From Solibacillus palustris (GTDB lineage: Bacteria; Bacillota; Bacilli; Bacillales_A; Planococcaceae): a stretch of 64,000 nt of DNA. Where the stretch lies: the NCBI RefSeq assembly GCF_022549215.1, contig NZ_JAKZFC010000003.1, positions 186,001-250,000 on the forward strand, read 5' to 3'. A program made the position numbers and the translations under genes. Shown here piece by piece: positions 1 to 64,000 of this stretch. The notes under the pieces were generated by a model. It was not told the origin of the DNA, searched no databases, and saw only the letters and a program-made list of their open reading frames with translations. Each line of letters begins with the position of its first letter. Position 1 is the stretch's first letter.

Positions 1-686
1 TGGTGACGAACCAATTTTCAAACCATTTTAATGATTTATCCTATTCAAAATTCTAGATAATAATTTTAACGAATCATTTTTAGCGTTCAAAAGCTCATCT
101 GCCAAAATTGATATACAACTTAAATATAAATAAGTGACAAACTGTTGCTAAAGTCCCTTTTTGGCACTTAATAATAAATATGTAGTATATCAAAAACGAC
201 AACGCGGGAATTTGCACTATTTTTCCATTCAGTTTAAAAGTTCCGATGAGAAATGAAAATAGAAAATTGATTGTAACAGCAAGAGAAGATTTTTCTTGGT
301 ATAGTAATGTTGTCGATGTTTGGTATGAGAAACTGTAAGGAACAAGAAATTGTATCCTTACGCGGTTAGTAGCTGATTAGAGGGACGTATAAGGGTGAGA
401 GATTACGCAAAAGGATATTGTTGTAAACTAAAAACCCAAAATTGCAAAGAACCCTTGACCATTCCTAGTGGAAAAGCCAAGGATTGAAAAAATTGAAAGA
501 TCATTGCTAAGCTATTTTTTCATTTTAGTTGTACCGCCGTATATGGTCTATACGTATAGTTGTGTGTGTTCTGAATCATCTACTCAATTACTTTGCTTTA
601 AATAGACTTAGCGCTCTGTTAAGTTCACCAAATAATATTTATAAGATAGTAGAGGTTTGACGTTCCTCTAAAGACGATAATGTTGC
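1..686. other. Gene-poor AT-rich stretch
   Basis: I see no convincing gene here. The only coding hint is a 30-codon reading frame at 246-338 on the plus strand (ending ...VDVWYEKL), with no ribosome binding site. It may be the tail of a decayed gene. The stretch sits on the 3' side of the tRNA-Arg gene, a common integration side for prophages and islands, which would fit decayed accessory DNA. Confidence 0.4.
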
Positions 687-1004
687 TTATCGGATTCCAG
701 TTTGAAACATAGTCAAAATTGCCGCAGCATCGTGCAACTCAATGAAGTTAGATAAATCCAAATTACGTAATAGGTTAAATACGTCATCTTCCGTTGCACC
801 GACTTTGATTGGTTCGTCAATATGGATATTGATATTGCGCCACAACATTTCCTTTAACCAACCGTTATTAAAACACTTACCTAGAAACGCGCAGAAACAC
901 TTCAATCGGACTCGCTTCGTTGTGTCCTTATCGGTCATCAGCGACAACCAATCGTAAATAGCGTCAGCATCAATCGCAAGTAAATATTCTATCTCCGTTT
1001 TCAG
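687..1004 (-). CDS. Small hypothetical protein, overlapping frame with its upstream neighbour
   Basis: I do not recognise the product. The frame is open from about 1046 down to the stop at 687. From a possible CTG at 1004 it gives about 105 residues; a TTG at 947 gives 86. The text before the TTG (KTEIEYLLAIDADAIYDWL) looks like real protein, so the frame probably begins upstream of 947. It overlaps the end of the next upstream gene (970-1176) by at least 35 bases in the +1 frame relative to it. No convincing Shine-Dalgarno sequence precedes any start. Either this is the second half of a gene broken by a frameshift, or the pair is joined by programmed frameshifting. Location next to a tRNA suggests an accessory origin. 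Confidence 0.4.
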   Translation of the reverse strand: MKTEIEYLLAIDADAIYDWLSLMTDKDTTKRVRLKCFCAFLGKCFNNGWLKEMLWRNINIHIDEPIKVGATEDDVFNLLRNLDLSNFIELHDAAAILTMFQTGIR

Positions 1005-1176
1005 TAGTCCGTTCCCGTAGTCCGCTTGCTCGCATTTGACGGATATTTATTTCAAGCGCTTTTTCGATAGTTAGCGCAGATTTAGAATCAATCTTAATAA
1101 CGGTAGAATTAACTCCTTCGTTGAATATTCCGTCTAAATCCGCTTTCACTGTTAAACCGCTTCTTCTTTTTGTCAA
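970..1176 (-). CDS. Small hypothetical protein (68 aa)
   Basis: Unrecognised. The start is a TTG at 1176, chosen because GGGAGG lies ten bases upstream; the longer frame beginning at 1194 would put that site inside the coding region. The N-terminus is basic (TKRRSG), the middle reads like an alternating beta/helix fold, and the stop falls inside the frame of the following small gene. A single-base slip in the overlap would join both into one protein of roughly 165 residues. The two small ORFs lie just 3' of the tRNA-Arg gene, which suggests a leftover of an integrated element. Confidence 0.45.
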   Translation of the reverse strand: MTKRRSGLTVKADLDGIFNEGVNSTVIKIDSKSALTIEKALEINIRQMRASGLRERTTENGDRIFTCD

Positions 1177-1298
1177 CGCAAAAAAACCTCCCAACGTTAG
1201 TTAGAAGGCGTTTCAATTTCGGCAGTTATACTGCTTCATTGACCGCTATAAAACTACGCTAGAAGGTTGATTTGACTCGGTTTATACCGCAATATGTA

Positions 1299-1372
1299 CG
1301 TCCCCAGTAGGATTCGAACCTACGACCGCACGCTTAGAAGGCGTGTGCTCTATCCAGCTGAGCTATAGAGAC
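1299..1372 (-). tRNA. tRNA-Arg (UCU anticodon)
   Basis: The minus strand folds as a complete cloverleaf. The acceptor stem is GTCTCTA paired with TGGGGAC, the anticodon stem is CACGC/GCGTG with loop CTTCTAA (anticodon TCT), and the T arm contains GTTCGAATC with a GTAGG/CCTAC stem. The discriminator base is G and no CCA is encoded. It reads AGA (and AGG) arginine codons. The 3' end faces the gene-poor stretch at 1-1298, consistent with use as an integration site. Confidence 0.95.
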
Positions 1373-1512
1373 AACTGCTTTAATAACATAACTGGTATTA
1401 AAGACAATTTTTATTATAAGTTACAAACAAAAGAAAGTCAACAATCTTTTTTATAAACTATTATGGAAATGAAATAATAGTTCAAAAACTAACTTACTTC
1501 ATACTATGCAAA

Positions 1513-1537
1513 AAGCCTCGAATTTATAACGAGGCCC
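1513..1537 (-). terminator. Intrinsic terminator after ysnB
   Basis: On the minus strand GCCTCG and CGAGGC form a stem around a nine-base loop, followed by TTTTT. It lies just downstream of the phosphodiesterase stop codon and closes the murI-rph-rdgB-ysnB run. Confidence 0.75.
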
Positions 1538-1550
1538 CTCCATTTATTCA

Positions 1551-2051
1551 TTAACGTTCAATAAACATTTGGTCAAATAAATTATTTTTGTCATCATAAC
1601 AATCTAACAAATAATGCGTCGGCGATATGGTTACTGTGACAAATGATTTTTCTTTAATTTGGCGAGGCTTCTTTAAGCTACCCGGATTAATGAAAAAGAT
1701 ACCATCAATATATTCCGCGCCTAAAATATGTGAATGCCCAAAGCACACAATATTCGCACCAAGCTCCTTAGCACGATAGACAAGCTTCATCGGTGAAGAT
1801 TTCACATCATATAAATGGCCATGTGTGACATACACACGCTCACCATTTACATGAATCAAAACTTCATCTAAGTAATTTTGATCATAATCGCAGTTGCCCT
1901 TCACCCGTTCCATGTTTTGCATCGCTGAATGGGAGTACGGTAATTCACTATCGCCACAATGAATCATCTTGTATGCATCTGGATGATAGCTTTTTACACG
2001 TTCAATGATTTCCTCATCACCATGGGTATCACTCATAATTAATAGTTTCAA
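1551..2051 (-). CDS. ysnB: YfcE/YsnB-type metallophosphoesterase
   Basis: Calcineurin-like phosphodiesterase of the YfcE/MJ0936/YsnB family, about 166 residues, the usual size. Metal-binding motifs appear in order: SDTHGD near the N-terminus, HCGDSE, GNCD, THGH and GHSH. Family members hydrolyse phosphodiester model substrates with Mn2+; the physiological substrate is unclear. I prefer the TTG at 2051 (MKLLIMSDTHGD): AAAGGA lies at proper spacing from it, whereas the upstream ATG at 2063 overlaps that site. It is the last gene of the conserved murI-rph-rdgB-ysnB order, 91 bases after rdgB. Confidence 0.9.
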   Translation of the reverse strand: MKLLIMSDTHGDEEIIERVKSYHPDAYKMIHCGDSELPYSHSAMQNMERVKGNCDYDQNYLDEVLIHVNGERVYVTHGHLYDVKSSPMKLVYRAKELGANIVCFGHSHILGAEYIDGIFFINPGSLKKPRQIKEKSFVTVTISPTHYLLDCYDDKNNLFDQMFIER

Positions 2052-2142
2052 TCCAACCCACATCCTTTTCCAGTGGTATACGAATCAGTTTGCCATCAGC
2101 TTAAGAAAATCAATTATTACTTCACAATTGTCTTTTCACCAT

Positions 2143-2736
2143 TTACTTCAGTAATTCCGCTAATTGTAATGCCAATTTACGAATTGCGTTACCGCGGTGT
2201 GAAATGGCACCTTTCTCTTCACCAGAAAGCTCAGCCATATGCTTTTCTAAAGCTGGTACGTAGAAAATTGGATCATAACCAAAGCCGTTTGTTCCTTTTT
2301 TCTCATGGGCGATGATACCTTCACATGTGCCAAATACCGTTTTCGTTTCCATATTTGGACCTGCGATTGCTAATGCACAGCAAAAGCGTGCTGTACGTTC
2401 TTCTTCTTGAACGTTCTTCATATTGGCTAATACTTTTACCATATTAGCCTCGTCGTCATGATCGCCTGCATAGCGTGCTGAATATACGCCTGGCTCCCCA
2501 TTTAATGCGTCGATTGCTAAACCGCTATCGTCAGCGATTACGATTTTGCCAAGTAAATTAGCTAACGTTTCTGCTTTTAATATTGCATTTTCTTCAAATG
2601 TCGTCCCAGTTTCTTCGATTTCTAAATCTGGGGCTACTTCGAACATTGTAACTACTTCATAGCCGAATGGATTAAATAAGGCTTCAAAGTCTTTTGCTTT
2701 GCCTTTGTTTTTTGTGGCGATTACTACTTGCTTCAT
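2143..2736 (-). CDS. rdgB: dITP/XTP pyrophosphatase (RdgB/HAM1)
   Basis: House-cleaning nucleotide pyrophosphatase that hydrolyses dITP, ITP and XTP to monophosphates and keeps deaminated purines out of nucleic acids. The N-terminal substrate loop is ATKNKGKAKD. It is followed by GTTFEENA, the metal/catalytic segment ADDSGLAIDAL, EPGVYSARYAG, the purine pocket TNGFGYDPIF and the closing SHRGNA. At 197 residues it is full length. Its ATG shares one base with the rph stop codon (TAATG), so the two are translationally coupled, as in B. subtilis (ysnA). Confidence 0.96.
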   Translation of the reverse strand: MKQVVIATKNKGKAKDFEALFNPFGYEVVTMFEVAPDLEIEETGTTFEENAILKAETLANLLGKIVIADDSGLAIDALNGEPGVYSARYAGDHDDEANMVKVLANMKNVQEEERTARFCCALAIAGPNMETKTVFGTCEGIIAHEKKGTNGFGYDPIFYVPALEKHMAELSGEEKGAISHRGNAIRKLALQLAELLK

Positions 2737-3488
2737 TATGCTTCCACCTTCCCAATTAGTACTGCTAATTCACCTAGCGCGTCTTTTTGAATATTAATTA
2801 ACTGGGCAATACCCGCTTCACCTAAATCTAATAGCTCGTTTAATTCCGTTCTTGAGAAAGTCGCTTCTTCGCCTGTTCCTTGTAATTCAACAAATTGACC
2901 TGCACCCGTCATAATTACGTTCATATCAACCTCTGCTGTTGAATCTTCATTGTAATTTAAGTCTAATACTGCTCCAATGTTAGCTAATTTCCCAACACTT
3001 GTTGCAGCTAGATAATCAGTTACTGGAAACTTGGCAAATGGTTTTTCAGTGCCCATTTTCGCAATCGCTTGAGTCATTGCTACAAACGCTCCTGTAATTG
3101 ACGCTGTACGCGTGCCTCCGTCTGCCTGAATAACATCGCAGTCAATCCATACTGTTTTTTCACCTAACGCCTCTAAATCAACAACTGCACGTAATGCACG
3201 TCCGATTAAGCGTTGGATTTCCATTGTACGACCTGTTACCTTACCTGCTGAAGATTCTCGGCGTGTACGTTGCTCCGTTGCGCGTGGTAGCATTGAATAT
3301 TCTGCAGTAATCCAGCCTTTACCTTGTCCACGTAAAAAACCTGGTACTTTATCTTCAATAGTTGCAGTGCAAATTACTTTTGTATTCCCAACGGTAATTA
3401 ATACCGAGCCTTCTGGGTGCATTAAATAGTTATTTTCAATTTGAACTGGACGTAATTCCGTCACAGCTCGTAAGTCATGTCTTGTCAT
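2736..3488 (-). CDS. rph: Ribonuclease PH
   Basis: Phosphorolytic 3'-5' exoribonuclease that trims tRNA precursors. The protein (250 aa) shows RNase PH signatures: [13 protein letters not shown], the catalytic-core stretch [28 protein letters not shown], and the phosphate-site/active-site segment [20 protein letters not shown], ending in [11 protein letters not shown]. The start is the ATG at 3488, seven bases after GAGGAGG; an in-frame TTG at 3503 lies upstream of that site. It is coupled to rdgB. In B. subtilis gerM lies between murI and rph; here only a terminator separates them. Confidence 0.96.
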
Positions 3489-3570
3489 GATGGACCTCCT
3501 CAATTTGTTCGCGCACTTATCTTAACATACTTTACTAGCAGCCTAAAGCGAAAATGCAATGCTAATATAG

Positions 3571-3607
3571 AAAAAACCCAAATTAGAGAACACCCTAACC
3601 TGAGTTT
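3571..3607 (-). terminator. Intrinsic terminator after murI
   Basis: On the minus strand a 13-pair stem with G-U pairs (AAACTCAGGTTAG with CTAATTTGGGTTT) ends in a T run directly after the murI stop. It separates murI from rph where gerM would be expected. Confidence 0.75.
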
Positions 3608-3612
3608 GATCA

Positions 3613-4413
3613 TTATTTTTCAAATGAGATTTTACGAATATCTAGAGTCCCCCGCTCTAACCAGCGCTCCGCAATAGAACGAAAAATTGGCACTGATCCA
3701 GAGGCATAAAGGACATGTTGTGGCGGCTCACTGTCCAAACGCAGTTGATCTTTATAGCTTAGTATCGCCTCAACATCTTTTGCCGTTTCTTCAGCACTAG
3801 ATAAAACATGCACATCCTTACCTACTGCTGCCTCAATTTGCTTTTGTAAAATAGGATAATGCGTACAACCTAAAATCACCGTATCAAAACGTTCATTTTC
3901 AATCGGTTTTAACCCTTTTGAAACGAGATCATACGAGAATTGTCCCTCATATTCACCACTTTCTACAAGAGGCACAAATGTTGGACAAGCTAGCGGAATA
4001 ACCGTAGCCTTAGTCGAAAGCGATTTAACAGCTTCCTCATACGCTCCACTTTTTACCGTACCTTCTGTAGCTAACACAACGATTTCATTACGCTTTGTTT
4101 GCTTAATTGCTGCTCGTGCCCCAGCATTAATAACACCTAAAACAGGGAAAGGCATATGCTTTTGTAAGCTTTCTAATGCCACCGCTGTCGCTGTATTGCA
4201 TGCAATAACGAGCATTTTAATATTCATTTTTTCTAGCGCCTTTGCCATTTGCCATGTAAAGTTACGCACTTCTTGTTTCGAGCGTGGCCCATACGGACAA
4301 CGCGCAGTATCACCGATATAATATATTGTTTCATTCGGTAATAGTTCCATTATTGCTTTTGCGACAGTTAACCCGCCGACTCCTGAATCGATTACACCAA
4401 TTGGGGCATTCAC
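3613..4413 (-). CDS. murI: Glutamate racemase
   Basis: Cofactor-independent Asp/Glu racemase producing D-glutamate for peptidoglycan. At 266 residues it has the family size. The two-cysteine mechanism is supported by ACNTATA (Cys near residue 73) and LGCTHYP (Cys near residue 184). DSGVGGL near residue 9 and the phosphate-like pocket GDTARCPYG also fit. It follows a MarR-family gene with a 16-base gap, the same order as ysmB-racE in B. subtilis, so co-transcription is likely. Confidence 0.96.
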   Translation of the reverse strand: MNAPIGVIDSGVGGLTVAKAIMELLPNETIYYIGDTARCPYGPRSKQEVRNFTWQMAKALEKMNIKMLVIACNTATAVALESLQKHMPFPVLGVINAGARAAIKQTKRNEIVVLATEGTVKSGAYEEAVKSLSTKATVIPLACPTFVPLVESGEYEGQFSYDLVSKGLKPIENERFDTVILGCTHYPILQKQIEAAVGKDVHVLSSAEETAKDVEAILSYKDQLRLDSEPPQHVLYASGSVPIFRSIAERWLERGTLDIRKISFEK

Positions 4414-4429
4414 TAGTACCGCCTCTATC

Positions 4430-4882
4430 CTATTTCATTAATAAATGTAGCTTTTGCAAATATTTTAATAATTGCTCGAACTCTACTGTGTCAAATTCAT
4501 CGGTAATATCGCGTAAATAATCTTGACGCTTTACAATTACTTCTTGAATAATGCGTTCACCCTCCGGTAATAGGTGGATGCGCACCACACGACGATCATT
4601 TTCGTCACGAACTCTCTGAACAAGTTCGTTTTTCTCCATTCGGTCGACTAAATCGGTTGTTGTCGAAAATGCTAAATACATTTTAGTCGATAAATCACCA
4701 ATTGTCATATCACCTGACTCTTGCAACCATTGCAATGCAACAAATTGCGGAGGTGTAATAATATAATTGCTTAATATTTCACGGCCTTTTTGCTTTATTA
4801 AGTGAGAAATATATCGTAATTCTTTTTCTAAGATTGCTACAGATTCAGAGCTATGTGTGCTTTGATCTTTCATCGATTTCAT
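4430..4882 (-). CDS. MarR-family transcriptional regulator (YsmB-like)
   Basis: Winged-helix regulator of 150 residues. The recognition region is TIGDLSTKMYLAFSTTTDLVDRMEKNELVQRVRDENDRRVVRIHL, the typical MarR DNA-binding motif plus wing with the DxRR signature, between helical dimerisation segments. Position directly upstream of murI and downstream of gerE matches ysmB of B. subtilis, whose target is not established to my knowledge. Two in-frame ATGs (4882 and 4873) follow GGGGAG; the choice is open. No ligand can be proposed from the sequence. Confidence 0.85.
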   Translation of the reverse strand: MKSMKDQSTHSSESVAILEKELRYISHLIKQKGREILSNYIITPPQFVALQWLQESGDMTIGDLSTKMYLAFSTTTDLVDRMEKNELVQRVRDENDRRVVRIHLLPEGERIIQEVIVKRQDYLRDITDEFDTVEFEQLLKYLQKLHLLMK

Positions 4883-4945
4883 TCACTCCCCGAACGTTTC
4901 ATAATTCTATTTTGATGTTTTTTTCGTAAAATAGCAAGTATCCAT

Positions 4946-5167
4946 TCAGTTTATAGACAATTCTTGCAATCGCAATAACTCAATTAGTGCCTGTGTTCGA
5001 CTGGAAACACCTAATTTTTGAATTGTATTGGAAATATGATTACGTACTGTTTTTTCACTAATACCTAGCTTAGCCGCAATTTCTCGTGTCGAATAGTCTT
5101 CAATTAATAACTCAAAAATTTCTCGTTCTCTTTTTGTTAACAGCGAACGATGCTGCGGACGAGTCAT
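4946..5167 (-). CDS. gerE: Spore germination/coat regulator GerE
   Basis: Small LuxR/FixJ-type helix-turn-helix protein (73 aa) without a receiver domain, the known form of GerE. The DNA-binding core LTKREREIFELLIEDYSTREIAAKLGISEKTVRNHISNTIQKLG spans almost the whole protein. In B. subtilis GerE acts in the late mother cell, activating and repressing sigma-K-dependent coat genes. AGGAGG eight bases upstream of the ATG supports the start, and a consensus-like sigma-K promoter lies just before it. Its position between the thioesterase gene and the MarR gene is conserved. Confidence 0.95.
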   Translation of the reverse strand: MTRPQHRSLLTKREREIFELLIEDYSTREIAAKLGISEKTVRNHISNTIQKLGVSSRTQALIELLRLQELSIN

Positions 5168-5197
5168 TTATGCAACACCCTCCTATCCTCTTCTTTG

Positions 5198-5225
5198 TAC
5201 ATTATGTCACGTGCGAATTAGAGGT
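5198..5225 (-). promoter_or_regulatory. Sigma-K-type promoter of gerE
   Basis: On the minus strand AC (5225-5224), 17 bases, then CATAATGTA (5206-5198) fits the sigma-K pattern AC-N17-CATANNNTA. It lies about 30 bases before the gerE start. gerE is known to be sigma-K-dependent in B. subtilis, so position and sequence agree. Confidence 0.65.
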
Positions 5226-5237
5226 GAGGGCATTTAA

Positions 5238-5681
5238 CTATTTCCCAAGCAATAATTTTTTTTGTTCTTCTAAAAACGGGACACCTTTACCTGTCTCATA
5301 GTTCAATTGAACCAATGTTCCGCGCGCTGTGTAGCAGACATCCCCTTTTTCGTTTTTAACTAAGTAATGTAAATCCATTGAAGTATTGCCGATTGATGCA
5401 GTTTTCACATAAATCGTTAATGTTTCGTCATAAAATACTTGTTTTAAATAATCACACTGAATATCGGCAACAACTAACATATTTTGATTAATTGCTTCAT
5501 TTGAAAGGTCGAATCCAAGTGCTTTATAATATTCCATGCGAGCATATTCTAAGTAGGCAAATACCTTCGTATTGTTAACATGTCCATACATGTCAGTTTC
5601 TGAAAAACGCACCTTTACGGTTGTCGAAAATGTAAATTCTGCTGCCCATTCTTGTGGCTCTTGAATATAAGTTGCTCTCAT
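5238..5681 (-). CDS. Hotdog-fold acyl-CoA thioesterase (YbgC/FadM type)
   Basis: Hotdog-fold thioesterase of 147 residues. The N-terminal part contains VRFSETDMYGHVNNTKVFAYLEYARMEYYKALG: the Asp of the ETDMYGHVNN motif and the following helix are the signature of the 4-hydroxybenzoyl-CoA thioesterase-like group. It likely hydrolyses acyl-CoA in the cytoplasm. The ATG at 5681 follows AGGGGG at seven bases; in-frame starts further upstream lie before that site. It corresponds to ysmA beside gerE in B. subtilis. A palindrome overlapping its promoter resembles a FadR operator, linking it to acyl-CoA metabolism. Confidence 0.85.
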   Translation of the reverse strand: MRATYIQEPQEWAAEFTFSTTVKVRFSETDMYGHVNNTKVFAYLEYARMEYYKALGFDLSNEAINQNMLVVADIQCDYLKQVFYDETLTIYVKTASIGNTSMDLHYLVKNEKGDVCYTARGTLVQLNYETGKGVPFLEEQKKLLLGK

Positions 5682-5720
5682 ATTATTTCCCCCTTTTAAG
5701 TAAAAAAACATCATCCCCCG

Positions 5721-5742
5721 ATAATGAATCTCTATTCATTAT
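5721..5742 (-). promoter_or_regulatory. Palindromic operator overlapping the thioesterase promoter
   Basis: ATAATGAAT and ATTCATTAT form a perfect 9-bp inverted repeat with a 4-base spacer. It overlaps a TATAAT -10 box on the minus strand, ahead of the thioesterase gene. Fourteen of 18 positions agree with the FadR operator consensus TGAATGAMTANTCATTCA. I infer repression by FadR or a similar TetR protein. Confidence 0.5.
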
Positions 5743-5862
5743 AACATAATTTGTCATTTCCTACAGATATGATCATTATGGTTTTACTTAATTATTGTTG
5801 GACTATTGTATTAATGTAAATACAATTAAGATTTTATTACACTAATATCAAATTCCCTAAAA

Positions 5863-5891
5863 AAAGACCTCCACAAATGTGGAGGTCTTTT
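5863..5891 (-). terminator. Intrinsic terminator after sdhB
   Basis: AAAGACCTCCAC, a four-base loop and GTGGAGGTCTTT form a near-perfect stem with A/T runs on both sides, just downstream of the sdhB stop. It can work in either direction. Confidence 0.85.
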
Positions 5892-5903
5892 GAGTTAGTA
5901 TGA

Positions 5904-6680
5904 TTAGTCAACCATGTGGTCAGAACCGAAGAAGTTCTTGAACATTTGAACAGTTGTTGCACGGTTAAGCGCAGCAATTGAAGTTGTTAACGGAATACCT
6001 TTTGGACAAGCAGCTACACAGTTTTGAGAGTTACCGCAGTTAGCAAGACCGCCGTCTCCCATAATTGCTTCTAAACGCTCGTCTTTATTCATTGCACCAG
6101 TTGGATGAGTGTTGAATAAGCGTACTTGTGATAATGGAGCTGGACCAATGAATGAAGCTTTTTCAGACACGTTTGGACATGCTTCCATACATACACCACA
6201 AGTCATACATTTAGATAATTCGTAAGCCCATTGACGTTTGCGCTCTGGCATACGAGGACCTTCACCTAAATCATAAGTACCATCGATTGGAACCCATGCT
6301 TTAACTTTCTTAAGTGCGTTGAACATACGTTCACGGTCAACTTGTAAGTCACGGATGACTGGGAAAGTTTTCATTGGTTCTAAGCGAATTGGTTGAGTTA
6401 ATTTGTCTACTAAAGCAGAACAAGATTGTTGTGGACGTCCGTTGATAACCATTGAACATGCACCACAAACTTCTTCTAGACAGTTCATATCCCAAGCTAC
6501 TGGAGTCGTTTTTTGACCATCAGCAGTTACTGGGTATTTTTGGATATGCATTAAAGCAGAAATTACGTTCATACCTGGGCGGTAAGGAACATCAAACTTC
6601 TCAACGCGTGTAGCACCATTCTCAGAATCTTGACGAACGATTTCTAACTTAACTGTTCTACCAGTATTTACTGTTTCCAT
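5904..6680 (-). CDS. sdhB: Succinate dehydrogenase iron-sulfur subunit
   Basis: SdhB passes electrons from the flavoprotein to the membrane anchor in complex II. Ligands for all three clusters are visible: CLEEVCGACSMVINGRPQQSC for [2Fe-2S], CMTCGVCMEACP for [4Fe-4S], and CGNSQNCVAACPKGIP for [3Fe-4S]. At 258 residues it matches the Bacillus protein. It lies 16 bases after sdhA and ends the sdhCAB operon. Confidence 0.97.
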   Translation of the reverse strand: METVNTGRTVKLEIVRQDSENGATRVEKFDVPYRPGMNVISALMHIQKYPVTADGQKTTPVAWDMNCLEEVCGACSMVINGRPQQSCSALVDKLTQPIRLEPMKTFPVIRDLQVDRERMFNALKKVKAWVPIDGTYDLGEGPRMPERKRQWAYELSKCMTCGVCMEACPNVSEKASFIGPAPLSQVRLFNTHPTGAMNKDERLEAIMGDGGLANCGNSQNCVAACPKGIPLTTSIAALNRATTVQMFKNFFGSDHMVD

Positions 6681-6696
6681 TTTCTAGTTCCCCCTT

Positions 6697-8442
6697 TTAC
6701 GCAGAGTAGTCGCGTTTACGTGGTGGAATTAACGAAACGTCTACTTCTGCATAAGTAATAATTGGCTCGCCCGTAGCTGGATCGAACTTCGCCATAGTTG
6801 TTTTTAAGAATCTTTCATCATCACGTTCAGGGAAATCTGGTTTGTAGTGCGCTCCACGAGATTCGTCACGTAATAATGCACCCTTCGTCATAACTTTTGC
6901 AAGGTATAACATGTTCTTTAACTGACGAGTGAAGTGAGCACCTTGGTTAGACCATTTTTGTGTGTCATTGATGTTGATGTTTTCCCAACGCTCTTGTAAT
7001 TCAGTTAATTTTTTGTACGTTTCTTCTAATTTAGAGTTAACACGTACTACTGTCATGTTATCAGTCATCCACTCACCAAGCTCTTTGTGAAGTAAGTAAG
7101 CGTTTTCTGTACCGTCCATTTTAAGGATAGCTTCCCATTTCTCTTGCTCTTCTTTTTCACGACGTGTGTAGATTTCTTCTGATAAATCTTCCGCGTGGTT
7201 TTTAAGACCTTTGATGTACTTAACAGCATTTGGACCAGCAACCATACCACCGTAAATCGCAGATAATAATGAGTTAGCACCTAATCGGTTTGCACCGTGT
7301 TGTGAGAAGTCACATTCACCAGCAGCGAATAAACCTGGGATTTCAGTCATTTGGTCGTAATCTACCCATAAACCACCCATTGAGTAGTGAACTGCTGGGA
7401 AGATTTTCATTGGTAATTTACGTGGGTCATCACCTACGAATTTTTCGTAGATTTCGATAATACCACCTAACTTAATATCTAATTCATGTGGATCTTTATG
7501 AGATAGGTCAAGGTATACCATGTTCTCACCGTTGATACCTAATTTTTGGTTTACACATACGTCGAAGATTTCACGAGTTGCAATATCACGAGGTACTAAG
7601 TTACCGTAAGCTGGGTATTTCTCTTCTAAGAAGTACCAAGGTTTACCGTCTTTGTAAGTCCAAATACGACCACCTTCACCACGAGCAGATTCTGACATTA
7701 GACGGTTTTTGTCGTCTCCAGGAATTGCTGTTGGGTGAATTTGAATCATTTCACCGTTTGAATAAGAAGCACCTTGTTGATAAACAATTGATGCTGCTGA
7801 ACCAGTGTTGATTACTGAGTTTGTTGTTTTACCGAAGATAATACCAGGGCCACCTGTTGCCATGATTACAGCATCAGAACGGAATGATTTAATTTCTTCA
7901 GTACGTAAATCTTGTGCTACGATACCGCGGCAAACGCCTTCGTCATCCATAACGGCACCAAGGAATTCCCAGTGCTCATATTTTGTAACTAAACCAGCTA
8001 CTTCGTGAGAACGAACTTGCTCGTCTAGTGCGTATAGTAATTGTTGACCAGTTGTTGCACCAGAGAATGCTGTACGGTGCATTAACGTACCGCCGAAACG
8101 ACGGAAGTCAATTAAACCTTCTGGCGTACGGTTGAACATTACACCCATACGGTCCATTAAGTGGATAATTCCAGGGGCTGCATCACACATACCCTTAACT
8201 GGTGGTTGGTTCGCTAAGAAGTCGCCACCGTATACTGTATCGTCAAAGTGGATCCATGGAGAATCCCCTTCACCTTTTGTATTAACTGCTCCGTTAATTC
8301 CGCCTTGCGCACAAACAGAGTGCGAACGTTTAACTGGAACTAACGAGAATAACTCAACTGCAGTACCAACTTCAGCTGCTTTAATCGTAGCCATTAAGCC
8401 GGCAAGACCGCCACCAACGACGATAACTTTACTCTTTGCCAT
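6697..8442 (-). CDS. sdhA: Succinate dehydrogenase flavoprotein subunit
   Basis: Catalytic subunit of complex II, oxidising succinate to fumarate with covalent FAD. GGGLAGLMATIKAAE is the N-terminal dinucleotide fold. RSHSVCAQGGINGA carries the His that binds FAD covalently. HPTAIPGDD and RGEGGRIW form the substrate/capping region, and GLFAAGECDFSQHGANRLGANSLLSA is the C-terminal FAD motif. Length is 581 residues, usual for Bacilli. GAGGAGTGAG eight bases upstream fixes the ATG. It follows sdhC in the same operon. Confidence 0.97.
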   Translation of the reverse strand: MAKSKVIVVGGGLAGLMATIKAAEVGTAVELFSLVPVKRSHSVCAQGGINGAVNTKGEGDSPWIHFDDTVYGGDFLANQPPVKGMCDAAPGIIHLMDRMGVMFNRTPEGLIDFRRFGGTLMHRTAFSGATTGQQLLYALDEQVRSHEVAGLVTKYEHWEFLGAVMDDEGVCRGIVAQDLRTEEIKSFRSDAVIMATGGPGIIFGKTTNSVINTGSAASIVYQQGASYSNGEMIQIHPTAIPGDDKNRLMSESARGEGGRIWTYKDGKPWYFLEEKYPAYGNLVPRDIATREIFDVCVNQKLGINGENMVYLDLSHKDPHELDIKLGGIIEIYEKFVGDDPRKLPMKIFPAVHYSMGGLWVDYDQMTEIPGLFAAGECDFSQHGANRLGANSLLSAIYGGMVAGPNAVKYIKGLKNHAEDLSEEIYTRREKEEQEKWEAILKMDGTENAYLLHKELGEWMTDNMTVVRVNSKLEETYKKLTELQERWENININDTQKWSNQGAHFTRQLKNMLYLAKVMTKGALLRDESRGAHYKPDFPERDDERFLKTTMAKFDPATGEPIITYAEVDVSLIPPRKRDYSA

Positions 8443-8539
8443 GATTATTTCTCACTCCTCATTAATTGCTAATTACTTTTACTCACATTTTCATCCGATA
8501 CTTAGTTCTTAACTATGTATTAGCGTTCAAGTTAAGAAA

Positions 8540-9154
8540 TTATGCGAATGAAACAATTGCTGCAACACCCATAATGCTTAAAATCACAAATACTAATAAA
8601 GAAACATAAGTGAAGATTTGTTGAGATTTTTTAGATTGTGTAATACCCCAGCTCACGCAGAATGACCATAAGCCGTTCGCTAAGTGGAATGTTGCTGATA
8701 CGATACCAACGATGTAGAATGCTAACATTAATGGATTGTCAACGATTTCAGCGATCATGTCCCATTCAACTTCAGTACCTAATGCTTTTTGTATACGAGT
8801 TTGGAAAATATGCCAAGCAATGAAGATTACTAGGAAAATCCCTGTGAAACGTTGTAAAGCGAACATCCAGTTACGGAATGTGCTAAAACGCTTCGTGTTG
8901 TGTGTAGCAGTGAATGCAATATACACTCCGTAGAATGCGTGGAACATAAGTGGGATATAAATAATAACCCATTCCATTACTAACAATAACCAATGCGGAA
9001 CTAAATCCATCTTGTGAATTGAGTCATTGTAAGTACTTTCACCGCCAATTGCAGTGAAGTTCAAACTTAAGTGGAACACCAAGAATAACCCGACAGGAAT
9101 TACACCTAGTAACGAGTGTAAGCGGCGCCATAAAAATTCACGATCTTTCGACAA
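8540..9154 (-). CDS. sdhC: Succinate dehydrogenase cytochrome b558 subunit
   Basis: Membrane anchor of the Bacillus-type complex II (204 aa, a five-helix b558 with two haems that reduces menaquinone). WRRLHSLLGVIPVGLFLVFHLSLN, MFHAFYGVYIAF, FIAWHIFQTRIQ and ATFHLANGLWSFCVSWGIT supply the conserved haem-ligand histidines in membrane helices. The start is a TTG at 9154, eight bases after AAGGGGGG. It opens the sdhCAB operon and diverges from yslB. Confidence 0.95.
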   Translation of the reverse strand: MSKDREFLWRRLHSLLGVIPVGLFLVFHLSLNFTAIGGESTYNDSIHKMDLVPHWLLLVMEWVIIYIPLMFHAFYGVYIAFTATHNTKRFSTFRNWMFALQRFTGIFLVIFIAWHIFQTRIQKALGTEVEWDMIAEIVDNPLMLAFYIVGIVSATFHLANGLWSFCVSWGITQSKKSQQIFTYVSLLVFVILSIMGVAAIVSFA

Positions 9155-9262
9155 AACTGTTACCCCCCTTAGTACTTGAAATACACATAAACATCGTCAC
9201 GAAATTGTTGACTCTGTTTGTTGACTGCATATTTCATCATGGTACAATATTATGACATGTCC

Positions 9263-9291
9263 ATTGTACTCTCAACAGATACTAGCGTCAA
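9263..9291 (-). promoter_or_regulatory. Sigma-A promoter of sdhCAB
   Basis: On the minus strand TTGACG, a 17-base spacer and TACAAT form a good vegetative promoter about 110 bases before the sdhC start. This leaves a leader of roughly 100 bases. Confidence 0.65.
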
Positions 9292-9424
9292 GGCAACCAG
9301 TGATATTTTATAATCATTTTAAAGACGACTTTAAGCTGTTTTGAGTCGGATTTTTTCTACTTATATTCACATTTCTTATCAAGAATTAAAATTATAAGAA
9401 AAATTATGAAAGAGGTATTTTACT

Positions 9425-9841
9425 ATGGGAGAGCTAAAAATGAAAACGATTCCATCTTTTGGGTATGAAATCATTCGAGATCATCTGCTTCATTCAATTT
9501 TAGGAAAGCACGAAGAGGATGTATTATATTGGGCGGGAAAAGAACTAGCACGAAAATTTCCACTATTTTCATCAGAGGAACTACCATCATTCTTTACAGA
9601 AGCAGGCTGGGGCGTAATTACATTAGAAAAAGAATCAAAAGATGAAGCCCACTACGTATTGACGACAACTGAAGAACATTCGTTAAATATTGAACAACGT
9701 TGTTTCCGTTTAGAAGCCGGGTTTTTAGCCGAGCAAACACAAAAACAATTAGGCTGTTTAACAGAATGCTATGTAGAAAAAATCGAAAAGAAAAACTACG
9801 TTAGATTTACTTTAAAGTGGGATTTAAAGGAGTTAGTTTAA
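9425..9841 (+). CDS. yslB: YslB family protein (DUF2507)
   Basis: Member of the YslB/DUF2507 family found between lysC and sdhC in Bacilli; biochemical function is not known to me. The protein (138 aa from the first ATG, 132 from an ATG at 9443) begins with FGYEIIRDHLLHSILGKHEEDVLYWAGKELARKFP and continues with an alpha/beta fold resembling V4R-like small-molecule-binding domains. Both starts have usable ribosome binding sites (AGAGG for the first, GGGAGAG for the second). It is transcribed alone, convergent with lysC, with a shared terminator. Confidence 0.85.
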   Translation: MGELKMKTIPSFGYEIIRDHLLHSILGKHEEDVLYWAGKELARKFPLFSSEELPSFFTEAGWGVITLEKESKDEAHYVLTTTEEHSLNIEQRCFRLEAGFLAEQTQKQLGCLTECYVEKIEKKNYVRFTLKWDLKELV

Positions 9842-9844
9842 CAA

Positions 9845-9887
9845 AAAATACCGTTCATGGACCTAGTCAATCCATGAACGGTATTTT
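9845..9887. terminator. Bidirectional terminator between yslB and lysC
   Basis: AAAATACCGTTCATGG and its exact complement CCATGAACGGTATTTT flank an 11-base loop. A/T runs on both sides let it serve the two convergent genes. Confidence 0.9.
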
Positions 9888-9889
9888 GA

Positions 9890-11122
9890 TTATGAAGCTG
9901 AAATCTCTAATATTGCTAGATTGAATTCATCATGCAATGCATTAGCCGCGCGTACCATTTCGTCCTGCGGCACAACAACCGACACTTTAATTTCTGATGT
10001 ACTTACCATCTTCACAGGAATATGCTCTTTACCTAATCTAGCAAACATACGCGCTGCGACACCAGGATTCGATACCATCCCTGAACCTACAATTGAAACT
10101 TTCGCTAAGCCAACCTCAAAATCTGCAAAGCTAAAGCCTAATGATAATTTACTTACCTCTAGTACACGCAAGCTTTCCGCAAATTCTTCTTTGGCAATTG
10201 TAAAGGAAATGGTTGGCTTTATACCATCAATCACTGCCTGCACAATAATATCCACATTGATTTCATGTTCGGCTAACGCATGAAACACCTCAGCTAGTGA
10301 TGCTGTTTCATAAGAATCATAGCCAATTGTTAAACGAATTATATCCGATTCATATGCAACACCGCGCACGATTAAATTTTTTTCCATTTCTACATCCCCT
10401 TTAATTAACGTCCCATCCACATCACGCTCATTTGAACGAATGACGAGCGGTATTTCATATTTCTTAGCTAGCTCTACCGCACGTGGATGTAAGATATGTG
10501 CTCCTAAATTTGCAAATTCGAGCATTTCATCATATGAAATTTCAGGTAACATTCGGGCATGTTCAACGATTTGGGGATCAGCAGTAAAAATGCCGTCTAC
10601 ATTGGAATAAATATCTACGCGCTCTGCTTCTAGCGCTACTGCAAGTGCAACAGCTGATGTTTCAGATCCACCTTTTCCCAATGTTGTAATATCATGCACC
10701 TCCGTTATTCCTTGAAAACCAGACACAACAACAATTTCACCTTGTGCTAAATGCGATTTAATTCTTTTCACATCAACGTCTTCTACACGAGCATTTCGAT
10801 GCGTATCATTCGTTTTAATACCTGCCTGCCACCCAGTCAATGACACAGCTTTTCCACCTAATTCTTGAATTGCCATAGTTAAAAGTGCACTAGTCATCTG
10901 CGCCCCTGTCGCGATTAGTACATCCATTTCACGCTTTGATGGCTCATCCGTAATATCATGTGCAAATTGTCGCAACTCTCGCCGAATCGAGGCCATGGAA
11001 GAAACCACAACAACTAAGTTTATGCCGCTTGCTTGCTCCTTTATTACTTTTTTCGCTACATTCCTAATTTTTTCAGCCGTCGCAATTGCCGGGCCACCAA
11101 ATTTTGCAATAATAGTTTGCAT
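9890..11122 (-). CDS. lysC: Lysine-sensitive aspartate kinase
   Basis: Aspartokinase (410 aa) catalysing the first step towards lysine, diaminopimelate, methionine and threonine. KFGGPAIATAEKIRNVA is the nucleotide-binding start, GRGGSET-type text appears as GKGGSETSAVALAVALEAERVDIYSNVDGIFTADP, and two ACT domains occupy about residues 260-410, the lysine-binding regulatory part. AAGGAG nine bases upstream sets the ATG. The B. subtilis LysC gene also makes a beta subunit from an internal start within the ACT part; an ATG at that level exists here but cannot be proven. A lysine riboswitch controls it. Confidence 0.95.
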   Translation of the reverse strand: MQTIIAKFGGPAIATAEKIRNVAKKVIKEQASGINLVVVVSSMASIRRELRQFAHDITDEPSKREMDVLIATGAQMTSALLTMAIQELGGKAVSLTGWQAGIKTNDTHRNARVEDVDVKRIKSHLAQGEIVVVSGFQGITEVHDITTLGKGGSETSAVALAVALEAERVDIYSNVDGIFTADPQIVEHARMLPEISYDEMLEFANLGAHILHPRAVELAKKYEIPLVIRSNERDVDGTLIKGDVEMEKNLIVRGVAYESDIIRLTIGYDSYETASLAEVFHALAEHEINVDIIVQAVIDGIKPTISFTIAKEEFAESLRVLEVSKLSLGFSFADFEVGLAKVSIVGSGMVSNPGVAARMFARLGKEHIPVKMVSTSEIKVSVVVPQDEMVRAANALHDEFNLAILEISAS

Positions 11123-11184
11123 TCATTTGCGCTCCTTTTTCTAGTACTAGTAAATTCTTTACTTCTATCCCAATGGAAAATCGC

Positions 11185-11425
11185 AAAAAAGCGACCTTCC
11201 ACGTTCATGGAAAGTCGCCGTCAAGACAAATAAAAATTAAAGTATCTTTTAGGATAGCCCTCCAGAACAAAATGTTCTGACAATCTTACATCTCTTAAAT
11301 GCAAAACCAGCAAAATACGTGAACAATACGCACTTCACTTCGGCAGATTTCCCTTTCGATTGCTTTCTTAGGAATTGTTCTTCCTCAAGCAATGTACTAT
11401 TGAATACTGCACCTCTATCATTAGA
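11185..11425 (-). promoter_or_regulatory. Lysine riboswitch (L box) with terminator
   Basis: The minus strand contains the hallmark L-box segments in order: GAGGTGCAGTATT, GAGGAAGAA, GAAAGGGAAATCTGCCGAAG, and GGAGGGCTATCC closing the P1 region (aptamer about 11245-11425). A strong expression terminator follows: GCGACTTTCCA paired with TGGAAGGTCGC and a TTTTTT run (11185-11219). Lysine binding should promote termination ahead of lysC, feeding back on the pathway. Confidence 0.92.
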
Positions 11426-11457
11426 AAATATAGAATTGTTTGTATTTTACCATAACA

Positions 11458-13248
11458 CTAGTCCGTTTTCAATGTTGCATCATGAAAATGTCTGTAAATG
11501 GAATCTGCTAGCTTTGGTGGCATACCGGCCTCTTGTAATTGTAATTCACTCGCCTCACGTATTTTTTTTACAGAACCAAAATGTTTCATCAATTGTTGTT
11601 TGCGTCTTGGCCCTACACCATCAATGTCATCAAGTACAGACTGAATCACATTTGTTTGGCGCTGTTGACGTAAAAACGTAATCGCAAATCGGTGTACCTC
11701 GTCTTGAATACGCTGCAATAAATAAAACCCATCACTTGTACGTTTTAGTGGCACCACTTCAGGTGGACTACCGAATAATAGCTGGGACGTATTGTGCTTA
11801 TCATCTTTCGCAAGACCCGCAATTGGAATCACGAGACCCAGCTCATCTTCAATCACTTCACGTGCCACTTCGATTTGCCCTTTACCACCATCGATAACGA
11901 TTAAATCCGGTAACGGTAAATTTTCACGTAGTACGCGCGTATAACGGCGGCGCACTACCTCTGCCATCGCACCATAATCATCATGCTTTGCTGCTTCACG
12001 TGTTTTATATTTGCGGTATTCCTTTTTAGCGGGCTTACCATCTATAAAAACAACCATAGCTGACACTGGATCAGTTCCGTGCATGTGGCTATTATCAAAC
12101 GCTTCAATTCGCAACGGAATCGAAATATTCATCGCTTCCGCTAATGCTTCACATGCACCAACTGTTCTTTCTTCCTGACGTTCAATTAGTTGGAATTTTT
12201 CTTGAATGGCAATGCCTGCATTTTTCATAGCCAAATCGACGAGCTCTTTTTTTGAACCTCGTTTTGGAATTATAACTTTTGTATTTAAAAGCTTTTGCAA
12301 TATTTTTCCATCAATTGAACTTGGCACAAAAATTTCTTTTGGCAAAATATGATTCGACGGTTCATAAAAACGACCTACAAAGGTTAAAAACTCCTCTTCA
12401 GGCTCATTGTAAATTGGGAAAACAGATACATCACGCTCAATTAGTTTCCCTTGGCGCACAAAAAATACTTGTACACACATCCACCCTTTTTCAACTGCGT
12501 AACCAAATACATCACGATTTGTTAAGTCATCAGACACCATTTTTTGCTTTTGCATAATGCTATCAATATGTGTAATTAAATCACGGAATTCCTTTGCACG
12601 TTCAAACTCTAAATTTTCCGCTGCTTCGAACATTTTTTGCTGAAGGTCCTCTTTAATTTCATCGACCCCTCCATTTAAAAACTTCGAAATTGCTTCAATC
12701 ATTTCGTCATAAACTTGTTTTTCAATGTCCTTTACACAAGGTGCCAAGCATTGTCCTAGATGGTAATACAGGCATACCTGATTTGGCATATGTGTACATT
12801 TTCGAAGTGGGTACAGTCGGTCTAACAGCTTTTTCGTTTCATTTGCTGCATAAGCATTCGGATAAGGACCAAAATATTTTGCTTTATCCTTTTTAATTTT
12901 ACGCGTTGTAATAAGACGTGGATGACGTTCAGTTGTTATTTTAATGTACGGATAGGTCTTATCATCAGTTAGTTTTATATTATATTTTGGATCATGTAGC
13001 TTGATTAAATTTAGCTCTAAAATAAGCGCCTCTATGTTACTAGAAGTGACAATATATTCAAAGTCTTCAATTTCACTTACTAAGCGTGCTGTTTTCCCAT
13101 CATGACTGCCTGTAAAATACGAGCGAACACGGTTTTTTAATATTTTTGCCTTTCCAACATAAATTATCGTGCCTTGGCGGTCCTTCATAATATAGCAACC
13201 CGGGTCAGCTGGTAATATTTCTAGTTTCGCTTTAATCATTGCATTCAT
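11458..13248 (-). CDS. uvrC: Excinuclease ABC subunit C
   Basis: Dual-incision nuclease of nucleotide excision repair. The GIY-YIG domain is at the N-terminus ([18 protein letters not shown]), a UVR motif near residues 200-235 ([20 protein letters not shown]) binds UvrB, the RNase H-like 5' nuclease domain carries [19 protein letters not shown] and VIDGGKGQ, and a helix-hairpin-helix pair ends the protein ([18 protein letters not shown]). The ATG at 13248 (MNAMIK) is favoured by AGGTGAG just upstream. About 596 residues, full length. Confidence 0.96.
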
Positions 13249-13302
13249 ATTTCTCACCTATAAACTGTGTCGTTATCTTAATTTTAACCGATTCTAATAC
13301 AA

Positions 13303-13338
13303 GAAAAAAGCCGTACACCTTCATAGGCATACGGCTTA
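13303..13338 (-). terminator. Intrinsic terminator after trxA
   Basis: On the minus strand AAGCCGTA and TACGGCTT pair and run into TTTTTT, directly after the thioredoxin stop codon. Confidence 0.85.
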
Positions 13339-13348
13339 GTTACTGAAA

Positions 13349-13663
13349 TTATTTATTGTCGTTAATGAAGTCGATTAACGCTTCTTTTGGCATGAAGCCA
13401 GCTGTTTTTGCTTTTAGCTCGCCATCAACGAATAATAATAATGATGGGATAGACATGATTTGGTACTCAGCAGCAGTACCTTGGTTGTTATCTACATCCA
13501 CCTTAACGATTTTAACATCGCTACCGATTTCTGCATCTAATTCTTCAAGAACTGGAGCGATCATTTTACATGGACCACACCATGCAGCCCAAAAGTCTAC
13601 TAAAACTACACCATTTGAAATTTCTTGTGCGAAAGTTTGATCTGTACCGTGTACAATTGCCAT
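13349..13663 (-). CDS. trxA: Thioredoxin
   Basis: Cytoplasmic disulfide reductase of 104 residues with the classic active site FWAAWCGPCKMIAP near residues 24-37, the conserved Asp in VLVDFWA and cis-Pro in IMSIPSLLLF. It keeps reductive enzymes and stress responses supplied with thiols. In B. subtilis trxA lies between etfA and uvrC; here an M42 peptidase gene on the opposite strand has entered between trxA and etfA. A good ribosome binding site (AAGGAGG) precedes the ATG. Confidence 0.97.
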   Translation of the reverse strand: MAIVHGTDQTFAQEISNGVVLVDFWAAWCGPCKMIAPVLEELDAEIGSDVKIVKVDVDNNQGTAAEYQIMSIPSLLLFVDGELKAKTAGFMPKEALIDFINDNK

Positions 13664-13732
13664 TTTAAAATAGCCTCCTTAATTACAATATGCTAGTAGT
13701 ATAGCATGATTTGGCAATGAGAAAATAATAAA

Positions 13733-13816
13733 ATGCTCGCGGAAATTGGATTTGCGGTGAAATCTTGGAAACAGGCAGATGCATTAACATACATTCGAAA
13801 AATACTTAAGAGTTAA
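13733..13816 (+). pseudogene. Possible gene fragment (27 codons)
   Basis: A short frame ending GFAVKSWKQADALTYIRKILKS reads like the C-terminal helix of a larger protein. It has no ribosome binding site, and a stop lies a few codons upstream of the protein-like text. I cannot name the parent family. It may be a remnant left at the point where the M42 peptidase gene entered. Confidence 0.25.
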
Positions 13817-13954
13817 ATTATAAGTGCTCTTCTTCCTAGTGAATAGTTAAGATGGCACTCGTGGATTCTGATTATCGAGGCAAAAATACGCGGCTTTTCT
13901 TCTTCCAAAAATTAGAGTAAGCTATAGACAGAGAACATAAAGGAGGTAGTTACA

Positions 13955-14992
13955 TTGATTACAATAAATAAAGAACGTGTCCTTCAAATCGCAACGGACT
14001 TACTTCAACTGCATAGTCCTACTGGATACTGTCATGAAATTATGGATACAATTGAACAGTTCGTTCATCAAACAGGTTATCAATTTGAGCGTACATTGAA
14101 AGGCGGGGGGATCATTTCTATTCCCGGAGCTAATGAGGGCAAGGTTATCGGACTTTCTGCGCATGTTGATACATTGGGCGCCATGGTACGTTCGATTACT
14201 GGTCACGGTACATTAAAGTTTACGCTTCTAGGTGGTCCGCTCGTTCCAACTTGGGATGGCGAATATGTTTTTATTCGTACGAGAGATGGCAGAACGTATA
14301 GCGGTACAATTTTAAGTACTAGCCCGGCAGTTCACGTATTTGAAGACAGCAAATCGAAAAAACGTGAACCGCAGTTTATGGAAGTGCGTCTCGATGAAAA
14401 GGTGAAAACGAAGGAAGATGTATTGAAGCTAGGCATCGGTGTCGGTGACTTTATTTTTATTGATCCGAAAACGACTGTAACAGAAAGTGGCTTTTTAAAA
14501 TCTCGTTTCATTGATGACAAAGGAAGTGTTGCGTGCTTATTAGCGCTCCTTGAAATTATGAAACAGGAATCAATTGTACCGGCATATCCGGTAAAAATTG
14601 TGATTTCCAACTATGAAGAAGTTGGTCATGGTTCATCGTATATCCCTGCTGATATTACCGAATACATTTCTGTTGATATGGGCTGTATCGGTGATGATTT
14701 AAGCTGTACAGAATATGATGTTTCCATTTGTGCTAAAGATTCAACTGGTCCGTATGATTATGAATTGACATCAACTTTTATCGAATTAGCTCAAGAAAAT
14801 AATCTGCAATACGCAGTTGATATTTATCCTATGTACGGGTCAGATACAAGCGCAGCACTGAGAGGCGGCAATAACATCAAAGGTGCCCTAATTGGACCTG
14901 GTGTTCACGCTTCACACGGAATGGAACGTACACATTATGAAGCATTAGAAAACACGATTAAATTGATTTATTTATACATTACTAAGAGTTAA
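13955..14992 (+). CDS. M42-family metallopeptidase (glutamyl aminopeptidase/endoglucanase-like)
   Basis: Co-catalytic metal aminopeptidase of the M42 family (345 aa), usually a large tetrahedral cytosolic assembly that trims short peptides. Metal ligands and catalytic residues appear in order: LSAHVDTLGAMV (His, Asp), FIDDKGSVACLLALLE (bridging Asp), NYEEVGHG (general base Glu plus ligand Glu), SVDMGCIG (Asp) and GPGVHASHGMERTHYE (His). The start is TTG at 13955, after a strong AAAGGAGG. It runs against its neighbours and interrupts the usual etfA-trxA adjacency, so it was probably inserted. Confidence 0.9.
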   Translation: MITINKERVLQIATDLLQLHSPTGYCHEIMDTIEQFVHQTGYQFERTLKGGGIISIPGANEGKVIGLSAHVDTLGAMVRSITGHGTLKFTLLGGPLVPTWDGEYVFIRTRDGRTYSGTILSTSPAVHVFEDSKSKKREPQFMEVRLDEKVKTKEDVLKLGIGVGDFIFIDPKTTVTESGFLKSRFIDDKGSVACLLALLEIMKQESIVPAYPVKIVISNYEEVGHGSSYIPADITEYISVDMGCIGDDLSCTEYDVSICAKDSTGPYDYELTSTFIELAQENNLQYAVDIYPMYGSDTSAALRGGNNIKGALIGPGVHASHGMERTHYEALENTIKLIYLYITKS

Positions 14993-15016
14993 TAAGGACT
15001 ATCTCCGGGCAACACC

Positions 15017-15056
15017 AAAAAAGCTTCCCCAATTAAATTGAGGAAGCTCTTTTTTA
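15017..15056. terminator. Bidirectional terminator between the M42 gene and etfA
   Basis: AGCTTCC and GGAAGCT pair across an AT-rich inner part that itself partly pairs. A and T runs flank both sides, and the hairpin overlaps the last bases of etfA. Confidence 0.8.
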
Positions 15057-16031
15057 TGCGTTTACTTTTAATGCTTTGAATTCCTCGATTAGAAGTGGGA
15101 TAACTTCGAATAGGTCCCCTACGATACCATAGTCAGCAACTTTAAAGATATTTGCTTCTGGGTCCTTGTTAATTGCTACAATTACTTTAGAGTTCGACAT
15201 ACCCGCTAAGTGTTGAATTGCTCCAGAAATACCAGCCGCGATGTAAAGGTCAGGTGTTACAACTTTACCAGTTTGGCCAATTTGTAATGAGTAATCACAG
15301 TATTCTGCGTCACATGCACCACGAGAGGCACCAACTGCACCACCTAGTAAGTTAGCAAGCTCTTTTAATGGTTCGAAACCTTCCTCCGATTTCACGCCAC
15401 GGCCACCCGCAACAACTACTTTCGCTTCAGAAAGATCTACACCTTCAGTAGACTTACGGACAACTTCTTTAATAACTGTGCGTAAGTTTGTAATGTCTAC
15501 TGTAACAGCAGATACATCACCTGAGCGACCTGCATTTTTTTCTAAAGGCGCGATGTTATTTGGACGAATTGTTGCAAAAATAACGCCGTCTTTAATTTTT
15601 ACTTTTTCAAATGCTTTACCAGAGTATATTGGACGGATGAATACTGTGTCATCACCAGCACCTTCGATTTCTGTAACATCTGAAACTAAACCAGATTGTA
15701 AGCGAGACGCGATTTTTGGAGATAAGTCTTTACCTAAAGAAGTATGACCAAATACGATTGCTTCTGGTTTTTCTTTTTCAACTACAGCTAAAATTGCTTG
15801 GCTGTAACCATCAGATGTATAGTTTTTTAAGTGTGGGTGCTCTACAGTAACGACACGGCTTGCACCATATGCGATAAGCTCATTTGCTAAATCTGCTACA
15901 GCATCCCCTACTAATAATCCTACTATTTCACCACCGTCAGCGATTTTTGAACCTGCTGCGATTGCTTCGAATGAAACGTTACGTAAGCTCCCTTCACGAA
16001 CCTCACCTAACACTAAAACTTTCTTTGACAT
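15054..16031 (-). CDS. etfA: Electron transfer flavoprotein alpha subunit
   Basis: EtfA (325 aa) holds FAD and, with EtfB, takes electrons from acyl-CoA dehydrogenases to the menaquinone pool. The C-terminal FAD domain shows VVAGGRGVKSEEGFEPL, GGAVGASRGACDAEYCDYSLQIGQTGKVVTPDLYIAAGISGAIQHLAGM and NKDPEANIFKVADYGIVGDL, all standard family motifs. It lies 59 bases after etfB and ends the lcfA-fadR-fadB-etfB-etfA block. Confidence 0.96.
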   Translation of the reverse strand: MSKKVLVLGEVREGSLRNVSFEAIAAGSKIADGGEIVGLLVGDAVADLANELIAYGASRVVTVEHPHLKNYTSDGYSQAILAVVEKEKPEAIVFGHTSLGKDLSPKIASRLQSGLVSDVTEIEGAGDDTVFIRPIYSGKAFEKVKIKDGVIFATIRPNNIAPLEKNAGRSGDVSAVTVDITNLRTVIKEVVRKSTEGVDLSEAKVVVAGGRGVKSEEGFEPLKELANLLGGAVGASRGACDAEYCDYSLQIGQTGKVVTPDLYIAAGISGAIQHLAGMSNSKVIVAINKDPEANIFKVADYGIVGDLFEVIPLLIEEFKALKVNA

Positions 16032-16090
16032 GAATATCCCTCCATTACCATCTTCGTAAAACTTCGATTTATTTCGTATCTAATGAATGA

Positions 16091-16864
16091 TTAGACAACT
16101 TTTGCTTCGTTGTGTAATAAGCTTACTAATTCTTTTACCTGTGCAGAAAGATCACCAGATAATACGCGACCAGCTGCTTTTTGTGGTGGTAAATAAATTT
16201 CTATTGTTTCTACTTTTACTTCAACATCATCTTCATCGATATCTAAATCATCTAGCTCAAGTTCTTCAAGTGGCTTTTTCTTTGCCTTCATAATCCCTGG
16301 TAAAGATGGGTAGCGTGGCTCGTTTAACCCTTGTTGAGCTGTTACTAATAATGGTAAAGATGTTTCTAACACTTCAGAGTCACCTTCGATATCACGAACA
16401 ATTTTCACATTAGTGCCTTCAATTTCAAGACTCGTAATTGTTGTTACATAGTTAATGCCTAATAGGTCTGCTAAACGTGGACCAACTTGACCAGAACCAC
16501 CATCGATTGCAACGTTACCTGCTAAAATTAAATCTGCTTCTTTGTCTTTTAAATATTCCGCTAAAATATAAGCTGAAGAATATTGATCTAACTCATCTAA
16601 ATCATCTTCTGTATTAATTAACACTGCTTCATCAGCACCCATTGCTAATGCTGTACGTAATTGCTTTTCAGCATCTTCGCCACCGATTGTTACAACCGTT
16701 ACTTTACCGCCTAGTGCATCACGCTTTTGAATTGCTTCTTCAATTGCATACTCATCATATGGGTTAATGATGAACTCAGCACCATCTTCTTGAATTTTAC
16801 CGCCTGAAACGACGATTTTTTCTTCTGTGTCAAAAGTACGTTTTACTAATACATAAATATTCAT
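16091..16864 (-). CDS. etfB: Electron transfer flavoprotein beta subunit
   Basis: EtfB (257 aa), partner of EtfA, binds AMP in this family. The signature NPYDEYAIEEAIQ near residue 35 and the anchor segment ADLILAGNVAIDGGSGQVGPRLADLLG are present, followed by RYPSLPGIMKAKKKPLE, the ETF-beta recognition loop that contacts dehydrogenases. It follows fadB by 46 bases, in the order known for the Bacillus FadR regulon. Confidence 0.96.
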   Translation of the reverse strand: MNIYVLVKRTFDTEEKIVVSGGKIQEDGAEFIINPYDEYAIEEAIQKRDALGGKVTVVTIGGEDAEKQLRTALAMGADEAVLINTEDDLDELDQYSSAYILAEYLKDKEADLILAGNVAIDGGSGQVGPRLADLLGINYVTTITSLEIEGTNVKIVRDIEGDSEVLETSLPLLVTAQQGLNEPRYPSLPGIMKAKKKPLEELELDDLDIDEDDVEVKVETIEIYLPPQKAAGRVLSGDLSAQVKELVSLLHNEAKVV

Positions 16865-16910
16865 AATCTAGACCTCCTAAAAGCTTTTTAATTTAATCCG
16901 TATAAACGGC

Positions 16911-17684
16911 TTATTTACCTGTAAATACTGGTTCACGTTTTTCGATAAATGCTTGAATGCCTTCTTTTGCGTCGGATGATACGAATACTTCACCAAAGCT
17001 TTTTGCCTCTGCAGCAACGCCATCATAAAATGAAGGTGTTTTCGAGAATTGCAACATTTGAATCGCTACTTTTAATGCAATTGGTGATTTTTTTGCAATT
17101 TTTTTCGCAATCGCAAGCGTCTCTGGTAATAAATTTTCATCAGAAAATGCTCGGTTTGCCAATCCCCATTCTACAGCTTCAACACCTGAAATTGGATCGC
17201 TTGTAAACATCATCTCCGCCGCTTTAGCAACCCCTACATAGCGTGGTAAACGCTGTGTACCTGCAAAACCTGGAATTAGACCTAATGATAGTTCAGGTAA
17301 GCCAAGCTTGGCATTTTCAGTTACGAAACGCATATGGCATCCCATCGCAAGTTCTAAACCTCCACCTAAAGCCGCCCCATGAATAGCCGCGATAACAGGC
17401 TTTGAAAAGTTTTCAAGTCGCTCGAATACGTCTTGTCCGTTTTTCGCTAAAGCGGTGAACTCTTCACCTGACTGTACGCTTGTAAATTCTTTTATGTCAG
17501 CCCCTGCAGAGAAAAATCGTCCCTCTCCATGAATGACAACTACTCGCACCGATTCATCATTTTCTACAAAGTCCAATAATCCATTTACATCTTGGATTAA
17601 GCCTTGTGAAAGCGCATTTGCAGGCGGTCTAGAAATTGTAGCGATTGCTACGTTATCTTCTACTTTCCAACTTAGAAACTCCAT
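16911..17684 (-). CDS. fadB: Enoyl-CoA hydratase (short-chain crotonase family)
   Basis: Crotonase-fold hydratase (257 aa) adding water to trans-2-enoyl-CoA in beta-oxidation. The oxyanion-hole segment [10 protein letters not shown], the core [21 protein letters not shown] with its GGG motif, and [23 protein letters not shown] with both acidic positions are all present. It lies 17 bases after fadR and upstream of etfB, matching fadB of the B. subtilis FadR operon. It is not the large multifunctional FadB of E. coli. Confidence 0.93.
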
Positions 17685-17701
17685 TTCCCCACATCCCCTT
17701 T

Positions 17702-18283
17702 TTATGCTTTTAATGCATTTATTAATAATTGCTGAATTTTTGGAGCTTGTTCCATTAAGTCATAGCGGTATTCATTCATTACCCATGATGTCGTAATTTC
17801 GTCAATCGTACCGAATACCATTTGACGAGCAACACGAACATCCATCGTTTGATTAAACTCTCCATTAAGCATGCCTTCGATTAAAATTTGATCTAATAAA
17901 ATTAAATATTCTTTAAGAATAGCGTTAATTTTCAATCTAATCTCTTTATTCGACTGCCTTAACTCTAATTGAGTTACGGTTGCTAAATGGCGATCACTCG
18001 ATAAAACATGGAAATGGTTTTCAATCATTTTGCCTAACTTTTCTGAAGACGTTTCTCCACTTTTTATTATAGCCTGTAAATTCTCTACGAAAATACCCAT
18101 TTTTTCTTGAAATACAGAAATTAATATATCTTCTTTATTTTTAAAATATAAATAGATTGTTCCGTCAGCTACGCCAGCCTGTTTTGCAATTTTAGATACT
18201 TGTGCTTGATGATAGCCATTTTCCGCTATTGCAATGACTGCAGCATCTACTATTTGCATATACTTGGGTTTATTTCGTTTCAA
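17702..18283 (-). CDS. fadR: TetR-family fatty-acid degradation repressor FadR
   Basis: Bacillus-type FadR, a TetR repressor released by long-chain acyl-CoA. The N-terminal helix-turn-helix ([53 protein letters not shown]) closely follows the B. subtilis protein; the rest is the helical ligand domain. The TTG at 18283 gives 193 residues, the family length, with GGTGG about eight bases upstream; the longer frame to 18328 would run through a terminator hairpin. A full-match FadR operator lies 30 bases before the start, so autoregulation is likely. Confidence 0.95.
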
Positions 18284-18296
18284 GTTGCTCACCACC

Positions 18297-18340
18297 AAAA
18301 AAAAATGAAAACATGAATGACTATTCATTCATGTTTTCAT
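18297..18340 (-). terminator. Terminator hairpin between lcfA and fadR
   Basis: ATGAAAACATGAATGA (18305-18320) and TCATTCATGTTTTCAT (18325-18340) are a perfect 16-bp inverted repeat with a 4-base loop. On the minus strand it is followed by a run of T residues (18297-18305). It has the form of an intrinsic terminator after lcfA and contains the FadR operator in its centre. Confidence 0.75.
18314..18331. promoter_or_regulatory. FadR operator
   Basis: TGAATGACTATTCATTCA fits every position of the published B. subtilis FadR consensus TGAATGAMTANTCATTCA. It lies between lcfA and fadR, in the centre of the terminator hairpin, so FadR could control transcription that starts or reads through here. 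Confidence 0.85.
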
Positions 18341-18381
18341 CTTATAATTTGTTAAACTTTCTGTCAATAGCTCAATCTGGA

Positions 18382-20073
18382 TTATTTTGCTTCTTGCTCC
18401 ATCATTTTTTGTTTTTCTTCATCTACTAATTTACGACGTAAAATTTTTCCTACAGCTGTTTTTGGTAACTCAGTACGGAATTCATAGTAGCGTGGTACTT
18501 TGTATGCTGCTAAATTGCTACGGCAAAATTCATTTAATTCTTTATCGGTCACTTTTTTGCCTTCTTTTAATACGATATAGGCTTTTACTGTTTCACCACG
18601 GTAAGGGTCTGGAATACCTGCAACAACGCATTCTTGAATGGCATCATGCTCGTATAAAACCTCTTCTACTTCTCGCGGATAAATATTAAAGCCACCTGCA
18701 ATAATCATATCTTTTTTACGGTCTACTACGTAGAAATAACCTTTTTCATCCATATAGCCTAAATCACCTGTTAAGAACCAGCCATCATTAAACGTCATAG
18801 CCGTATCTTCTGGACGATTCCAGTAACCTTTCATTACTTGCGGTCCTTTTATCGCGATTTCCCCTATTTCACCTGGTGGTAATACTTCCGATTCGCCAGA
18901 ACGAAGAACAGCAGCATCTGTATTTGGCCAAGGCAAGCCGATTGAACCATTAATTCGATTGTCCCAAATTGGATTAGCATGAGTTACCGGTGACGTTTCA
19001 GTTAATCCATACCCCTCAACAATTCGACCACCTGTTAATGCTTCAAACTTTTCTTGTACTTCAAGCGGTAATGGCGCAGAACCACTTAAACATGCTTTGA
19101 TAGAAGAAAGATCATATTTTGATAAATCAGGATGATTTAATAGTCCAATATACATTGTTGGTGCACCTGGGAATAATGTTGGCTTTTGTTTGTCGATTGT
19201 TTTTAATGCTTGCTCCACATCAAATTTAGGCAGTAACACCATTTTACCTTGTTGCATTATTGTAAGAACTAACACGGTAGTCATTCCATAAACATGGAAG
19301 AACGGTAAAATACCTAAAATTATTTCTTCCCCTTTATTACATTTATACATCCATGCATCACACATCATCGTGTTAGCAATTAAGTTTTTATGCGTTAACA
19401 TTACACCTTTTGGGAACCCTGTTGTACCACCCGTATATTGTAACAACGCTAAATCATTTTCAAAATCAAAATCTACGGAAATTTCAGTAGCAGTTGCTGA
19501 TTTCATAATTTCTGTGAACAAGTGATTCATACCGCTATGTTCAACTTTTACACTGAATCCGTATTGTTTTTTCTGAATGAATGGATATACCAAATTTTTA
19601 GGGAACGGTAAATAATCTTTTATACCTGTAACGATAACGTTCTCAATTTTCGTTTCATTTAATATTTTCATCGTACGGGGATACAAAATGTCCATCACTA
19701 AAATCACTTTCGCACCACAATCAGACATCTGATATTGTAGCTCACGCTCAGTGTATAACGGATTTGTTTGAACGACAATACCACCGGCATACAAAATGCC
19801 ATAATAAGCGATAACTGATTGAGGACAGTTCGGCAACATAATTGCGACACGATCGCCCTTCTCCACCCCTAGAGAACGTAAATAATTCGCAAACTTTAAT
19901 GCCGATTGATATAACTCTTTGTTTGTCAGCTCCCTACCCATGAAGTGAACCGCTACTTTATCCGGGACCTCATTGTAAGCATCGGTCAAAAATTGTTGCA
20001 CAGGAATTTGAGGAAGATCTATCGTATGCGGGATTTCCTCAGGGTAACTCGCTAGCCAAACCTTTTCTGTCAT
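18382..20073 (-). CDS. lcfA: Long-chain fatty acid-CoA ligase
   Basis: AMP-forming acyl-CoA synthetase (563 aa) that activates fatty acids entering beta-oxidation. ANL-superfamily motifs occur in order: the P-loop-like YTGGTTGFPKGVMLTH, the GYGLTETSPVTHANP acyl-adenylate motif, GWFLTGDLGYMDEKGYFYVVDRKKDMIIAGGFNIYPREVEEVLYEH, and the C-terminal lysine in PKTAVGKILRRKL. It leads the FadR-regulated block as in B. subtilis. No FadR box is seen upstream; an unrelated palindrome lies at 20273-20298. Confidence 0.95.
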   Translation of the reverse strand: MTEKVWLASYPEEIPHTIDLPQIPVQQFLTDAYNEVPDKVAVHFMGRELTNKELYQSALKFANYLRSLGVEKGDRVAIMLPNCPQSVIAYYGILYAGGIVVQTNPLYTERELQYQMSDCGAKVILVMDILYPRTMKILNETKIENVIVTGIKDYLPFPKNLVYPFIQKKQYGFSVKVEHSGMNHLFTEIMKSATATEISVDFDFENDLALLQYTGGTTGFPKGVMLTHKNLIANTMMCDAWMYKCNKGEEIILGILPFFHVYGMTTVLVLTIMQQGKMVLLPKFDVEQALKTIDKQKPTLFPGAPTMYIGLLNHPDLSKYDLSSIKACLSGSAPLPLEVQEKFEALTGGRIVEGYGLTETSPVTHANPIWDNRINGSIGLPWPNTDAAVLRSGESEVLPPGEIGEIAIKGPQVMKGYWNRPEDTAMTFNDGWFLTGDLGYMDEKGYFYVVDRKKDMIIAGGFNIYPREVEEVLYEHDAIQECVVAGIPDPYRGETVKAYIVLKEGKKVTDKELNEFCRSNLAAYKVPRYYEFRTELPKTAVGKILRRKLVDEEKQKMMEQEAK

Positions 20074-20272
20074 AAAACTTCTCCCCTTTTCTAAAAGCTT
20101 TATTTGTTACCAACAGTATAATTAAAAAAGGAAATTCTTTCAAACTATTTAGTTAAAATTTTACTTTATTTTCTCGTTATTTCAAGTATTCTCTCGTTTA
20201 ATATTATGTTTCTCATAATAATCTCATACATTAAAAACGAAAAATCCCCTGAATCTTTTTTGAAATATATTT

Positions 20273-20298
20273 TTGTAGGAAAATATATTTTTCTACAA
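20273..20298. repeat. Palindrome upstream of lcfA
   Basis: TTGTAGGAAAAT and ATTTTTCTACAA form a 26-base near-perfect inverted repeat (two mismatched positions), about 200 bases before lcfA and just after the terminator of the small peptide gene. It may be an operator; the binding protein is unknown. Confidence 0.35.
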
Positions 20299-20322
20299 AT
20301 GTTTAAATTTATTCCTCAAAAT

Positions 20323-20362
20323 AAAAAAGCAAACAAACCATTACTAGTTTGTCTGCTTCTTC
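20323..20362 (-). terminator. Intrinsic terminator after the 26-residue peptide gene
   Basis: On the minus strand AGCAGACAAAC pairs with GTTTGTTTGCT across an 8-base loop, followed by TTTTTT. It begins three bases after the stop codon of the small peptide. Confidence 0.8.
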
Positions 20363-20364
20363 AT

Positions 20365-20445
20365 TTAAATCGTAGCCAAATAATATATTCCTACTGCGAG
20401 GAATAGTACACATACAACAATTAAAATTTTAGATAAAGTTTCCAT
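20365..20445 (-). CDS. 26-residue single-pass membrane peptide
   Basis: A very short gene with full signals: AAGGAGAAGG five or so bases before the ATG, 26 codons, then a terminator. The peptide is a single hydrophobic helix (ILIVVCVLFLAVGIYYLA) with a short N-terminus METLSK and almost no C-terminal tail, so it should span the membrane. I cannot assign a family. It lies between a DUF350 membrane-protein gene and lcfA, outside the usual Bacillus order, and probably has its own transcript. Confidence 0.65.
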   Translation of the reverse strand: METLSKILIVVCVLFLAVGIYYLATI

Positions 20446-20542
20446 CGACCTTCTCCTTGGAAAAACACATTTCTCGCCGAATAACGTGAAATGCACTATT
20501 TTCTTATGTGGATTTCAACTAAAAATCACTCTTTCTATTCCA

Positions 20543-20956
20543 CTAAGATATACTTGCACCGATGACAAAGGATAATCCTACTGAAATCGTAAATGATATA
20601 AACCCGACAGAACGATTGTCTGCAGCGATTTCTTCATCTACATTGAATTTTGGTGTTAAAAATTCAAACAGTAAATAAGCAAAAATCAATAATATAAACC
20701 CGAAAAGTCCCCAACCTAACATCTCCACAAATGATGGATGTTGCTGGATTGAGTATCTGAAAATATTACAAATGCCGACAATCTTACCACCTGTCGCTAA
20801 TGCAACGGCAACATTCCCTTTTTTTATTTCTTCCCAGTTTTTATATTTCGTCACGATTTCAAAGATAATCATTGCCACAAATAAACATAGCACTACTACA
20901 CTAAAATAGCCGGCCGTTTCAACGAGAGGTTGGCGCCAAAAGCTTGAACCTAGCAA
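20543..20956 (-). CDS. DUF350 family membrane protein (YshE-like)
   Basis: Membrane protein of about 137 residues with four predicted helices, in two DUF350 halves: YFSVVVLCLFVAMIIFEIVTKY-NWEEIKKGNVAVALATGGKIVGI, then LGWGLFGFILLIFAYLLFEFL and DEEIAADNRSVGFISFTISVGLSFVIGASIS. The polar motifs NVAVALATGGK and DNRSVGFI recur in the family. Function is unknown. TTG at 20956 fits AAGGGGG at eight to nine bases; the frame from 20977 would start before that site. Position after mutS2 matches yshE of B. subtilis. Confidence 0.8.
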   Translation of the reverse strand: MLGSSFWRQPLVETAGYFSVVVLCLFVAMIIFEIVTKYKNWEEIKKGNVAVALATGGKIVGICNIFRYSIQQHPSFVEMLGWGLFGFILLIFAYLLFEFLTPKFNVDEEIAADNRSVGFISFTISVGLSFVIGASIS

Positions 20957-21026
20957 TCCATTGTACCCCCTTAACAAATTTTGTACTTACTCTTAATATG
21001 AGCTAATTTTGCAAAAGGAGCAACTA

Positions 21027-23390
21027 TTATTTTAGTTCAACGACCGTCACACCAAAGCCACCCTCACCTGCTTCACCATATCGATAGGATTTGATACGCT
21101 TATGATTTTTCAAAAAGCTTTGAATTCCTTGGCGTAATGCCCCTGTTCCTTTACCGTGAATAATTGATACACGTGGATAGTTCGCCAGTAAGGCATCATC
21201 TAAATATTTTTCCGTGCGAATGAGTGCATCTTCATAGCGCTCTCCACGTAAATCTAATTCTAGTTTCACATGTGAATTACGATTTTTAACATTCATATTC
21301 GGACGTGTTACTTGTTCTTTCTCTGGCTTAATATATTCTAAATCGCTATCAGGAAGTTTCATTTTTAAAATACCAATTTGAACAACCCACTCATCACTTG
21401 ATTTATCAAGAATTGTTCCTTTTTGCCCATAACTTAATACTTTGACCTCATCGCCGATTTGTAGATTTTGTTTACGTTCTCGTGCAGCGACTGCTTTTTG
21501 AAGGACTTTATTTTCTTTTGGTGATGCTTCGTCTAAACGTTTTTTCGCATCGATAAATTCGTGTTCCTTAACGTTTGCTGCTGCGAGTTTTTTCATTTCG
21601 CGTAATTCAGCAATGACATTTTCAGCTTCACGTTTTGCTTCATCCACAATTTTACGCGCTTTTTCTTTTGCCTTTTTCTCTAGGCTTTCTTTCTTATCAT
21701 CATATATGCGAAGACGTTCTTCAAGCTCCGCGCGAATTTGTGCGGCATCCTCTAGTAATGCATGCGCCTCATCCGCCTCGCGCTCTGAACGTAAACGGCT
21801 TTCTTCAAGCGAAGCAATCATCGATTCCACTTCATGACGGTCTGTGCCTGTAAATGATTTCGCACGGTCAATAATCGTGTTTGTTAACCCTAAACGCTTC
21901 GAAATTTCAAAGGCATTTGAACGACCCGGTACACCAATTAATAAACGATACGTTGGACTAAGTGTTTCAATATCAAACTCCACGCTGGCATTCACTACAA
22001 GTGGACGATTATAGCCGTATGCTTTTAGCTCAGGATAGTGTGTCGTTGCCATAACGCGTGCCCCACGATCTACCACTTCATCTAAAATTGAAATTGCTAA
22101 TGCCGCACCTTCTTGTGGGTCTGTACCCGCACCAAGTTCATCAAACAGTACAAGTGATTTGTCATCAAACTTACTTAAAATGTCAACAATGTTCACCATA
22201 TGAGAGGAGAACGTAGATAATGATTGCTCGATGGATTGCTCATCACCAATGTCCGCAAAAATTTGCTCAAACACCGCTAGCTCTGAGCCGTCTAAAGCAG
22301 GCACTGGTAAGCCAGACTGAGCCATTATTGTACAAAGACCAACTGTTTTTAATGTTACCGTTTTACCACCTGTATTTGGACCAGTAATAACAATCGCTGT
22401 AACATCGCGCCCAAATTCGATTGTGTTTGCTACTGCTTCTTCAATCGGTAATAGTGGATGTCGAGCACGAACTAAGCGTGTATAGCCTTCCTGATTCATT
22501 TTTGGCATCGTACATTTATTTGCTTGGCCGTACTTACCTTTTGCTAAAATCACATCGATTTCCCCAAGCAATTGCACTAACACGAATATATCATGACCTA
22601 CTTCTGCTACTTTTGATGTTAGCTCTAATAATATACGCTCTATTTCCGCTTTTTCTTTTACTTTTAAACGCTGGACTTCATTGTTTGCTTGAATTACTGA
22701 TTCTGGCTCGATGAATAATGTTTGACCGGAAGCGGATTGGTCATGCACAATGCCACCATAATGTGAACGGTATTCTTGTTTTACTGGAATAACAAAACGA
22801 TCGTTACGAATCGTAATAATGGTATCTGATAGCATTTTTGTCGCATTTGAACCGCGCGTTAAGCTTTCTAGCTTTTGACGTACCTTTGATTCCTCTGAAC
22901 GTAATGACTGACGAATTGAACGTAGTACTGCACTCGCAGAATCAAGCACCGCTCCGTTATCATCAATACAGTCATTAATTTCCTGCTGTAATGTCGTAAG
23001 TACTGGCATCTGCTCTTTTCGCTCGATAAAATGAGGGATTTCAATATCCTTTTCTGTCTCAATATCTTCAATAAAATTACGTAAAATGCGGCTCGCACGA
23101 ATCGTACTTGCAATTTCCATTAATTCCATTGGGCTCAGCATTCCCCCAATTTGTGAACGACGTGCATGCGGTCGCACATCAAAAATACCGCCTAACGGAA
23201 CATTGCCCTTCACACGTAAAATAGCTAAGCCTTCATCCATTTCTGCTAATAATTCAACAACCGTTTCAAAATCGGTTTCAGGCACTAATTCATCAATTGC
23301 CTGCTTTCCGATTGAGTTCGTACAAAATGCCGCGACTTGTTCACGGACTTTATCAAATTCTAATGTTTTCAACGCTCGCTGTTCGATCAT
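21027..23390 (-). CDS. mutS2: MutS2 (Smr-domain DNA/ribosome factor)
   Basis: MutS2 (787 aa), the MutS paralogue without mismatch-binding domains. The ATPase core has GPNTGGKTVTLKTVGLC (Walker A), DIGDEQSIEQSLSTFSSHM and LFDELGAGTDPQEGAALA (Walker B). A long coiled coil covers about residues 510-620, and a C-terminal Smr nuclease domain contains LDLRGERYEDAL and IHGKGTGALRQGI. Known roles are suppression of recombination and, in B. subtilis, rescue of collided ribosomes. AGGAGG fixes the ATG at 23390. It follows polX. Confidence 0.96.
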   Translation of the reverse strand: MIEQRALKTLEFDKVREQVAAFCTNSIGKQAIDELVPETDFETVVELLAEMDEGLAILRVKGNVPLGGIFDVRPHARRSQIGGMLSPMELMEIASTIRASRILRNFIEDIETEKDIEIPHFIERKEQMPVLTTLQQEINDCIDDNGAVLDSASAVLRSIRQSLRSEESKVRQKLESLTRGSNATKMLSDTIITIRNDRFVIPVKQEYRSHYGGIVHDQSASGQTLFIEPESVIQANNEVQRLKVKEKAEIERILLELTSKVAEVGHDIFVLVQLLGEIDVILAKGKYGQANKCTMPKMNQEGYTRLVRARHPLLPIEEAVANTIEFGRDVTAIVITGPNTGGKTVTLKTVGLCTIMAQSGLPVPALDGSELAVFEQIFADIGDEQSIEQSLSTFSSHMVNIVDILSKFDDKSLVLFDELGAGTDPQEGAALAISILDEVVDRGARVMATTHYPELKAYGYNRPLVVNASVEFDIETLSPTYRLLIGVPGRSNAFEISKRLGLTNTIIDRAKSFTGTDRHEVESMIASLEESRLRSEREADEAHALLEDAAQIRAELEERLRIYDDKKESLEKKAKEKARKIVDEAKREAENVIAELREMKKLAAANVKEHEFIDAKKRLDEASPKENKVLQKAVAARERKQNLQIGDEVKVLSYGQKGTILDKSSDEWVVQIGILKMKLPDSDLEYIKPEKEQVTRPNMNVKNRNSHVKLELDLRGERYEDALIRTEKYLDDALLANYPRVSIIHGKGTGALRQGIQSFLKNHKRIKSYRYGEAGEGGFGVTVVELK

Positions 23391-23411
23391 GAAAAACACC
23401 TCCTGCTACAA

Positions 23412-25121
23412 TTATTTATTTTTCGTAATAAAGGCTTCAAATTGCTCTTTTGACCATGTATTAACGATTAATTCTTTCTTTAACCATGCTTTTTGCGCAT
23501 ATTTAACACCAATTTCCATGAAGCGTAATTGATCAATCGCATGGGCATCGGTATTAATAGCGATTGGTACATTATGCTCCATTGCTAACTGTAAATGCTC
23601 AATACATAAATCTAAACGGTATGGGTTAGCATTCAGCTCTAAAATTTTCCCATGCTGTGCAGCCCATTCAATTAAAAGTGGAACATCTGGTTCATAGCCA
23701 CCGCGCTCGCCAACAATTCGCCCCGTTGGATGTGCAATCATATGCACGTATGGATGTTCGACTGCTGTTTTTAAACGTGCCATAATTTTGTCCTGTGATT
23801 GCGTGAAGCTTGAATGAATCGACGCAATGACAAAATCTAGTTCCTTTAGTACTTCATCGTCAAAATCAAGTGTGCCATCTGGTAAAATATCCATTTCTGT
23901 GCCGTGATATAAGCAAAAATCAGGGTTTGTCTCATTAAAGGCATAAATATCTAGCTTTTGTTGCTGTAAACGTTCTGGCGTTAAACCGTTCGCCACTTTT
24001 AAATATTGCGAATGGTCGGTAATTACCGCATGCGTATAGCCTTTTGCAATTAATGCTTGCCCCATCTCACTTACTGAATGTGCACCATCTGACCATGTTG
24101 TATGCATATGTAAGTCCGATACAATGTCCTCAAGATTCACTAAATGATCCAGCTCATCTAAACGGTCTAGCTCTTTACCACTTTCACGCACAGTTGGCGG
24201 AATGAACGGTAAATCAAAATGTGCGAAAAACTGCTCTTCGGTTTCAAATGTCACAATCGAGCCGTCCTCTTGCTCGACACCATATTCACTAATTTTTTTG
24301 CCCATTGACTTGGCCAGCTGGCGCATACGTACATTGTGATCTTTTGAGCCAGTGAAATGGTGTAGCGCTGTCGCATATTCCTCACTTTTTACTAAACGGA
24401 AATCAACACTCACAGGCTCATCACGGTCTAAAATTACCGACACTTTTGTATCCCCTGCAGCAATTGTTTCTAAAATCACAAGACGTGTTAAAATAGCTTC
24501 ACGTACAATTTCATAATCACTCGTTGCAACTATAAAATCGATATCCTTACTCGTCTCTGCTACACGTCGAAAACTACCAGCTACAGAGAACTTTTCCACT
24601 TCAGGCAAGCTTGCAAGTAGTTCATTGATTTCTAATACAGCTGGCTCTAGTTGCCAAATCGGTAAACGTTCTTTGCGTGAACCGAAAGTTTCAAGTTCTT
24701 TTAAAATTTTCTCCTCGGTTTTTGCCGCAAAGCCTGCTAATTCACGAACTCTCCCTGCTTCACATGCTGCTTTTAACGAATCTGTATCGACTATGTTTAA
24801 TTCTTGGTATAATTTCGCTAGCTTTTTTCCACCTAGGCCAGGTAATTTCATTAAAGGAATCAACCCTTTTGGTACCATTTTTTCAAGCTCTTTTAATGTT
24901 GATGATACGCCCGTTTCCATTAGCTCTAAAATAACCGCAGCTGTTCCTTTTCCAATGCCTTTTATTGCTGTAATATCATCTATTTCACTTAAACTACGTT
25001 CATCAGCCTCAAGTGCAGCAGCAGCCTTTCGAAATGCCGATACTTTAAATGGGTTTTCTGCTTGTAATTCCATATATAACGCGATTTTTTCTAATGTGCG
25101 GATAATGATTTTTTTATTCAT
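23412..25121 (-). CDS. polX: DNA polymerase X family with PHP nuclease domain
   Basis: Bacterial PolX (569 aa), a gap-filling repair polymerase with 3'-5' exonuclease and AP-endonuclease activity. The N-terminal 8-kDa domain and helix-hairpin-helices (TAIKGIGKGTAAVI, LPGLGGKKLAKLY) lead to the nucleotidyltransferase core SVAGSFRRVAETSKDIDFIVA. The PHP domain starts at DLHMHTTWSDGAHS and includes HGTEMDIL, ASIHSSF, MIAHPTGR and NTDAHAI, the metal histidines. I choose the ATG at 25121 (MNKK), seven to eight bases after GAGGGG; 25124 is also possible. Confidence 0.95.
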   Translation of the reverse strand: MNKKIIIRTLEKIALYMELQAENPFKVSAFRKAAAALEADERSLSEIDDITAIKGIGKGTAAVILELMETGVSSTLKELEKMVPKGLIPLMKLPGLGGKKLAKLYQELNIVDTDSLKAACEAGRVRELAGFAAKTEEKILKELETFGSRKERLPIWQLEPAVLEINELLASLPEVEKFSVAGSFRRVAETSKDIDFIVATSDYEIVREAILTRLVILETIAAGDTKVSVILDRDEPVSVDFRLVKSEEYATALHHFTGSKDHNVRMRQLAKSMGKKISEYGVEQEDGSIVTFETEEQFFAHFDLPFIPPTVRESGKELDRLDELDHLVNLEDIVSDLHMHTTWSDGAHSVSEMGQALIAKGYTHAVITDHSQYLKVANGLTPERLQQQKLDIYAFNETNPDFCLYHGTEMDILPDGTLDFDDEVLKELDFVIASIHSSFTQSQDKIMARLKTAVEHPYVHMIAHPTGRIVGERGGYEPDVPLLIEWAAQHGKILELNANPYRLDLCIEHLQLAMEHNVPIAINTDAHAIDQLRFMEIGVKYAQKAWLKKELIVNTWSKEQFEAFITKNK

Positions 25122-25291
25122 CATAATTCCCCTCTCTAAAGAAAGCTCCCCCCGAAAATCGAGAGAAGCTTTCACATGATTTTCAAATTCATTACTCCTG
25201 ATTAATTATGCCTTGGCGTAATTGTGTCCAGATTTTTTTCGAGATTACTTGAAAAACTCCTCTAAAAAATCTATGACCTCCGCCGGGGGCA

Positions 25292-25393
25292 TTAACTTGT
25301 TTCAGCCGGGGTTTAAACCCCCACTGAATTAAGGAATTCTTTGCATTCAACACCCACTTATAGAAGTGGAGGACTTTTACTGAAGCAAGTTAA
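25292..25393. repeat. MITE-like structured element between polX and cvpA
   Basis: A 102-base element is bounded by TTAACTTGTTTCAG (25292-25305) and CTGAAGCAAGTTAA (25380-25393), inverted repeats with one mismatch. Inside are the perfect palindrome GGGGTTTAAACCCC (25308-25321) and the hairpin CCACTT-ATAG-AAGTGG (25354-25369). As RNA it would form a three-way junction. The ends resemble those of IS200/IS605-related elements, so I infer a non-autonomous element, or a structured RNA, within the operon. Confidence 0.55.
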
Positions 25394-25396
25394 AAG

Positions 25397-25936
25397 TTAA
25401 TTTTTGTGAATATACCACCAATTTTGGAACATGCTTGTGATGACTGGCGTGTGTTCAAGAATTAGCCCTGTTAGGAACGAGCTATCAATAATCAACTGGA
25501 CCGATTCTACAGGTAGTAGTGCAATGACGTATAACCCGATAAATAAAATAATGTACGCTTCGATAAAGCATAATACTGCGCCTAATAAGTAGTTTAACGA
25601 ATTTAACACAGGTAAATACGTTAAAAAGTCAAACATCGAGCCTAAAATTTGTAACGCAATTTTCACAACAAAGAAAATAAGTGCAAACGCAAATACGCGG
25701 TAAAACGTACGATCGACATCTAATGAATCTAGCACTAATGTCATCGTAGAACCTTCTGTAAAGCCTGGATATGGAATCCACAGCACAAACTTATCGGCAA
25801 GTGGTTTATAGTAAATTATCGCAACTACAAGCGCTACTAAAAAGCTACCGATATTGATTAATTGGACAACAAGACCACGCTTGGCACCAATGATTAAACT
25901 AAATATAAAGACCGCAAGAATAAATAAATCTAACAT
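25397..25936 (-). CDS. cvpA: CvpA family membrane protein
   Basis: Integral membrane protein of 179 residues with four hydrophobic segments: LDLFILAVFIFSLIIGAKRGLVVQ, IGSFLVALVVAIIYY, FFVVKIALQILGSMFDFLTYLPVLNSLNYLLGAVLCFIEAYIILFIGLYVIALL. The GAKRGLV and NSLNYLLGAVLCF segments are typical of CvpA (colicin V production/YshB); the molecular role in Bacilli is not established. The ATG at 25936 has AAGGG, located over the end of zapA, nine bases upstream. It lies between zapA and polX as in B. subtilis. Confidence 0.9.
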   Translation of the reverse strand: MLDLFILAVFIFSLIIGAKRGLVVQLINIGSFLVALVVAIIYYKPLADKFVLWIPYPGFTEGSTMTLVLDSLDVDRTFYRVFAFALIFFVVKIALQILGSMFDFLTYLPVLNSLNYLLGAVLCFIEAYIILFIGLYVIALLPVESVQLIIDSSFLTGLILEHTPVITSMFQNWWYIHKN

Positions 25937-25941
25937 ATATG

Positions 25942-26202
25942 TCAACCCTTCAACTGTTTCAATTGTTCTTCTAATTTTTCATATTGTTCTTTTAATATTA
26001 AATAGTCGTTAACAGAATTTACAGCCGTTAATACAGCTAGCTTCGAACTATCTAATGACGGATTTAACCCATTAATTTCACGCATTTTGTCATCGACGAT
26101 TGAAGCGACTAATCTCATGTGGCCAGTTGACTCTGTTCCTACCATTTTATATGTATGTCCATAGATTTCTACGGATATGCGATTCTTTTCTTGCTCAGCC
26201 AA
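25942..26202 (-). CDS. zapA: Cell division protein ZapA
   Basis: FtsZ-ring associated protein (86 aa) that bundles FtsZ protofilaments. The N-terminal globular part [19 protein letters not shown] and the segment [14 protein letters not shown] are followed by [29 protein letters not shown], the coiled coil of the family. The start is a TTG at 26202 after GGAGGGG; an ORF start further upstream would add an unrelated hydrophobic stretch. It is divergent from rnhC, a conserved pair. Confidence 0.94.
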
Positions 26203-26456
26203 AATAACCCCTCCAAAAAAGAATAGATAAACAGTTATCAACAACACTAGCTGGATTGTTCGCATGTCATATACGTCTGATTCCTGTTCTATATCAATTA
26301 CGCCATTTTCATATTGTACATCATATCATTTCCAATTTGATTATCGCAACCGAATGCCTATATTGTATATCGGAATCTGCAAAACAATATGTTATTTTCA
26401 CATTTTTTCATTTCGGGCTATACTTATTTTAACTCACGCTTTCGAAAGGACCTATT

Positions 26457-27392
26457 ATGACAAACATTGTATTACAACTAACTACTGACATTCAGCAACA
26501 AATTAAAACACATTACCAATCTTCATTGATCGAACGCCATGCTCCTGGGGTTATTTTTGCCGCAAAATTATCTGATACCGCAATTACTGCGTATAAATCT
26601 GGGAAAGTGATGTTTCAGGGAGCAGGCGCTGAACGTGAAGCGGCACGTTGGTCTAGTATTGCCGCACCCGCTACGACAAAAACAACGTCTACAAAAGGTG
26701 ACAAGCTTCCAACCAATTTTGCTACCTTATCCGTCATTGGCTCTGATGAAACAGGTACTGGAGATTATTTCGGACCTGTAACGGTAGCTGCCGTTTATGT
26801 GTCAGCTGAAAATATCGCTCTTGTACAAGAGATCGGTGTTAAAGATTCGAAGCAATTAACCGATGATTATATGCGTCAAATTGCACCGGATTTAATGAAG
26901 GTTTGCCCTCATAGCATTTTAACGCTACGCAATGACAAATATAATGAAATTCAGGCACGTGGCTATTCACAGGGCAAAATTAAAGCACTTCTTCACAACC
27001 AAGCGTTAAAACATGTATTAACGAAAATTGAGCCTGAAAAACCAAACTATATTTTAATCGACCAATTTGCTGAGCGCGGCATTTATTACAACCACATTAA
27101 AAATGAAAAGAATATTATTCGTGAAAATGTCTTATTTTCTACGAAGGCCGAAAATTTACATGTCGCAGTAGCTACTGCCTCGATATTAGCCCGCTATGCT
27201 TTTTTAAAAGAAATGGACCGTTTAGCGGAAATGGTTGGTTTTCCATTACAAAAAGGAGCAAGTGGCAAAGTTGATGTAATGGCAGCAAAAATTTGGCTGA
27301 AACATGGCGAAGAAGTGTTAAAATCAATGACAAAATGGCATTTTGCTAATACCGAAAAAGCACGTAAATTACTACAAAAAAAGAAGGGATGA
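26457..27392 (+). CDS. rnhC: Ribonuclease HIII
   Basis: RNase HIII (311 aa) removes RNA from RNA-DNA hybrids. The N-terminal TBP-like domain with the substrate-binding stretch HAPGVIFAAKLSDTAITAYKSGKVMFQGAGAE covers about residues 1-90. The catalytic domain has IGSDETGTGDYFGPVTVAAVYV (Asp and Glu), VKDSKQLTDD and IDQFAERG, and ATASILARYAFL. AAAGGA six bases before the ATG is a clear ribosome binding site. In B. subtilis pheT is its next neighbour; here a 24-kb accessory block follows. Confidence 0.96.
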   Translation: MTNIVLQLTTDIQQQIKTHYQSSLIERHAPGVIFAAKLSDTAITAYKSGKVMFQGAGAEREAARWSSIAAPATTKTTSTKGDKLPTNFATLSVIGSDETGTGDYFGPVTVAAVYVSAENIALVQEIGVKDSKQLTDDYMRQIAPDLMKVCPHSILTLRNDKYNEIQARGYSQGKIKALLHNQALKHVLTKIEPEKPNYILIDQFAERGIYYNHIKNEKNIIRENVLFSTKAENLHVAVATASILARYAFLKEMDRLAEMVGFPLQKGASGKVDVMAAKIWLKHGEEVLKSMTKWHFANTEKARKLLQKKKG

Positions 27393-27422
27393 GGCGCTAA
27401 TCGTGCACTTCATCCCTTTTTA
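27383..27422. terminator. Bidirectional terminator after rnhC
   Basis: AAGGGATGAG and CTTCATCCCTT pair across a short loop with T and A runs at the ends. It lies between the convergent rnhC and the VOC protein gene. Confidence 0.85.
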
Positions 27423-27423
27423 A

Positions 27424-27795
27424 TTATTTTTCTGTAATTGCGAAATAATTTCCTTCTTCATCCGAAAAATTAAATACTTTTCCAAATGGCATATTGACTA
27501 ATTCACCAACTGTAATGCCTTTCGTTTTATAATCTTCATATAATGCATCTAAGTTTTCACTGTAAAACATTAATGAAGGCGTACCTAAATTTAATTCTGG
27601 TGACATTGCTTGAATTTTCTTTTTGTCGTGCAATACAATCCTTGTCTGCGCTTCATCTGTTGGTGCAATTGTAATGATGCGCATTCCCTTATCTACATCC
27701 GAAATTACTTCAAAGCCTAACTTCTCTGTCCAAAATGCTTTTGCTTGTTCTTGGTCATTTACATAAAGCATTACTTGTCCTAATTGCTGAATCAT
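27424..27795 (-). CDS. VOC/glyoxalase superfamily protein
   Basis: Small vicinal-oxygen-chelate protein (123 aa), one polypeptide with the two beta-alpha-beta-beta-beta units of the fold: LGQVMLYVNDQEQAKAFWTEKLGFEVISDV at the N-terminus and FYSENLDALYEDYKTKGITVGELVNMPFGKVFNFSDEEGNYFAITEK at the C-terminus. The DEEGNYF end with its acidic metal position is typical. Substrate is unknown; members include fosfomycin- and bleomycin-binding proteins and isomerases. AAGGAG eight bases upstream supports the ATG at 27795. It opens the accessory block. Confidence 0.8.
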   Translation of the reverse strand: MIQQLGQVMLYVNDQEQAKAFWTEKLGFEVISDVDKGMRIITIAPTDEAQTRIVLHDKKKIQAMSPELNLGTPSLMFYSENLDALYEDYKTKGITVGELVNMPFGKVFNFSDEEGNYFAITEK

Positions 27796-27847
27796 CCCAT
27801 TCACTCCTTCACTTTTCACCTTTTACTATACCCTATTTTACCAAAAG

Positions 27848-27884
27848 TAAAAACGATAGAGCTACATAAACTCTACCGTTTTCA
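27848..27884 (-). terminator. Intrinsic terminator after the MFS exporter gene
   Basis: On the minus strand AAAACGGTAGAG pairs with CTCTATCGTTTT, with one mismatch in the stem, and a T-rich run follows. It lies four bases after the exporter stop. Confidence 0.7.
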
Positions 27885-27888
27885 TTAA

Positions 27889-29415
27889 TTATTTTTCTTC
27901 TGGTTTTACACCCATAAAGTCATCTCGTTTTGTAATATCAACACGTTTAATAAATAACGCTAAAATCATTGCTACAACCGTAATCCCCGCTGCCACGAAG
28001 AATGAGTACGTAATCCCATCAAGTAATGCCTGTTGCATAACTTGACCTTGAATCAGTTCTAATTGCTCTACTGTCGGCTGTGCTGCACTTGGATCCGCAT
28101 TCGCTTTCATATCAGCGACAATTTCTGCTGCGCGAGTTTTTGTATGTGAGTTGAAAATGGTTACTAATACCGCTGTACCAATCGCACCTGCCACTTGTTG
28201 TGCTGTGTTATTCATCGCCGTACCATGTGGATTTAGGCGGTTAGGTAATGCATTTAAACCATTTGTCATAACTGGCATCATCACCATTGAAATTCCCAAC
28301 ATTCGAACGGTATACACCGTAATAATAAATGTATACGTAGAATCTGTTTCTAAATATCCTAAACCAAATGTTGCTATTGTCGCAATAAATAAACCGGTAA
28401 CAGCTAAAATACGTGGTCCAAATTTATCGAACAACTTACCTGTAATTGGTGACATAATCCCCATCACAATTGCACCTGGTAACATTATTAATCCCGCCTC
28501 AAATGGCTCAATACCACGTACATTTTGAACGTAAGCTGGTGTCAAAATCATTCCTGAGAACATCGCAACGGATAATACCATTGACACAACAGATGCTAGT
28601 GCATAGGCTGGATATGTGTAAATACGTAAATCCAGTAAAGGTTCCTCTAAGCTGAATTGGCGCGTAATAAACCAAACTAAACCAATCGCCCCCACAAGAA
28701 TCGTACCCCAAACTTCAACGGCACCCCATCCTGCCGAACTTGCAGTACTAAAGCCGTATAACAATCCTCCAAAACCTAGAGTCGATAATACAACTGAAAA
28801 TAAATCAATTTTAGCTGGACGATTTGGTAATACATTTTCTAATTTCCAAACCGCTAATAATAATGCAATAATTGCGATTGGTAAAATCATTTTGAACAGA
28901 ACGCTCCAGTCATAATGTTCAACAATCCATCCTGATAATGTCGGTCCAATTGCTGGCGCTAATACCATAACTAAACCGAAAATCCCCATTGCAGTCCCAC
29001 GCTTTTCAACTGGGAAACTAATTAACATAACATTCATTAAAATTGGAGACATTGTTGCTGCACCTGCTGCTTGAATCATACGACCTGCTAGTAACAGACC
29101 AAATGATGGTGCAAATGCGGCCATCGCTGTACCAATAACGAAAATCGCCATTGATAAAATAAATAACGAACGTGTTTTAAATTTAGTAATTAAAAAAGCC
29201 GATGCTGGTACAAGTATCCCACTTACTAACATATAACCCGTCGCTAACCACTGCACCGTTGAGTAATCCTTAATATCGAATGCCACCATAATAGAAGGTA
29301 GCGCTACGTTTAATAGCGTATTGTTTAAAAAAGCAACGAATGCCCCTACAAATAATACAGCAATCATTAAATAGGGAGGCTTTTTTAACGTTTTAACGTC
29401 TTGATTCTTTTCCAT
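27889..29415 (-). CDS. MFS drug exporter, DHA2 family (EmrB/QacA type)
   Basis: Fourteen-helix proton-coupled exporter (508 aa). LNNTLLNVALPSIMVAF is the motif-D1-like start of helix 1; WLATGYMLVSGILVPASAFLITKFKTRSLFI is motif A, and GLVMVLAPAIGPTLSGWIVEHYDWSVLFKM is the antiporter motif C. A periplasmic loop with ADMKANADPSAAQPTVEQLELIQGQ lies near the C-terminal half, as in DHA2 proteins. Substrate cannot be told. It is divergent from a TetR-family gene with inverted-repeat operators between them, the usual arrangement of an inducible efflux system. Confidence 0.9.
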   Translation of the reverse strand: MEKNQDVKTLKKPPYLMIAVLFVGAFVAFLNNTLLNVALPSIMVAFDIKDYSTVQWLATGYMLVSGILVPASAFLITKFKTRSLFILSMAIFVIGTAMAAFAPSFGLLLAGRMIQAAGAATMSPILMNVMLISFPVEKRGTAMGIFGLVMVLAPAIGPTLSGWIVEHYDWSVLFKMILPIAIIALLLAVWKLENVLPNRPAKIDLFSVVLSTLGFGGLLYGFSTASSAGWGAVEVWGTILVGAIGLVWFITRQFSLEEPLLDLRIYTYPAYALASVVSMVLSVAMFSGMILTPAYVQNVRGIEPFEAGLIMLPGAIVMGIMSPITGKLFDKFGPRILAVTGLFIATIATFGLGYLETDSTYTFIITVYTVRMLGISMVMMPVMTNGLNALPNRLNPHGTAMNNTAQQVAGAIGTAVLVTIFNSHTKTRAAEIVADMKANADPSAAQPTVEQLELIQGQVMQQALLDGITYSFFVAAGITVVAMILALFIKRVDITKRDDFMGVKPEEK

Positions 29416-29502
29416 AAATTGAAACCCCTCTTTTTCTTCTATAAAATTTAATATTTTTACACTCGAACTATTTTATACTCACAGTCCAAAAAATTCAACA
29501 AA

Positions 29503-29565
29503 TTTGTACCACAAGTCCAAAAACATTGCTATACTCCTAAGAAAACAGTAAACTTGAAGTACAAA
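29503..29565. promoter_or_regulatory. Paired inverted repeats in the MFS/TetR intergenic region
   Basis: TTTGTACCACAAGT (29503-29516) and ACTTGAAGTACAAA (29552-29565) are inverted copies agreeing at 12 of 14 positions. They flank the likely TetR promoter between the divergent genes. I infer they are binding sites of the adjacent TetR protein. Confidence 0.5.
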
Positions 29566-29582
29566 CAAAACGGAGGAATAGA

Positions 29583-30476
29583 ATGAATCTGCGAAAAAGA
29601 CAAGTATTAGACGCCGCACTACAGCTATTCATAGAAAAGGGATTCCACAATACATCGATTCAGGATATATTATCAAAATCTATGATTTCCAAAGGAACAT
29701 TTTATAACTACTTCTCCTCTAAAAATGAATGCTTCATGGCCATATTAGAACAAGTACGTTATGAGGCAAGCCTACGCCGACATGAAATATTACACGGTAA
29801 TGACCCATCAGATGAAAATATACTGATCGAACAAATTATCGTATTAATGCAAATCAACAAGGAGCAAAATCTAGTCTCGATTTTCGAGGGCATTTTTCAA
29901 TCAAATGATTTAGAACTACGCGATGCACTTATGCGTAATCGCCTCATTGAAGTAGAATGGTTATCGAATCGATTCGTTGATATTTTTGGCGAAGAGGCAA
30001 GACCCTATACACTAGAACTATCCATTTTGTTTTTTGGAATGGTACAGCATTTATCAATGTCATTTCGTACATTTTATGGTGTCACAGTAGATGTTAAAAA
30101 GGTTGTAAAGATTGCCTTTCGCAATATTAAAGTAGTGTTACCCGAAATGATTGCAACAAATGACGTTATTATAGGAGCAGGGTCACTCCAATTGATCGAA
30201 GGAAATACGCACTATCGACCTATTACAAAAGATATGATTTTAAATAAACTAGAAGGCTTTTTATCTGAATTGCAATACGACGATATCCATACAGTGGGCA
30301 TCCAGTTTACGCAAACGTTAATCGAACAATTAACTGACGATACATTGCGTAGCGCAGTGGTCGAAGCTTTATTAAAACCATTTCGCTCTTCATTTTCAAA
30401 TACCTCACATGAAGCTGAATCGATTGAACTCTCCAATATGCTCTGGTTTTACGTAAAAAACTTTAAAGAAACATAA
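29583..30476 (+). CDS. TetR-family regulator of the divergent MFS exporter
   Basis: TetR repressor with an unusually long C-terminal part (297 aa; most are about 190-220). The helix-turn-helix is VLDAALQLFIEKGFHNTSIQDILSKSMISKGTFYNYFSSKNECFMAILEQV. Residues 60-200 form the usual helical ligand domain. The extra C-terminal 90 residues include KLEGFLSELQYDDIHTVGIQFTQTLIEQL, an additional helical segment found in a subset of Bacilli regulators beside DHA2 exporters. GGAGG six bases before the ATG fixes the start. It likely represses the exporter and itself. Confidence 0.85.
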   Translation: MNLRKRQVLDAALQLFIEKGFHNTSIQDILSKSMISKGTFYNYFSSKNECFMAILEQVRYEASLRRHEILHGNDPSDENILIEQIIVLMQINKEQNLVSIFEGIFQSNDLELRDALMRNRLIEVEWLSNRFVDIFGEEARPYTLELSILFFGMVQHLSMSFRTFYGVTVDVKKVVKIAFRNIKVVLPEMIATNDVIIGAGSLQLIEGNTHYRPITKDMILNKLEGFLSELQYDDIHTVGIQFTQTLIEQLTDDTLRSAVVEALLKPFRSSFSNTSHEAESIELSNMLWFYVKNFKET

Positions 30477-30522
30477 AACAGGCTACGCCAAAGGAATTTC
30501 ACCTTAGCGTAACCTGTTTTTA
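30475..30522 (+). terminator. Intrinsic terminator after the TetR gene
   Basis: AAAACAGG-TACGC and GCGTA-CCTGTTTT form a two-part stem with a T-rich tail, directly after the TetR stop. It can also act on the opposite strand. Confidence 0.8.
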
Positions 30523-30564
30523 TTTGCTGTTATCTATTGATCGCTATAAAACAGCCCGATCTCT

Positions 30565-32007
30565 TTATTTACTAGTTGAAATATGCACTTTTAGTTGCTT
30601 CCCTTTAACAGGTGTAGTTTTCATTGCATTCAACACAATTTTACCTTTACCGTTTAAAATTTCGATAAATGTAGATGTATCTAAAATGGTAATGATGCCG
30701 ATATCTGCTGCGGTGATACCTGGAATTTTACATAATGTGCCGACAAAATCAACTGCACGTAGCTTTTTCTTTTTACCGCCATTGAAGTAAAGCTTCGTAA
30801 TATTGGCATCAACCATTGCGCTTTTTTGCTTTTTCTTTTGTGGACGGGTTTGCATTTTTTTATCAAATGCCTCTGACTTTGCTTCTACTTCTTCATGTGT
30901 TGGTAGAGTCGCAATCGGAATTTTATTCCCAATATATTGCTCAATGCCTGCTAAAAAGTCGTATTCAAAAGGTGTCACAAACGTAACTGCCTTCCCTTCT
31001 TTCCCAGCGCGACCTGTACGACCTGTTCGGTGCACATAAGCCTCTTTCTCCATCGGCAAATCATAGTTAATGACTAACGAAATATTATCAATATCAATGC
31101 CGCGAGCTGCGACATCTGTTGCGACTAAATAGCGAAAATCTCCGCGCTTATAGTCATTCATTACCATTAAGCGCGTTGATTGCTCCATACCACCATGTAG
31201 TTGGTCAACGCTGTATTCACGGTCATATAAATAATCATATACTTCATCTACACGTGCTTTTGTACGACAGAAAATAATACATGTATCAGGGTTTTCAATA
31301 ACCGCCACCTTTTCAAGCGCTGATAGTTTTACTTCCTCTTGTACCTCAATGACCGCATGTTCGATTTTAGGTGCTTGTTGTTCGGAATGTACTTCAATAT
31401 CAAGCGCATTATTTAAATGACGGCCCGCAAGTGACTTAATTTCGTCAGGTACTGTTGCAGAAAATAGCATCGTCACATGCGGTTCGGTAATATGTGAGAG
31501 TATGGCTTCTACTTGTTCAATAAAGCCCATATTGAGCATTTCATCCGCTTCATCTAAAATAACATAGCGAATTTTTTCTAGTTTTAATGTGCCTTTTTCA
31601 ATATGGTCAAGTACGCGCCCCGGTGTCCCAACTGCAACATGCGTTTTTTGCTTAAGCTCATCTTGCTGGTAACGGAATGGCTGTTTTCCGTATAATGCAG
31701 CTGCTTTGACACGCTTATAGCGCCCGATATTTGTAAATTCTTCTTTAACTTGCACGGCTAACTCGCGCGTTGGTGTTAATACTAATGCTTGCGGTTTGTT
31801 TTCTAACCAGTCAATGTTTTCGCAAATCGGAATCGCAAAGGCGGCTGTTTTCCCACTGCCTGTTTGTGCTTTAACGATTAAATCTACATTATTTAGTGCG
31901 TGTGGCAATACTTTATGCTGCACTTCAGAAGGCGAAATGTAGTCTAAATCACGTAACGCCTGTAATATTTCTCTTGATAAATTGTATTGTTTAAAGTCGT
32001 TTGACAT
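30565..32007 (-). CDS. dbpA: DEAD-box RNA helicase of the DbpA/YxiN type
   Basis: ATP-dependent RNA helicase (480 aa). Motifs: Q region [23 protein letters not shown], Walker [37 protein letters not shown], and [13 protein letters not shown]. Residues after about 400 form the RRM-like domain [45 protein letters not shown], which in YxiN/DbpA binds hairpin 92 of 23S rRNA and gives specificity for large-subunit assembly. The protein is full length. Located in the accessory block, so its copy here is displaced from its usual neighbourhood. Confidence 0.92.
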
Positions 32008-32026
32008 TTGTTTTCCTCATTTTCTG

Positions 32027-32920
32027 TTAATGGATTATTCCCGGGTCTACGATTGCGATGAATTTACGCGTAGCTTGTGATAGTGGCACAGTTTTTAAAT
32101 GAACAATACCAATACTGCGTTTAGGAATTTTTTGTTGCAGTTCAATTTCATATAAAATCCCTCGTTCAATATAGTCGAGCGAAAATTCCTTTGTCACACT
32201 GGCAATTCCTAAATTGATTTTCGCAAATTCTAAAACTAAATCATGCGATCCTAGCTCGAACTCAGGAGAGATTGCATAGCCTTGCTCTTTCAAATATCCT
32301 TCGACATAATTACGTGAATTAGCCTTCTTTTCCAAAAAAATTAGCGGCATTTTCATGAGCATTTCTAAACTGATTTGCTTTTTTGTCAAATTTCTATATT
32401 TTTGCCCGCATACAAATATATCATGAATTTCCTTGCAGGGGATTACTTGTAGATGTGCATCTTCCACCGGTAAGTTGCAAATGCCTAAATCTGCCTCTCC
32501 AGCTTTAATAAATGCTAAAATTTCACTCGTTGTTCCATTTAATACTTTTAATTTTATACCCGGATAACGAATGTGGAATGTTTCTAAATATGGAAGTAAA
32601 AAATGGCGTGAAATTGTATCGCCTACTCCAATACGCAATTGCCCTATTTGTAAATTTTTAAATTCTGCAATTTTTTCTTCGCCTGCGTCAAGGATTCCTA
32701 AAGCCGAGTTCACATATTCATGTAATATTTCTCCTTCATTTGTAAGCGTTACACCTTTAGGCGTTCGGTTGAACAACATTGTTTCAAGTTCTTTTTCTAG
32801 TTTTGAAATCGCTTGACTGACTGCTGGCTGTGTCATGTACAGCTCTTTGGCCGCTTTAGAAAAGCTTTTATTGCGACTGACTGCGTTAAAAATTCGATAA
32901 GCTTCTAATTTCGCTATCAT
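32027..32920 (-). CDS. LysR-family transcriptional regulator
   Basis: LysR activator (297 aa). The N-terminal winged helix is LEAYRIFNAVSRNKSFSKAAKELYMTQPAVSQAISKLEKELETMLFNRTPKGVTLTNEGEIL, followed by a periplasmic-binding-like effector domain from about residue 90 (GQLRIGVGDTISRHFLLPYLETF). It is divergent from the CofE-like ligase gene with a 122-base gap that contains a TATATC-N10-GATATA palindrome. The arrangement suggests it controls that gene. Effector is unknown. Confidence 0.9.
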   Translation of the reverse strand: MIAKLEAYRIFNAVSRNKSFSKAAKELYMTQPAVSQAISKLEKELETMLFNRTPKGVTLTNEGEILHEYVNSALGILDAGEEKIAEFKNLQIGQLRIGVGDTISRHFLLPYLETFHIRYPGIKLKVLNGTTSEILAFIKAGEADLGICNLPVEDAHLQVIPCKEIHDIFVCGQKYRNLTKKQISLEMLMKMPLIFLEKKANSRNYVEGYLKEQGYAISPEFELGSHDLVLEFAKINLGIASVTKEFSLDYIERGILYEIELQQKIPKRSIGIVHLKTVPLSQATRKFIAIVDPGIIH

Positions 32921-32958
32921 ATAACCACCACTTATATCTGTTATTAGAAATATTAATT

Positions 32959-32987
32959 TTACTTATATCACATCACTGCGATATAGT
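32959..32987. promoter_or_regulatory. LysR operator-like palindrome and promoter of the CofE-like gene
   Basis: TATATC, ten bases, GATATA (32964-32985) is a perfect inverted repeat of the T-N-A type bound by LysR proteins. A plus-strand promoter TTACTT-17-TATAGT (32959-32987) overlaps it. Confidence 0.5.
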
Positions 32988-33042
32988 AAACATCGTGAGA
33001 AAAATTAAAACAATATTTGTTTACATATGAGGAGAGATTATT

Positions 33043-34233
33043 TTGGAACGAGTAGTAGGAACTGTAGTACGAGGTCTTCGTGGCCCAATTATTAATGAAG
33101 GGGACGACATTGTACAAATCGTCGTTGATACAGCATTAAACGCTGCGAAAGTTGAAAGTTTTTCTATTGAAGACCGCGACATCGTAACTGTAACAGAATC
33201 AGTAGTAGCACGTGCACAAGGTAACTATGCAAAAATTACAGATATTGCTACGGACGTACAAGCAAAATTCGGTGAAGACACTGTCGGTGTAATTTTCCCA
33301 ATTCTTTCACGTAACCGTTTCTCAAATATTTTAAAAGGGATTGCAAAAGGAACAAAAAAAATCGTTCTTATGTTAAGCTACCCTTCTGATGAAGTTGGAA
33401 ACCACTTAGTAACATTAGATGAACTAGACGAAAAAGGCATCAATCCTTGGACAGATGTTTTAACTGAAGCTGAGTTCCGTGGACACTTCGGTTACAACAA
33501 ACATACTTTCACTGGTGTTGACTATATCGAATACTATAAAGAATTAATTGAAGAACAAGGCGCTGAAGTGGAAGTTATCTTCTCAAATAACGCGAAAACG
33601 ATTTTAGATTATACAAAGAGCGTACTTACTTGCGATATTCACTCTCGCTTCCGTACAAAACGCATTTTAAAAGCTGCTGGTGCTGAAAAAGTATTCGGCT
33701 TAGATAACATTTTAAATGAATCTGTAAATGGTTCTGGCTTCAACACAAACTACGGTTTACTAGGCTCAAACAAATCAACAGAAGATGGTATAAAATTATT
33801 CCCTGATAACTGTCAACCAATCGTGGATGACATTCAAGCGAAAATTTTAGCAGCTACAGGCAAATTAGTAGAAGTAATGATTTACGGTGATGGTGCGTTC
33901 AAAGATCCAGTAGGTCAAATTTGGGAACTTGCTGACCCAGTTGTATCACCTGCGTACACTCCAGGACTTGACGGTACACCAAACGAAATCAAATTAAAAT
34001 ATTTAGCAGATAACGATTTCTCTGAATTAAAAGGTGAAGAGTTAAAAGCTGCCATTAAAGAATATATTAACAACAAAGAAGAAGATTTAACTGGTCAGAT
34101 GGCAGCTCAAGGGACAACGCCTCGTAAGCTAACTGACTTAATCGGTTCATTATCTGACTTAACTTCTGGCTCTGGCGACAAAGGAACACCAATGATTTAC
34201 ATCCAAGGTTACTTCGATAACTATACAAAATAA
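33043..34233 (+). CDS. CofE-like (F420-0:gamma-glutamyl ligase family) protein
   Basis: Protein of 396 residues resembling the CofE/FbiB ligase domain. The N-terminal text GTVVRGLRGPIINEGDDIVQIVVDTALNAA...SIEDRDIVTVTESVVARAQGN matches the CofE start, where the family ligates glutamate to a lactate-phosphate cofactor with GTP. Bacilli of this kind do not make F420, so the substrate must differ, and I do not know it. TTG start at 33043, six bases after GAGGAGAG. It is transcribed divergently from a LysR regulator and ends in a perfect terminator. Confidence 0.75.
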   Translation: MERVVGTVVRGLRGPIINEGDDIVQIVVDTALNAAKVESFSIEDRDIVTVTESVVARAQGNYAKITDIATDVQAKFGEDTVGVIFPILSRNRFSNILKGIAKGTKKIVLMLSYPSDEVGNHLVTLDELDEKGINPWTDVLTEAEFRGHFGYNKHTFTGVDYIEYYKELIEEQGAEVEVIFSNNAKTILDYTKSVLTCDIHSRFRTKRILKAAGAEKVFGLDNILNESVNGSGFNTNYGLLGSNKSTEDGIKLFPDNCQPIVDDIQAKILAATGKLVEVMIYGDGAFKDPVGQIWELADPVVSPAYTPGLDGTPNEIKLKYLADNDFSELKGEELKAAIKEYINNKEEDLTGQMAAQGTTPRKLTDLIGSLSDLTSGSGDKGTPMIYIQGYFDNYTK

Positions 34234-34239
34234 TTTTCT

Positions 34240-34272
34240 GACTAGGTGCTTTTAAAAGCACCTAGTCTTTTT
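34240..34272 (+). terminator. Intrinsic terminator after the CofE-like gene
   Basis: GACTAGGTGCTTTT and AAAAGCACCTAGTC are an exact 14-bp inverted repeat without spacer, followed by TTTTT. Confidence 0.95.
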
Positions 34273-34416
34273 GTTCTTTTTCTCTAGCTTATCCTCCGTT
34301 TTCTGAAAATAGCGTATTATTTTGTCACTTTAGTACTTCAGCTTGATAAATTTCTTTTATATTTTGAAAATTAATGATATTATTTTGATTATCGATTTAT
34401 AGAAATAGGTGTTATT

Positions 34417-35802
34417 ATGAAAAATTTATTAAGGAAAAAATCTATCGATGACCTTTTACATAAGAAAGGTTCGATTCAGCTTCAAAAAACTATGGGTCCC
34501 TTCGATTTGATGTTACTTGGTGTAGGTGCCATTGTCGGAACTGGGATTTTCATCCTTCCAGGTACAGTTTCAGCGCAGCATGCGGGACCTGGTATTGTGT
34601 TTTCATTTATTATCGCAGCCATCGTTTGTGCGTTAGCCGCGCTTTGTTACTCAGAATTCGCTTCTACTGTTCCTGTAACAGGAAGCGCTTACTCATATAG
34701 TTATATTGTATTTGGTGAGATTGTTGCTTGGTTTGTCGGCTGGGCATTACTACTTGAATACGGCTTAGCAACAGCTGCCGTTGCTACAGGCTGGTCGGGT
34801 TACTTTGTCACTTTAGTAGAAGGCTTCGGTATTCATTTACCGGCTGCACTTACCAACTCATTTAGTGTAGAAAATGGAACGTATATTAACTTACCTGCTG
34901 TAATTATTATTTTTGTTATCGGTTCCCTTCTCTCATTAGGCATGAAGGAATCAACACGTTTTAACGCTATACTTGTTGCACTAAAAATTGGGGCAGTCTT
35001 ATTATTTATCCTAGTCGGCGTATTTTATGTGAAGCCTGAAAACTGGTCACCATTTTTACCTTATGGTATGAGTGGCGTGTTCACAGGTGCAGCACTTGTT
35101 TTCTTCGCTTACTTAGGTTTTGATGCGGTGTCATCTGCTGCAGAAGAAGTAAAAAATCCACAACGTAATATGCCAATCGGAATTATAGGCTCTTTAATCA
35201 TTTGTACGATTCTTTATGTAGCAGTTTCGCTTGTATTAACAGGGATTGTTCCATATCAACAACTGAATGTAGCTGATCCAGTTGCCTTTGCGATGAAATT
35301 TGTCGAGCAAGATTGGGTAGCGGGGATAATTTCATTAAGTGCGGTTATCGGGATGTTAACAGTAATTTTAGTCATGATGTACGGTGGGACACGTTTATTA
35401 ATGGCCTTTGCTCGTGATGGCTTAATGCCAAAAGTAATGAAAGAATTACATCCAAAGCGTAAAACACCTATGAAAAATACATTTATTTTCACAATGATTA
35501 TTTCTATATTTGCGGGCTTTATTCCACTTGGTACATTAGCTGAAATGGTCAACATGGGCACATTAATCGCGTTTATCTTCGTATCTGCGGGCATCATTTA
35601 TTTACGTAAAAATAAAGACTTACCAAACGGTGGCTTTAAAGTTCCGTTTTATCCTATACTACCAATTGTGTCGGTATTATTGTGTATTTTCTTAATTAGC
35701 CAGCTTTCTGCACACACTTGGATTGCTTGTGGTATCTGGTTCGTGTTAGGAATTATCATTTACTTCATTTATGGTAAAAGACATTCGGCTTTAAATAAAT
35801 AA
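34417..35802 (+). CDS. APC-family amino acid permease (YfnA-like)
   Basis: Twelve-helix transporter of 461 residues. The first helix holds the substrate-backbone motif GVGAIVGTGIFILPGTVSA; helices 2-3 contain GPGIVFSFIIAAIVCALAALCYSEFASTVPVTGSAYSYSY. Helix 6 has FFAYLGFDAVSSAAEEVKNPQRNMPIGI, the cationic amino-acid transporter-like sequence. GMLTVILVMMYGGTRLLMAFARDGLMP is also diagnostic. It resembles the YfnA/CAT group taking up neutral or basic amino acids. AGGTG lies five bases before the ATG. It has its own terminator downstream. Confidence 0.88.
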   Translation: MKNLLRKKSIDDLLHKKGSIQLQKTMGPFDLMLLGVGAIVGTGIFILPGTVSAQHAGPGIVFSFIIAAIVCALAALCYSEFASTVPVTGSAYSYSYIVFGEIVAWFVGWALLLEYGLATAAVATGWSGYFVTLVEGFGIHLPAALTNSFSVENGTYINLPAVIIIFVIGSLLSLGMKESTRFNAILVALKIGAVLLFILVGVFYVKPENWSPFLPYGMSGVFTGAALVFFAYLGFDAVSSAAEEVKNPQRNMPIGIIGSLIICTILYVAVSLVLTGIVPYQQLNVADPVAFAMKFVEQDWVAGIISLSAVIGMLTVILVMMYGGTRLLMAFARDGLMPKVMKELHPKRKTPMKNTFIFTMIISIFAGFIPLGTLAEMVNMGTLIAFIFVSAGIIYLRKNKDLPNGGFKVPFYPILPIVSVLLCIFLISQLSAHTWIACGIWFVLGIIIYFIYGKRHSALNK

Positions 35803-35820
35803 ATCCATTTGTATGAACTA

Positions 35821-35862
35821 TCCAACATTTTTGCTTCATTAAATAATGTTGGATTTTTTTAT
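35821..35862 (+). terminator. Intrinsic terminator after the permease gene
   Basis: TCCAACAT and ATGTTGGA form the stem, a 17-base loop lies between them and seven T follow. It starts 18 bases after the permease stop codon. Confidence 0.85.
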
Positions 35863-35986
35863 TCATTTTTACTTCATAACTTATCTAGTTTACTCAGCAC
35901 AAATTATAGGAGTCAAATCCCCTACAGGTGTATATAGTCCATGAATAACCTAAGCTTTATCCACGAAAGAAGGTGAATATATAAAT

Positions 35987-36312
35987 ATGTATCCGTTTAA
36001 TAAATAAACTACAAGATAATTTCGGACCTTTCAATTGTCACACAGCCTGGCTTCTTTTCACCTGGATTCCCTGGATTTCAGGTCCTCCTGAGCCTCCTGG
36101 TGGACCTTCAGGGGAAGTACGCAATTTCCTTCACCTATCTATGGGACCTCCTCCTGAATTCACTCCAACTATGACACACTGTTGCACTGACTCAGGCAAA
36201 ATTCGAAGCTGTTTATATCGCAATACATTTGTATGGTTAAATAACTGAGATGATTTTTGGTAATTACCGACATTCGTATCTCGAAACATCAACCTCAGTT
36301 TCAGGTGGAGGC
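35987..36312 (+). pseudogene. Decayed gene for a Pro-rich, cysteine-containing surface/spore-type protein
   Basis: AAGAAGGTGA precedes an ATG that reads MYPFNK and then hits a stop. In the next frame LQDNFGPFN continues, followed by GPPEPPGGPSGE, MGPPPEFTPTM and KIRSCLYRNTFVWLNN, then a TGA, DDFW, a TAA and LPTFVSR. The order matches a Bacilli protein family beginning with a Pro/Gly-rich stretch and ending in a CLYR-TY-WL-NG-FW-YPT-VGR core. Several frameshifts and at least three stops show it is dead. Neighbouring genes are intact. Its intact paralogues are often annotated only as hypothetical or transporter. Confidence 0.75.
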
Positions 36313-36319
36313 ATCGTTA

Positions 36320-36360
36320 AAAAATACAATTTTTTCTCCCGAGAGAAAAATTGTATTTTT
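36320..36360 (+). terminator. Intrinsic terminator of the decayed gene
   Basis: AAAATACAATTTTT-CTC and GAG-AAAAATTGTATTTT form a long stem with a T-rich end. It sits right after the pseudogene and supports the idea that a gene once ended here. Confidence 0.75.
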
Positions 36361-36602
36361 GTTTTATCACAGCCCCTTTCATCTTTTTTTTGCTCAAACC
36401 AGCAAATCTCCCCCTAAATATTAGCCACCAAGTTAAATAGAGGTAACTGAAACAATTGTAATTAAACTGTAATTAATGCTAGTTTACCTAGTAATAGCAG
36501 TCTATTGGCGCACTTTCAAAATCTACTACCAACATTTCCCTCCAAGTATTATATATTTTCCATGATAAAGTCGTTAGTGTACTAAATTTGGAGGTAACTA
36601 TT

Positions 36603-37529
36603 ATGAAAAAACGTTTCGTAACAACTGTCGCTTTAGCAATTGGGATTAGTTCATTTTCTACAATGCCAGCAATAATGGAACCAACACCTGTATATGCTGC
36701 AAATGTACAAAATAATGATCAAGCCGTTGCTATTAAAGCCAATCAATTAATTACTACTGCAAAAAGTTTAATCGGGAAAGCAACTTATAGTAATACCGTC
36801 TATAAACCTACTGCACCTTATAAATTTTCATGTGCCACTTTTTTAATGTATATTTTCGAGAAAAATGGCGTAGATTTAGCAACTTATAACGAAAACTATA
36901 TGATGCAACAAGGAACCTATGTACCACGTAACCAGCTTCAAAAAGGGGATTTATTATTCTTTAAAAGTAAAAAAACAGGAACAGACCCAGACCATGTTGG
37001 GATGTACATTGGAGATAATAAAATCATTCACATGGCTGATTCAAAACAAAACATTGTTATTTCAGATTTAAATAGTAAGCCGTACTACAAGGATAATTAT
37101 GTAACCGCTCGTCGCGTACTACCAACATTAATGAGTGCAAATCCTGCAACAACAGGAGATAAAATTGTTGCCAATGCGTACGCTACGAAAGACCAAGTAA
37201 AGATGGGCTCAATTAATAATGATGCTTCATTACGATTTACATCAGGCGGCTTCATTGAATATACGTACCGAAAAAATGGCGTTTTATTAAAAACCAAAAC
37301 ACTTAGCGAGCAAATGAAACTTGGTACAGCTGTTTCTAAATCAAACTTAAAAAAAGGGGATTTAGTATTCTTCAACAGTACGAAGGGATCTAAAACACCA
37401 ACACAAGTTGCAATTTATGCAGGTGACCACCGATTAATTATTCCTACGAGTAATGGAGTTATTACACGTGTTTTACTAGTAGATTATTATAAAGATCATT
37501 ATATTACCGCTAGACGTGTAACGAAATAA
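36603..37529 (+). CDS. Secreted NlpC/P60 protein with one intact and one degenerate domain
   Basis: Exported protein (308 aa) with a signal peptide (MKKRFVTTVALAIGISSFSTMPAIMEPTPVYA). The first NlpC/P60 domain (about residues 50-185) keeps the catalytic Cys in KFSCATFLMYIF and the His in DHVGMYIGDNKIIHM. The second domain (about 190-308) repeats the same layout (KKGDLVFFNS, QVAIYAGDHRLII) but has SGG in place of the Cys and Gln in place of the His, so it should be inactive. Likely a gamma-D-glutamyl/diamino acid endopeptidase with a binding second domain. GGAGG before the ATG at 36603. Confidence 0.85.
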   Translation: MKKRFVTTVALAIGISSFSTMPAIMEPTPVYAANVQNNDQAVAIKANQLITTAKSLIGKATYSNTVYKPTAPYKFSCATFLMYIFEKNGVDLATYNENYMMQQGTYVPRNQLQKGDLLFFKSKKTGTDPDHVGMYIGDNKIIHMADSKQNIVISDLNSKPYYKDNYVTARRVLPTLMSANPATTGDKIVANAYATKDQVKMGSINNDASLRFTSGGFIEYTYRKNGVLLKTKTLSEQMKLGTAVSKSNLKKGDLVFFNSTKGSKTPTQVAIYAGDHRLIIPTSNGVITRVLLVDYYKDHYITARRVTK

Positions 37530-37537
37530 AACAAATG

Positions 37538-37585
37538 AAAATAGCTCTATCAACTGTATTGTAGACAGTGATAGAGCTATTTTTA
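37538..37585. terminator. Bidirectional terminator between the NlpC/P60 gene and the first MurF-like gene
   Basis: AAAATAGCTCTATCA and TGATAGAGCTATTTTT form a long stem with a smaller inner hairpin. A and T runs at both ends serve the convergent genes. Confidence 0.9.
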
Positions 37586-37600
37586 ATCTATTTCTTTTCA

Positions 37601-38989
37601 TCATTCACTACTTTTTAGTTGTTTAGCAAATTGAATCATTGCTCGACTCGACATCGGGCCCTTAATGAGCAAAAGTGATTCTCTATCTAACTGTTGCTCT
37701 AGTAACTCATACACACCTTTAATGTCTTTATACATATATACTTTTGCTGATGTTCCGTCTGCAATTGCTTGTTTGGCAATATTCTCGGCTTTCGTTCCAA
37801 CCGTTATTAACGTGTGAATCGGATAGGTGGCAACTAAACTCCCTAATTCCATGTGATATTTTTTTTCGAATTTGCCAAGTCTTTTAATATCACCTAATAC
37901 TAAATAACGCTTCTTACCATTCCCTACCGAATCTAGCACCTTTAATGCTGCTTCTAGTGAGGTTGGGTTATTTGTCCATGTATCATCGATAATCGTGCTC
38001 CCGCCTACTCCCTTTGAAAACTGTAAATGGCGCTCCATTTGCTCGAAAGTTCTTAACTTTAAGATTGCCTTTTGAACAGATAGGCCAAGCTCATGAATGA
38101 CCGCTAGCACTGCAAGAACGTTGTACACTTGATGTTCCCCGTAACCCGGAATATAGGCTTGAAATTTTTTGTTATTGATATGAACCTGAAATTTCATGCC
38201 TTTTTCAGCAAATTGCACTGCCGTGGCGTATATGTCCGCTTTATTTTTAATGCCAAATGTAAACACTTTATTTTGATACGTTGATAAAGGAAGTTTCTTT
38301 GTATTTTCATCATCGCTGTTAATGATTAGTGTTCCTCCCGCACGTATTCCATTTAAAATTTCGGATTTCGCTTTAATGTAGCCATCTAAATTTTTACATC
38401 CATCTAAATGATGTACACCTATATTTGTAATTACACCAATGGTTGGCTGGTAGATTTGACATTGATAGCTGATATTACCTGTATTCCCTAAGCCTAATTC
38501 AAAAACTGCCGCTTTTGTGTCATCATCAATTCCTAATAAATATGTTAATGTTTGACGCGGTTCGTTTTTACTACTTACGGATGTTTGAACGTTCATTTCA
38601 TTACTTAATATATGTTTGAGCATTTCTTTCGTAGTCGTCTTTCCACAAGTTCCAGTAATTGCAACAACGGGAAGGTCAAACAAGTTCCGATAATACGTGC
38701 AAAATACAAAGAAAGCTTGTAAAAGATTGCGAACATAAATAGCGGTAATTTGAGATAGTGCTTGATTTTGCAGTTTCTCCTTTTCATCACAAACAATTAA
38801 TAAAGGCTTTATATTATTTAATTCTTCCCAATTTATATCATCACTTTTGCGGATAAACAACATTGTATTCGGTGCGATTAATTGCTGTGGATCATAATTC
38901 ATAACATGCTTCACAAACCAATTTTCAGCACCGTTTATTAATTGCCCTCCTAGCAATTGACGTATGGTTTTTACGTGTAAAGCTCGGAT
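37601..38989 (-). CDS. MurF-like ligase A (Mur ligase family, diverged)
   Basis: ATP-dependent amide ligase with Mur ligase central and C-terminal domains (462 aa). ITGTCGKTTTKEML is the P-loop, FELGLGNTGNI and NIGVHHLD follow, GYGEHQVYNVLAV is the MurF-like segment, and SLLLIKGPMSSR closes the third domain. The family motif DDTYNANPxS is replaced by DDTWTNNPTS. The N-terminal 90 residues do not look like the UDP-binding domain. Homology to ligase B continues 11 codons before the first TTG, up to an ATC at 38989 that follows AAAGGGGG by seven bases; I take this ATC as the start. It is 33 bases after the ATP-grasp gene, probably one operon. Confidence 0.8.
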   Translation of the reverse strand: MRALHVKTIRQLLGGQLINGAENWFVKHVMNYDPQQLIAPNTMLFIRKSDDINWEELNNIKPLLIVCDEKEKLQNQALSQITAIYVRNLLQAFFVFCTYYRNLFDLPVVAITGTCGKTTTKEMLKHILSNEMNVQTSVSSKNEPRQTLTYLLGIDDDTKAAVFELGLGNTGNISYQCQIYQPTIGVITNIGVHHLDGCKNLDGYIKAKSEILNGIRAGGTLIINSDDENTKKLPLSTYQNKVFTFGIKNKADIYATAVQFAEKGMKFQVHINNKKFQAYIPGYGEHQVYNVLAVLAVIHELGLSVQKAILKLRTFEQMERHLQFSKGVGGSTIIDDTWTNNPTSLEAALKVLDSVGNGKKRYLVLGDIKRLGKFEKKYHMELGSLVATYPIHTLITVGTKAENIAKQAIADGTSAKVYMYKDIKGVYELLEQQLDRESLLLIKGPMSSRAMIQFAKQLKSSE

Positions 38990-39022
38990 AAAATCGCCCC
39001 CTTTAAATTAGGTTATGAAAGT

Positions 39023-40312
39023 TTATCCATCTTTCTTAGGTGATCTATTCATAAGTTTATAATTCATTATCGTGTTGTACATCGTTGTGTCTTCTAATGT
39101 TTGAAAGAACGACAAATCTGGTACATAATTACCTTCAATAACCCATATCCTCCCCAAATCTGTTACCGCTATATCAAAGCCAATAATGTTACGTTCTGCT
39201 GATTGGTCAAGCAAATGGGATGCTGCTTTACAAACGGTATCTATTTGATTTTCAAGTTGCCCATGAAACTTTGAAAGTACAGTAGATTGTCTTAGCGCTT
39301 GTTGCAAAGTCAAAATAGATTGAGCTGCATTCGTTACAAAAAAATGAGGCCCTGCAACTTTTACCACTTTGCCAGTTACATACCAATCATTTGCTACCTT
39401 TTGCGTCATAACTCGGATATCCATAAATCGATTATCGATTGTCGCTAATTCAATACCCCGTTGAATGATATAGTTTTCATCTATTGGAGCAATTTTGCGA
39501 ACATGCTCATACACTTGCTCAATACCTGCTATTGCCCATTTTTGTCTTCCCATCTGAATTTCATAATTTCGCATTCCTCTTTTGTGAATTTTTATAATCC
39601 CTTTTCCTTGTTGCCCATTACATGGCTTTAAAAATACAAGGGAATACCAACTTAAATAGCATGAAAATGTTGACGTCGTTAGTAAATCCGTTTGGGGCAT
39701 GAAGTTCGCGATACTTTGATATTGATTCCATTTACTAACCGAGAAATGGAGAAAAGAATCGGTAATCACTATATCCCCTGCTAAATTAAATATCAACTCT
39801 ATAACTATAGATTCACAATTGGTATAAGATGGTCCCAGTTGTTCAGCCGCCATGATCGCAACTTTTTGTAATTGTACTTGGTGCCTAAAACAAGCTACTG
39901 TTTCAATAATATTGAGATTTTGTTTTGATGAATGTGTAACATACCAGCGTTCATTGCGTCTTTGAACAGTTACTAAACAGTGATACCCTTTTTTACTTAG
40001 AAGTGTCGTATGAAAATGCGATTGAATGATATAATTTCTAGCACCAATAATCTGTTGAATATATTCATAAAGACCTTCTTCTAACATGTCAACTACTCTA
40101 ACTTTAGTTTTTATCTGATACATTCCTTGATGTTTTGTCACAATAATAAAATCCATGCCAACAATTGGTTTCAGAATGATTTGATGCTCTAGCTTCAACA
40201 TGGAGTACAATGCATCCTTTGAAAAACGTTCAATCTTGGCTAAATACGGTTGCAATTGCTCATGTTGCATTAGTATTTTATATTGTTCGATTCTCCCCCT
40301 AATCGCATGCAT
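39023..40312 (-). CDS. Tandem ATP-grasp protein of the YheC/YheD type
   Basis: Protein of 429 residues made of two ATP-grasp halves. The C-terminal half (about 215-429) has LVFLKPCNGQQGKGIIKI, ENYIIQRGIELATIDNRFMDIRVMTQK and IGFDIAVTDLGRIWVIEGNYVPD, the YheC/YheD spore-coat ATP-grasp pattern. The N-terminal half follows the same order (HQIILKPIVGMDFIIV, NYIIQSHF, IVIELIFNLAGDIVITDSFLHFS) but lacks the Gly-rich loop and the metal-binding Asn, so it is probably inactive. GGGGAGG five bases before the ATG sets the start. It precedes MurF-like ligase A. Confidence 0.82.
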   Translation of the reverse strand: MHAIRGRIEQYKILMQHEQLQPYLAKIERFSKDALYSMLKLEHQIILKPIVGMDFIIVTKHQGMYQIKTKVRVVDMLEEGLYEYIQQIIGARNYIIQSHFHTTLLSKKGYHCLVTVQRRNERWYVTHSSKQNLNIIETVACFRHQVQLQKVAIMAAEQLGPSYTNCESIVIELIFNLAGDIVITDSFLHFSVSKWNQYQSIANFMPQTDLLTTSTFSCYLSWYSLVFLKPCNGQQGKGIIKIHKRGMRNYEIQMGRQKWAIAGIEQVYEHVRKIAPIDENYIIQRGIELATIDNRFMDIRVMTQKVANDWYVTGKVVKVAGPHFFVTNAAQSILTLQQALRQSTVLSKFHGQLENQIDTVCKAASHLLDQSAERNIIGFDIAVTDLGRIWVIEGNYVPDLSFFQTLEDTTMYNTIMNYKLMNRSPKKDG

Positions 40313-40338
40313 GATGGCCTCCCCCGATACATTTTATA

Positions 40339-40372
40339 AAAGCCCCATCAATTCATAATTGAAGGGACCTCA
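40339..40372 (-). terminator. Intrinsic terminator after the Cys-capped protein gene
   Basis: On the minus strand CCCTTCAATT and AATTGATGGG pair around ATG, with one mismatch, and TTTT follows. It separates this gene from the ATP-grasp gene; read-through is possible. Confidence 0.6.
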
Positions 40373-40389
40373 TTCACATCAATGCACCT

Positions 40390-40824
40390 TTAACATTGAC
40401 AACCTAAAGCAACAACTGATCCTTGCTTAACGGGTACAGTACCATCTTGATTAAAGAATCCTTTAATGACGAAGCTTTGAACTAAATCATTATTTGCAGT
40501 TGCTACTTGATCTCTGAATACTGCTTTAAATGGGTATTCTGTCATCCCAATTAGCCCAGTACCACGAACCTTTATAACACAGTTCTTCCCTTCTCTTTTA
40601 CATTTCACATCTGTAATTTCATTTGCAGTAAATATAAAACTAAAACTATCTGGTGTTTCAGTATCTTCAAATAGTAATGACAGCGTAGAAGTATTTAGCG
40701 TAGTAATACATACATTGGCAAGGTATGTTAAATTCCCGCGAATATTTCCAACACCATCGAACTTAACATTTACGCCTTCGGCAAAAGCATTTACACGCAC
40801 ACCACATGGACAAATACCTCCCAT
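40390..40824 (-). CDS. Cys-capped hypothetical protein in the ligase cluster
   Basis: I do not recognise this 144-residue protein. It begins MGGICPCG and ends GCQC, so cysteine pairs lie at both tips, with a mostly beta-type body (NVKFDGVGNIRGNLTYLANVCITTL, SLLFEDTETPDSFSFIF, VIKVRGTGLIGMTEYPFKAVFRD, SFVIKGFFNQDGTVPVKQGSVVALG). There is no signal peptide. Such terminal cysteines and a beta body are seen in self-assembling spore-surface proteins; that role is inference from location among the YheC/YheD-type and CotY/CotZ-like genes. AAGGGAGGGG precedes the ATG. Confidence 0.65.
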   Translation of the reverse strand: MGGICPCGVRVNAFAEGVNVKFDGVGNIRGNLTYLANVCITTLNTSTLSLLFEDTETPDSFSFIFTANEITDVKCKREGKNCVIKVRGTGLIGMTEYPFKAVFRDQVATANNDLVQSFVIKGFFNQDGTVPVKQGSVVALGCQC

Positions 40825-40968
40825 AGTTTCCCCTCCCTTCTTGTATGATTAATACACTATATTAAATTAATATTTCTGGTGCTTGTGTATTTGCCATTGG
40901 CGGTTCTGGTGCCTACATGCGTGTCATGTATAAATTGATTTGTGTCAAAAAAGCAACTTATTACGCAC

Positions 40969-42345
40969 TCATGTTTTTTTCTTCAATTTTGATGCTAAAT
41001 CAAACATTGTTTTACTATACATATCTCCTTTAATTAAAATAATTGTATTGCGATCAATGATTACTTTTAATAGTTCATAGGCTAACACACTATTAATAAA
41101 ACGATATACTTGTGCTTGTATCCCTAACTCCTCCGCATGATCTGCAATAATTTTTGCATGTTCTCCAACGGTAATGAGTATATCTACTCCTTTTTCTAAT
41201 ACAATCTCTGCTGCTTTTTTATGAATAAACGTTCCCCATGAACCGACATCGGTAATTGTTCCAATAATGGCAATACGCTTCTTTCCACCAGCAAGTTCAT
41301 TTAATACAGTTAAGGCCGCTTCAAGTGATGTTGTTGTAATGCTCCACGTATCATCCAGTAAGAGCGCATCATTCATACCTTCAAATAATTGCAATTGTTT
41401 ATTGAGCGGACGATATGTTTGTAACTGTCCCGCTGCTTGAGGTATTGTTAACCCCATCTCAACTACTGCCACAATAGCAGCTAATGCGTTCATTACTTGG
41501 TGTTTTCCAAAGCCAGTAACGTTTACTTTATGGTGCTCCCCCTTATGAACAACTACAAACTCCATACCATTTGTACTGTAGCGGATATTTGTAGCGGCAA
41601 AATCATTTGAACTTTTCGTTCCAATTTTTATGAGTCGCCCTTTGAATTTTTGGAAATCTATTTTGCTTGTATTACGATCCTCCCCATTAATGATTAACAC
41701 ACTATTTTCATCTAATATTTCTAACATTTCAGCCTTAGCGTCAATATAACCCTCTAATGTTTTGCAATAATTTAAATGATGTTCTCCAATATTTGTAATA
41801 ATTCCAATTGTCGGCTTGTAGTACTTTCCAGCTTGATGCAAATCTCCTGGTGCCCCTACAGCAGTTTCAAAAACTGCTGCCTCTGTATCACTTTCAATAC
41901 TTAATAAGTATTGAAAAAAGGCCGTCCTAGAATTCGTACTAAGCTGTGTTGCCGTCACTTTTTTATAACGCATTAAAATATGTTTAATCATTTCTTTCGT
42001 TGTTGTTTTGCCTGCTGTTCCCGTAATAGCCACAACCGGTAGCTGAAATTGTTGTCGATAGAAATGGATAAATTTCCATAGCGCTTCCTCAGAGCGCTCT
42101 ACCTGGATTACCGTCACTTCATTTGGAAGTTCCTTCGTGTGATAATGCCACTCCGTAACAAGTACAAGCGGGAAACATGGCGCTAATTTTGCCCAATTCA
42201 TAATGCGCTTTTCAATAAACAAAACCGTATTTCGCCGCTTTACCTGTTTTAAACGATATGCCCCATAATGAATACCGATTGACGAGCCATGTATATGTTT
42301 TCCATCAACAATAGTACATAATGTTTCAACAGAAATTGGTTTCAT
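40969..42345 (-). CDS. MurF-like ligase B (Mur ligase family, diverged)
   Basis: Second stand-alone Mur ligase homologue (458 aa), roughly collinear with ligase A. The P-loop is ITGTAGKTTTKEMI; FETAVGAPGDL, NIGEHHLNYCKTLEGYIDAKAEML, INGEDRNTSKI, GFGKHQVMNALAA and TIILIKGDMYSK follow. DDTWSITTTSLEAAL replaces the MurF substrate motif DDTYNANPxS. It lacks a recognisable UDP-MurNAc-binding N-terminus. The ATG at 42345 has GGAAGGTG nine bases upstream; a GTG at 42357 overlaps that site. A sigma-K-like promoter precedes it, divergent from a stand-alone ATP-grasp ligase. Confidence 0.82.
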   Translation of the reverse strand: MKPISVETLCTIVDGKHIHGSSIGIHYGAYRLKQVKRRNTVLFIEKRIMNWAKLAPCFPLVLVTEWHYHTKELPNEVTVIQVERSEEALWKFIHFYRQQFQLPVVAITGTAGKTTTKEMIKHILMRYKKVTATQLSTNSRTAFFQYLLSIESDTEAAVFETAVGAPGDLHQAGKYYKPTIGIITNIGEHHLNYCKTLEGYIDAKAEMLEILDENSVLIINGEDRNTSKIDFQKFKGRLIKIGTKSSNDFAATNIRYSTNGMEFVVVHKGEHHKVNVTGFGKHQVMNALAAIVAVVEMGLTIPQAAGQLQTYRPLNKQLQLFEGMNDALLLDDTWSITTTSLEAALTVLNELAGGKKRIAIIGTITDVGSWGTFIHKKAAEIVLEKGVDILITVGEHAKIIADHAEELGIQAQVYRFINSVLAYELLKVIIDRNTIILIKGDMYSKTMFDLASKLKKKT

Positions 42346-42371
42346 AATACATTTCACCTTCCTTTCACTCT

Positions 42372-42400
42372 TAGCATATGTTCGATGAATTTTTAGACGT
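42372..42400 (-). promoter_or_regulatory. Sigma-K-like promoter before MurF-like ligase B
   Basis: AC (42400-42399), 18 bases, CATATGCTA (42380-42372) on the minus strand. The -10 fits CATANNNTA exactly; the spacer is one base longer than for gerE. It lies about 30 bases before the start. Confidence 0.45.
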
Positions 42401-42432
42401 AGATATTTGAATTATATAGGTTGGATAACCAG

Positions 42433-42459
42433 ACAAAATCTATTTATCACCATACTTTT
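42433..42459 (+). promoter_or_regulatory. Sigma-K-like promoter before the stand-alone ATP-grasp ligase
   Basis: AC (42433-42434), 16 bases, CATACTTTT. One position of CATANNNTA differs. It lies about 40 bases before the start, divergent from the promoter of MurF-like ligase B. Confidence 0.35.
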
Positions 42460-42500
42460 AAGAGGAGGTACTTTCATCAATTCGAATGGAGGTGAATGAA

Positions 42501-43709
42501 TTGAAGACAATTGTTTTTATTGGTACTAACAAATCTGGCTCAAGCAGGGAAGCAACAAAAGCAGCGGAAAAGTTGGGTTATTTTACCGTTCTATTTACAA
42601 GTAACGAAAGACAATTTGAACAGCGTGAGCAATACGTGGATATCCATAAAATGATTGTTGTGGATACTTCAAATATGGAGGCTTTGAAAGCGGAAATTGT
42701 TAAACTTCAACAAATCGGATTAGAAATTAAAACGATTGTTAGTTTTGTGGACCCCTATGTACATGTGGCTTCCTTACTTTGCGATATGTTTTGTCAAAAT
42801 CTCACCTCATCAAAAGCAATTGAAATTATGGAGGATAAAGAGGAGACACGAAAGTTTTTACTGAACAAATCATATACGCCACAATTTACAGTCATTGGAC
42901 CAAACGAAATACCAACAGGCAAATTAATATTCCCTCTCATCATTAAATCTCCAAAATCAACTGGCTCTAAAGATGTATTATTTGCTAAGGATAAAAAGGA
43001 ATTTAACAAGCATCTTGCAACGCTTCAAAGTAAATATCCTACCGAATCCATTATTTATGAGGAATACTTAAAAGGTGAACAATATTTAGTGGAAGTTATT
43101 GTACAAAAACATCTTCCCCATATTATTGCAGTCATGAGACAAGATATTACAAAGGGAAAACGATTCATTATTACAGGCTATCAGCTATTTGCAAATATAC
43201 CTCCAAATTTGTTACCAGATCTTGAAACGCTTTGCCAATCCATTGTAGAAACGTTCGATATTAATACTGGGGCTTTTCATTTAGAATTACGACTAATAGG
43301 AAATAATTGGAAGTTGATTGAAATAAACCCACGTATTTCAGGTGGAGCTATGAATAGAATGATAGAGGCCGCATTTGGTATTAATTTGGTAGAGCAAACA
43401 TTAAAACTCTATCTCGGGGATGAACCAGATTTCACACCTAAACATCACCATTTTGTCTATACTAAATATTTAATTGTCCATCGAAAAGGTAGATTAGAAA
43501 AAGTAACAGGAAAGCTACGCGCCTTAAAATCCCCAGGCATTTTCGAAGTGTATATTAAACCTAAAAAAGGCACAATACTCATCCCCCCTTTATCAATGGG
43601 ACATCGATATGCCTACATCATTGCTCAAGGCAGTTCTATAAGTGAAGCCGTATCACGTGCTAATCGGGCAGCCCACGAAATAAAATTTCACATGCACCAT
43701 CTACAATAA
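42501..43709 (+). CDS. Stand-alone ATP-grasp carboxylate-amine ligase
   Basis: ATP-grasp ligase (402 aa) of the carbamoyl-phosphate synthase/BacD-like kind, which joins amino acids or dipeptides by acyl-phosphate chemistry. An N-terminal Rossmann-like preATP domain (TIVFIGTNKSGSSREATKAAEKLG) is followed by KSPKSTGSKDVLFAKDKKEF, IYEEYLKGEQYLVEVIVQ, TGAFHLELRLIGNNWKLIEINPRISGGAM, with the metal-binding Glu, Asn and Arg intact. The TTG at 42501 is five bases after GGAGGTGA; the in-frame ATG at 42486 is part of that site. A sigma-K-like promoter (AC-N16-CATACTTTT) lies at 42433-42459. Confidence 0.85.
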   Translation: MKTIVFIGTNKSGSSREATKAAEKLGYFTVLFTSNERQFEQREQYVDIHKMIVVDTSNMEALKAEIVKLQQIGLEIKTIVSFVDPYVHVASLLCDMFCQNLTSSKAIEIMEDKEETRKFLLNKSYTPQFTVIGPNEIPTGKLIFPLIIKSPKSTGSKDVLFAKDKKEFNKHLATLQSKYPTESIIYEEYLKGEQYLVEVIVQKHLPHIIAVMRQDITKGKRFIITGYQLFANIPPNLLPDLETLCQSIVETFDINTGAFHLELRLIGNNWKLIEINPRISGGAMNRMIEAAFGINLVEQTLKLYLGDEPDFTPKHHHFVYTKYLIVHRKGRLEKVTGKLRALKSPGIFEVYIKPKKGTILIPPLSMGHRYAYIIAQGSSISEAVSRANRAAHEIKFHMHHLQ

Positions 43710-43710
43710 G

Positions 43711-43893
43711 AAAAGCGCTAAAGCGCCCTTCCAGCCCCGAGTGGGCAAAACGCCACGTCCATGTGGCATGCCCTCAATGACTCACATCGTGTGAGCCTCA
43801 GACATTGGAGAGCCCGACGCAAAAGTAAAAGCTCCACCACTTTTGCAGGAGGGATCGAAATGACCGAGGGGCTGGCGCTTTAGCCTAGACACT
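43711..43893. repeat. Structured MITE-like repeat, about 180 bases
   Basis: The ends GCTAAAGCGCC-(4 nt)-CAGCCCC and GGGGCTGGCGCTTTAGC pair fully except for a 4-base bulge. Inside are CCAC/GTGG, CTCACA-TCG-TGTGAG and GCAAAAGT/ACTTTTGC hairpins. GC content is well above the surroundings. It lies between the convergent ATP-grasp and fusion genes and resembles the dispersed structured repeats of Bacillaceae genomes. No transposase is nearby. Confidence 0.7.
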
Positions 43894-43925
43894 TTGTAAA
43901 AATTTATTCTTTCAAATATTTTAAG

Positions 43926-43971
43926 AAAAAAGGCTATACGAAAAGAAAAACTTTCCGTATAGCCTTTTATT
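43926..43971 (-). terminator. Intrinsic terminator after the fusion ligase
   Basis: AAAAGGCTATACG and CGTATAGCCTTTT are exact complements around a 19-base loop. On the minus strand a T-rich run follows, eight bases after the fusion gene stop. Confidence 0.85.
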
Positions 43972-43978
43972 ATGCGAA

Positions 43979-46291
43979 TTATGCTTTAAATTGCTTATCT
44001 AAAAATTGAATCGTTTCAAACATATTTGTTTTACTTGCACCCTTAACTAAAATCGTATCTCCTCTTCTAACCATGCCTTTTAGAAACAAATGTAATTGAT
44101 CCTTGTTAATAAAATGGTGAATGTTCATTGCTGGTATGCCACTTTTTTGTGCTGCTATCCCGATTTCCTCCGTCCGGAATCCGTACGTAATTAATTGATC
44201 TATTTTTTTATCCCCAATATACGCACCTAACTTACGATATTCTTCTTCTCGCAAATCTCCTAATTCACGCATTTGTCCAATAATTGCAACTTTTCGCCCT
44301 TTTGCAATTTCACCTAACACATCAAGTGCAGCGCGAACCCCCTGTGGATGCGAGTGTACCGTGTCATCAATTAACAAAATATCATTTCGGCAATGGTAAA
44401 GCGTTAAACGACGTGGCGGCTTTTTGAATACTAAGCCCGCCTGAATAACATCTGATGAAAATCCTAATTGGTCCGCCACCGCTATAGCATTTAACGCATT
44501 ATATACATGGTGCTCCCCTAAAATTGGAATAAACATCGGGATTTCCTTATTTCGTAATCGGATGTTAAAAGTCATACCATCATCTTTATACTGCACATCA
44601 TAAGCCATATAGTCTGCCTTTTTATGAATACCAATTGTCTTTATTTGTCCTTTAAATTGGTCGGTTAATAGCCATTTAGAATTATCATCGTCTTTATTTA
44701 ATATGAGTAATCCATTTTGATCCATTCCTTGAATTAGTTCTGATTTGGCTTTTGCCACGCCTTTAATGTCACCATCAAAGTTCCCTACATGCGCTAATCC
44801 AATATTTGTTACTACGCTAATGTTCGGTTGAATGATTTCACAATGATCAGTAATGACACCTGGATAGGCCATACCGTATTCTAAAACAACAGCTTTATGG
44901 GATTCGTTAATAAGTTCCTTATGCTTTTTCGTATGCTCCGTTGTATTCCAATAATCTTTCGACTCAAAAATGGACCAATTTTTTGATAAAATCGATGCAA
45001 TGAATGCTTTTGTCGTTGTTTTTCCTGCACTCCCTGTAATTGCAATAATTGGTTTTTCAGTTGTTTTCAACGCTCTTCCTTTAATTGGGACAACTGGTTT
45101 TTCAGTTGTTTTCTCTACACTCTCTGTAATTGCAGCGATTGATTCTTCAGTTGTTTTCTCTGTACTTTTTGTAATTGCAACAATTGGTTTTTCAATTGTT
45201 TTCTCTGCTGGTGCTAGATTTTTGGCAGCTTGAATTTGCGCTTTTATCTCCTGCTGATGATGTGCAATGTAATTTGCATACTGGAGGGTATGTCGGACAA
45301 CATCTAATTCCAAGTAAAATGCTGGTGGACACCCTGGCCGCCAGTTAACTTCATAAATCCAAAGTTTGCCGTTTTTATCTAAGCCAACGTCAATACCGAT
45401 TTCATCAATTACTTCCTGAAATTTATCCATTTGAATGTCATCTAAATGACGCGCTAATGACAAGCCAAAATGCTCTAGCATACGCTTAATATTAAACGCC
45501 TCACGAGGAAATTGTAATTGTAAAAAAGGCTCTAAGTAATTTGTAAAACCACCATTATTAATATTAGGAACTATCGAACCTTGTGGCGCAACACGAGGAT
45601 ATACGGTCGTAATGATCCACTTACCTTCACCATTTTTTTGAACATGAATTCTAAAATCAAATACTTGCCCGTTTTTCAACGTAGATTGAATATATGGTTG
45701 CAATATAAATGCTTCTTCTGCTAACTGTTTTTTTAAAAATGTGTCTAGCTGATCCTTTGTTAGTTTTTCTTTCTGTGTATCCTTTTGTACTTCATAGCCA
45801 TTTGCTAGTATTGAAATATAATATATCCCCTTACCTTTACGGCCTTCAACCGGCTTAAAAACTACTTTTTTGTATTTTTGAATATGCCGGTAAAATTGTT
45901 CCTCATTTTGTACACTCTCAGTAGGGATGAGGTAACTTGCAAACTCCTTCCCCTCCTGTAAACGTTTGGTTATACTCAGTTTGTTGCCGATGGAATTTGT
46001 CGTGAAAGGAATTTCATTTCGCAATAGCCTTAAAATATTTTTCGAAATTGCTAATTTTTCTGGGCTTCCTGCGTTATAGATGACATCGGGAAATGGGACG
46101 GTTTTTTCTTGCCAGACTCCATCTTCTAAAACTTTCGCTTGAATCGTTCGTGTTTTGAAGTCAACCGCTCTAGGTGTGAAATAATAAAACAACATCCCTT
46201 CCGCCTTTGCAACTGCTGCAAACGCATATGACTTCAAAACGGTTTCTGGATCTTTACGATGGTGCAACATGCCAATTGTTGTCAAAAACAT
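43979..46291 (-). CDS. ATP-grasp/MurF-like fusion ligase (cyanophycin-synthetase-like layout)
   Basis: A 770-residue fusion. Residues 1-350 are a YheC/YheD-type ATP-grasp module (GNKLSITKRLQEGKEFASYLIPT, VVFKPVEGRKGKGIYYI, FDFRIHVQKNG, IGIDVGLDKNGKLWIYEVNWRPGCP). Residues 362-421 are four 15-residue units that are copies of the P-loop strand (EKPIVAITKSTEKTT, EESIAAITESVEKTT, EKPVVPIKGRALKTT, EKPIIAITGSAGKTT); only the last has the real GSAGKTTTK. Residues 410-770 are a Mur ligase (VLEYGMAYPGVI, NIGLAHVG, LGEHHVYNALNAI, DDTVHSHPQGV, TILVKGASKTNM). Order ATP-grasp then Mur ligase equals that of cyanophycin synthetase. It follows the coat-protein-like gene by 18 bases. Confidence 0.85.
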   Translation of the reverse strand: MFLTTIGMLHHRKDPETVLKSYAFAAVAKAEGMLFYYFTPRAVDFKTRTIQAKVLEDGVWQEKTVPFPDVIYNAGSPEKLAISKNILRLLRNEIPFTTNSIGNKLSITKRLQEGKEFASYLIPTESVQNEEQFYRHIQKYKKVVFKPVEGRKGKGIYYISILANGYEVQKDTQKEKLTKDQLDTFLKKQLAEEAFILQPYIQSTLKNGQVFDFRIHVQKNGEGKWIITTVYPRVAPQGSIVPNINNGGFTNYLEPFLQLQFPREAFNIKRMLEHFGLSLARHLDDIQMDKFQEVIDEIGIDVGLDKNGKLWIYEVNWRPGCPPAFYLELDVVRHTLQYANYIAHHQQEIKAQIQAAKNLAPAEKTIEKPIVAITKSTEKTTEESIAAITESVEKTTEKPVVPIKGRALKTTEKPIIAITGSAGKTTTKAFIASILSKNWSIFESKDYWNTTEHTKKHKELINESHKAVVLEYGMAYPGVITDHCEIIQPNISVVTNIGLAHVGNFDGDIKGVAKAKSELIQGMDQNGLLILNKDDDNSKWLLTDQFKGQIKTIGIHKKADYMAYDVQYKDDGMTFNIRLRNKEIPMFIPILGEHHVYNALNAIAVADQLGFSSDVIQAGLVFKKPPRRLTLYHCRNDILLIDDTVHSHPQGVRAALDVLGEIAKGRKVAIIGQMRELGDLREEEYRKLGAYIGDKKIDQLITYGFRTEEIGIAAQKSGIPAMNIHHFINKDQLHLFLKGMVRRGDTILVKGASKTNMFETIQFLDKQFKA
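45016..45205. repeat. 45-bp tandem repeats inside the fusion gene
   Basis: GGTTTTTCAGTTGTTTTC or close variants recur at 45051, 45096, 45141 and 45186, exactly 45 bases apart. They encode four 15-residue copies related to the Walker A strand of the Mur ligase domain. Confidence 0.9.
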
Positions 46292-46309
46292 ACACTCCTT
46301 TTTATCCCA

Positions 46310-46735
46310 CTACCATTTCGACTCAATATAAGTATTTTTGCTTAACAATGCTGGCTCTAAAAGTTGAATCGCCAACATGGAACCAAGGTCAACGGTCATC
46401 TGCGTTTCAGTTTTTTCTAGCCGAATAACGTCTTTTATTACATTCGTATTTTGCTCTTCTATATCAACTGCGCGTAATAACGTTAACTTGACGCGTGACT
46501 TTTCAATTGCTTCTAAACGAAAGAAGCTTGTTGCTGTATGTGTTTTTGGATTCACTACTGTATATAGCTTACATTCCTTAGTCGTGAAGCAAAACGGAAT
46601 CGTGTCACTCCCAACTAACTTCTCAAAAAAATGACCATAGTATTTTGACCAAGAATTCGTGAGTAAGTCTTGCAATTGTTTCAAATCGTTTAGTGCACCA
46701 TAAAGCGGGTGTTGCTTTTGATTTTCATTGTTCAC
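46310..46735 (-). CDS. CotY/CotZ-like spore coat protein without the cysteines
   Basis: Protein of 141 residues whose order of motifs follows CotY/CotZ: ALNDLKQLQDLL, SDTIPFCFTTKECKLYTVV, TSFFRLEAIEKSRVKLTLLRA and TVDLGSMLAIQLLEPALL near the end, where CotZ has a TVDL...AIQCLP stretch. Most of the crosslinking cysteines of CotY/CotZ are absent; only two remain. In B. subtilis CotY/CotZ build the outer crust. The start is GTG at 46735 after GGAGG. A sigma-K-like promoter lies upstream. The fusion ligase follows 18 bases later, so the two are probably co-transcribed. Confidence 0.7.
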   Translation of the reverse strand: MNNENQKQHPLYGALNDLKQLQDLLTNSWSKYYGHFFEKLVGSDTIPFCFTTKECKLYTVVNPKTHTATSFFRLEAIEKSRVKLTLLRAVDIEEQNTNVIKDVIRLEKTETQMTVDLGSMLAIQLLEPALLSKNTYIESKW

Positions 46736-47073
46736 AATACTTCCTCCCTCTTTGTCTCGTACACAGTCCTTTTCAGCAGTTAACGATTCTTACAAAGTGC
46801 TTCTCTCTACGATATGACTGTACATGAATTGTTGGTGATAAGTTACGCCCAATTATTAAAATTTCAGTTCTGTTTTTCTCACCAATAACTCCTGCCTTTT
46901 TTACATCAACAACATTTGGTTTTCGAAAAAAATTTTCAATCCTCCACAACTGACCACTATTGTTTAATGTATATTGACACTTTTAACCATACCAATTATT
47001 TGTTAAGGTATCAGTAATCGCGAAACAGAAAAAATTATCAGCTGAACGACAACATTTTGGAGGGACTTATTGT
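46736..47073. other. Intergenic region with divergent promoters
   Basis: No gene here. The minus-strand sigma-K-like promoter of the coat-protein-like gene is at 46808-46836. A plus-strand TTGACA (46974-46979) with a weak TATTTG 17 bases later may drive the ECF S component; GGAGGG at about 47060 is its ribosome binding site. I see no riboswitch that would reveal the transporter substrate. Confidence 0.5.
46808..46836 (-). promoter_or_regulatory. Sigma-K-like promoter before the coat-protein-like gene
   Basis: AC (46836-46835), 18 bases, CATATCGTA (46816-46808) on the minus strand. The -10 matches CATANNNTA. It would give a leader of about 65 bases. Confidence 0.45.
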
Positions 47074-47613
47074 ATGGAAAAAACATCAACACTTTCTAAA
47101 TCATCTAGTAAAACATTCGATATCATTTTATCGGCAATGTTAATTACACTCGTATTTGTGGCTACACTATTTTTAAATATTCGATTACCTATAGCGGCTA
47201 ATGGCGGATTAGTGCATTTAGGTACGGCTATGCTTTTTATTGTTTCAATTGTATTTGGACCTAAAAAAGGGGCAATTGCAGGGGCATTCGGAATGGCTTT
47301 ATTTGATTTATTTTCGGGCTGGACACTTTGGGCTCCATTTACATTTATTGCTCGCGGCTTACAAGGGTATGTAGTCGGCAAAATTGCATGGTCTTCAAAT
47401 CGCCAAGGAAATAATGTAGGCTTCAATATTTTAGCAATTCTTGTTTCTGTACCAGTAATGTTAGCCGGTTATTACGTTTGTGAAGCGATTTTATTTAAAA
47501 GTTTAGTAATCCCATTTGCTTCAATTCCTGGCAATCTTGTTCAAAATGCAGTAGGGATTATCATTGCGATACCCGTAGCTATTGCGCTAAAAAAATTACC
47601 CATTTTTAAATAA
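47074..47613 (+). CDS. ECF transporter S component
   Basis: Membrane protein of 179 residues with about six hydrophobic segments. ANGGLVHLGTAMLFIVSIVFGPKKGAIAGAFGMALFDLFSGW and APFTFIARGLQGYVVGKI are the pattern of substrate-binding S components of energy-coupling factor vitamin transporters. The ATPase and T subunits are not nearby, which is usual for group II ECF systems that share a common module. Substrate unknown; riboflavin-like and other small-vitamin families use this fold. GGAGGG 10 bases before the ATG supports the start. Confidence 0.8.
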   Translation: MEKTSTLSKSSSKTFDIILSAMLITLVFVATLFLNIRLPIAANGGLVHLGTAMLFIVSIVFGPKKGAIAGAFGMALFDLFSGWTLWAPFTFIARGLQGYVVGKIAWSSNRQGNNVGFNILAILVSVPVMLAGYYVCEAILFKSLVIPFASIPGNLVQNAVGIIIAIPVAIALKKLPIFK

Positions 47614-47696
47614 AACATCCATGAGCTTTTCGCTCACAACCATTTTTAAATACAAAATTTAGAATCAAGTGCATTTATCTAATAGAATCCGTTCTG

Positions 47697-47835
47697 CTAC
47701 GTTACGGGGGACGCTTTCCTAAGGGCGTGGCTACAACTAACTTGTATGTGCCTCTTACGGTGGCACATACAAGTGGATTTTCCGCACACGCTTAATCCCC
47801 TAGGAGTCGCCCCCTTCACTTCGCGGCACTCTACT
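47697..47835. repeat. MITE-like inverted-repeat element
   Basis: A 12-bp perfect hairpin CTTGTATGTGCC/GGCACATACAAG (47741-47773) is enclosed by imperfect outer arms GGGGGACG-TTTCCTAAGGG and CCCCTAGGAGTCGCCCCC. The CTTTCC...GGAGTC...CTTCACTTCG text resembles repeats scattered in Bacillaceae genomes. Confidence 0.6.
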
Positions 47836-48101
47836 ATCAAACCAAAGTTGGTTTTTATTACAAAAATTTTGAATAAAATTTTTTGTTTCAAACGCTGTTA
47901 TTGCAATAAAATAAAAATTAGTCTAAGAATGATTTTATTATTTGACGCAATAAAAGTAGCTAATTTTATTGCCATGGCTAACTTTTAATCAAAGATACAT
48001 TATTGTATACACCGTACTATTTTATTCATCACCGCCGCCTCGCGATAGCGCTAGCGGCAGCATTGGACTCTTTTAACTATTGAAAAGAAGAAAAATTTAA
48101 T

Positions 48102-48186
48102 TTGGCGGGCCTTGCATGCGGCATTAAAGACAGTAGTATGGACACGTACCACGTGGCCATAATGCTGTCATGCCGTAGCACGCCAA
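48102..48186. repeat. Long imperfect hairpin element (85 bases)
   Basis: Successive arm segments TTGGCG, GGCAT, GACAG and ATGG-CACGT pair with ACGTGGCCAT, CTGTC, ATGCC and CGCCAA in mirror order, making a near-continuous 85-base hairpin with ends TTGGCG/CGCCAA. It is not adjacent to a coding end in the right orientation to be a plain terminator. Confidence 0.65.
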
Positions 48187-48237
48187 AAAAGTAACAATCA
48201 ATTTTTTCTTAGTAATTTCGCTCTATGATAGTAAACA

Positions 48238-48287
48238 TAAAAAAACAGGTTAGCGTGGAAAAGTAATCCGCGCTAACCTATTTTTTA
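48238..48287 (-). terminator. Terminator after the isochorismatase-family gene
   Basis: AGGTTAGCG and CGCTAACCT pair with A and T runs on both flanks; minus-strand orientation fits the end of the hydrolase gene. Confidence 0.85.
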
Positions 48288-48824
48288 TTTCACTATTTTA
48301 CTAATTGCTTTAAAGGCATCACCTTGCGCAATTTGTTGCATTTCAAAAAGAGCCATTTCAACACTTGTAATGTTCGCGCCAAGTTGTAGCATTTTTTGAA
48401 TTCCTACTTCTCGGTTGCCTGCAGTACGGGATGACACACAGTCGGCTAATACTTCTACTTCGTAGCCATTTGCTAGTAAATGCGCTGCCGTTTGATACAC
48501 GCAAATATGTGTTTCAATACCAGCTAACAACACCTTTTTACGCCCCGTTTGCTCCAATGCTTGTACAAATTCTGGCGTGTCGTACGCACTAAACGTTATT
48601 TTTTCAATTGGCAGTTGATCTGTTAAATGCATAGCAATACGCTCATCAGTTGGACCAAGCCCTTTTGGATATTGCTCTAGCCATAAAATCGGTAATTGTA
48701 ATACCTTTGCCCCTTGTACGACATTGGCAATGTTATTAATGACAAAGTCACTTTCATCGACAATTTGCGCTAACTTTCCCTGAATATCAATCAAAACTAA
48801 CACCGTTTCTTGTTTTTGAAGCAT
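48285..48824 (-). CDS. Isochorismatase-family cysteine hydrolase
   Basis: Hydrolase of 179 residues in the isochorismatase/nicotinamidase superfamily. The catalytic triad is visible: Asp in VLVLIDIQGKLA, Lys in PIEKITFSAYDTPEF, and Cys in LLAGIETHICVYQTAAHLLANGYEVEVLADCVSSRT. GIETHICV is closest to the YcaC-like group, whose substrate is unknown; nicotinamidase metal-binding His residues are not seen. It has its own terminator and lies alone, divergent from a small membrane protein. Confidence 0.85.
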   Translation of the reverse strand: MLQKQETVLVLIDIQGKLAQIVDESDFVINNIANVVQGAKVLQLPILWLEQYPKGLGPTDERIAMHLTDQLPIEKITFSAYDTPEFVQALEQTGRKKVLLAGIETHICVYQTAAHLLANGYEVEVLADCVSSRTAGNREVGIQKMLQLGANITSVEMALFEMQQIAQGDAFKAISKIVK

Positions 48825-48950
48825 AAAATCCCTCCTCTTTGTTACATTCCCTTCTATTATACTGGAATTTTAATAAAAAGAAAAAACGATTTCTTAACAT
48901 TGAATCCGCTAAGACAACCCTGTATAGTAAAATTAGAATGGAGGATTTAC

Positions 48951-49433
48951 ATGCTACGTCTTAGTTGGTTCATTAGTATAGGCATTAGTTTATTTGGTGT
49001 AATGATTATTCAGCATTTTTTCACAATGAAACCAGATGAAACAGCAAATGCAGGTAACTTGGGAGCATTAGGCATTGCGCTGGTGGCTCCGTTTATTTTG
49101 CTTAGCCTTTTTATTACATATCGCTTTTTTGTTGAAAGTTCACGTCACGCGCGTGATCATATTATGCGCATGATTTATTTAGTATTTGGTGTTGCGTTGC
49201 TAGTTGTATTCGTTTTTTATGCAAATGGCTACAAGGAAGATGTATTGACCAATTTAGGTGGCGACACAAAAACACCTGGCTCACAAATTTATGGCTTTCC
49301 ACTACTAAATGAATATACAAATAGTATTATTATCAATTTTTATACATTTGGTATTGTGCATACGATTAGTGGTCTTATAGGGACCATAGTTGGTATCGTG
49401 CTTCCTGCAAAGCAAGCCGATGTTGAACAATAA
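48951..49433 (+). CDS. Hypothetical four-helix membrane protein
   Basis: I cannot assign a family. The 160-residue protein has four hydrophobic segments: LSWFISIGISLFGVMIIQHFF, LGIALVAPFILLSLFITYRFF, MIYLVFGVALLVVFVFYANGY, and FYTFGIVHTISGLIGTIVGIVLP, with an outside-facing loop KEDVLTNLGGDTKTPGSQIYGF. GGAGG six bases before the ATG at 48951 decides the start; the longer frame from 48810 has no signal. It is a single-gene unit ending in a strong terminator. Confidence 0.75.
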   Translation: MLRLSWFISIGISLFGVMIIQHFFTMKPDETANAGNLGALGIALVAPFILLSLFITYRFFVESSRHARDHIMRMIYLVFGVALLVVFVFYANGYKEDVLTNLGGDTKTPGSQIYGFPLLNEYTNSIIINFYTFGIVHTISGLIGTIVGIVLPAKQADVEQ

Positions 49434-49478
49434 GGGAACCCCGAATGTCTTTTTACTACGCCATTCGGGGGTTTTTTT
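49434..49478. terminator. Bidirectional terminator between the membrane protein and the chemoreceptor
   Basis: AACCCCGAATG and CATTCGGGG(TT) pair around a 14-base loop, followed by a T run. Convergent genes share it. Confidence 0.9.
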
Positions 49479-51198
49479 AGGATAACTTAAACTTCCGTAC
49501 TTCAGTTTTTAAATTGGCTGCGATTTCAGCTAATTCCTCAGAATTTACTGTCATTTCTTCCATCGTTGCTGATTGCTGCTGAGTAGTTGCAGCTACTTGT
49601 TCACTTGCGGCTGCTGTATTTTCAATAATTGTGGAAATATCTCGCATCGCACGCTGTACTTGGATGGAGTTATCTTGCACTTGATTAAATGCTTTATGCA
49701 TATGACCTACATTTGCTTCTGTATTTGCTACACGTTTCACGATTTGTATTAATGCGTCGCCGCCCTTTTTAATAATCGTTACTTGTTCTTCTACTGCAAG
49801 TAAGTCACTTTCCATTGTTTTTACTGTTACAGTAGTTTCAGATTGTATATCATTAATTAGCTCTGTAATTTGGCTAGATGCTAGACGTGATTGCTCTGCT
49901 AATGCACGTACTTCCTCAGCTACAACGGCAAAGCCCTTCCCATGATCACCTGCACGTGCTGCTTCAATTGCTGCATTTAATGCAAGTAAATTTGTTTGGT
50001 CTGCAATATCCGTAATAACCGTAATAATGCCTCCAATTTCCTCGGAGCGCTTACCAAGCTTTTGAATCGAATCTGTTGCAAATGAAACCGTCTGCGTAAC
50101 GGTACTTAAATGTTTAATCGCATCACTTATTGCTGCTTCTCCCTCTTTAGCAATAACTGTTGATTCTTTCGCAGTAACAAGTGTTTCTTCCGCCTCCCGT
50201 AAGCATGTCGTCACTTCTGAGATTGTTTCACCTAACATGTATAAGATTTTCTCAATTTGGGTTGATTGCTGTGATGCGCCCGCTGCAATTTCATTAATCG
50301 TATTGGCGATTTGGTTGGAGCCCTCGCTGGTTTGCACGGATGAATCTGACAAAATTTGTGAAGACTCGGCAACATGAGCGGCACTGCTCGATACGATACG
50401 TATTGTTTCTTTCAAACGAAGTTGCACAGCTTTAAAGCTGTTTGCTACACCAGCAATTTCGTCATTTCCTTTCCATTCTATAATGCGTGTATCCAAATTT
50501 AATTCTGCTAGCTCATTTGCATTTTCTTGTACCTTTTTAAGAGGTCTTGAAACTTTATATTCCACAAATAAACTAATGACCGTTATTGCCAAGAACATTA
50601 AAATAGCGTTAATAACCGTAATAACGCCTAAGTCCTCTTGTAAACTCTCTACAAAAGGAGCCGTCAAAATCGCTGTTGCCCATATCCCAATAACCTCACC
50701 ATTTTTATCAATTATTGGTTCATAAATGCCTTCTGATTCTTCATCTAAGATTTTTGATAATCCAATATAACGCTCTTTATTGGCAAGCACTGTTTTTTGG
50801 ATTTCACTAGAAACTTCCGAATTTAGAGCACGTTCACCATTTGCCAAAACATTAGTACTAATACGGGTACCATCTTGAAAAAAAGACACATAGTTGCCAT
50901 TTGTCAATGTTGCAATTTCATCAACAATTTCAGTATTTCCTACTAAATTTAGGTCCCCTTTATGTAAATCCCCATCAATAATAGCCCATTCTCCTGGATA
51001 TTTCACTTCTATGTACGCTTGACTTAATGAACTATCAGAAATCAGTTTGTTTTCCATTGTATCAATTAAATTTTGTTTAGATGAGTTATAGTTAAATACC
51101 GTGATAACTACCACCAGTACCGCAATACAATTAAATAAAATAAAGTTAATTTTTGTACGTATCTTTGGTGATTCTGCAATAAAATTTAAGCCTTTCAT
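49477..51198 (-). CDS. Methyl-accepting chemotaxis protein
   Basis: Chemoreceptor of 573 residues. The first membrane helix (about 18-40), an extracellular single-Cache-type sensor (about 40-190, with [20 protein letters not shown]), the second membrane helix (about 190-215), a HAMP domain ([24 protein letters not shown]) and the cytoplasmic signalling coiled coil follow. The tip is [43 protein letters not shown], which binds CheA/CheW. Glu/Gln-rich pairs mark methylation sites. Ligand unknown. It is the last gene of the accessory block. Confidence 0.92.
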
Positions 51199-51368
51199 CG
51201 TTCTCCTCCTCTTTATCTATGTACTTCGAATCCATTTTCATCATTATAGAATAAAATGGGTAATTTAGAAATATATAACCAAATAATGCTGAAAATAATT
51301 ATTTTAATATTCCATTTCTAAAGCAACTCATTCTGCATATCTCATAAAAAACCTTCATTTTCTCAAAA

Positions 51369-51403
51369 TAAAAACAGCCTATAGAAAATTTTCTATAGAC
51401 TGC
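51369..51403 (-). terminator. Intrinsic terminator after pheT
   Basis: CAG-CTATAGAAAA and TTTTCTATAG-CTG pair almost perfectly and are followed by TTTTTA on the minus strand. Confidence 0.85.
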
Positions 51404-51422
51404 CCTTACTATTCAAATTAAA

Positions 51423-53828
51423 TTATCGTACTTCTGCACCTGCTTGAGTCAATGCTTTTAGTACTTTGTTATGTGCAGCTACGACTTCTTCATCTGTTAA
51501 CGTACGTTCTGGATCGAAGTAAGTTAATGAGAAAGCAACTGATTTTTTTCCTGGCGCAATTTTCTCACCAGCGTATACGTCAAATACTTTCACATCTTTT
51601 AATAAGCTAGTGCCTGCACCTTTAATAATGCTTACGATTTCACCTGCAGCAGTTGTTACATCAAGCTCTAACGCGATGTCACGGCTCATTGCAGGGAAAC
51701 GAGGAATAATGTTGTAAACTAATTCTTCTTTAGTTGCAGCTAAAATCGCGCGTAAGTTTAATTCTGCTACATATGTTTCTTTTACATCAAATGCTTTTTG
51801 CTCTTGTGGGTGAAGCTGAGCGATTATCCCAACTTTTTCGTTATCTAAGAAAACCTCGGCAGTACGGCCTGGATGCAGCCCATCTAACTGAGCCTTTGCG
51901 TAAGAAACACGAGCAGTTAGGCCTAATTTTTCAAATACTGATTCCACAATCCCTTTTCCTACGAAGAAATCTACATTTTTCTTCTCGCCTTGCCATGTAT
52001 TGTCAATCCATTTACCTGTTAATACGAGCGCTAAATGCTCTTCTTCAAATGGAAGCTCTTCAGCAGTTTGACCAAGGAATACAGAACCAATTTCATATAA
52101 TGCCACTGTTTCTGCTTGGCGTGCTACGTTGTAGGCTGCTGCATCTACTAAGTGTGGAATTAAGCTTTGACGTAAAGTTGAACGCTCTTCAGACATTGGC
52201 ATTAATAATTTTGTTGTTTCTTCTGCCTTTAACGCGAACTTTTGAGAAAGAGCCGCAGACGTTAATGAATACGTCACTGCCTGGTAAAGACCCGCGCCCT
52301 CCATAACGTTACGCACAATACGGCGACCCGCTTGATACGGTGTTAAGCTTCCGATTTGCTCACTTGCTGGTAAGCTTACAGGAATTTCATCATATCCATA
52401 CATACGTGCGATTTCTTCCACAACATCTTCTGGAATTTTAATGTCTTGTCGGCGAGTTGGCGCATCAATAATTAATAAACCATTTGCTGCTTCTACATCG
52501 AATTTTAAACGGTTTAAAATAGATAACATATCTTCTAATGAAATCTTCATACCTAAACGACCATTAATGAAGTCTGGAGATACAATCACGCGAGTAGGTG
52601 CTTTATCTAGCTCATCAACTAACACTGTACCTTCTAATACTTCACCACCTGCAAGTTCAGCCAGTAATTGTGCTGCACGATCTGCTGCTGGTAACACGCG
52701 GTTCGGGTCTACACCTTTTTCAAAACGAGCTGATGAGTCCGAACGTAAGCCGATATCTTTTGAAGTACGACGCACGCTTGCTGGGTTGAAGTAAGCTGAT
52801 TCGATTACTACAGTTGTTGTCGTATCAGAAACCTCTGATTTTGCGCCACCCATTACACCAGCAACTGCTTCTGCTTCTTGACCGTTTGTGATCACTAAGT
52901 TATGTGACGCTAATGTACGCTCTTGGTCATCTAAAGTAGTAATGACTTCGCCGTCTTTTGCCATACGCGTTACGATTTCGCCTGTTGCAAGTTTGTCGTA
53001 GTCGAATGCGTGAAGTGGTTGACCATATTCCATTAACACGTAGTTCGTAATATCCACTACATTGTTATGTGGACGTACGCCTGCTGCCATTAAATAATGT
53101 TGTAACCATAATGGAGACTCTTTTACTTCAATATTTTTTACAACTTTTGCTGCATACATTGGGTTGGCTTCTTTATTTTCTACTGATAATTTTAAAACGT
53201 CAGCTGCTTTTTCAGAAGAAGTAGCATATGAAATTTCAGGTAATTTTACTTCTTGCTCTAAAATTGCAGCTACTTCATAAGCAACACCTAGCATGCTCAT
53301 TGCGTCAGAACGGTTTGGCGTTAATCCAAGCTCTAATACAGTGTCGCGTAAGCCTAAAATTTCTAATGCATCTGCACCTGGAGTCGCATCTGCTGGTAAC
53401 ACGTAAATACCTTCCGCGTAAGCCTTTGGTACAAGACGCCCTTCGATACCCAGCTCTTGTAATGAGCAAATCATACCGTTTGATTCTTGACCACGTAATT
53501 TTGCTTTTTTAATTTTAATGCCGCCTGGTAATTTTGCACCTGGTCGTGCAACGATTACCTTTTGACCTGCGTCAACATTTGGTGCACCACATACAATTTG
53601 TTGTAGCTCTTCTTCGCCAACATCTACTTGGCACACATTTAATTTATCTGCTTCCGGGTGCTTTTCTTTTGATACAACGTGACCGACAACAACATTTGTC
53701 ATGCCTGATGCACGATCGATTACCGCATCCACTTCAATACCCGCGCGCGTAATTTTTTCAGCTAATGCGTTTGCTTCTAACGCTGAAATATCAACATATT
53801 GACTTAACCATTTTAATGATACTAACAT
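51423..53828 (-). CDS. pheT: Phenylalanine-tRNA ligase beta subunit
   Basis: PheT (801 aa), the editing and structural subunit of the heterotetrameric synthetase. The N-terminal EMAP/OB domain (IVCGAPNVDAGQKVIVARPGAKLPG), the B3/B4 editing region (NPMYAAKVVKNIEVKESPLWLQHYLMAAGVRPHNNVVDITNYVLMEYGQPLHAFDYDKL), the catalytic-like core and the C-terminal ferredoxin-like anticodon domain (IIPRFPAMSRDIALELD) are present. AAGGAGG precedes the ATG. It follows pheS by 14 bases. Confidence 0.97.
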   Translation of the reverse strand: MLVSLKWLSQYVDISALEANALAEKITRAGIEVDAVIDRASGMTNVVVGHVVSKEKHPEADKLNVCQVDVGEEELQQIVCGAPNVDAGQKVIVARPGAKLPGGIKIKKAKLRGQESNGMICSLQELGIEGRLVPKAYAEGIYVLPADATPGADALEILGLRDTVLELGLTPNRSDAMSMLGVAYEVAAILEQEVKLPEISYATSSEKAADVLKLSVENKEANPMYAAKVVKNIEVKESPLWLQHYLMAAGVRPHNNVVDITNYVLMEYGQPLHAFDYDKLATGEIVTRMAKDGEVITTLDDQERTLASHNLVITNGQEAEAVAGVMGGAKSEVSDTTTTVVIESAYFNPASVRRTSKDIGLRSDSSARFEKGVDPNRVLPAADRAAQLLAELAGGEVLEGTVLVDELDKAPTRVIVSPDFINGRLGMKISLEDMLSILNRLKFDVEAANGLLIIDAPTRRQDIKIPEDVVEEIARMYGYDEIPVSLPASEQIGSLTPYQAGRRIVRNVMEGAGLYQAVTYSLTSAALSQKFALKAEETTKLLMPMSEERSTLRQSLIPHLVDAAAYNVARQAETVALYEIGSVFLGQTAEELPFEEEHLALVLTGKWIDNTWQGEKKNVDFFVGKGIVESVFEKLGLTARVSYAKAQLDGLHPGRTAEVFLDNEKVGIIAQLHPQEQKAFDVKETYVAELNLRAILAATKEELVYNIIPRFPAMSRDIALELDVTTAAGEIVSIIKGAGTSLLKDVKVFDVYAGEKIAPGKKSVAFSLTYFDPERTLTDEEVVAAHNKVLKALTQAGAEVR

Positions 53829-53842
53829 TTCGATTGTCCTCC

Positions 53843-54880
53843 TTACACTTCTGCCTGGTGGAATTGTGATAAGAAGCGTGTGTCATTTGTATAGAAATGA
53901 CGAATATCATCCACACCGTATTTTAACATTGCGATACGTTCTGCACCGATACCGAACGCGAAGCCTGATAACTTTGTTGAATCGTAACCAGCCATTTCAA
54001 GTACGTTCGGGTGAACCATACCTGCGCCTAAAATTTCAATCCATCCAGTTTGCTTACATACGTTACAGCCTTTACCTGAACATTTATGGCAAGATACATC
54101 TACTTCTACAGAAGGCTCTGTGAATGGGAAGAATGACGGACGTAAGCGAATTTCACGCTCTGCACCAAACATTTTCTTAGCTAACGCATCTAACGTCCCT
54201 TTAAGGTCTGACATGCGAATGTTCTCGCCAATAACTAACCCTTCGATTTGCATAAATTGGTGAGAGTGTGTTGCATCGTCTGTATCACGACGGAATACTT
54301 TACCTGGGCAAATTACGCGAATTGGCTCGCCTTTTTTCGCTTCCATTGTACGTGCTTGTACTGGTGAAGTATGTGTACGTAATAATGTTTCTTCAGAGAT
54401 GTAGAATGAATCTTGCATGTCACGTGCTGGGTGCCCTTTTGGTAAGTTCATCGCTTCAAAGTTGTAGTAGTCTTTTTCTACTTCTGGTCCTTCTACGATT
54501 TCATAGCCCATACCTAAGAATAGGTCTTCGATTTCTTCAATTACACGCGTTAATAAGTGACGGTTCCCTACGCGTACTTTCGCACCTGGTAATGTTACGT
54601 CGATTGATTCACTTTCAAGCTGCGCTAAAATTGCGGCCTCTTCTAAAACCGTAACTTTCTTTTCAAGCTCTGCTGTAACATTTTCGCGCACTGTGTTAAC
54701 AAGTGCTCCCATTTTTGGGCGCTCTTCAGCAGAAAGCTTCCCCATTCCTTTTAATAAGTCCGTGATAGGTCCTTTTTTACCTAAATACGCAACTCGAACT
54801 TCGTTTAATGCTTTTAAATCAGTCGCTTCAGCAATTTTCGCTAAAGCTTCTTGCTCTAATTGCTTTAATTGTTGTTCCAT
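53843..54880 (-). CDS. pheS: Phenylalanine-tRNA ligase alpha subunit
   Basis: PheS (345 aa), catalytic subunit. A coiled-coil N-terminus ([42 protein letters not shown]) contacts tRNA. Class II motifs follow: motif 1 near [20 protein letters not shown], motif 2 [24 protein letters not shown], and motif 3 [23 protein letters not shown] zinc-type [17 protein letters not shown] insertion is present. The operon is controlled by a T-box leader. Confidence 0.97.
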
Positions 54881-54942
54881 TGATAAAATCCTCCTTTATA
54901 TCGTTTTTTCATAGCGTGTAATCTACAACATTTATGAAAACA

Positions 54943-55185
54943 AAAAAACCTCGCCCCTATAAAAGGGACGAGGACGAGTTTCGCGGTACCACCCTAGTTA
55001 TTGCTAAAAAAGCAATCACTTCATTGGAGCTAACGACTGTTTCCAGCCGGCTATCCTTTCACCGAAATCGGATCCCGGACGCTGCTCGCGGGGTGAACTT
55101 CATTATACGTTTTGTTAGCGTACTTTCAGTCAGTGGCGCGCTTTTCCTAAAACAAAACTTGTATAATTACTCTTCCCGGTCAAAG
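54943..55185 (-). promoter_or_regulatory. T-box leader (phenylalanine) with terminator
   Basis: The T-box sequence AGGGTGGTACCGCG is at 54995-54982 on the minus strand. The leader starts with GACCGGGAAGAGTA near 55182 and contains the specifier candidate TTC (55097-55095) in AAGTTCACC, matching phenylalanine. A strong terminator (CTCGTCCC/GGGGCGAG then TTTTTTT, 54943-54973) competes with the antiterminator. Uncharged tRNA-Phe would turn pheST on. Confidence 0.95.
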
Positions 55186-55208
55186 CATTTAGTAATTATT
55201 CTTCAACT

Positions 55209-55237
55209 AGTCTACTCGATATTTAAGCATTTTTCAA
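55209..55237 (-). promoter_or_regulatory. Promoter of the pheST leader
   Basis: TTGAAA, 17 bases, TAGACT on the minus strand, about 25 bases before the T-box stem I. The flanking inverted repeat TTCTTCAACTAG/CTAGTTGAAGAA (55199-55249) encloses it and may also help end the qox transcript. Confidence 0.5.
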
Positions 55238-55259
55238 CTAGTTGAAGAAATTCGATTGA

Positions 55260-55541
55260 TTACATATCCCAAAGAAGGATTAAAAGTGTACCAAGAACTG
55301 TCATAACTACTAAACCTATACCGTATACAATGTTTGAATAAATTGACCAACGATCTTCTGTTTCACCTGCATGCATGAAAACTGCAAACTGTAAAGTCGC
55401 TTGTATAAACGCTGTTACTAAAAGAACGATCATTCCTGTAGTGAACGACATATCTGTAAAGTAAACAAGCATCGCAATCACAGTTAATACTAGTGAGAAC
55501 AAGAAGCCCATTACTTGGCCAATTGGAAAGAACTTAGCCAT
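55260..55541 (-). CDS. qoxD: Quinol oxidase subunit IV
   Basis: Small membrane subunit (93 aa) of the aa3-type menaquinol oxidase, with three hydrophobic helices: GQVMGFLFSLVLTVIAMLVYF, GMIVLLVTAFIQATLQFAVFMHAGE and IYSNIVYGIGLVVMTVLGTLLILLW. The Q-A-x-L-Q-F-x-x-F-M-H segment in the second helix is typical of the subunit IV family. It starts three bases after qoxC and ends the operon. Confidence 0.92.
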   Translation of the reverse strand: MAKFFPIGQVMGFLFSLVLTVIAMLVYFTDMSFTTGMIVLLVTAFIQATLQFAVFMHAGETEDRWSIYSNIVYGIGLVVMTVLGTLLILLWDM

Positions 55542-55544
55542 AAA

Positions 55545-56144
55545 TTACATCATTCCTTTCAGGTAAATGAAACTGAAGATGAAAATCCAAACAACGTCTA
55601 GGAAGTGCCAGTAAAGTGAGAATACAAATGTTTTACCAGCTGTAACTGAGTTTAATCCACGTTTCCAAATTTGGAAGATGATGAATGAACCCCAGCATAG
55701 ACCCATTGTTACGTGTAGTCCGTGTGTTCCTAAAGTTGTTAATAGTATCGACGTAAAGGCACTAACTGATAACCCTGCACCGATGTGTACATAGTGTTTA
55801 AATTCGTAAATCTCTACACTTAAGAATACTGCACCTAAAAGTAAAGTAATAATCATGAAACCAATCGTAGCTTTTTTACTACCAAGACGCATTGCATGAA
55901 TCGCTAAACCAATAGTAAAACTTGATGTTAAAAGAACAAATGTTTCAATTAACACTGGTGTAATTTCGAAAATTTCTGCACCAGTTGGACCGGCACCTGT
56001 GCGATCAACTAATGTGAAGTATGATGCGAATAATGTACCGAATAACATAATCTCCGCACCTAGGAACACCCAGAAACCAAAGATTTTCAGGTTGTTTTCC
56101 TCTGTAGAGTACTCTAATGGAACGTTGTTATTAACCTTACCCAT
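55545..56144 (-). CDS. qoxC: Quinol oxidase subunit III
   Basis: Membrane subunit III (199 aa) with five helices: FGFWVFLGAEIMLFGTLFASYF, LIETFVLLTSSFTIGLAIHAM, IGFMIITLLLGAVFLSVEIYEF, SILLTTLGTHGLHVTMGLCWGSFIIFQIW and FSLYWHFLDVVWIFIFSFIYL. GTHGLHVTMGL and YWHFLDVVWIF are the family hallmarks. Its ATG overlaps the qoxB stop by one base (TAATG), so they are translationally coupled. Confidence 0.96.
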   Translation of the reverse strand: MGKVNNNVPLEYSTEENNLKIFGFWVFLGAEIMLFGTLFASYFTLVDRTGAGPTGAEIFEITPVLIETFVLLTSSFTIGLAIHAMRLGSKKATIGFMIITLLLGAVFLSVEIYEFKHYVHIGAGLSVSAFTSILLTTLGTHGLHVTMGLCWGSFIIFQIWKRGLNSVTAGKTFVFSLYWHFLDVVWIFIFSFIYLKGMM

Positions 56145-58108
56145 TATTTCGCACCTCCTTTTTGAGCATGTTTTTTCTCGTCTTCTTCGACTTCATGGGC
56201 ATGAATATGGTAGCCATGATCATCTTCTAATGAACGGTAAGCCATACAAGCAAGAATTCCAATTAAACCGAAGATTGCTAAGTACCACATACTGAATACT
56301 AAGGCGAACCCAGCGATGAAGAAGAATACTGACATAACAAATGTTTGTCCTGAGTTATTAGGCATATGAATGTCTTCAATTTTACCTTTAAATAACTTCG
56401 TACCGTGTTTCTTAGAATCCCAGAATGCTTCTGAAGTTGCATCAGTTACGTCTGGAGTAATTGCGAAGTTATAATGTGGAATTGGCGTATGCGTTGCCCA
56501 TTCCAGACCACGTGCATTCCAAGGGTCGCTTGAAATATCGCGTGGAGAGTTTTTAAAGCTATACCAAATGTTCCAAACGATCATTAAGAATGAAACAGTC
56601 ATAATACCAGCACCAACGAATGATACCATGTTTAAGAATGAGAAGCCTGTCGCGTCAGAGTAAGTGTACATACGACGTGCTTGACCATCAAGACCTGTAA
56701 TGTACATAGGAATGAATGCTAGTACGAAACCAGTAGACATTACCCAAACTGTTGCTTTACCAATACGTTCGTTAAGCATGAAACCAAACATTTTTGGCCA
56801 GTAGAATGTTAAACCTGCTAGCATCGCGTAAACAACACCAGGGATGATTACGTTATGGAAGTGGGCTACTAAGAACATTGTGTTGTGGAATTGGTAGTCA
56901 GCTGCTGACATCGCAAGCATAACCCCTGTTACACCACCAAGAGTGAATAATGGAATGAAATGCATCGCATAAAGCATTGGCGTTGTCATTTCAATCTTAC
57001 CTTTGTAAAGCGTAAACAACCAGTTGAAGATTTTAACCCCTGTTGGAATTGCAATCGCCATTGTTGTAATCGAGAAGATTGAGTTTGTAAATGCACCTTG
57101 CCCCATCGTGAAGAAGTGGTGCGTCCATACTGCGAATGAGAAGACCGAAATAACTATCATCGACCAAACCATTGACGTATAACCATATAGGTTACGACGA
57201 GCAAATGTTGAGATAACCTCAGAGAAAATACCGAAAGCTGGTAAAATTAGGATGTATACTTCAGGGTGTCCCCATACCCAGAATAGGTTGGCCCAAAGCA
57301 TATCCATACCGCCATTACCAATTGCAAAGAACTGAGTACCAAATAGGCGATCCATCGTACCCATAGCTAAAGCTACTGTTAATACTGGGAATGCGAATAC
57401 GATAATTAAGTTTGCAATCAGTGCAGACCAAGTGAACATTGGCATTTTGAATAATGTCATACCTGGGGCACGCATTTTCATAATTGTCGTAATGAAGTTA
57501 ATACCTGTCATTAACGTACCAAGACCCGCAATTTGTAATGCTATCATGTAATAGTTTGTACCAACACTCGTACTAAATTCATTACCTGCTAACGGGAAGT
57601 AAGATGTCCAACCAGCATCTGGAGAACCACCGATTACGAATGAGACATTAAATAATCCCATACCCATGAAGAATAGCCAGAATGCTAAGTTGTTTAAACG
57701 TGGGAACGCTACGTCACGTGCCCCGATTTGTAATGGTACTAAAAAGTTAAAGAAGAAAGTAATAAATGGCATTGCCATGAACAGGATCATTACAACCCCG
57801 TGTGTTGTAAATACTTCGTTATAGTGCTGTGCTTCTAAAAATGTATTTTCTGGAACAGCAAGTTGCATACGAAGCATTACGGCATCGACACCACCACGGA
57901 ATAGCATAACTAGAGCCGTAATTAAGTACATAATACCGATTTTTTTATGGTCAACAGTTGTAATCCACTCACGCCATAAGTAACCCCATAATTTAAAATA
58001 CGTAACAACTGCTACTAATGCGATTGTACCAAGAACAATCGAAGCCATTGCGATATAAATTAATAGACTTGGATGTGGAATTGCAAACTGTGCAAAGAAT
58101 TCCTTCAT
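56144..58108 (-). CDS. qoxB: Quinol oxidase subunit I
   Basis: Catalytic subunit (654 aa) of the haem-copper aa3 quinol oxidase. The low-spin haem His is in FTTHGVVMI. Copper-B ligands and the crosslinked Tyr are in [11 protein letters not shown] and WTHHFF. The haem-a3/a histidines are in [12 protein letters not shown]. It contributes proton pumping in the membrane. The C-terminus ends in a hydrophilic His-rich stretch. It follows qoxA by 30 bases. Confidence 0.97.
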
Positions 58109-58138
58109 TGTAGTACTCCTTTCGAGTTTAATACTTAC

Positions 58139-59014
58139 TTATTCGTGTGAAGAATGATCTTCCGCTGCTTCGTCATCATGATGCTCGTGATGAGGAGCTG
58201 GTGAGAACTCTAAATGAGTTCCAGTGTAAGTTGATTTACCAAGATGACCTGGTTCTAATAACTCATCGAATTTTTCTTCCGTAATAGGATCAGCAGTTTC
58301 ATGAACCTCTGTTACCCACTCGTCAAATTCTTTTGCAGTCATTGCTTTTACATCAAAAATATTTTCTGCTGTACCGCGACCAGAGAAGTTCGCGTTACGG
58401 CCCCAGAATTCACCTGGGTTATCAGCTGCTAAGTTTAAAGTTGTTACCATGTCAGACATTGCATATTTCTGTCCACCTAGTTGTGGAATCCAGAAACTAG
58501 TAATTGGACCGAATGAATATAATTTAAATTCAACTGGTCGATTTGCTGGAATGTAAACATAGTTCACTGTTTCAATACCTTGTTCTGGGTAACTAAAATG
58601 CCATTTCCAGTCAGATGAAGAAGCATAAATTACCAGTGGTTCTTGATCTTCGTAACCTTGTGGGATATTTTCTACAATGTAGTTACTCTTTACAGATACT
58701 ACAGATAAAAATACTACAATAATAACTGGAATCCCAATCATAATTGTTTCTACAAGCCAGTGACCATGAATATGTGGCGGCTCGTAATCAGCACTTTGTT
58801 TTGAAGCACGGTACTTAAATAACATAAATATCAAAATCACTACTACCGTGATTACAATACCACCCATCAGAGTAATTAATAACATCGTATCGTCTGCTTG
58901 GCGTTGTGCTTGAGGACCTTTAGGGTCAAGTACTGTTAATTTGTCATTACAACCTGCTAATAACACTGCACTTAAACCAATGAAAGATAGTAAAGTTGCC
59001 TTCAGATTTTTCAT
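58139..59014 (-). CDS. qoxA: Quinol oxidase subunit II
   Basis: Lipoprotein subunit II (291 aa): a signal with lipobox LLAGC, two membrane helices and a cupredoxin domain. Where cytochrome c oxidases carry the CuA motif CxxxCxxxH, this protein has FSGRGTAENIF, so CuA is absent, the mark of a quinol oxidase. YASSSDWKWHFSYPEQGIETVNYVYIPANRPVEFKLYSFGPITSFWIPQLGGQKYAM is the quinol oxidase signature region. AAAGGAG seven bases before ATG 59014 sets the start; the C-terminus is His/Asp/Glu-rich. Confidence 0.95.
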   Translation of the reverse strand: MKNLKATLLSFIGLSAVLLAGCNDKLTVLDPKGPQAQRQADDTMLLITLMGGIVITVVVILIFMLFKYRASKQSADYEPPHIHGHWLVETIMIGIPVIIVVFLSVVSVKSNYIVENIPQGYEDQEPLVIYASSSDWKWHFSYPEQGIETVNYVYIPANRPVEFKLYSFGPITSFWIPQLGGQKYAMSDMVTTLNLAADNPGEFWGRNANFSGRGTAENIFDVKAMTAKEFDEWVTEVHETADPITEEKFDELLEPGHLGKSTYTGTHLEFSPAPHHEHHDDEAAEDHSSHE

Positions 59015-59591
59015 AGTTGGACTCCTTTCCAATATATCGATCTTGTTAGAATTTCGCGTTGCTTGCAAACTTTGCAAACAAAATAAAGAAACAATGCATG
59101 TCATGGAAAATGTTTTCTTCTTTCCCACTATGGTAATAGTAGAAAATAAAAATATTTCTAGGGTACATACACAATTTGGTATGTACAGTTTTACTCATAT
59201 AAAAACATTTAACTTCGTTTCCACATGAAAAAATTATTTTGTTTAGCATGTTGCGTTAATTTATTTTCTAACCTTCCTCGATTTTAGTGAAACATCAAAT
59301 AAGTGTCAAAACATCAAATTGGAAAAAAGCCTTTTTTATTACTATTTCCTCAAATTTATTTTTCATTATTTCAAAATATCGATAGGAAACACAGTAAAAC
59401 CGCGCAATTACGAGCATTAAAATTCACATTGTTAAAATTGACATTTCTATGAACTTCTCAAAGTGTATCTTTTCCGAACTATCTGAATTATCCACATGAC
59501 GTAAATCTTGGGTTTATATTACAGTTATTTACCTATAATTATAAAAAAAGGGGACTGTAAGCATTAAACTTACAATCCCGTTACTTATAAA
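59015..59591. other. Intergenic region upstream of qoxA
   Basis: No gene seen. It is AT-rich, with the qox promoter presumably within it, and repeats of AAACATCAAAT near 59289-59321. The terminator of the rRNA methyltransferase gene lies at 59543-59580. Confidence 0.5.
59543..59580 (-). terminator. Intrinsic terminator after the rRNA methyltransferase
   Basis: GGGATTGTAAG and CTTACAGTCCC pair around a 7-base loop, and TTTTTTT follows on the minus strand. Confidence 0.85.
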
Positions 59592-60353
59592 TTATTTAAC
59601 AAATGAGTATAATAAAATTCCCGTTGCTACTGCGACATTTAATGATTCTGCGCCACCTAAAATTGGAATAATGACATTTTGGTCTGTCTTGGCTAAGATT
59701 TGCGGATTAATACCGCTACCTTCATTTCCAACAATTAGTGCAAATGCATTAGTTTGTTCAATTTCTTTGTAAGAAATCGATTCTTCTAGAGATGTTCCAT
59801 ATACCTTAACGTCATCTTGCTGTAATTGCTCAATCCATTCGATTAAATCCCCACGTACAACAGGGATATGAAAATGTGAGCCCTGCGCTGATCGCAATGT
59901 TTTTGGATTGAATGCGTCTACACAGCCTTTTCCTAATACGACTGCATCAATACCGGCTGCGTCTGCTGTACGAATCATTGTCCCGATATTACCTGGGTCT
60001 TGTACTGAATCGACTAATAATACTTTGCGCCAATCGTACTTCTCATCTTCCGAAATTTCACGTTGCTTACAGTGCGCAAATACACCTTGAGAATTTTCTG
60101 TTTCTGCAATTTCCTTAGCAACTGCTTCATTTACATGTACTAACACAACATCATCAATCGCCCATAATAATGGTAAATCTACACCATCACGTACGATAAT
60201 TTGAATGATTTGGTCTGTATGCTTTAATGCCTCTTCTACTAAATGAAAGCCTTCTACAATATATTCACCAGATTTTTCGCGCTCTTTACGCTGTGATACG
60301 AGTTTTTTCCAATGCTTTACGAGCGCATTTTGTGTTGATTCAATTCTTTTCAT
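59592..60353 (-). CDS. SpoU/TrmH-family RNA 2'-O-methyltransferase (YsgA-like)
   Basis: SPOUT methyltransferase (253 aa). An N-terminal L30e-like substrate domain (residues 1-95, STQNALVKHWKKLVSQRKEREKSGEYIVEGFHLVEEAL) is followed by the knotted domain with motif 1 LLVDSVQDPGNIGTMIRTADAAG, motif 2 ALIVGNEGSGINP and motif 3 IPILGGAESLNVAVATGILLY. It methylates ribose 2'-OH in rRNA, probably 23S. Position beside sspI matches ysgA of B. subtilis, but pheS, its usual neighbour, is separated by the qox operon. Confidence 0.92.
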   Translation of the reverse strand: MKRIESTQNALVKHWKKLVSQRKEREKSGEYIVEGFHLVEEALKHTDQIIQIIVRDGVDLPLLWAIDDVVLVHVNEAVAKEIAETENSQGVFAHCKQREISEDEKYDWRKVLLVDSVQDPGNIGTMIRTADAAGIDAVVLGKGCVDAFNPKTLRSAQGSHFHIPVVRGDLIEWIEQLQQDDVKVYGTSLEESISYKEIEQTNAFALIVGNEGSGINPQILAKTDQNVIIPILGGAESLNVAVATGILLYSFVK

Positions 60354-60478
60354 AATTTCCCGTCCTTTATAAGTACTCGAAAATTCATTTTATCACAGAA
60401 TCACTTTATTCCATAATGAGATGTGATGTATAAAATTGAATTACTGCGAACACACTTCGTATAAAGGAGGCGTTTTGA

Positions 60479-60688
60479 ATGGACTTTCAAATTCGACAAG
60501 CAATTACAGCCAATGTATTAGGGTCAGATGCAACTGAATTCAAAGACATTGTAAATGATGCTATCTCTAGAGGAGAAGAACATCTATTACCTGGGTTAGG
60601 TGTATTTTTAGAAACTTGGTGGCAAGCATCAAATGAAGACGAACGAACACATTTTGTCGAAAAGCTAGCAGAAAAATTCGCAAATTAA
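60479..60688 (+). CDS. sspI: Small acid-soluble spore protein SspI
   Basis: Minor SASP of 69 residues; FQIRQAITANVLGSDATEFKDIVNDAISRGEEHLLPGLGVFLETWWQASNEDERTHFVEKL follows the SspI pattern, including GEEHLLPGLGV. SspI is forespore-specific in B. subtilis. AAAGGAGG eight bases before the ATG fixes the start. It is divergent from the rRNA methyltransferase, the conserved ysgA-sspI pair. Confidence 0.95.
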   Translation: MDFQIRQAITANVLGSDATEFKDIVNDAISRGEEHLLPGLGVFLETWWQASNEDERTHFVEKLAEKFAN

Positions 60689-60691
60689 TAA

Positions 60692-60735
60692 ATGTCCATC
60701 TCAATTTTCCCTAATGGATATTGAGATGGGCTATT
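60692..60735. terminator. Inverted repeat after sspI
   Basis: TCCATCTCAAT and ATTGAGATGG pair around a 15-base loop. The T run is weak on the plus strand and better on the minus side. Confidence 0.5.
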
Positions 60736-60742
60736 AAAAAAA

Positions 60743-61000
60743 TTATTGACGATAAGTTTTATCCATAATAAATATTGGTTTAATGACTGCGCCGAATACA
60801 GATTCCTTTGCTGCTTCGTTAATTTGATCGAAATCATAAAACTTCACAAGCTTTTCAAATGGGAATCGTCCCTCTTCATGGAATTTCACAAGCTGTGCAA
60901 TTGATAATTGCGGGATACCAGCCCCCATTACAACACCAATCATATTTTTACCAGTCATAATTAATTCAGCTGAATGAACCATTTCCAGTTGAATTAACAT
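60743..61000 (-). pseudogene. C-terminal remnant of a zinc-type alcohol dehydrogenase
   Basis: The last 85 residues of a medium-chain alcohol dehydrogenase (aryl-alcohol type) remain: GKNMIGVVMGAGIPQLSIAQLVKFHEEGRFPFEKLVKFYDFDQINEAAKESVFGAVIKPIFIM matches the family C-terminus. The zinc sites and Rossmann fold are missing upstream, and no start signal is present. It is a dead fragment. A pirin fragment and another small frame lie next to it, so this is a zone of gene decay. Confidence 0.8.
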
Positions 61001-61094
61001 ACAGCCGATTGTTGAACATGTACAATGACGAAATACACCTATCGAGAATCAATTCTATAATAGATGTATTTCTTAAGTAAGCATTAATAAAGAG

Positions 61095-61223
61095 CTAGCC
61101 ACATTTTTTGCAAATGTATTTGTATAAGCCCCAGCTAATTATTACTGCCTGTAATTTCTGTTCTTCTGGTAAATGATTTTCGATCGTTACTAATAAATAA
61201 TCTTTTACCTTTTCATCAATCAT
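61095..61223 (-). CDS. Possible 42-residue protein of unknown function
   Basis: The frame reads MIDEKVKDYLLVTIENHLPEEQKLQAV... and ends YKYICKKCG. It looks protein-like, but has no ribosome binding site, and the frame continues upstream without a stop (LLLVRLQTTQ). It may be the end of a decayed gene. No family recognised. Confidence 0.3.
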   Translation of the reverse strand: MIDEKVKDYLLVTIENHLPEEQKLQAVIISWGLYKYICKKCG

Positions 61224-61225
61224 TT

Positions 61226-61351
61226 GTGTCGTTTGCAGGCGAACCAATAAAAGCACCTATCATAGCGCGTGGTCCATTCGTAATGAATAAAGAGCAAGAA
61301 ATCATTGAAGCATTTGAAAGTTACCGAAATGGTACTTTTTTTAGATGGTAA
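61226..61351 (+). pseudogene. C-terminal remnant of a pirin-family protein
   Basis: The plus strand encodes FAGEPIKAPIIARGPFVMNKEQEIIEAFESYRNGTFFRW then a stop, the conserved C-terminal end of pirin/quercetinase-like cupins. Nothing else of the gene remains upstream, so it is a fragment. A terminator hairpin follows at 61368-61405. Confidence 0.8.
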
Positions 61352-61367
61352 ACCATATTAATAAGCA

Positions 61368-61405
61368 AAATAAAAAGCAATCCAGCGTCTCCTGAATTGC
61401 TTTTT
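61368..61405 (+). terminator. Terminator of the former pirin gene
   Basis: AAGCAAT-CAG and CTG-ATTGCTT pair, then TTTTTT follows, 17 bases after the pirin fragment stop. Confidence 0.8.
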
Positions 61406-61593
61406 TCTATGTAGTGATGGGGCATTCCATCTTGAATACAAACATCACTGTAGCGTGCCACCCTTTGTCACAGCGTCTCCCATTTCAAAAGGCTTTACTC
61501 TACTACATCACGTGCTCGCTCTTCCTGCTTACAAATGCTGCTCGTTTTAATAGAAGAGACTACAATCCGTAGTAAGCTTCATCTATTTCAACT

Positions 61594-62559
61594 TTACGCT
61601 AATAAAGATACTAATACTGCTTTTTGAGCATGCAGGCGATTTTCTGCTTGCTCAAATATATAAGAATTTGGTCCATCAATTACCGATGTCGCAACTTCTT
61701 CCTCTCTGTGTGCTGGTAAGCAATGTAGGAACATATAATCTTGCTTTGCATGTGCAACTAACTCATCGTTAATTTGGTAACCCGCAAAGTCTTTTAAACG
61801 CTTTTCTGTTTCCTCTTCTTGCCCCATTGACGTCCAAACGTCTGCATATACCGCATCCGCATCTTTTACGGCTTCAATCGGATTATTTGTCACAACAACT
61901 GTGCTACCGTTTTGTATTGCAATTTGCATTGCTTTTTCAATAATTGTCTTGTCACATTCATAGCCAACTGGAGTTGCTACTGCTACATGCATACCAACAT
62001 GTGCTGCGGCAACAATTAATGCATGTGCAACGTTATTGCCATCACCTACATAAGCAATTTTTAAACCTTTTAACTCACCTTTGTTTTCAGCAATTGTTTC
62101 AAGATCCGCTAATGCTTGGCACGGATGATCGATGTCTGTTAAACCATTAATCACTGGAATCGATGCGAATTCAGCTAACTCTTCTACCATCACATGTGAA
62201 TTGGCGCGAATCATAATGCCATCTAAATAACCAGATAACACTTGGCCCGTATCTGATATTTGCTCGCCGCGTCCGATTTGCATATCACGTGCATTCATAT
62301 ACATACCGTAGCCACCTAGCTGCTGCATACCGACCTCGAATGATACACGTGTACGAGTCGAGCTTTTTTCAAAAATCATGCCTAGCGTCTGACCTTCAAG
62401 TAGACGAGGACATTTGCCCGCTTTTGTAATGGTTTTTAACTGTGTAGCAAGTGTCAATAACTGTTGTACTTCTTCACTTGTATAATCAAGCAGTGTTAAT
62501 AGGTCTTTACCTTTTAAACTTTCGACAGGCTTTAACTGCACCTCTTCTAATAATTTCAT
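61594..62559 (-). CDS. argF: Ornithine carbamoyltransferase
   Basis: Carbamoyltransferase (321 aa) making citrulline from ornithine and carbamoyl phosphate. The carbamoyl-phosphate loop is [20 protein letters not shown] lies mid-protein, the ornithine loop appears as [11 protein letters not shown] and [14 protein letters not shown] carries the catalytic Cys. It stands alone rather than in an arg operon. AGGTG is seen seven bases before the ATG. Biosynthetic (ArgF) and catabolic (ArcB) forms cannot be separated by motif; no arcA or arcC neighbours are present, so ArgF is preferred. Confidence 0.93.
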
Positions 62560-62847
62560 GTCTTACACCTCTGTCACCTTTATGTTGATTTTCATTTTAC
62601 ATATGCATAAATATAAAGTCAAGCGAATTAATATAAATTTTTATAATTAATTAAATTATTCGATAATTATACATATTAATCCCAAGGTGACTTATCATAA
62701 AATTTTTACACAAACGAGTATTTTTATTATTTTTACAGAAAATCCCTACATAAATATTGAATTCCGATTCATTTTTCAGCATAATTAATACAGGATATTC
62801 TTGAGAATATTTTACTTCAAATAGATCTTTCAAGGGAGGAATCATTC

Positions 62848-63294
62848 ATGCCACAAGCAACACATAACGTAACGTTAGCAGTATCAAATAACGCTACTTG
62901 GGATTTTTTAAAGGATTACACAAATTGGGCACCATTAATTCCAGGCTATATCGCGCATGAGGTACTAAGCGACAAGCAATTCACATGGATCTTCTTAGCA
63001 GATTTAGGCTTTACGAAAAAAACAATTAAATTAGACGTAAAAATGACTGATTTAGTTGAATCAACGGATGTAAAGTTTGATTTAAAGGGGCTTTCTGATA
63101 ATTTTAACGGCAAAGGATATTTTAAAATAGCTGGCGACACACAAGTAGAATTGATAGGTAGTTTGGAATTATCTGCAGATGGCATAATGGGTATGATGAT
63201 TAACTCCGTATTAGAAAATTTTGTCCCAAAGGCAACAAAAGAATTAACAGAGTCCATTCAATCTAAAATCGATGAATTACACGGTGTAAAATAA
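62848..63294 (+). CDS. CoxG/SRPBCC-family protein
   Basis: START/Bet v1-like lipid- or ligand-binding protein (148 aa). The CoxG-type order is visible: the N-terminal strand ATHNVTLAVSNNATWDFLKDYTNWAPLIPGYIAHEVLSDKQFTWIFLADLG, the middle strands VDVKFDLKGLSDNFNGKGYFKI, and the C-terminal helix ENFVPKATKELTESIQSKIDEL. In carboxydotrophs CoxG anchors CO dehydrogenase; outside that context the ligand is unknown. GGGAGG upstream supports the ATG. Confidence 0.8.
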   Translation: MPQATHNVTLAVSNNATWDFLKDYTNWAPLIPGYIAHEVLSDKQFTWIFLADLGFTKKTIKLDVKMTDLVESTDVKFDLKGLSDNFNGKGYFKIAGDTQVELIGSLELSADGIMGMMINSVLENFVPKATKELTESIQSKIDELHGVK

Positions 63295-63295
63295 T

Positions 63296-63343
63296 GAAAA
63301 TCCTGCATTGCTCATGTTTAAAGCAAATGCAGGATTTTTTTAG
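63296..63343. terminator. Bidirectional terminator between the CoxG-like and DUF3784 genes
   Basis: AAAATCCTGCATTTGC-type arms (AATCCTGCATT/AATGCAGGATT) pair across a short loop with T and A runs at both sides. Confidence 0.9.
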
Positions 63344-64000
63344 TTAGCTGTTTTTGTAGTTAGCTTTTCATATAACGCTTGCGTTTGTTCTGCCGTTTGT
63401 AAATTGAAGATAACGATTTTTCCATCATCTATAAACTGAATAAATGGTGGGACGTTTGTATCGACAAAAAGCTTAGCCTTATCGCCATTTTCAAATTTGA
63501 AATGTCCCTTTAATTTAGATCCAACAGCTGAACCATTTGTACGCATTGCAATGTCCGGCAGCACTTCTAATAATTGCACGTGCTCCATTTGTGCAAATTC
63601 GTATGTATCACCATACATACCAGCAATTTCAATTTGTTCATCGGTAACTGTAACCCCTGTTGGCTGTAGTGCAAAATAGAAAATCATCGCAACGCCAACC
63701 AATGTAACCGTTAAAATAATCACTGGACGCTTTAGGTTTTTACTAGCTCCTTGTTTCCACTTACCATTTTCATCGAATAAATTGTGATTATATTTTTGCG
63801 ATTTTACTACAACGATAATCGTAAAAACAATAATGAGTGTTAAGAGAGGCATTATAAGGTTTGTATAATCAAAATATTCTACAATACCGATAACAACAAA
63901 CAGTGCTGCTAATGCATAGGAATACCGACCAATTAACTTTGCAAGTCCTTCAACATCGACCTTTTCCTTTTGTTCCTTTGTCATCGTATTATAGCCAGAT
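63340..64000 (-). CDS. DUF3784/PH-like membrane protein (cut by the window edge)
   Basis: The frame runs to the window edge: upstream of MTKEQKEKVDVEGLAKLIGR the sequence reads SGYNT, which is the standard DUF3784 text (AGYNTMSKEEK), so the true start lies beyond position 64000. At least two membrane segments are visible (YSYALAALFVVIGIVEYF, IMPLLTLIIVFTIIVVV) and one more after a basic linker (PVIILTVTLVGVAMIFYFAL). A C-terminal bacterial PH-like domain (ITVTDEQIEIAGMYGDTYEFAQMEHVQLLE) follows. Function unknown. Confidence 0.8.
   Translation of the reverse strand, partial: SGYNTMTKEQKEKVDVEGLAKLIGRYSYALAALFVVIGIVEYFDYTNLIMPLLTLIIVFTIIVVVKSQKYNHNLFDENGKWKQGASKNLKRPVIILTVTLVGVAMIFYFALQPTGVTVTDEQIEIAGMYGDTYEFAQMEHVQLLEVLPDIAMRTNGSAVGSKLKGHFKFENGDKAKLFVDTNVPPFIQFIDDGKIVIFNLQTAEQTQALYEKLTTKTAN

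Follow-up and report, generated by a model that had tools for sequence, protein, structure and literature searches.

What do several Mur-type and ATP-grasp ligases make when their genes lie beside a gene for a protein resembling a spore-coat protein? The question is raised by a block in the 64,000-nucleotide stretch of Solibacillus palustris DNA analysed here (the window). The sequence-only reading had described seven genes between 37.6 and 46.7 kb, and all seven were confirmed at their coordinates. The three MurF-like ligases that it had counted in about 9 kb were recovered, with Mur_ligase_M domains in the products of 37601-38956, 40969-42357 and 43979-46291, all on the minus strand. So were the three ATP-grasp modules of two kinds, namely two of the YheC/D type, one of them fused to a Mur ligase, and one at 42.5 kb, whose L-amino-acid-ligase (dipeptide synthetase) type had been overlooked. 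Also overlooked was a further member of the block, an NlpC/P60 peptidase gene at 36588-37529 on the plus strand.

The block is inherited as one unit and probably functions as one. Gene order was conserved across genera, so the cluster is not a chance assembly. In the ten congeners without the cluster, the genes flanking the site were 0.3-6 kb apart, and the segment from nlpC to the cotZ-like gene is therefore a single presence/absence unit. Four of these sites were read: in two, an amino-acid permease gene and an ECF-S gene were separated by about 210-230 bp, and the remaining two have the ECF-S gene right after the F420_ligase gene. The flanking F420_ligase and permease genes were both rejected as members, the former being retained in all ten cluster-less congeners and the latter kept at the site in two of the four that were read.

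Of 151 family genomes, an identical set of 41 carried the cluster and its NlpC orthologue, and the other 110 had neither. At least ten genera have the cluster. SpoIVA was encoded in all 41 cluster-bearing genomes, and none of the 34 SpoIVA-negative genomes carried the cluster; homologues widespread without a spore or polymer link, named beforehand as evidence against a sporulation role, were thus not what was found. Because only 6 of the 16 genomes of the genus carry the unit, it is dispensable for sporulation, which counts against the spore-surface reading preferred below.

Upstream regions of orthologous genes were scanned for the sigma-E/K type -10 motif CATANNNTA, and counts were compared with those in shuffled sequence. 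The motif was found upstream of cotZ-like, LAL (L-amino-acid-ligase-type), MurF-like 2 and MurF-like 1 genes in 20 of 59, 22 of 69, 27 of 52 and 25 of 56 cases, respectively, against 3.6, 6.9, 4.9 and 4.6 in shuffled sequence. There was no clear enrichment over shuffled sequence upstream of the fusion, Cys-capped protein, second YheC/D and nlpC genes. The motif was strongly enriched ahead of leading genes and not of internal ones. In the window, such elements precede the cotZ-like gene (CATATCGTA, 46808-46816, minus strand, conserved in an alignment of relatives), MurF-like ligase 2 (CATATGCTA, 42372-42380, minus strand) and MurF-like ligase 1 (CATAACCTA, 39009-39017, minus strand). The LAL gene has a sigma-K-like promoter, conserved in relatives, in which AC is followed after 16 nt by CATACTTTTA (42433-42460, plus strand). 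A scan for sigma-70 promoters and terminators gave sites no more numerous than in shuffles. Judged by these -10 motifs ahead of its transcription units, the unit probably belongs to the mother-cell regulon. With all bearers SpoIVA-positive, mother-cell-type promoter motifs enriched and catalytic motifs conserved, the earlier proposal of a sporulation-linked amide-ligase cluster was upheld. We consider it about an even call that the unit is a mother-cell amide-ligase pathway whose product is an (iso)peptide of non-ribosomal origin, destined for the outer surface of the spore.

MurF-like ligase 1 (451 aa, 37601-38956, minus strand) and MurF-like ligase 2 (462 aa, 40969-42357, minus strand) both carry Mur_ligase_M and have murF as their best Pfam/NCBIfam model. 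On MurF model TIGR01143, ligase 1, ligase 2 and the fusion enzyme scored 268, 236 and 249 bits, respectively, all below the cut-off of 288.6, while the genome's own MurF, encoded elsewhere, scored 420 bits. The catalytic motifs were retained across 77-90 orthologues, which disposes of the concern that the catalytic residues of all ligases might have been lost. Sequence comparison agreed with the sequence-only reading that all three Mur proteins lack both the UDP-binding motifs and the substrate motif of MurF. The two stand-alone enzymes keep an N-terminal stretch of about 90 residues lacking the UDP-binding motifs, and the Mur part of the fusion has no such stretch. The substrate loop is conserved within each Mur group and particular to it, reading DDTWtnNPTS in ligase 1 and DDTWsxtTTS in ligase 2. 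Ligase 2 also has a replacement (nkqL) for the aligned Arg of MurF. In the tree, MurF formed one clade (99/94) and the cluster enzymes all fell outside it.

Kinship with MurF, and an NlpC/P60 family that usually cleaves muropeptides, would fit a peptidoglycan variant in which the stem peptide of the cortex or germ-cell wall is altered during sporulation. We regard this as very improbable, given the lost UDP-binding and substrate motifs, the aligned Arg lost in one group, a normal MurF in 12 of 12 genomes checked, and the linkage of surface-type proteins to the ligases. A peptidoglycan MurF paralogue was rejected on the N-terminus, the substrate motif, the tree and the MurF encoded elsewhere.

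The fusion enzyme (770 aa, 43979-46291, minus strand; Pfam/NCBIfam) consists of a YheC/D ATP-grasp part (about 45269-46012, minus strand; YheCD, 217 bits) followed by a MurF-like ligase that lacks the N-terminal domain (about 44036-45040, minus strand; Mur_ligase_M, 122 bits, and Mur_ligase_C, 64 bits). A parallel with cyanophycin synthetase (CphA) had been drawn. The domain order was borne out, with an ATP-grasp preceding a Mur ligase in a single chain, but the parallel found no support beyond it: the Mur half is of MurF type and the ATP-grasp of YheC/D type, and the CphA models TIGR02068 and PRK14016, with cut-offs of 850 and 877 bits, gave 56.1 and 54.2 bits, respectively, the best-matching stretch lying in the Mur half. 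The YheCD match is preceded by only about 93 residues, and no Pfam match to the CphA N-terminal domain was found ahead of the ATP-grasp up to E=1. Both parts of the fusion align to 7lg5, with a whole-chain rmsd of 22 A. CphA homology was rejected as an explanation on model scores and domain kind. Fusions of Mur and YheC/D exist in both orders, in separate clades; the split and inverted forms indicate that the enzymes joined in the fusion also exist on their own.

The shared domain order nevertheless counts towards a free amino-acid polymer on the spore, soluble or capsule-like in the style of poly-gamma-glutamate or cyanophycin, with NlpC as depolymerase. So does the finding that relatives of the fusion's Mur half adjoin PGA_cap (CapA/PgsA family) genes at 14 loci, and NlpC at several, since Mur ligase, PGA_cap and NlpC parallel PgsB, PgsA and PgdS. 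We hold this polymer to be unlikely. PGA_cap was sought in the window's unit and none was found, the single PGA_cap of the genome lying elsewhere; the CphA scores were far below cut-off; and a set of distinct ligases favours a defined sequence over a homopolymer. The NCBIfam PgsB model was not among the best 25 models for any of the three Mur proteins. CapB reportedly lies nearer to FPGS (PMC11915815), in contrast to the MurF-type ligases of the unit.

The LAL enzyme (42486-43709, plus strand) matched LAL_C2 (2.4e-18) and ATP-grasp_4 (1e-16) in Pfam, and on this domain pair is predicted to form dipeptides. WKLIEiNPRiSGG was conserved among orthologues. L-amino acid ligases such as BacD release free dipeptides as products. 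The nearest solved structures by PDB sequence search include 4wd3 and 3vot, both L-amino acid ligases. As enzymes of this type mostly make free dipeptides, a small soluble product is possible, and genes of sugar metabolism are found near the LAL-YheC/D pair in some families. A small peptide metabolite (an antibiotic, germination signal or spore solute) made by LAL, YheC/D and MurF-like enzymes, and not a surface structure, is nonetheless improbable: the unit includes CotZ-like and Cys-rich proteins, contains no transporter or resistance gene, and is always accompanied by the NlpC peptidase. In other families LAL adjoins YheC/D without Mur, and LAL also occurs in a trio that includes a CotZ-like gene. 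The LAL and YheC/D genes also occur on Priestia plasmids, including pBM600. Strains without pBM600 have no exosporium (PMC4674009), a correlation involving a 100-kb plasmid that carries other exosporium genes too.

The stand-alone YheC/D-type ATP-grasp (429 aa, 39023-40312, minus strand; PF14398, 2.7e-48) belongs to an optional module; its N-terminal half contains a further YheCD match, which is partial. The two YheC/D proteins scored 216.7 and 164.9 bits on PF14398, against a cut-off of 26.8. A 2009 survey of amidoligases reportedly took in YheC/D-type ATP-grasp enzymes. The module partner of the stand-alone YheC/D enzyme is a small protein (144 aa, MGxxCPCG...GCQ, 40390-40824, minus strand) assigned to no family. 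It had been called Cys-capped, and it does have CPC near the N-terminus and Cys near the C-terminus; in the C-terminal pair, however, conservation is limited to the inner Cys. The two genes occurred together in 35 cases and were both missing in 39, with YheC/D alone in 4 and the Cys protein alone in none. The Cys-capped protein is presumably a structural or substrate protein of the optional module. A PDB sequence search with it gave nothing significant; its AlphaFold model was all-beta with low confidence (pLDDT 54) and a best PDB match of E 0.78, and therefore no fold is claimed.

The CotZ-like protein (141 aa, 46310-46735, minus strand; PF10612, 1.3e-5) justified that label weakly, with 25.8 bits against a cut-off of 24 over residues 42-127 only; a canonical CotZ is encoded elsewhere in the genome. 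Its conserved C-terminal tail ends in ESKW in the window and EPKW in 54 of 78 proteins, and about a fifth lack the KW end. The window protein has 2 Cys and orthologues have 0-14. The weak kinship with CotZ, the low Cys number in some members and the variable tail end all speak against a spore-surface peptide, the explanation we prefer. The NlpC/P60 peptidase (Pfam NLPC_P60, 5e-35) has a signal peptide, judged by eye, and two NlpC domains. Over 87 orthologues the first keeps Cys and His and the second has no conserved Cys. In rearranged clusters the gene stays next to that of MurF-like ligase 1. Given its signal peptide and the lack of a sporulation -10 motif, the peptidase may work at a different stage or outside the mother cell.

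For the preferred spore-surface (iso)peptide, we infer a dipeptide donor, an acceptor, a product and its place in the exosporium or outer coat. LAL would supply a dipeptide by coupling two amino acids, as MurF is supplied by Ddl. Three ligases, namely the YheC/D-MurF-like fusion and both stand-alone MurF-like enzymes, would use ATP to activate carboxylates of the acceptor and attach to them, in successive steps, the dipeptide or single amino acids; each enzyme has its own substrate loop. A spore-surface protein from the unit itself is the probable acceptor, the CotZ-like C-terminal tail being the first candidate. The second YheC/D enzyme may serve the Cys-capped protein where the optional module is present, and the exported NlpC/P60 peptidase would be the cognate hydrolase that cleaves the product. 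A more specific version, offered tentatively, is a protein-primed non-ribosomal tail, in which the MurF-like and YheC/D ligases extend the CotZ-like C-terminus with LAL dipeptides and NlpC/P60 trims it; if true, this would amount to a second assembly line for peptides, murein-like and dedicated to the spore surface.

All enzyme classes in the unit are already known; no description of their combination as a sporulation unit was found in the open-access literature searched. The unit gives YheC/D proteins a directly testable role, and suggests a ribosome-independent, amide-linked peptide on spores of many Lysinibacillus, Psychrobacillus, Sporosarcina, Neobacillus and relatives. If such a layer exists, it would be relevant to adhesion, resistance and germination; the ligases could serve as protein-modification tools.

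Among known systems, the MurF-Ddl system for adding D-Ala-D-Ala in peptidoglycan likewise pairs an ATP-grasp dipeptide ligase with a MurF-fold ligase and has the Mur middle and C-terminal domains and catalytic motifs in common, but the cluster enzymes differ in the missing UDP-binding motifs, the altered substrate loop, the position outside the MurF clade, the sporulation promoters and a true MurF elsewhere in the genome. CphA shares one-chain ATP-grasp and Mur ligase domains with the fusion, and differs in ATP-grasp kind, Mur half and N-domain. The PgsB/PgsA/PgdS (CapB/CapA) system also combines a Mur-fold ligase without N-domain and an NlpC/P60 hydrolase, and PGA_cap genes adjoin relatives of the fusion's Mur half, whereas the unit's own ligases are not PgsB and it has no PGA_cap. 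The L-amino acid ligases 4wd3 and 3vot/BL00235 share LAL_C2 and an ATP-grasp domain with LAL, which differs in its constant YheC/D partners and, in the window, spore-type genes. Pseudomurein peptide clusters of methanogens also combine several Mur-type ligases with an ATP-grasp protein for cell-wall peptide synthesis (PMC11915815), but belong to an archaeal cell wall, include a MraY-like enzyme and have no sporulation link. YheC and YheD of Bacillus subtilis are of the same ATP-grasp type, and yheC and yheD are sporulation (sigma-E) genes up-regulated by SpoIIID (PMC517825); in the window, by contrast, YheC/D is joined to a Mur ligase in one chain or encoded in a cluster alongside Mur ligases, LAL, CotZ-like and NlpC proteins.

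Profile searches found all seven genes of the sequence-only reading in place: two stand-alone MurF-like ligases (MurF-like 1, 37601-38956, and MurF-like 2, 40969-42357, both minus strand), a free-standing YheC/D ATP-grasp enzyme (39023-40312, minus), a protein with conserved Cys and no known family (the Cys-capped protein, 40390-40824, minus), an L-amino-acid-ligase-type ATP-grasp enzyme (LAL, 42486-43709, plus), a YheC/D-Mur fusion (43979-46291, minus), and a weakly matching CotZ-like protein (46310-46735, minus). Translation of LAL may begin after the annotated ATG at 42486; relatives aligned best from a TTG some 15 bases further on, which is preceded by GGAGGTG. The two cluster proteins were the only YheC/D matches in the genome, and the canonical CotZ was encoded away from the cluster. 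The true MurF, at a separate locus, scored 420 bits, and the three cluster Mur enzymes 236-268 bits.

A collection scan found 127 relatives; gene order was examined in 80 named loci from it and in 39 loci of related genomes. Cluster bearers included Lysinibacillus, Psychrobacillus, Metasolibacillus, Sporosarcina, Lederbergia, Neobacillus, Heyndrickxia, Domibacillus, Peribacillus, Jeotgalibacillus and Calidifontibacillus. The commonest order was cotZ-like, fusion, LAL (opposite strand), two MurF-like ligases and an NlpC/P60 gene. The last (36588-37529, plus) was missing from the earlier membership list. An NlpC orthologue (E up to 1e-50) was present in 41 of 151 family genomes; matching the lists by hand, these were the 40 with the fusion plus one whose cluster is interrupted by a contig end (G141, locus L074). 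This co-occurrence gave a Fisher p of 6e-38, uncorrected for shared ancestry, and in rearranged clusters NlpC tended to remain beside MurF-like 1. In ten cluster-less congeners, the flanking F420_ligase and ECF-S genes lay only 0.3-6 kb apart; at four such sites examined, ECF-S directly followed the permease in two and F420_ligase in two. Since the flanking genes lie close together there, the stretch from nlpC to cotZ-like is one presence/absence unit. Roughly 2.4 kb away from it, at 33043-34233 (plus), is the gene for another amide-forming enzyme, a 396-aa protein of the F420-0:gamma-glutamyl ligase family (PF01996). This protein was rejected as a member and assigned as a neighbour because ten unit-less congeners keep it at 92-94% identity.

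SpoIVA was present in 117 of 151 family genomes and in all 41 cluster bearers, and none of the 34 SpoIVA-less genomes had the cluster (Fisher p 5e-6, with no correction for ancestry). We counted CATANNNTA, the sigma-E and sigma-K -10 promoter element, in the 150 bases upstream, with similar sequences removed, against 200 dinucleotide shuffles. It preceded cotZ-like, LAL, MurF-like 2 and MurF-like 1 in 20/59, 22/69, 27/52 and 25/56 sequences (expected 3.6, 6.9, 4.9 and 4.6, respectively), and no shuffle was as high. The same test gave no clear enrichment before nlpC or the operon-internal genes (fusion, Cys-capped protein, second YheC/D). Copies in the window start at 46816, 42380 and 39017 (minus strand), and LAL has a promoter-type element, AC-N16-CATACTTTTA, at 42433-42460 (plus). 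In B. subtilis, both yheC and yheD belong to the sigma-E genes that SpoIIID up-regulates (PMC517825). The cluster is real and conserved, and it is linked to sporulation.

Orthologues (77-90 per Mur group) kept the P-loop, the Glu of the motif after it, TNIG..H, the AK.E Lys and the C-terminal-domain DD. Each group had a distinct substrate loop (DDTWtnNPTS, DDTWsxtTTS or DDTVHSHPQG), and the UDP-binding motifs of MurF were lost. Judged by these residues, all three ligases appear active and specialised. A 74-row tree gave one clade for MurF (99/94), another for the pair of stand-alone cluster enzymes (100/100) and a third (99/97) that unites the fusion type with stand-alone and inverted-fusion relatives.

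The same parts occurred in other combinations. In other genera and families, LAL and a free-standing YheC/D, often with CotZ-like, formed sets that lacked a Mur ligase. LAL with YheC/D also lay on two plasmids of Priestia megaterium, pBM300 and pBM600; P. megaterium strains without pBM600, which also carries other exosporium genes, have no exosporium (PMC4674009). An expanded cluster (L069) combined two MurF-like ligases, several YheC/D, CotZ-like and LAL in a single stretch; in another (L192:10034-11014), an LPG_synthase_C family gene lay directly 3' of a LAL and two YheC/D operon. The Mur half of the fusion also stood alone (L167-L205, e.g., L168:8615-10951), with 370-410 aa and no N-terminal domain. 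A PGA_cap gene (CapA/PgsA family) adjoined it in 14 loci and NlpC in several; the PGA_cap loci are possibly a separate, uncharacterised peptide-polymer module. Mur and YheC/D were unfused and adjacent in some loci, and fused in reverse order in a clade of their own. These inverted fusions (MurF-like then YheC/D, about 800-850 aa; L059, L060, L169, L179 and L186) lay away from the sporulation cluster. That the same partners joined repeatedly argues that these partners work in one pathway.

We infer the substrates, acceptor and location of this pathway. LAL-type enzymes ligate amino acids to one another, and the dipeptide that MurF adds comes from an ATP-grasp enzyme. From this known chemistry, we propose that LAL would make a dipeptide, which the MurF-like and YheC/D ligases would attach to an acceptor carboxylate. 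The best candidate acceptor would be the CotZ-like protein, because its gene sits immediately upstream of that for the fusion and it has a conserved C-terminal tail, which reads EPKW in 54 of the 78 full clusters and ESKW in the window. The NlpC/P60 peptidase, which has an intact domain and a Cys-less one, is predicted to be exported and would cut the product. Instead of a modified CotZ-like protein, the ligases could possibly yield, in falling rank, a free polymer, a small molecule or an altered cortex. Among 78 clusters having the fusion and MurF-like 1, some genomes being counted twice, 35 carried the Cys-capped protein together with the second YheC/D, as an optional module, and 39 had neither; YheC/D occurred without the Cys-capped protein in four, and the reverse in none. 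The second YheC/D enzyme may act on the Cys-capped protein.

The ligase idea of the sequence-only reading held in outline, and its cyanophycin analogy proved weak. MurF was the best structural match to the predicted fusion model (pLDDT 72), and CphA came further down, with both folds aligned but at 22 Å rmsd. We found no description of this enzyme combination as a spore unit in the searchable open literature; the enzyme classes of the unit are all known already.
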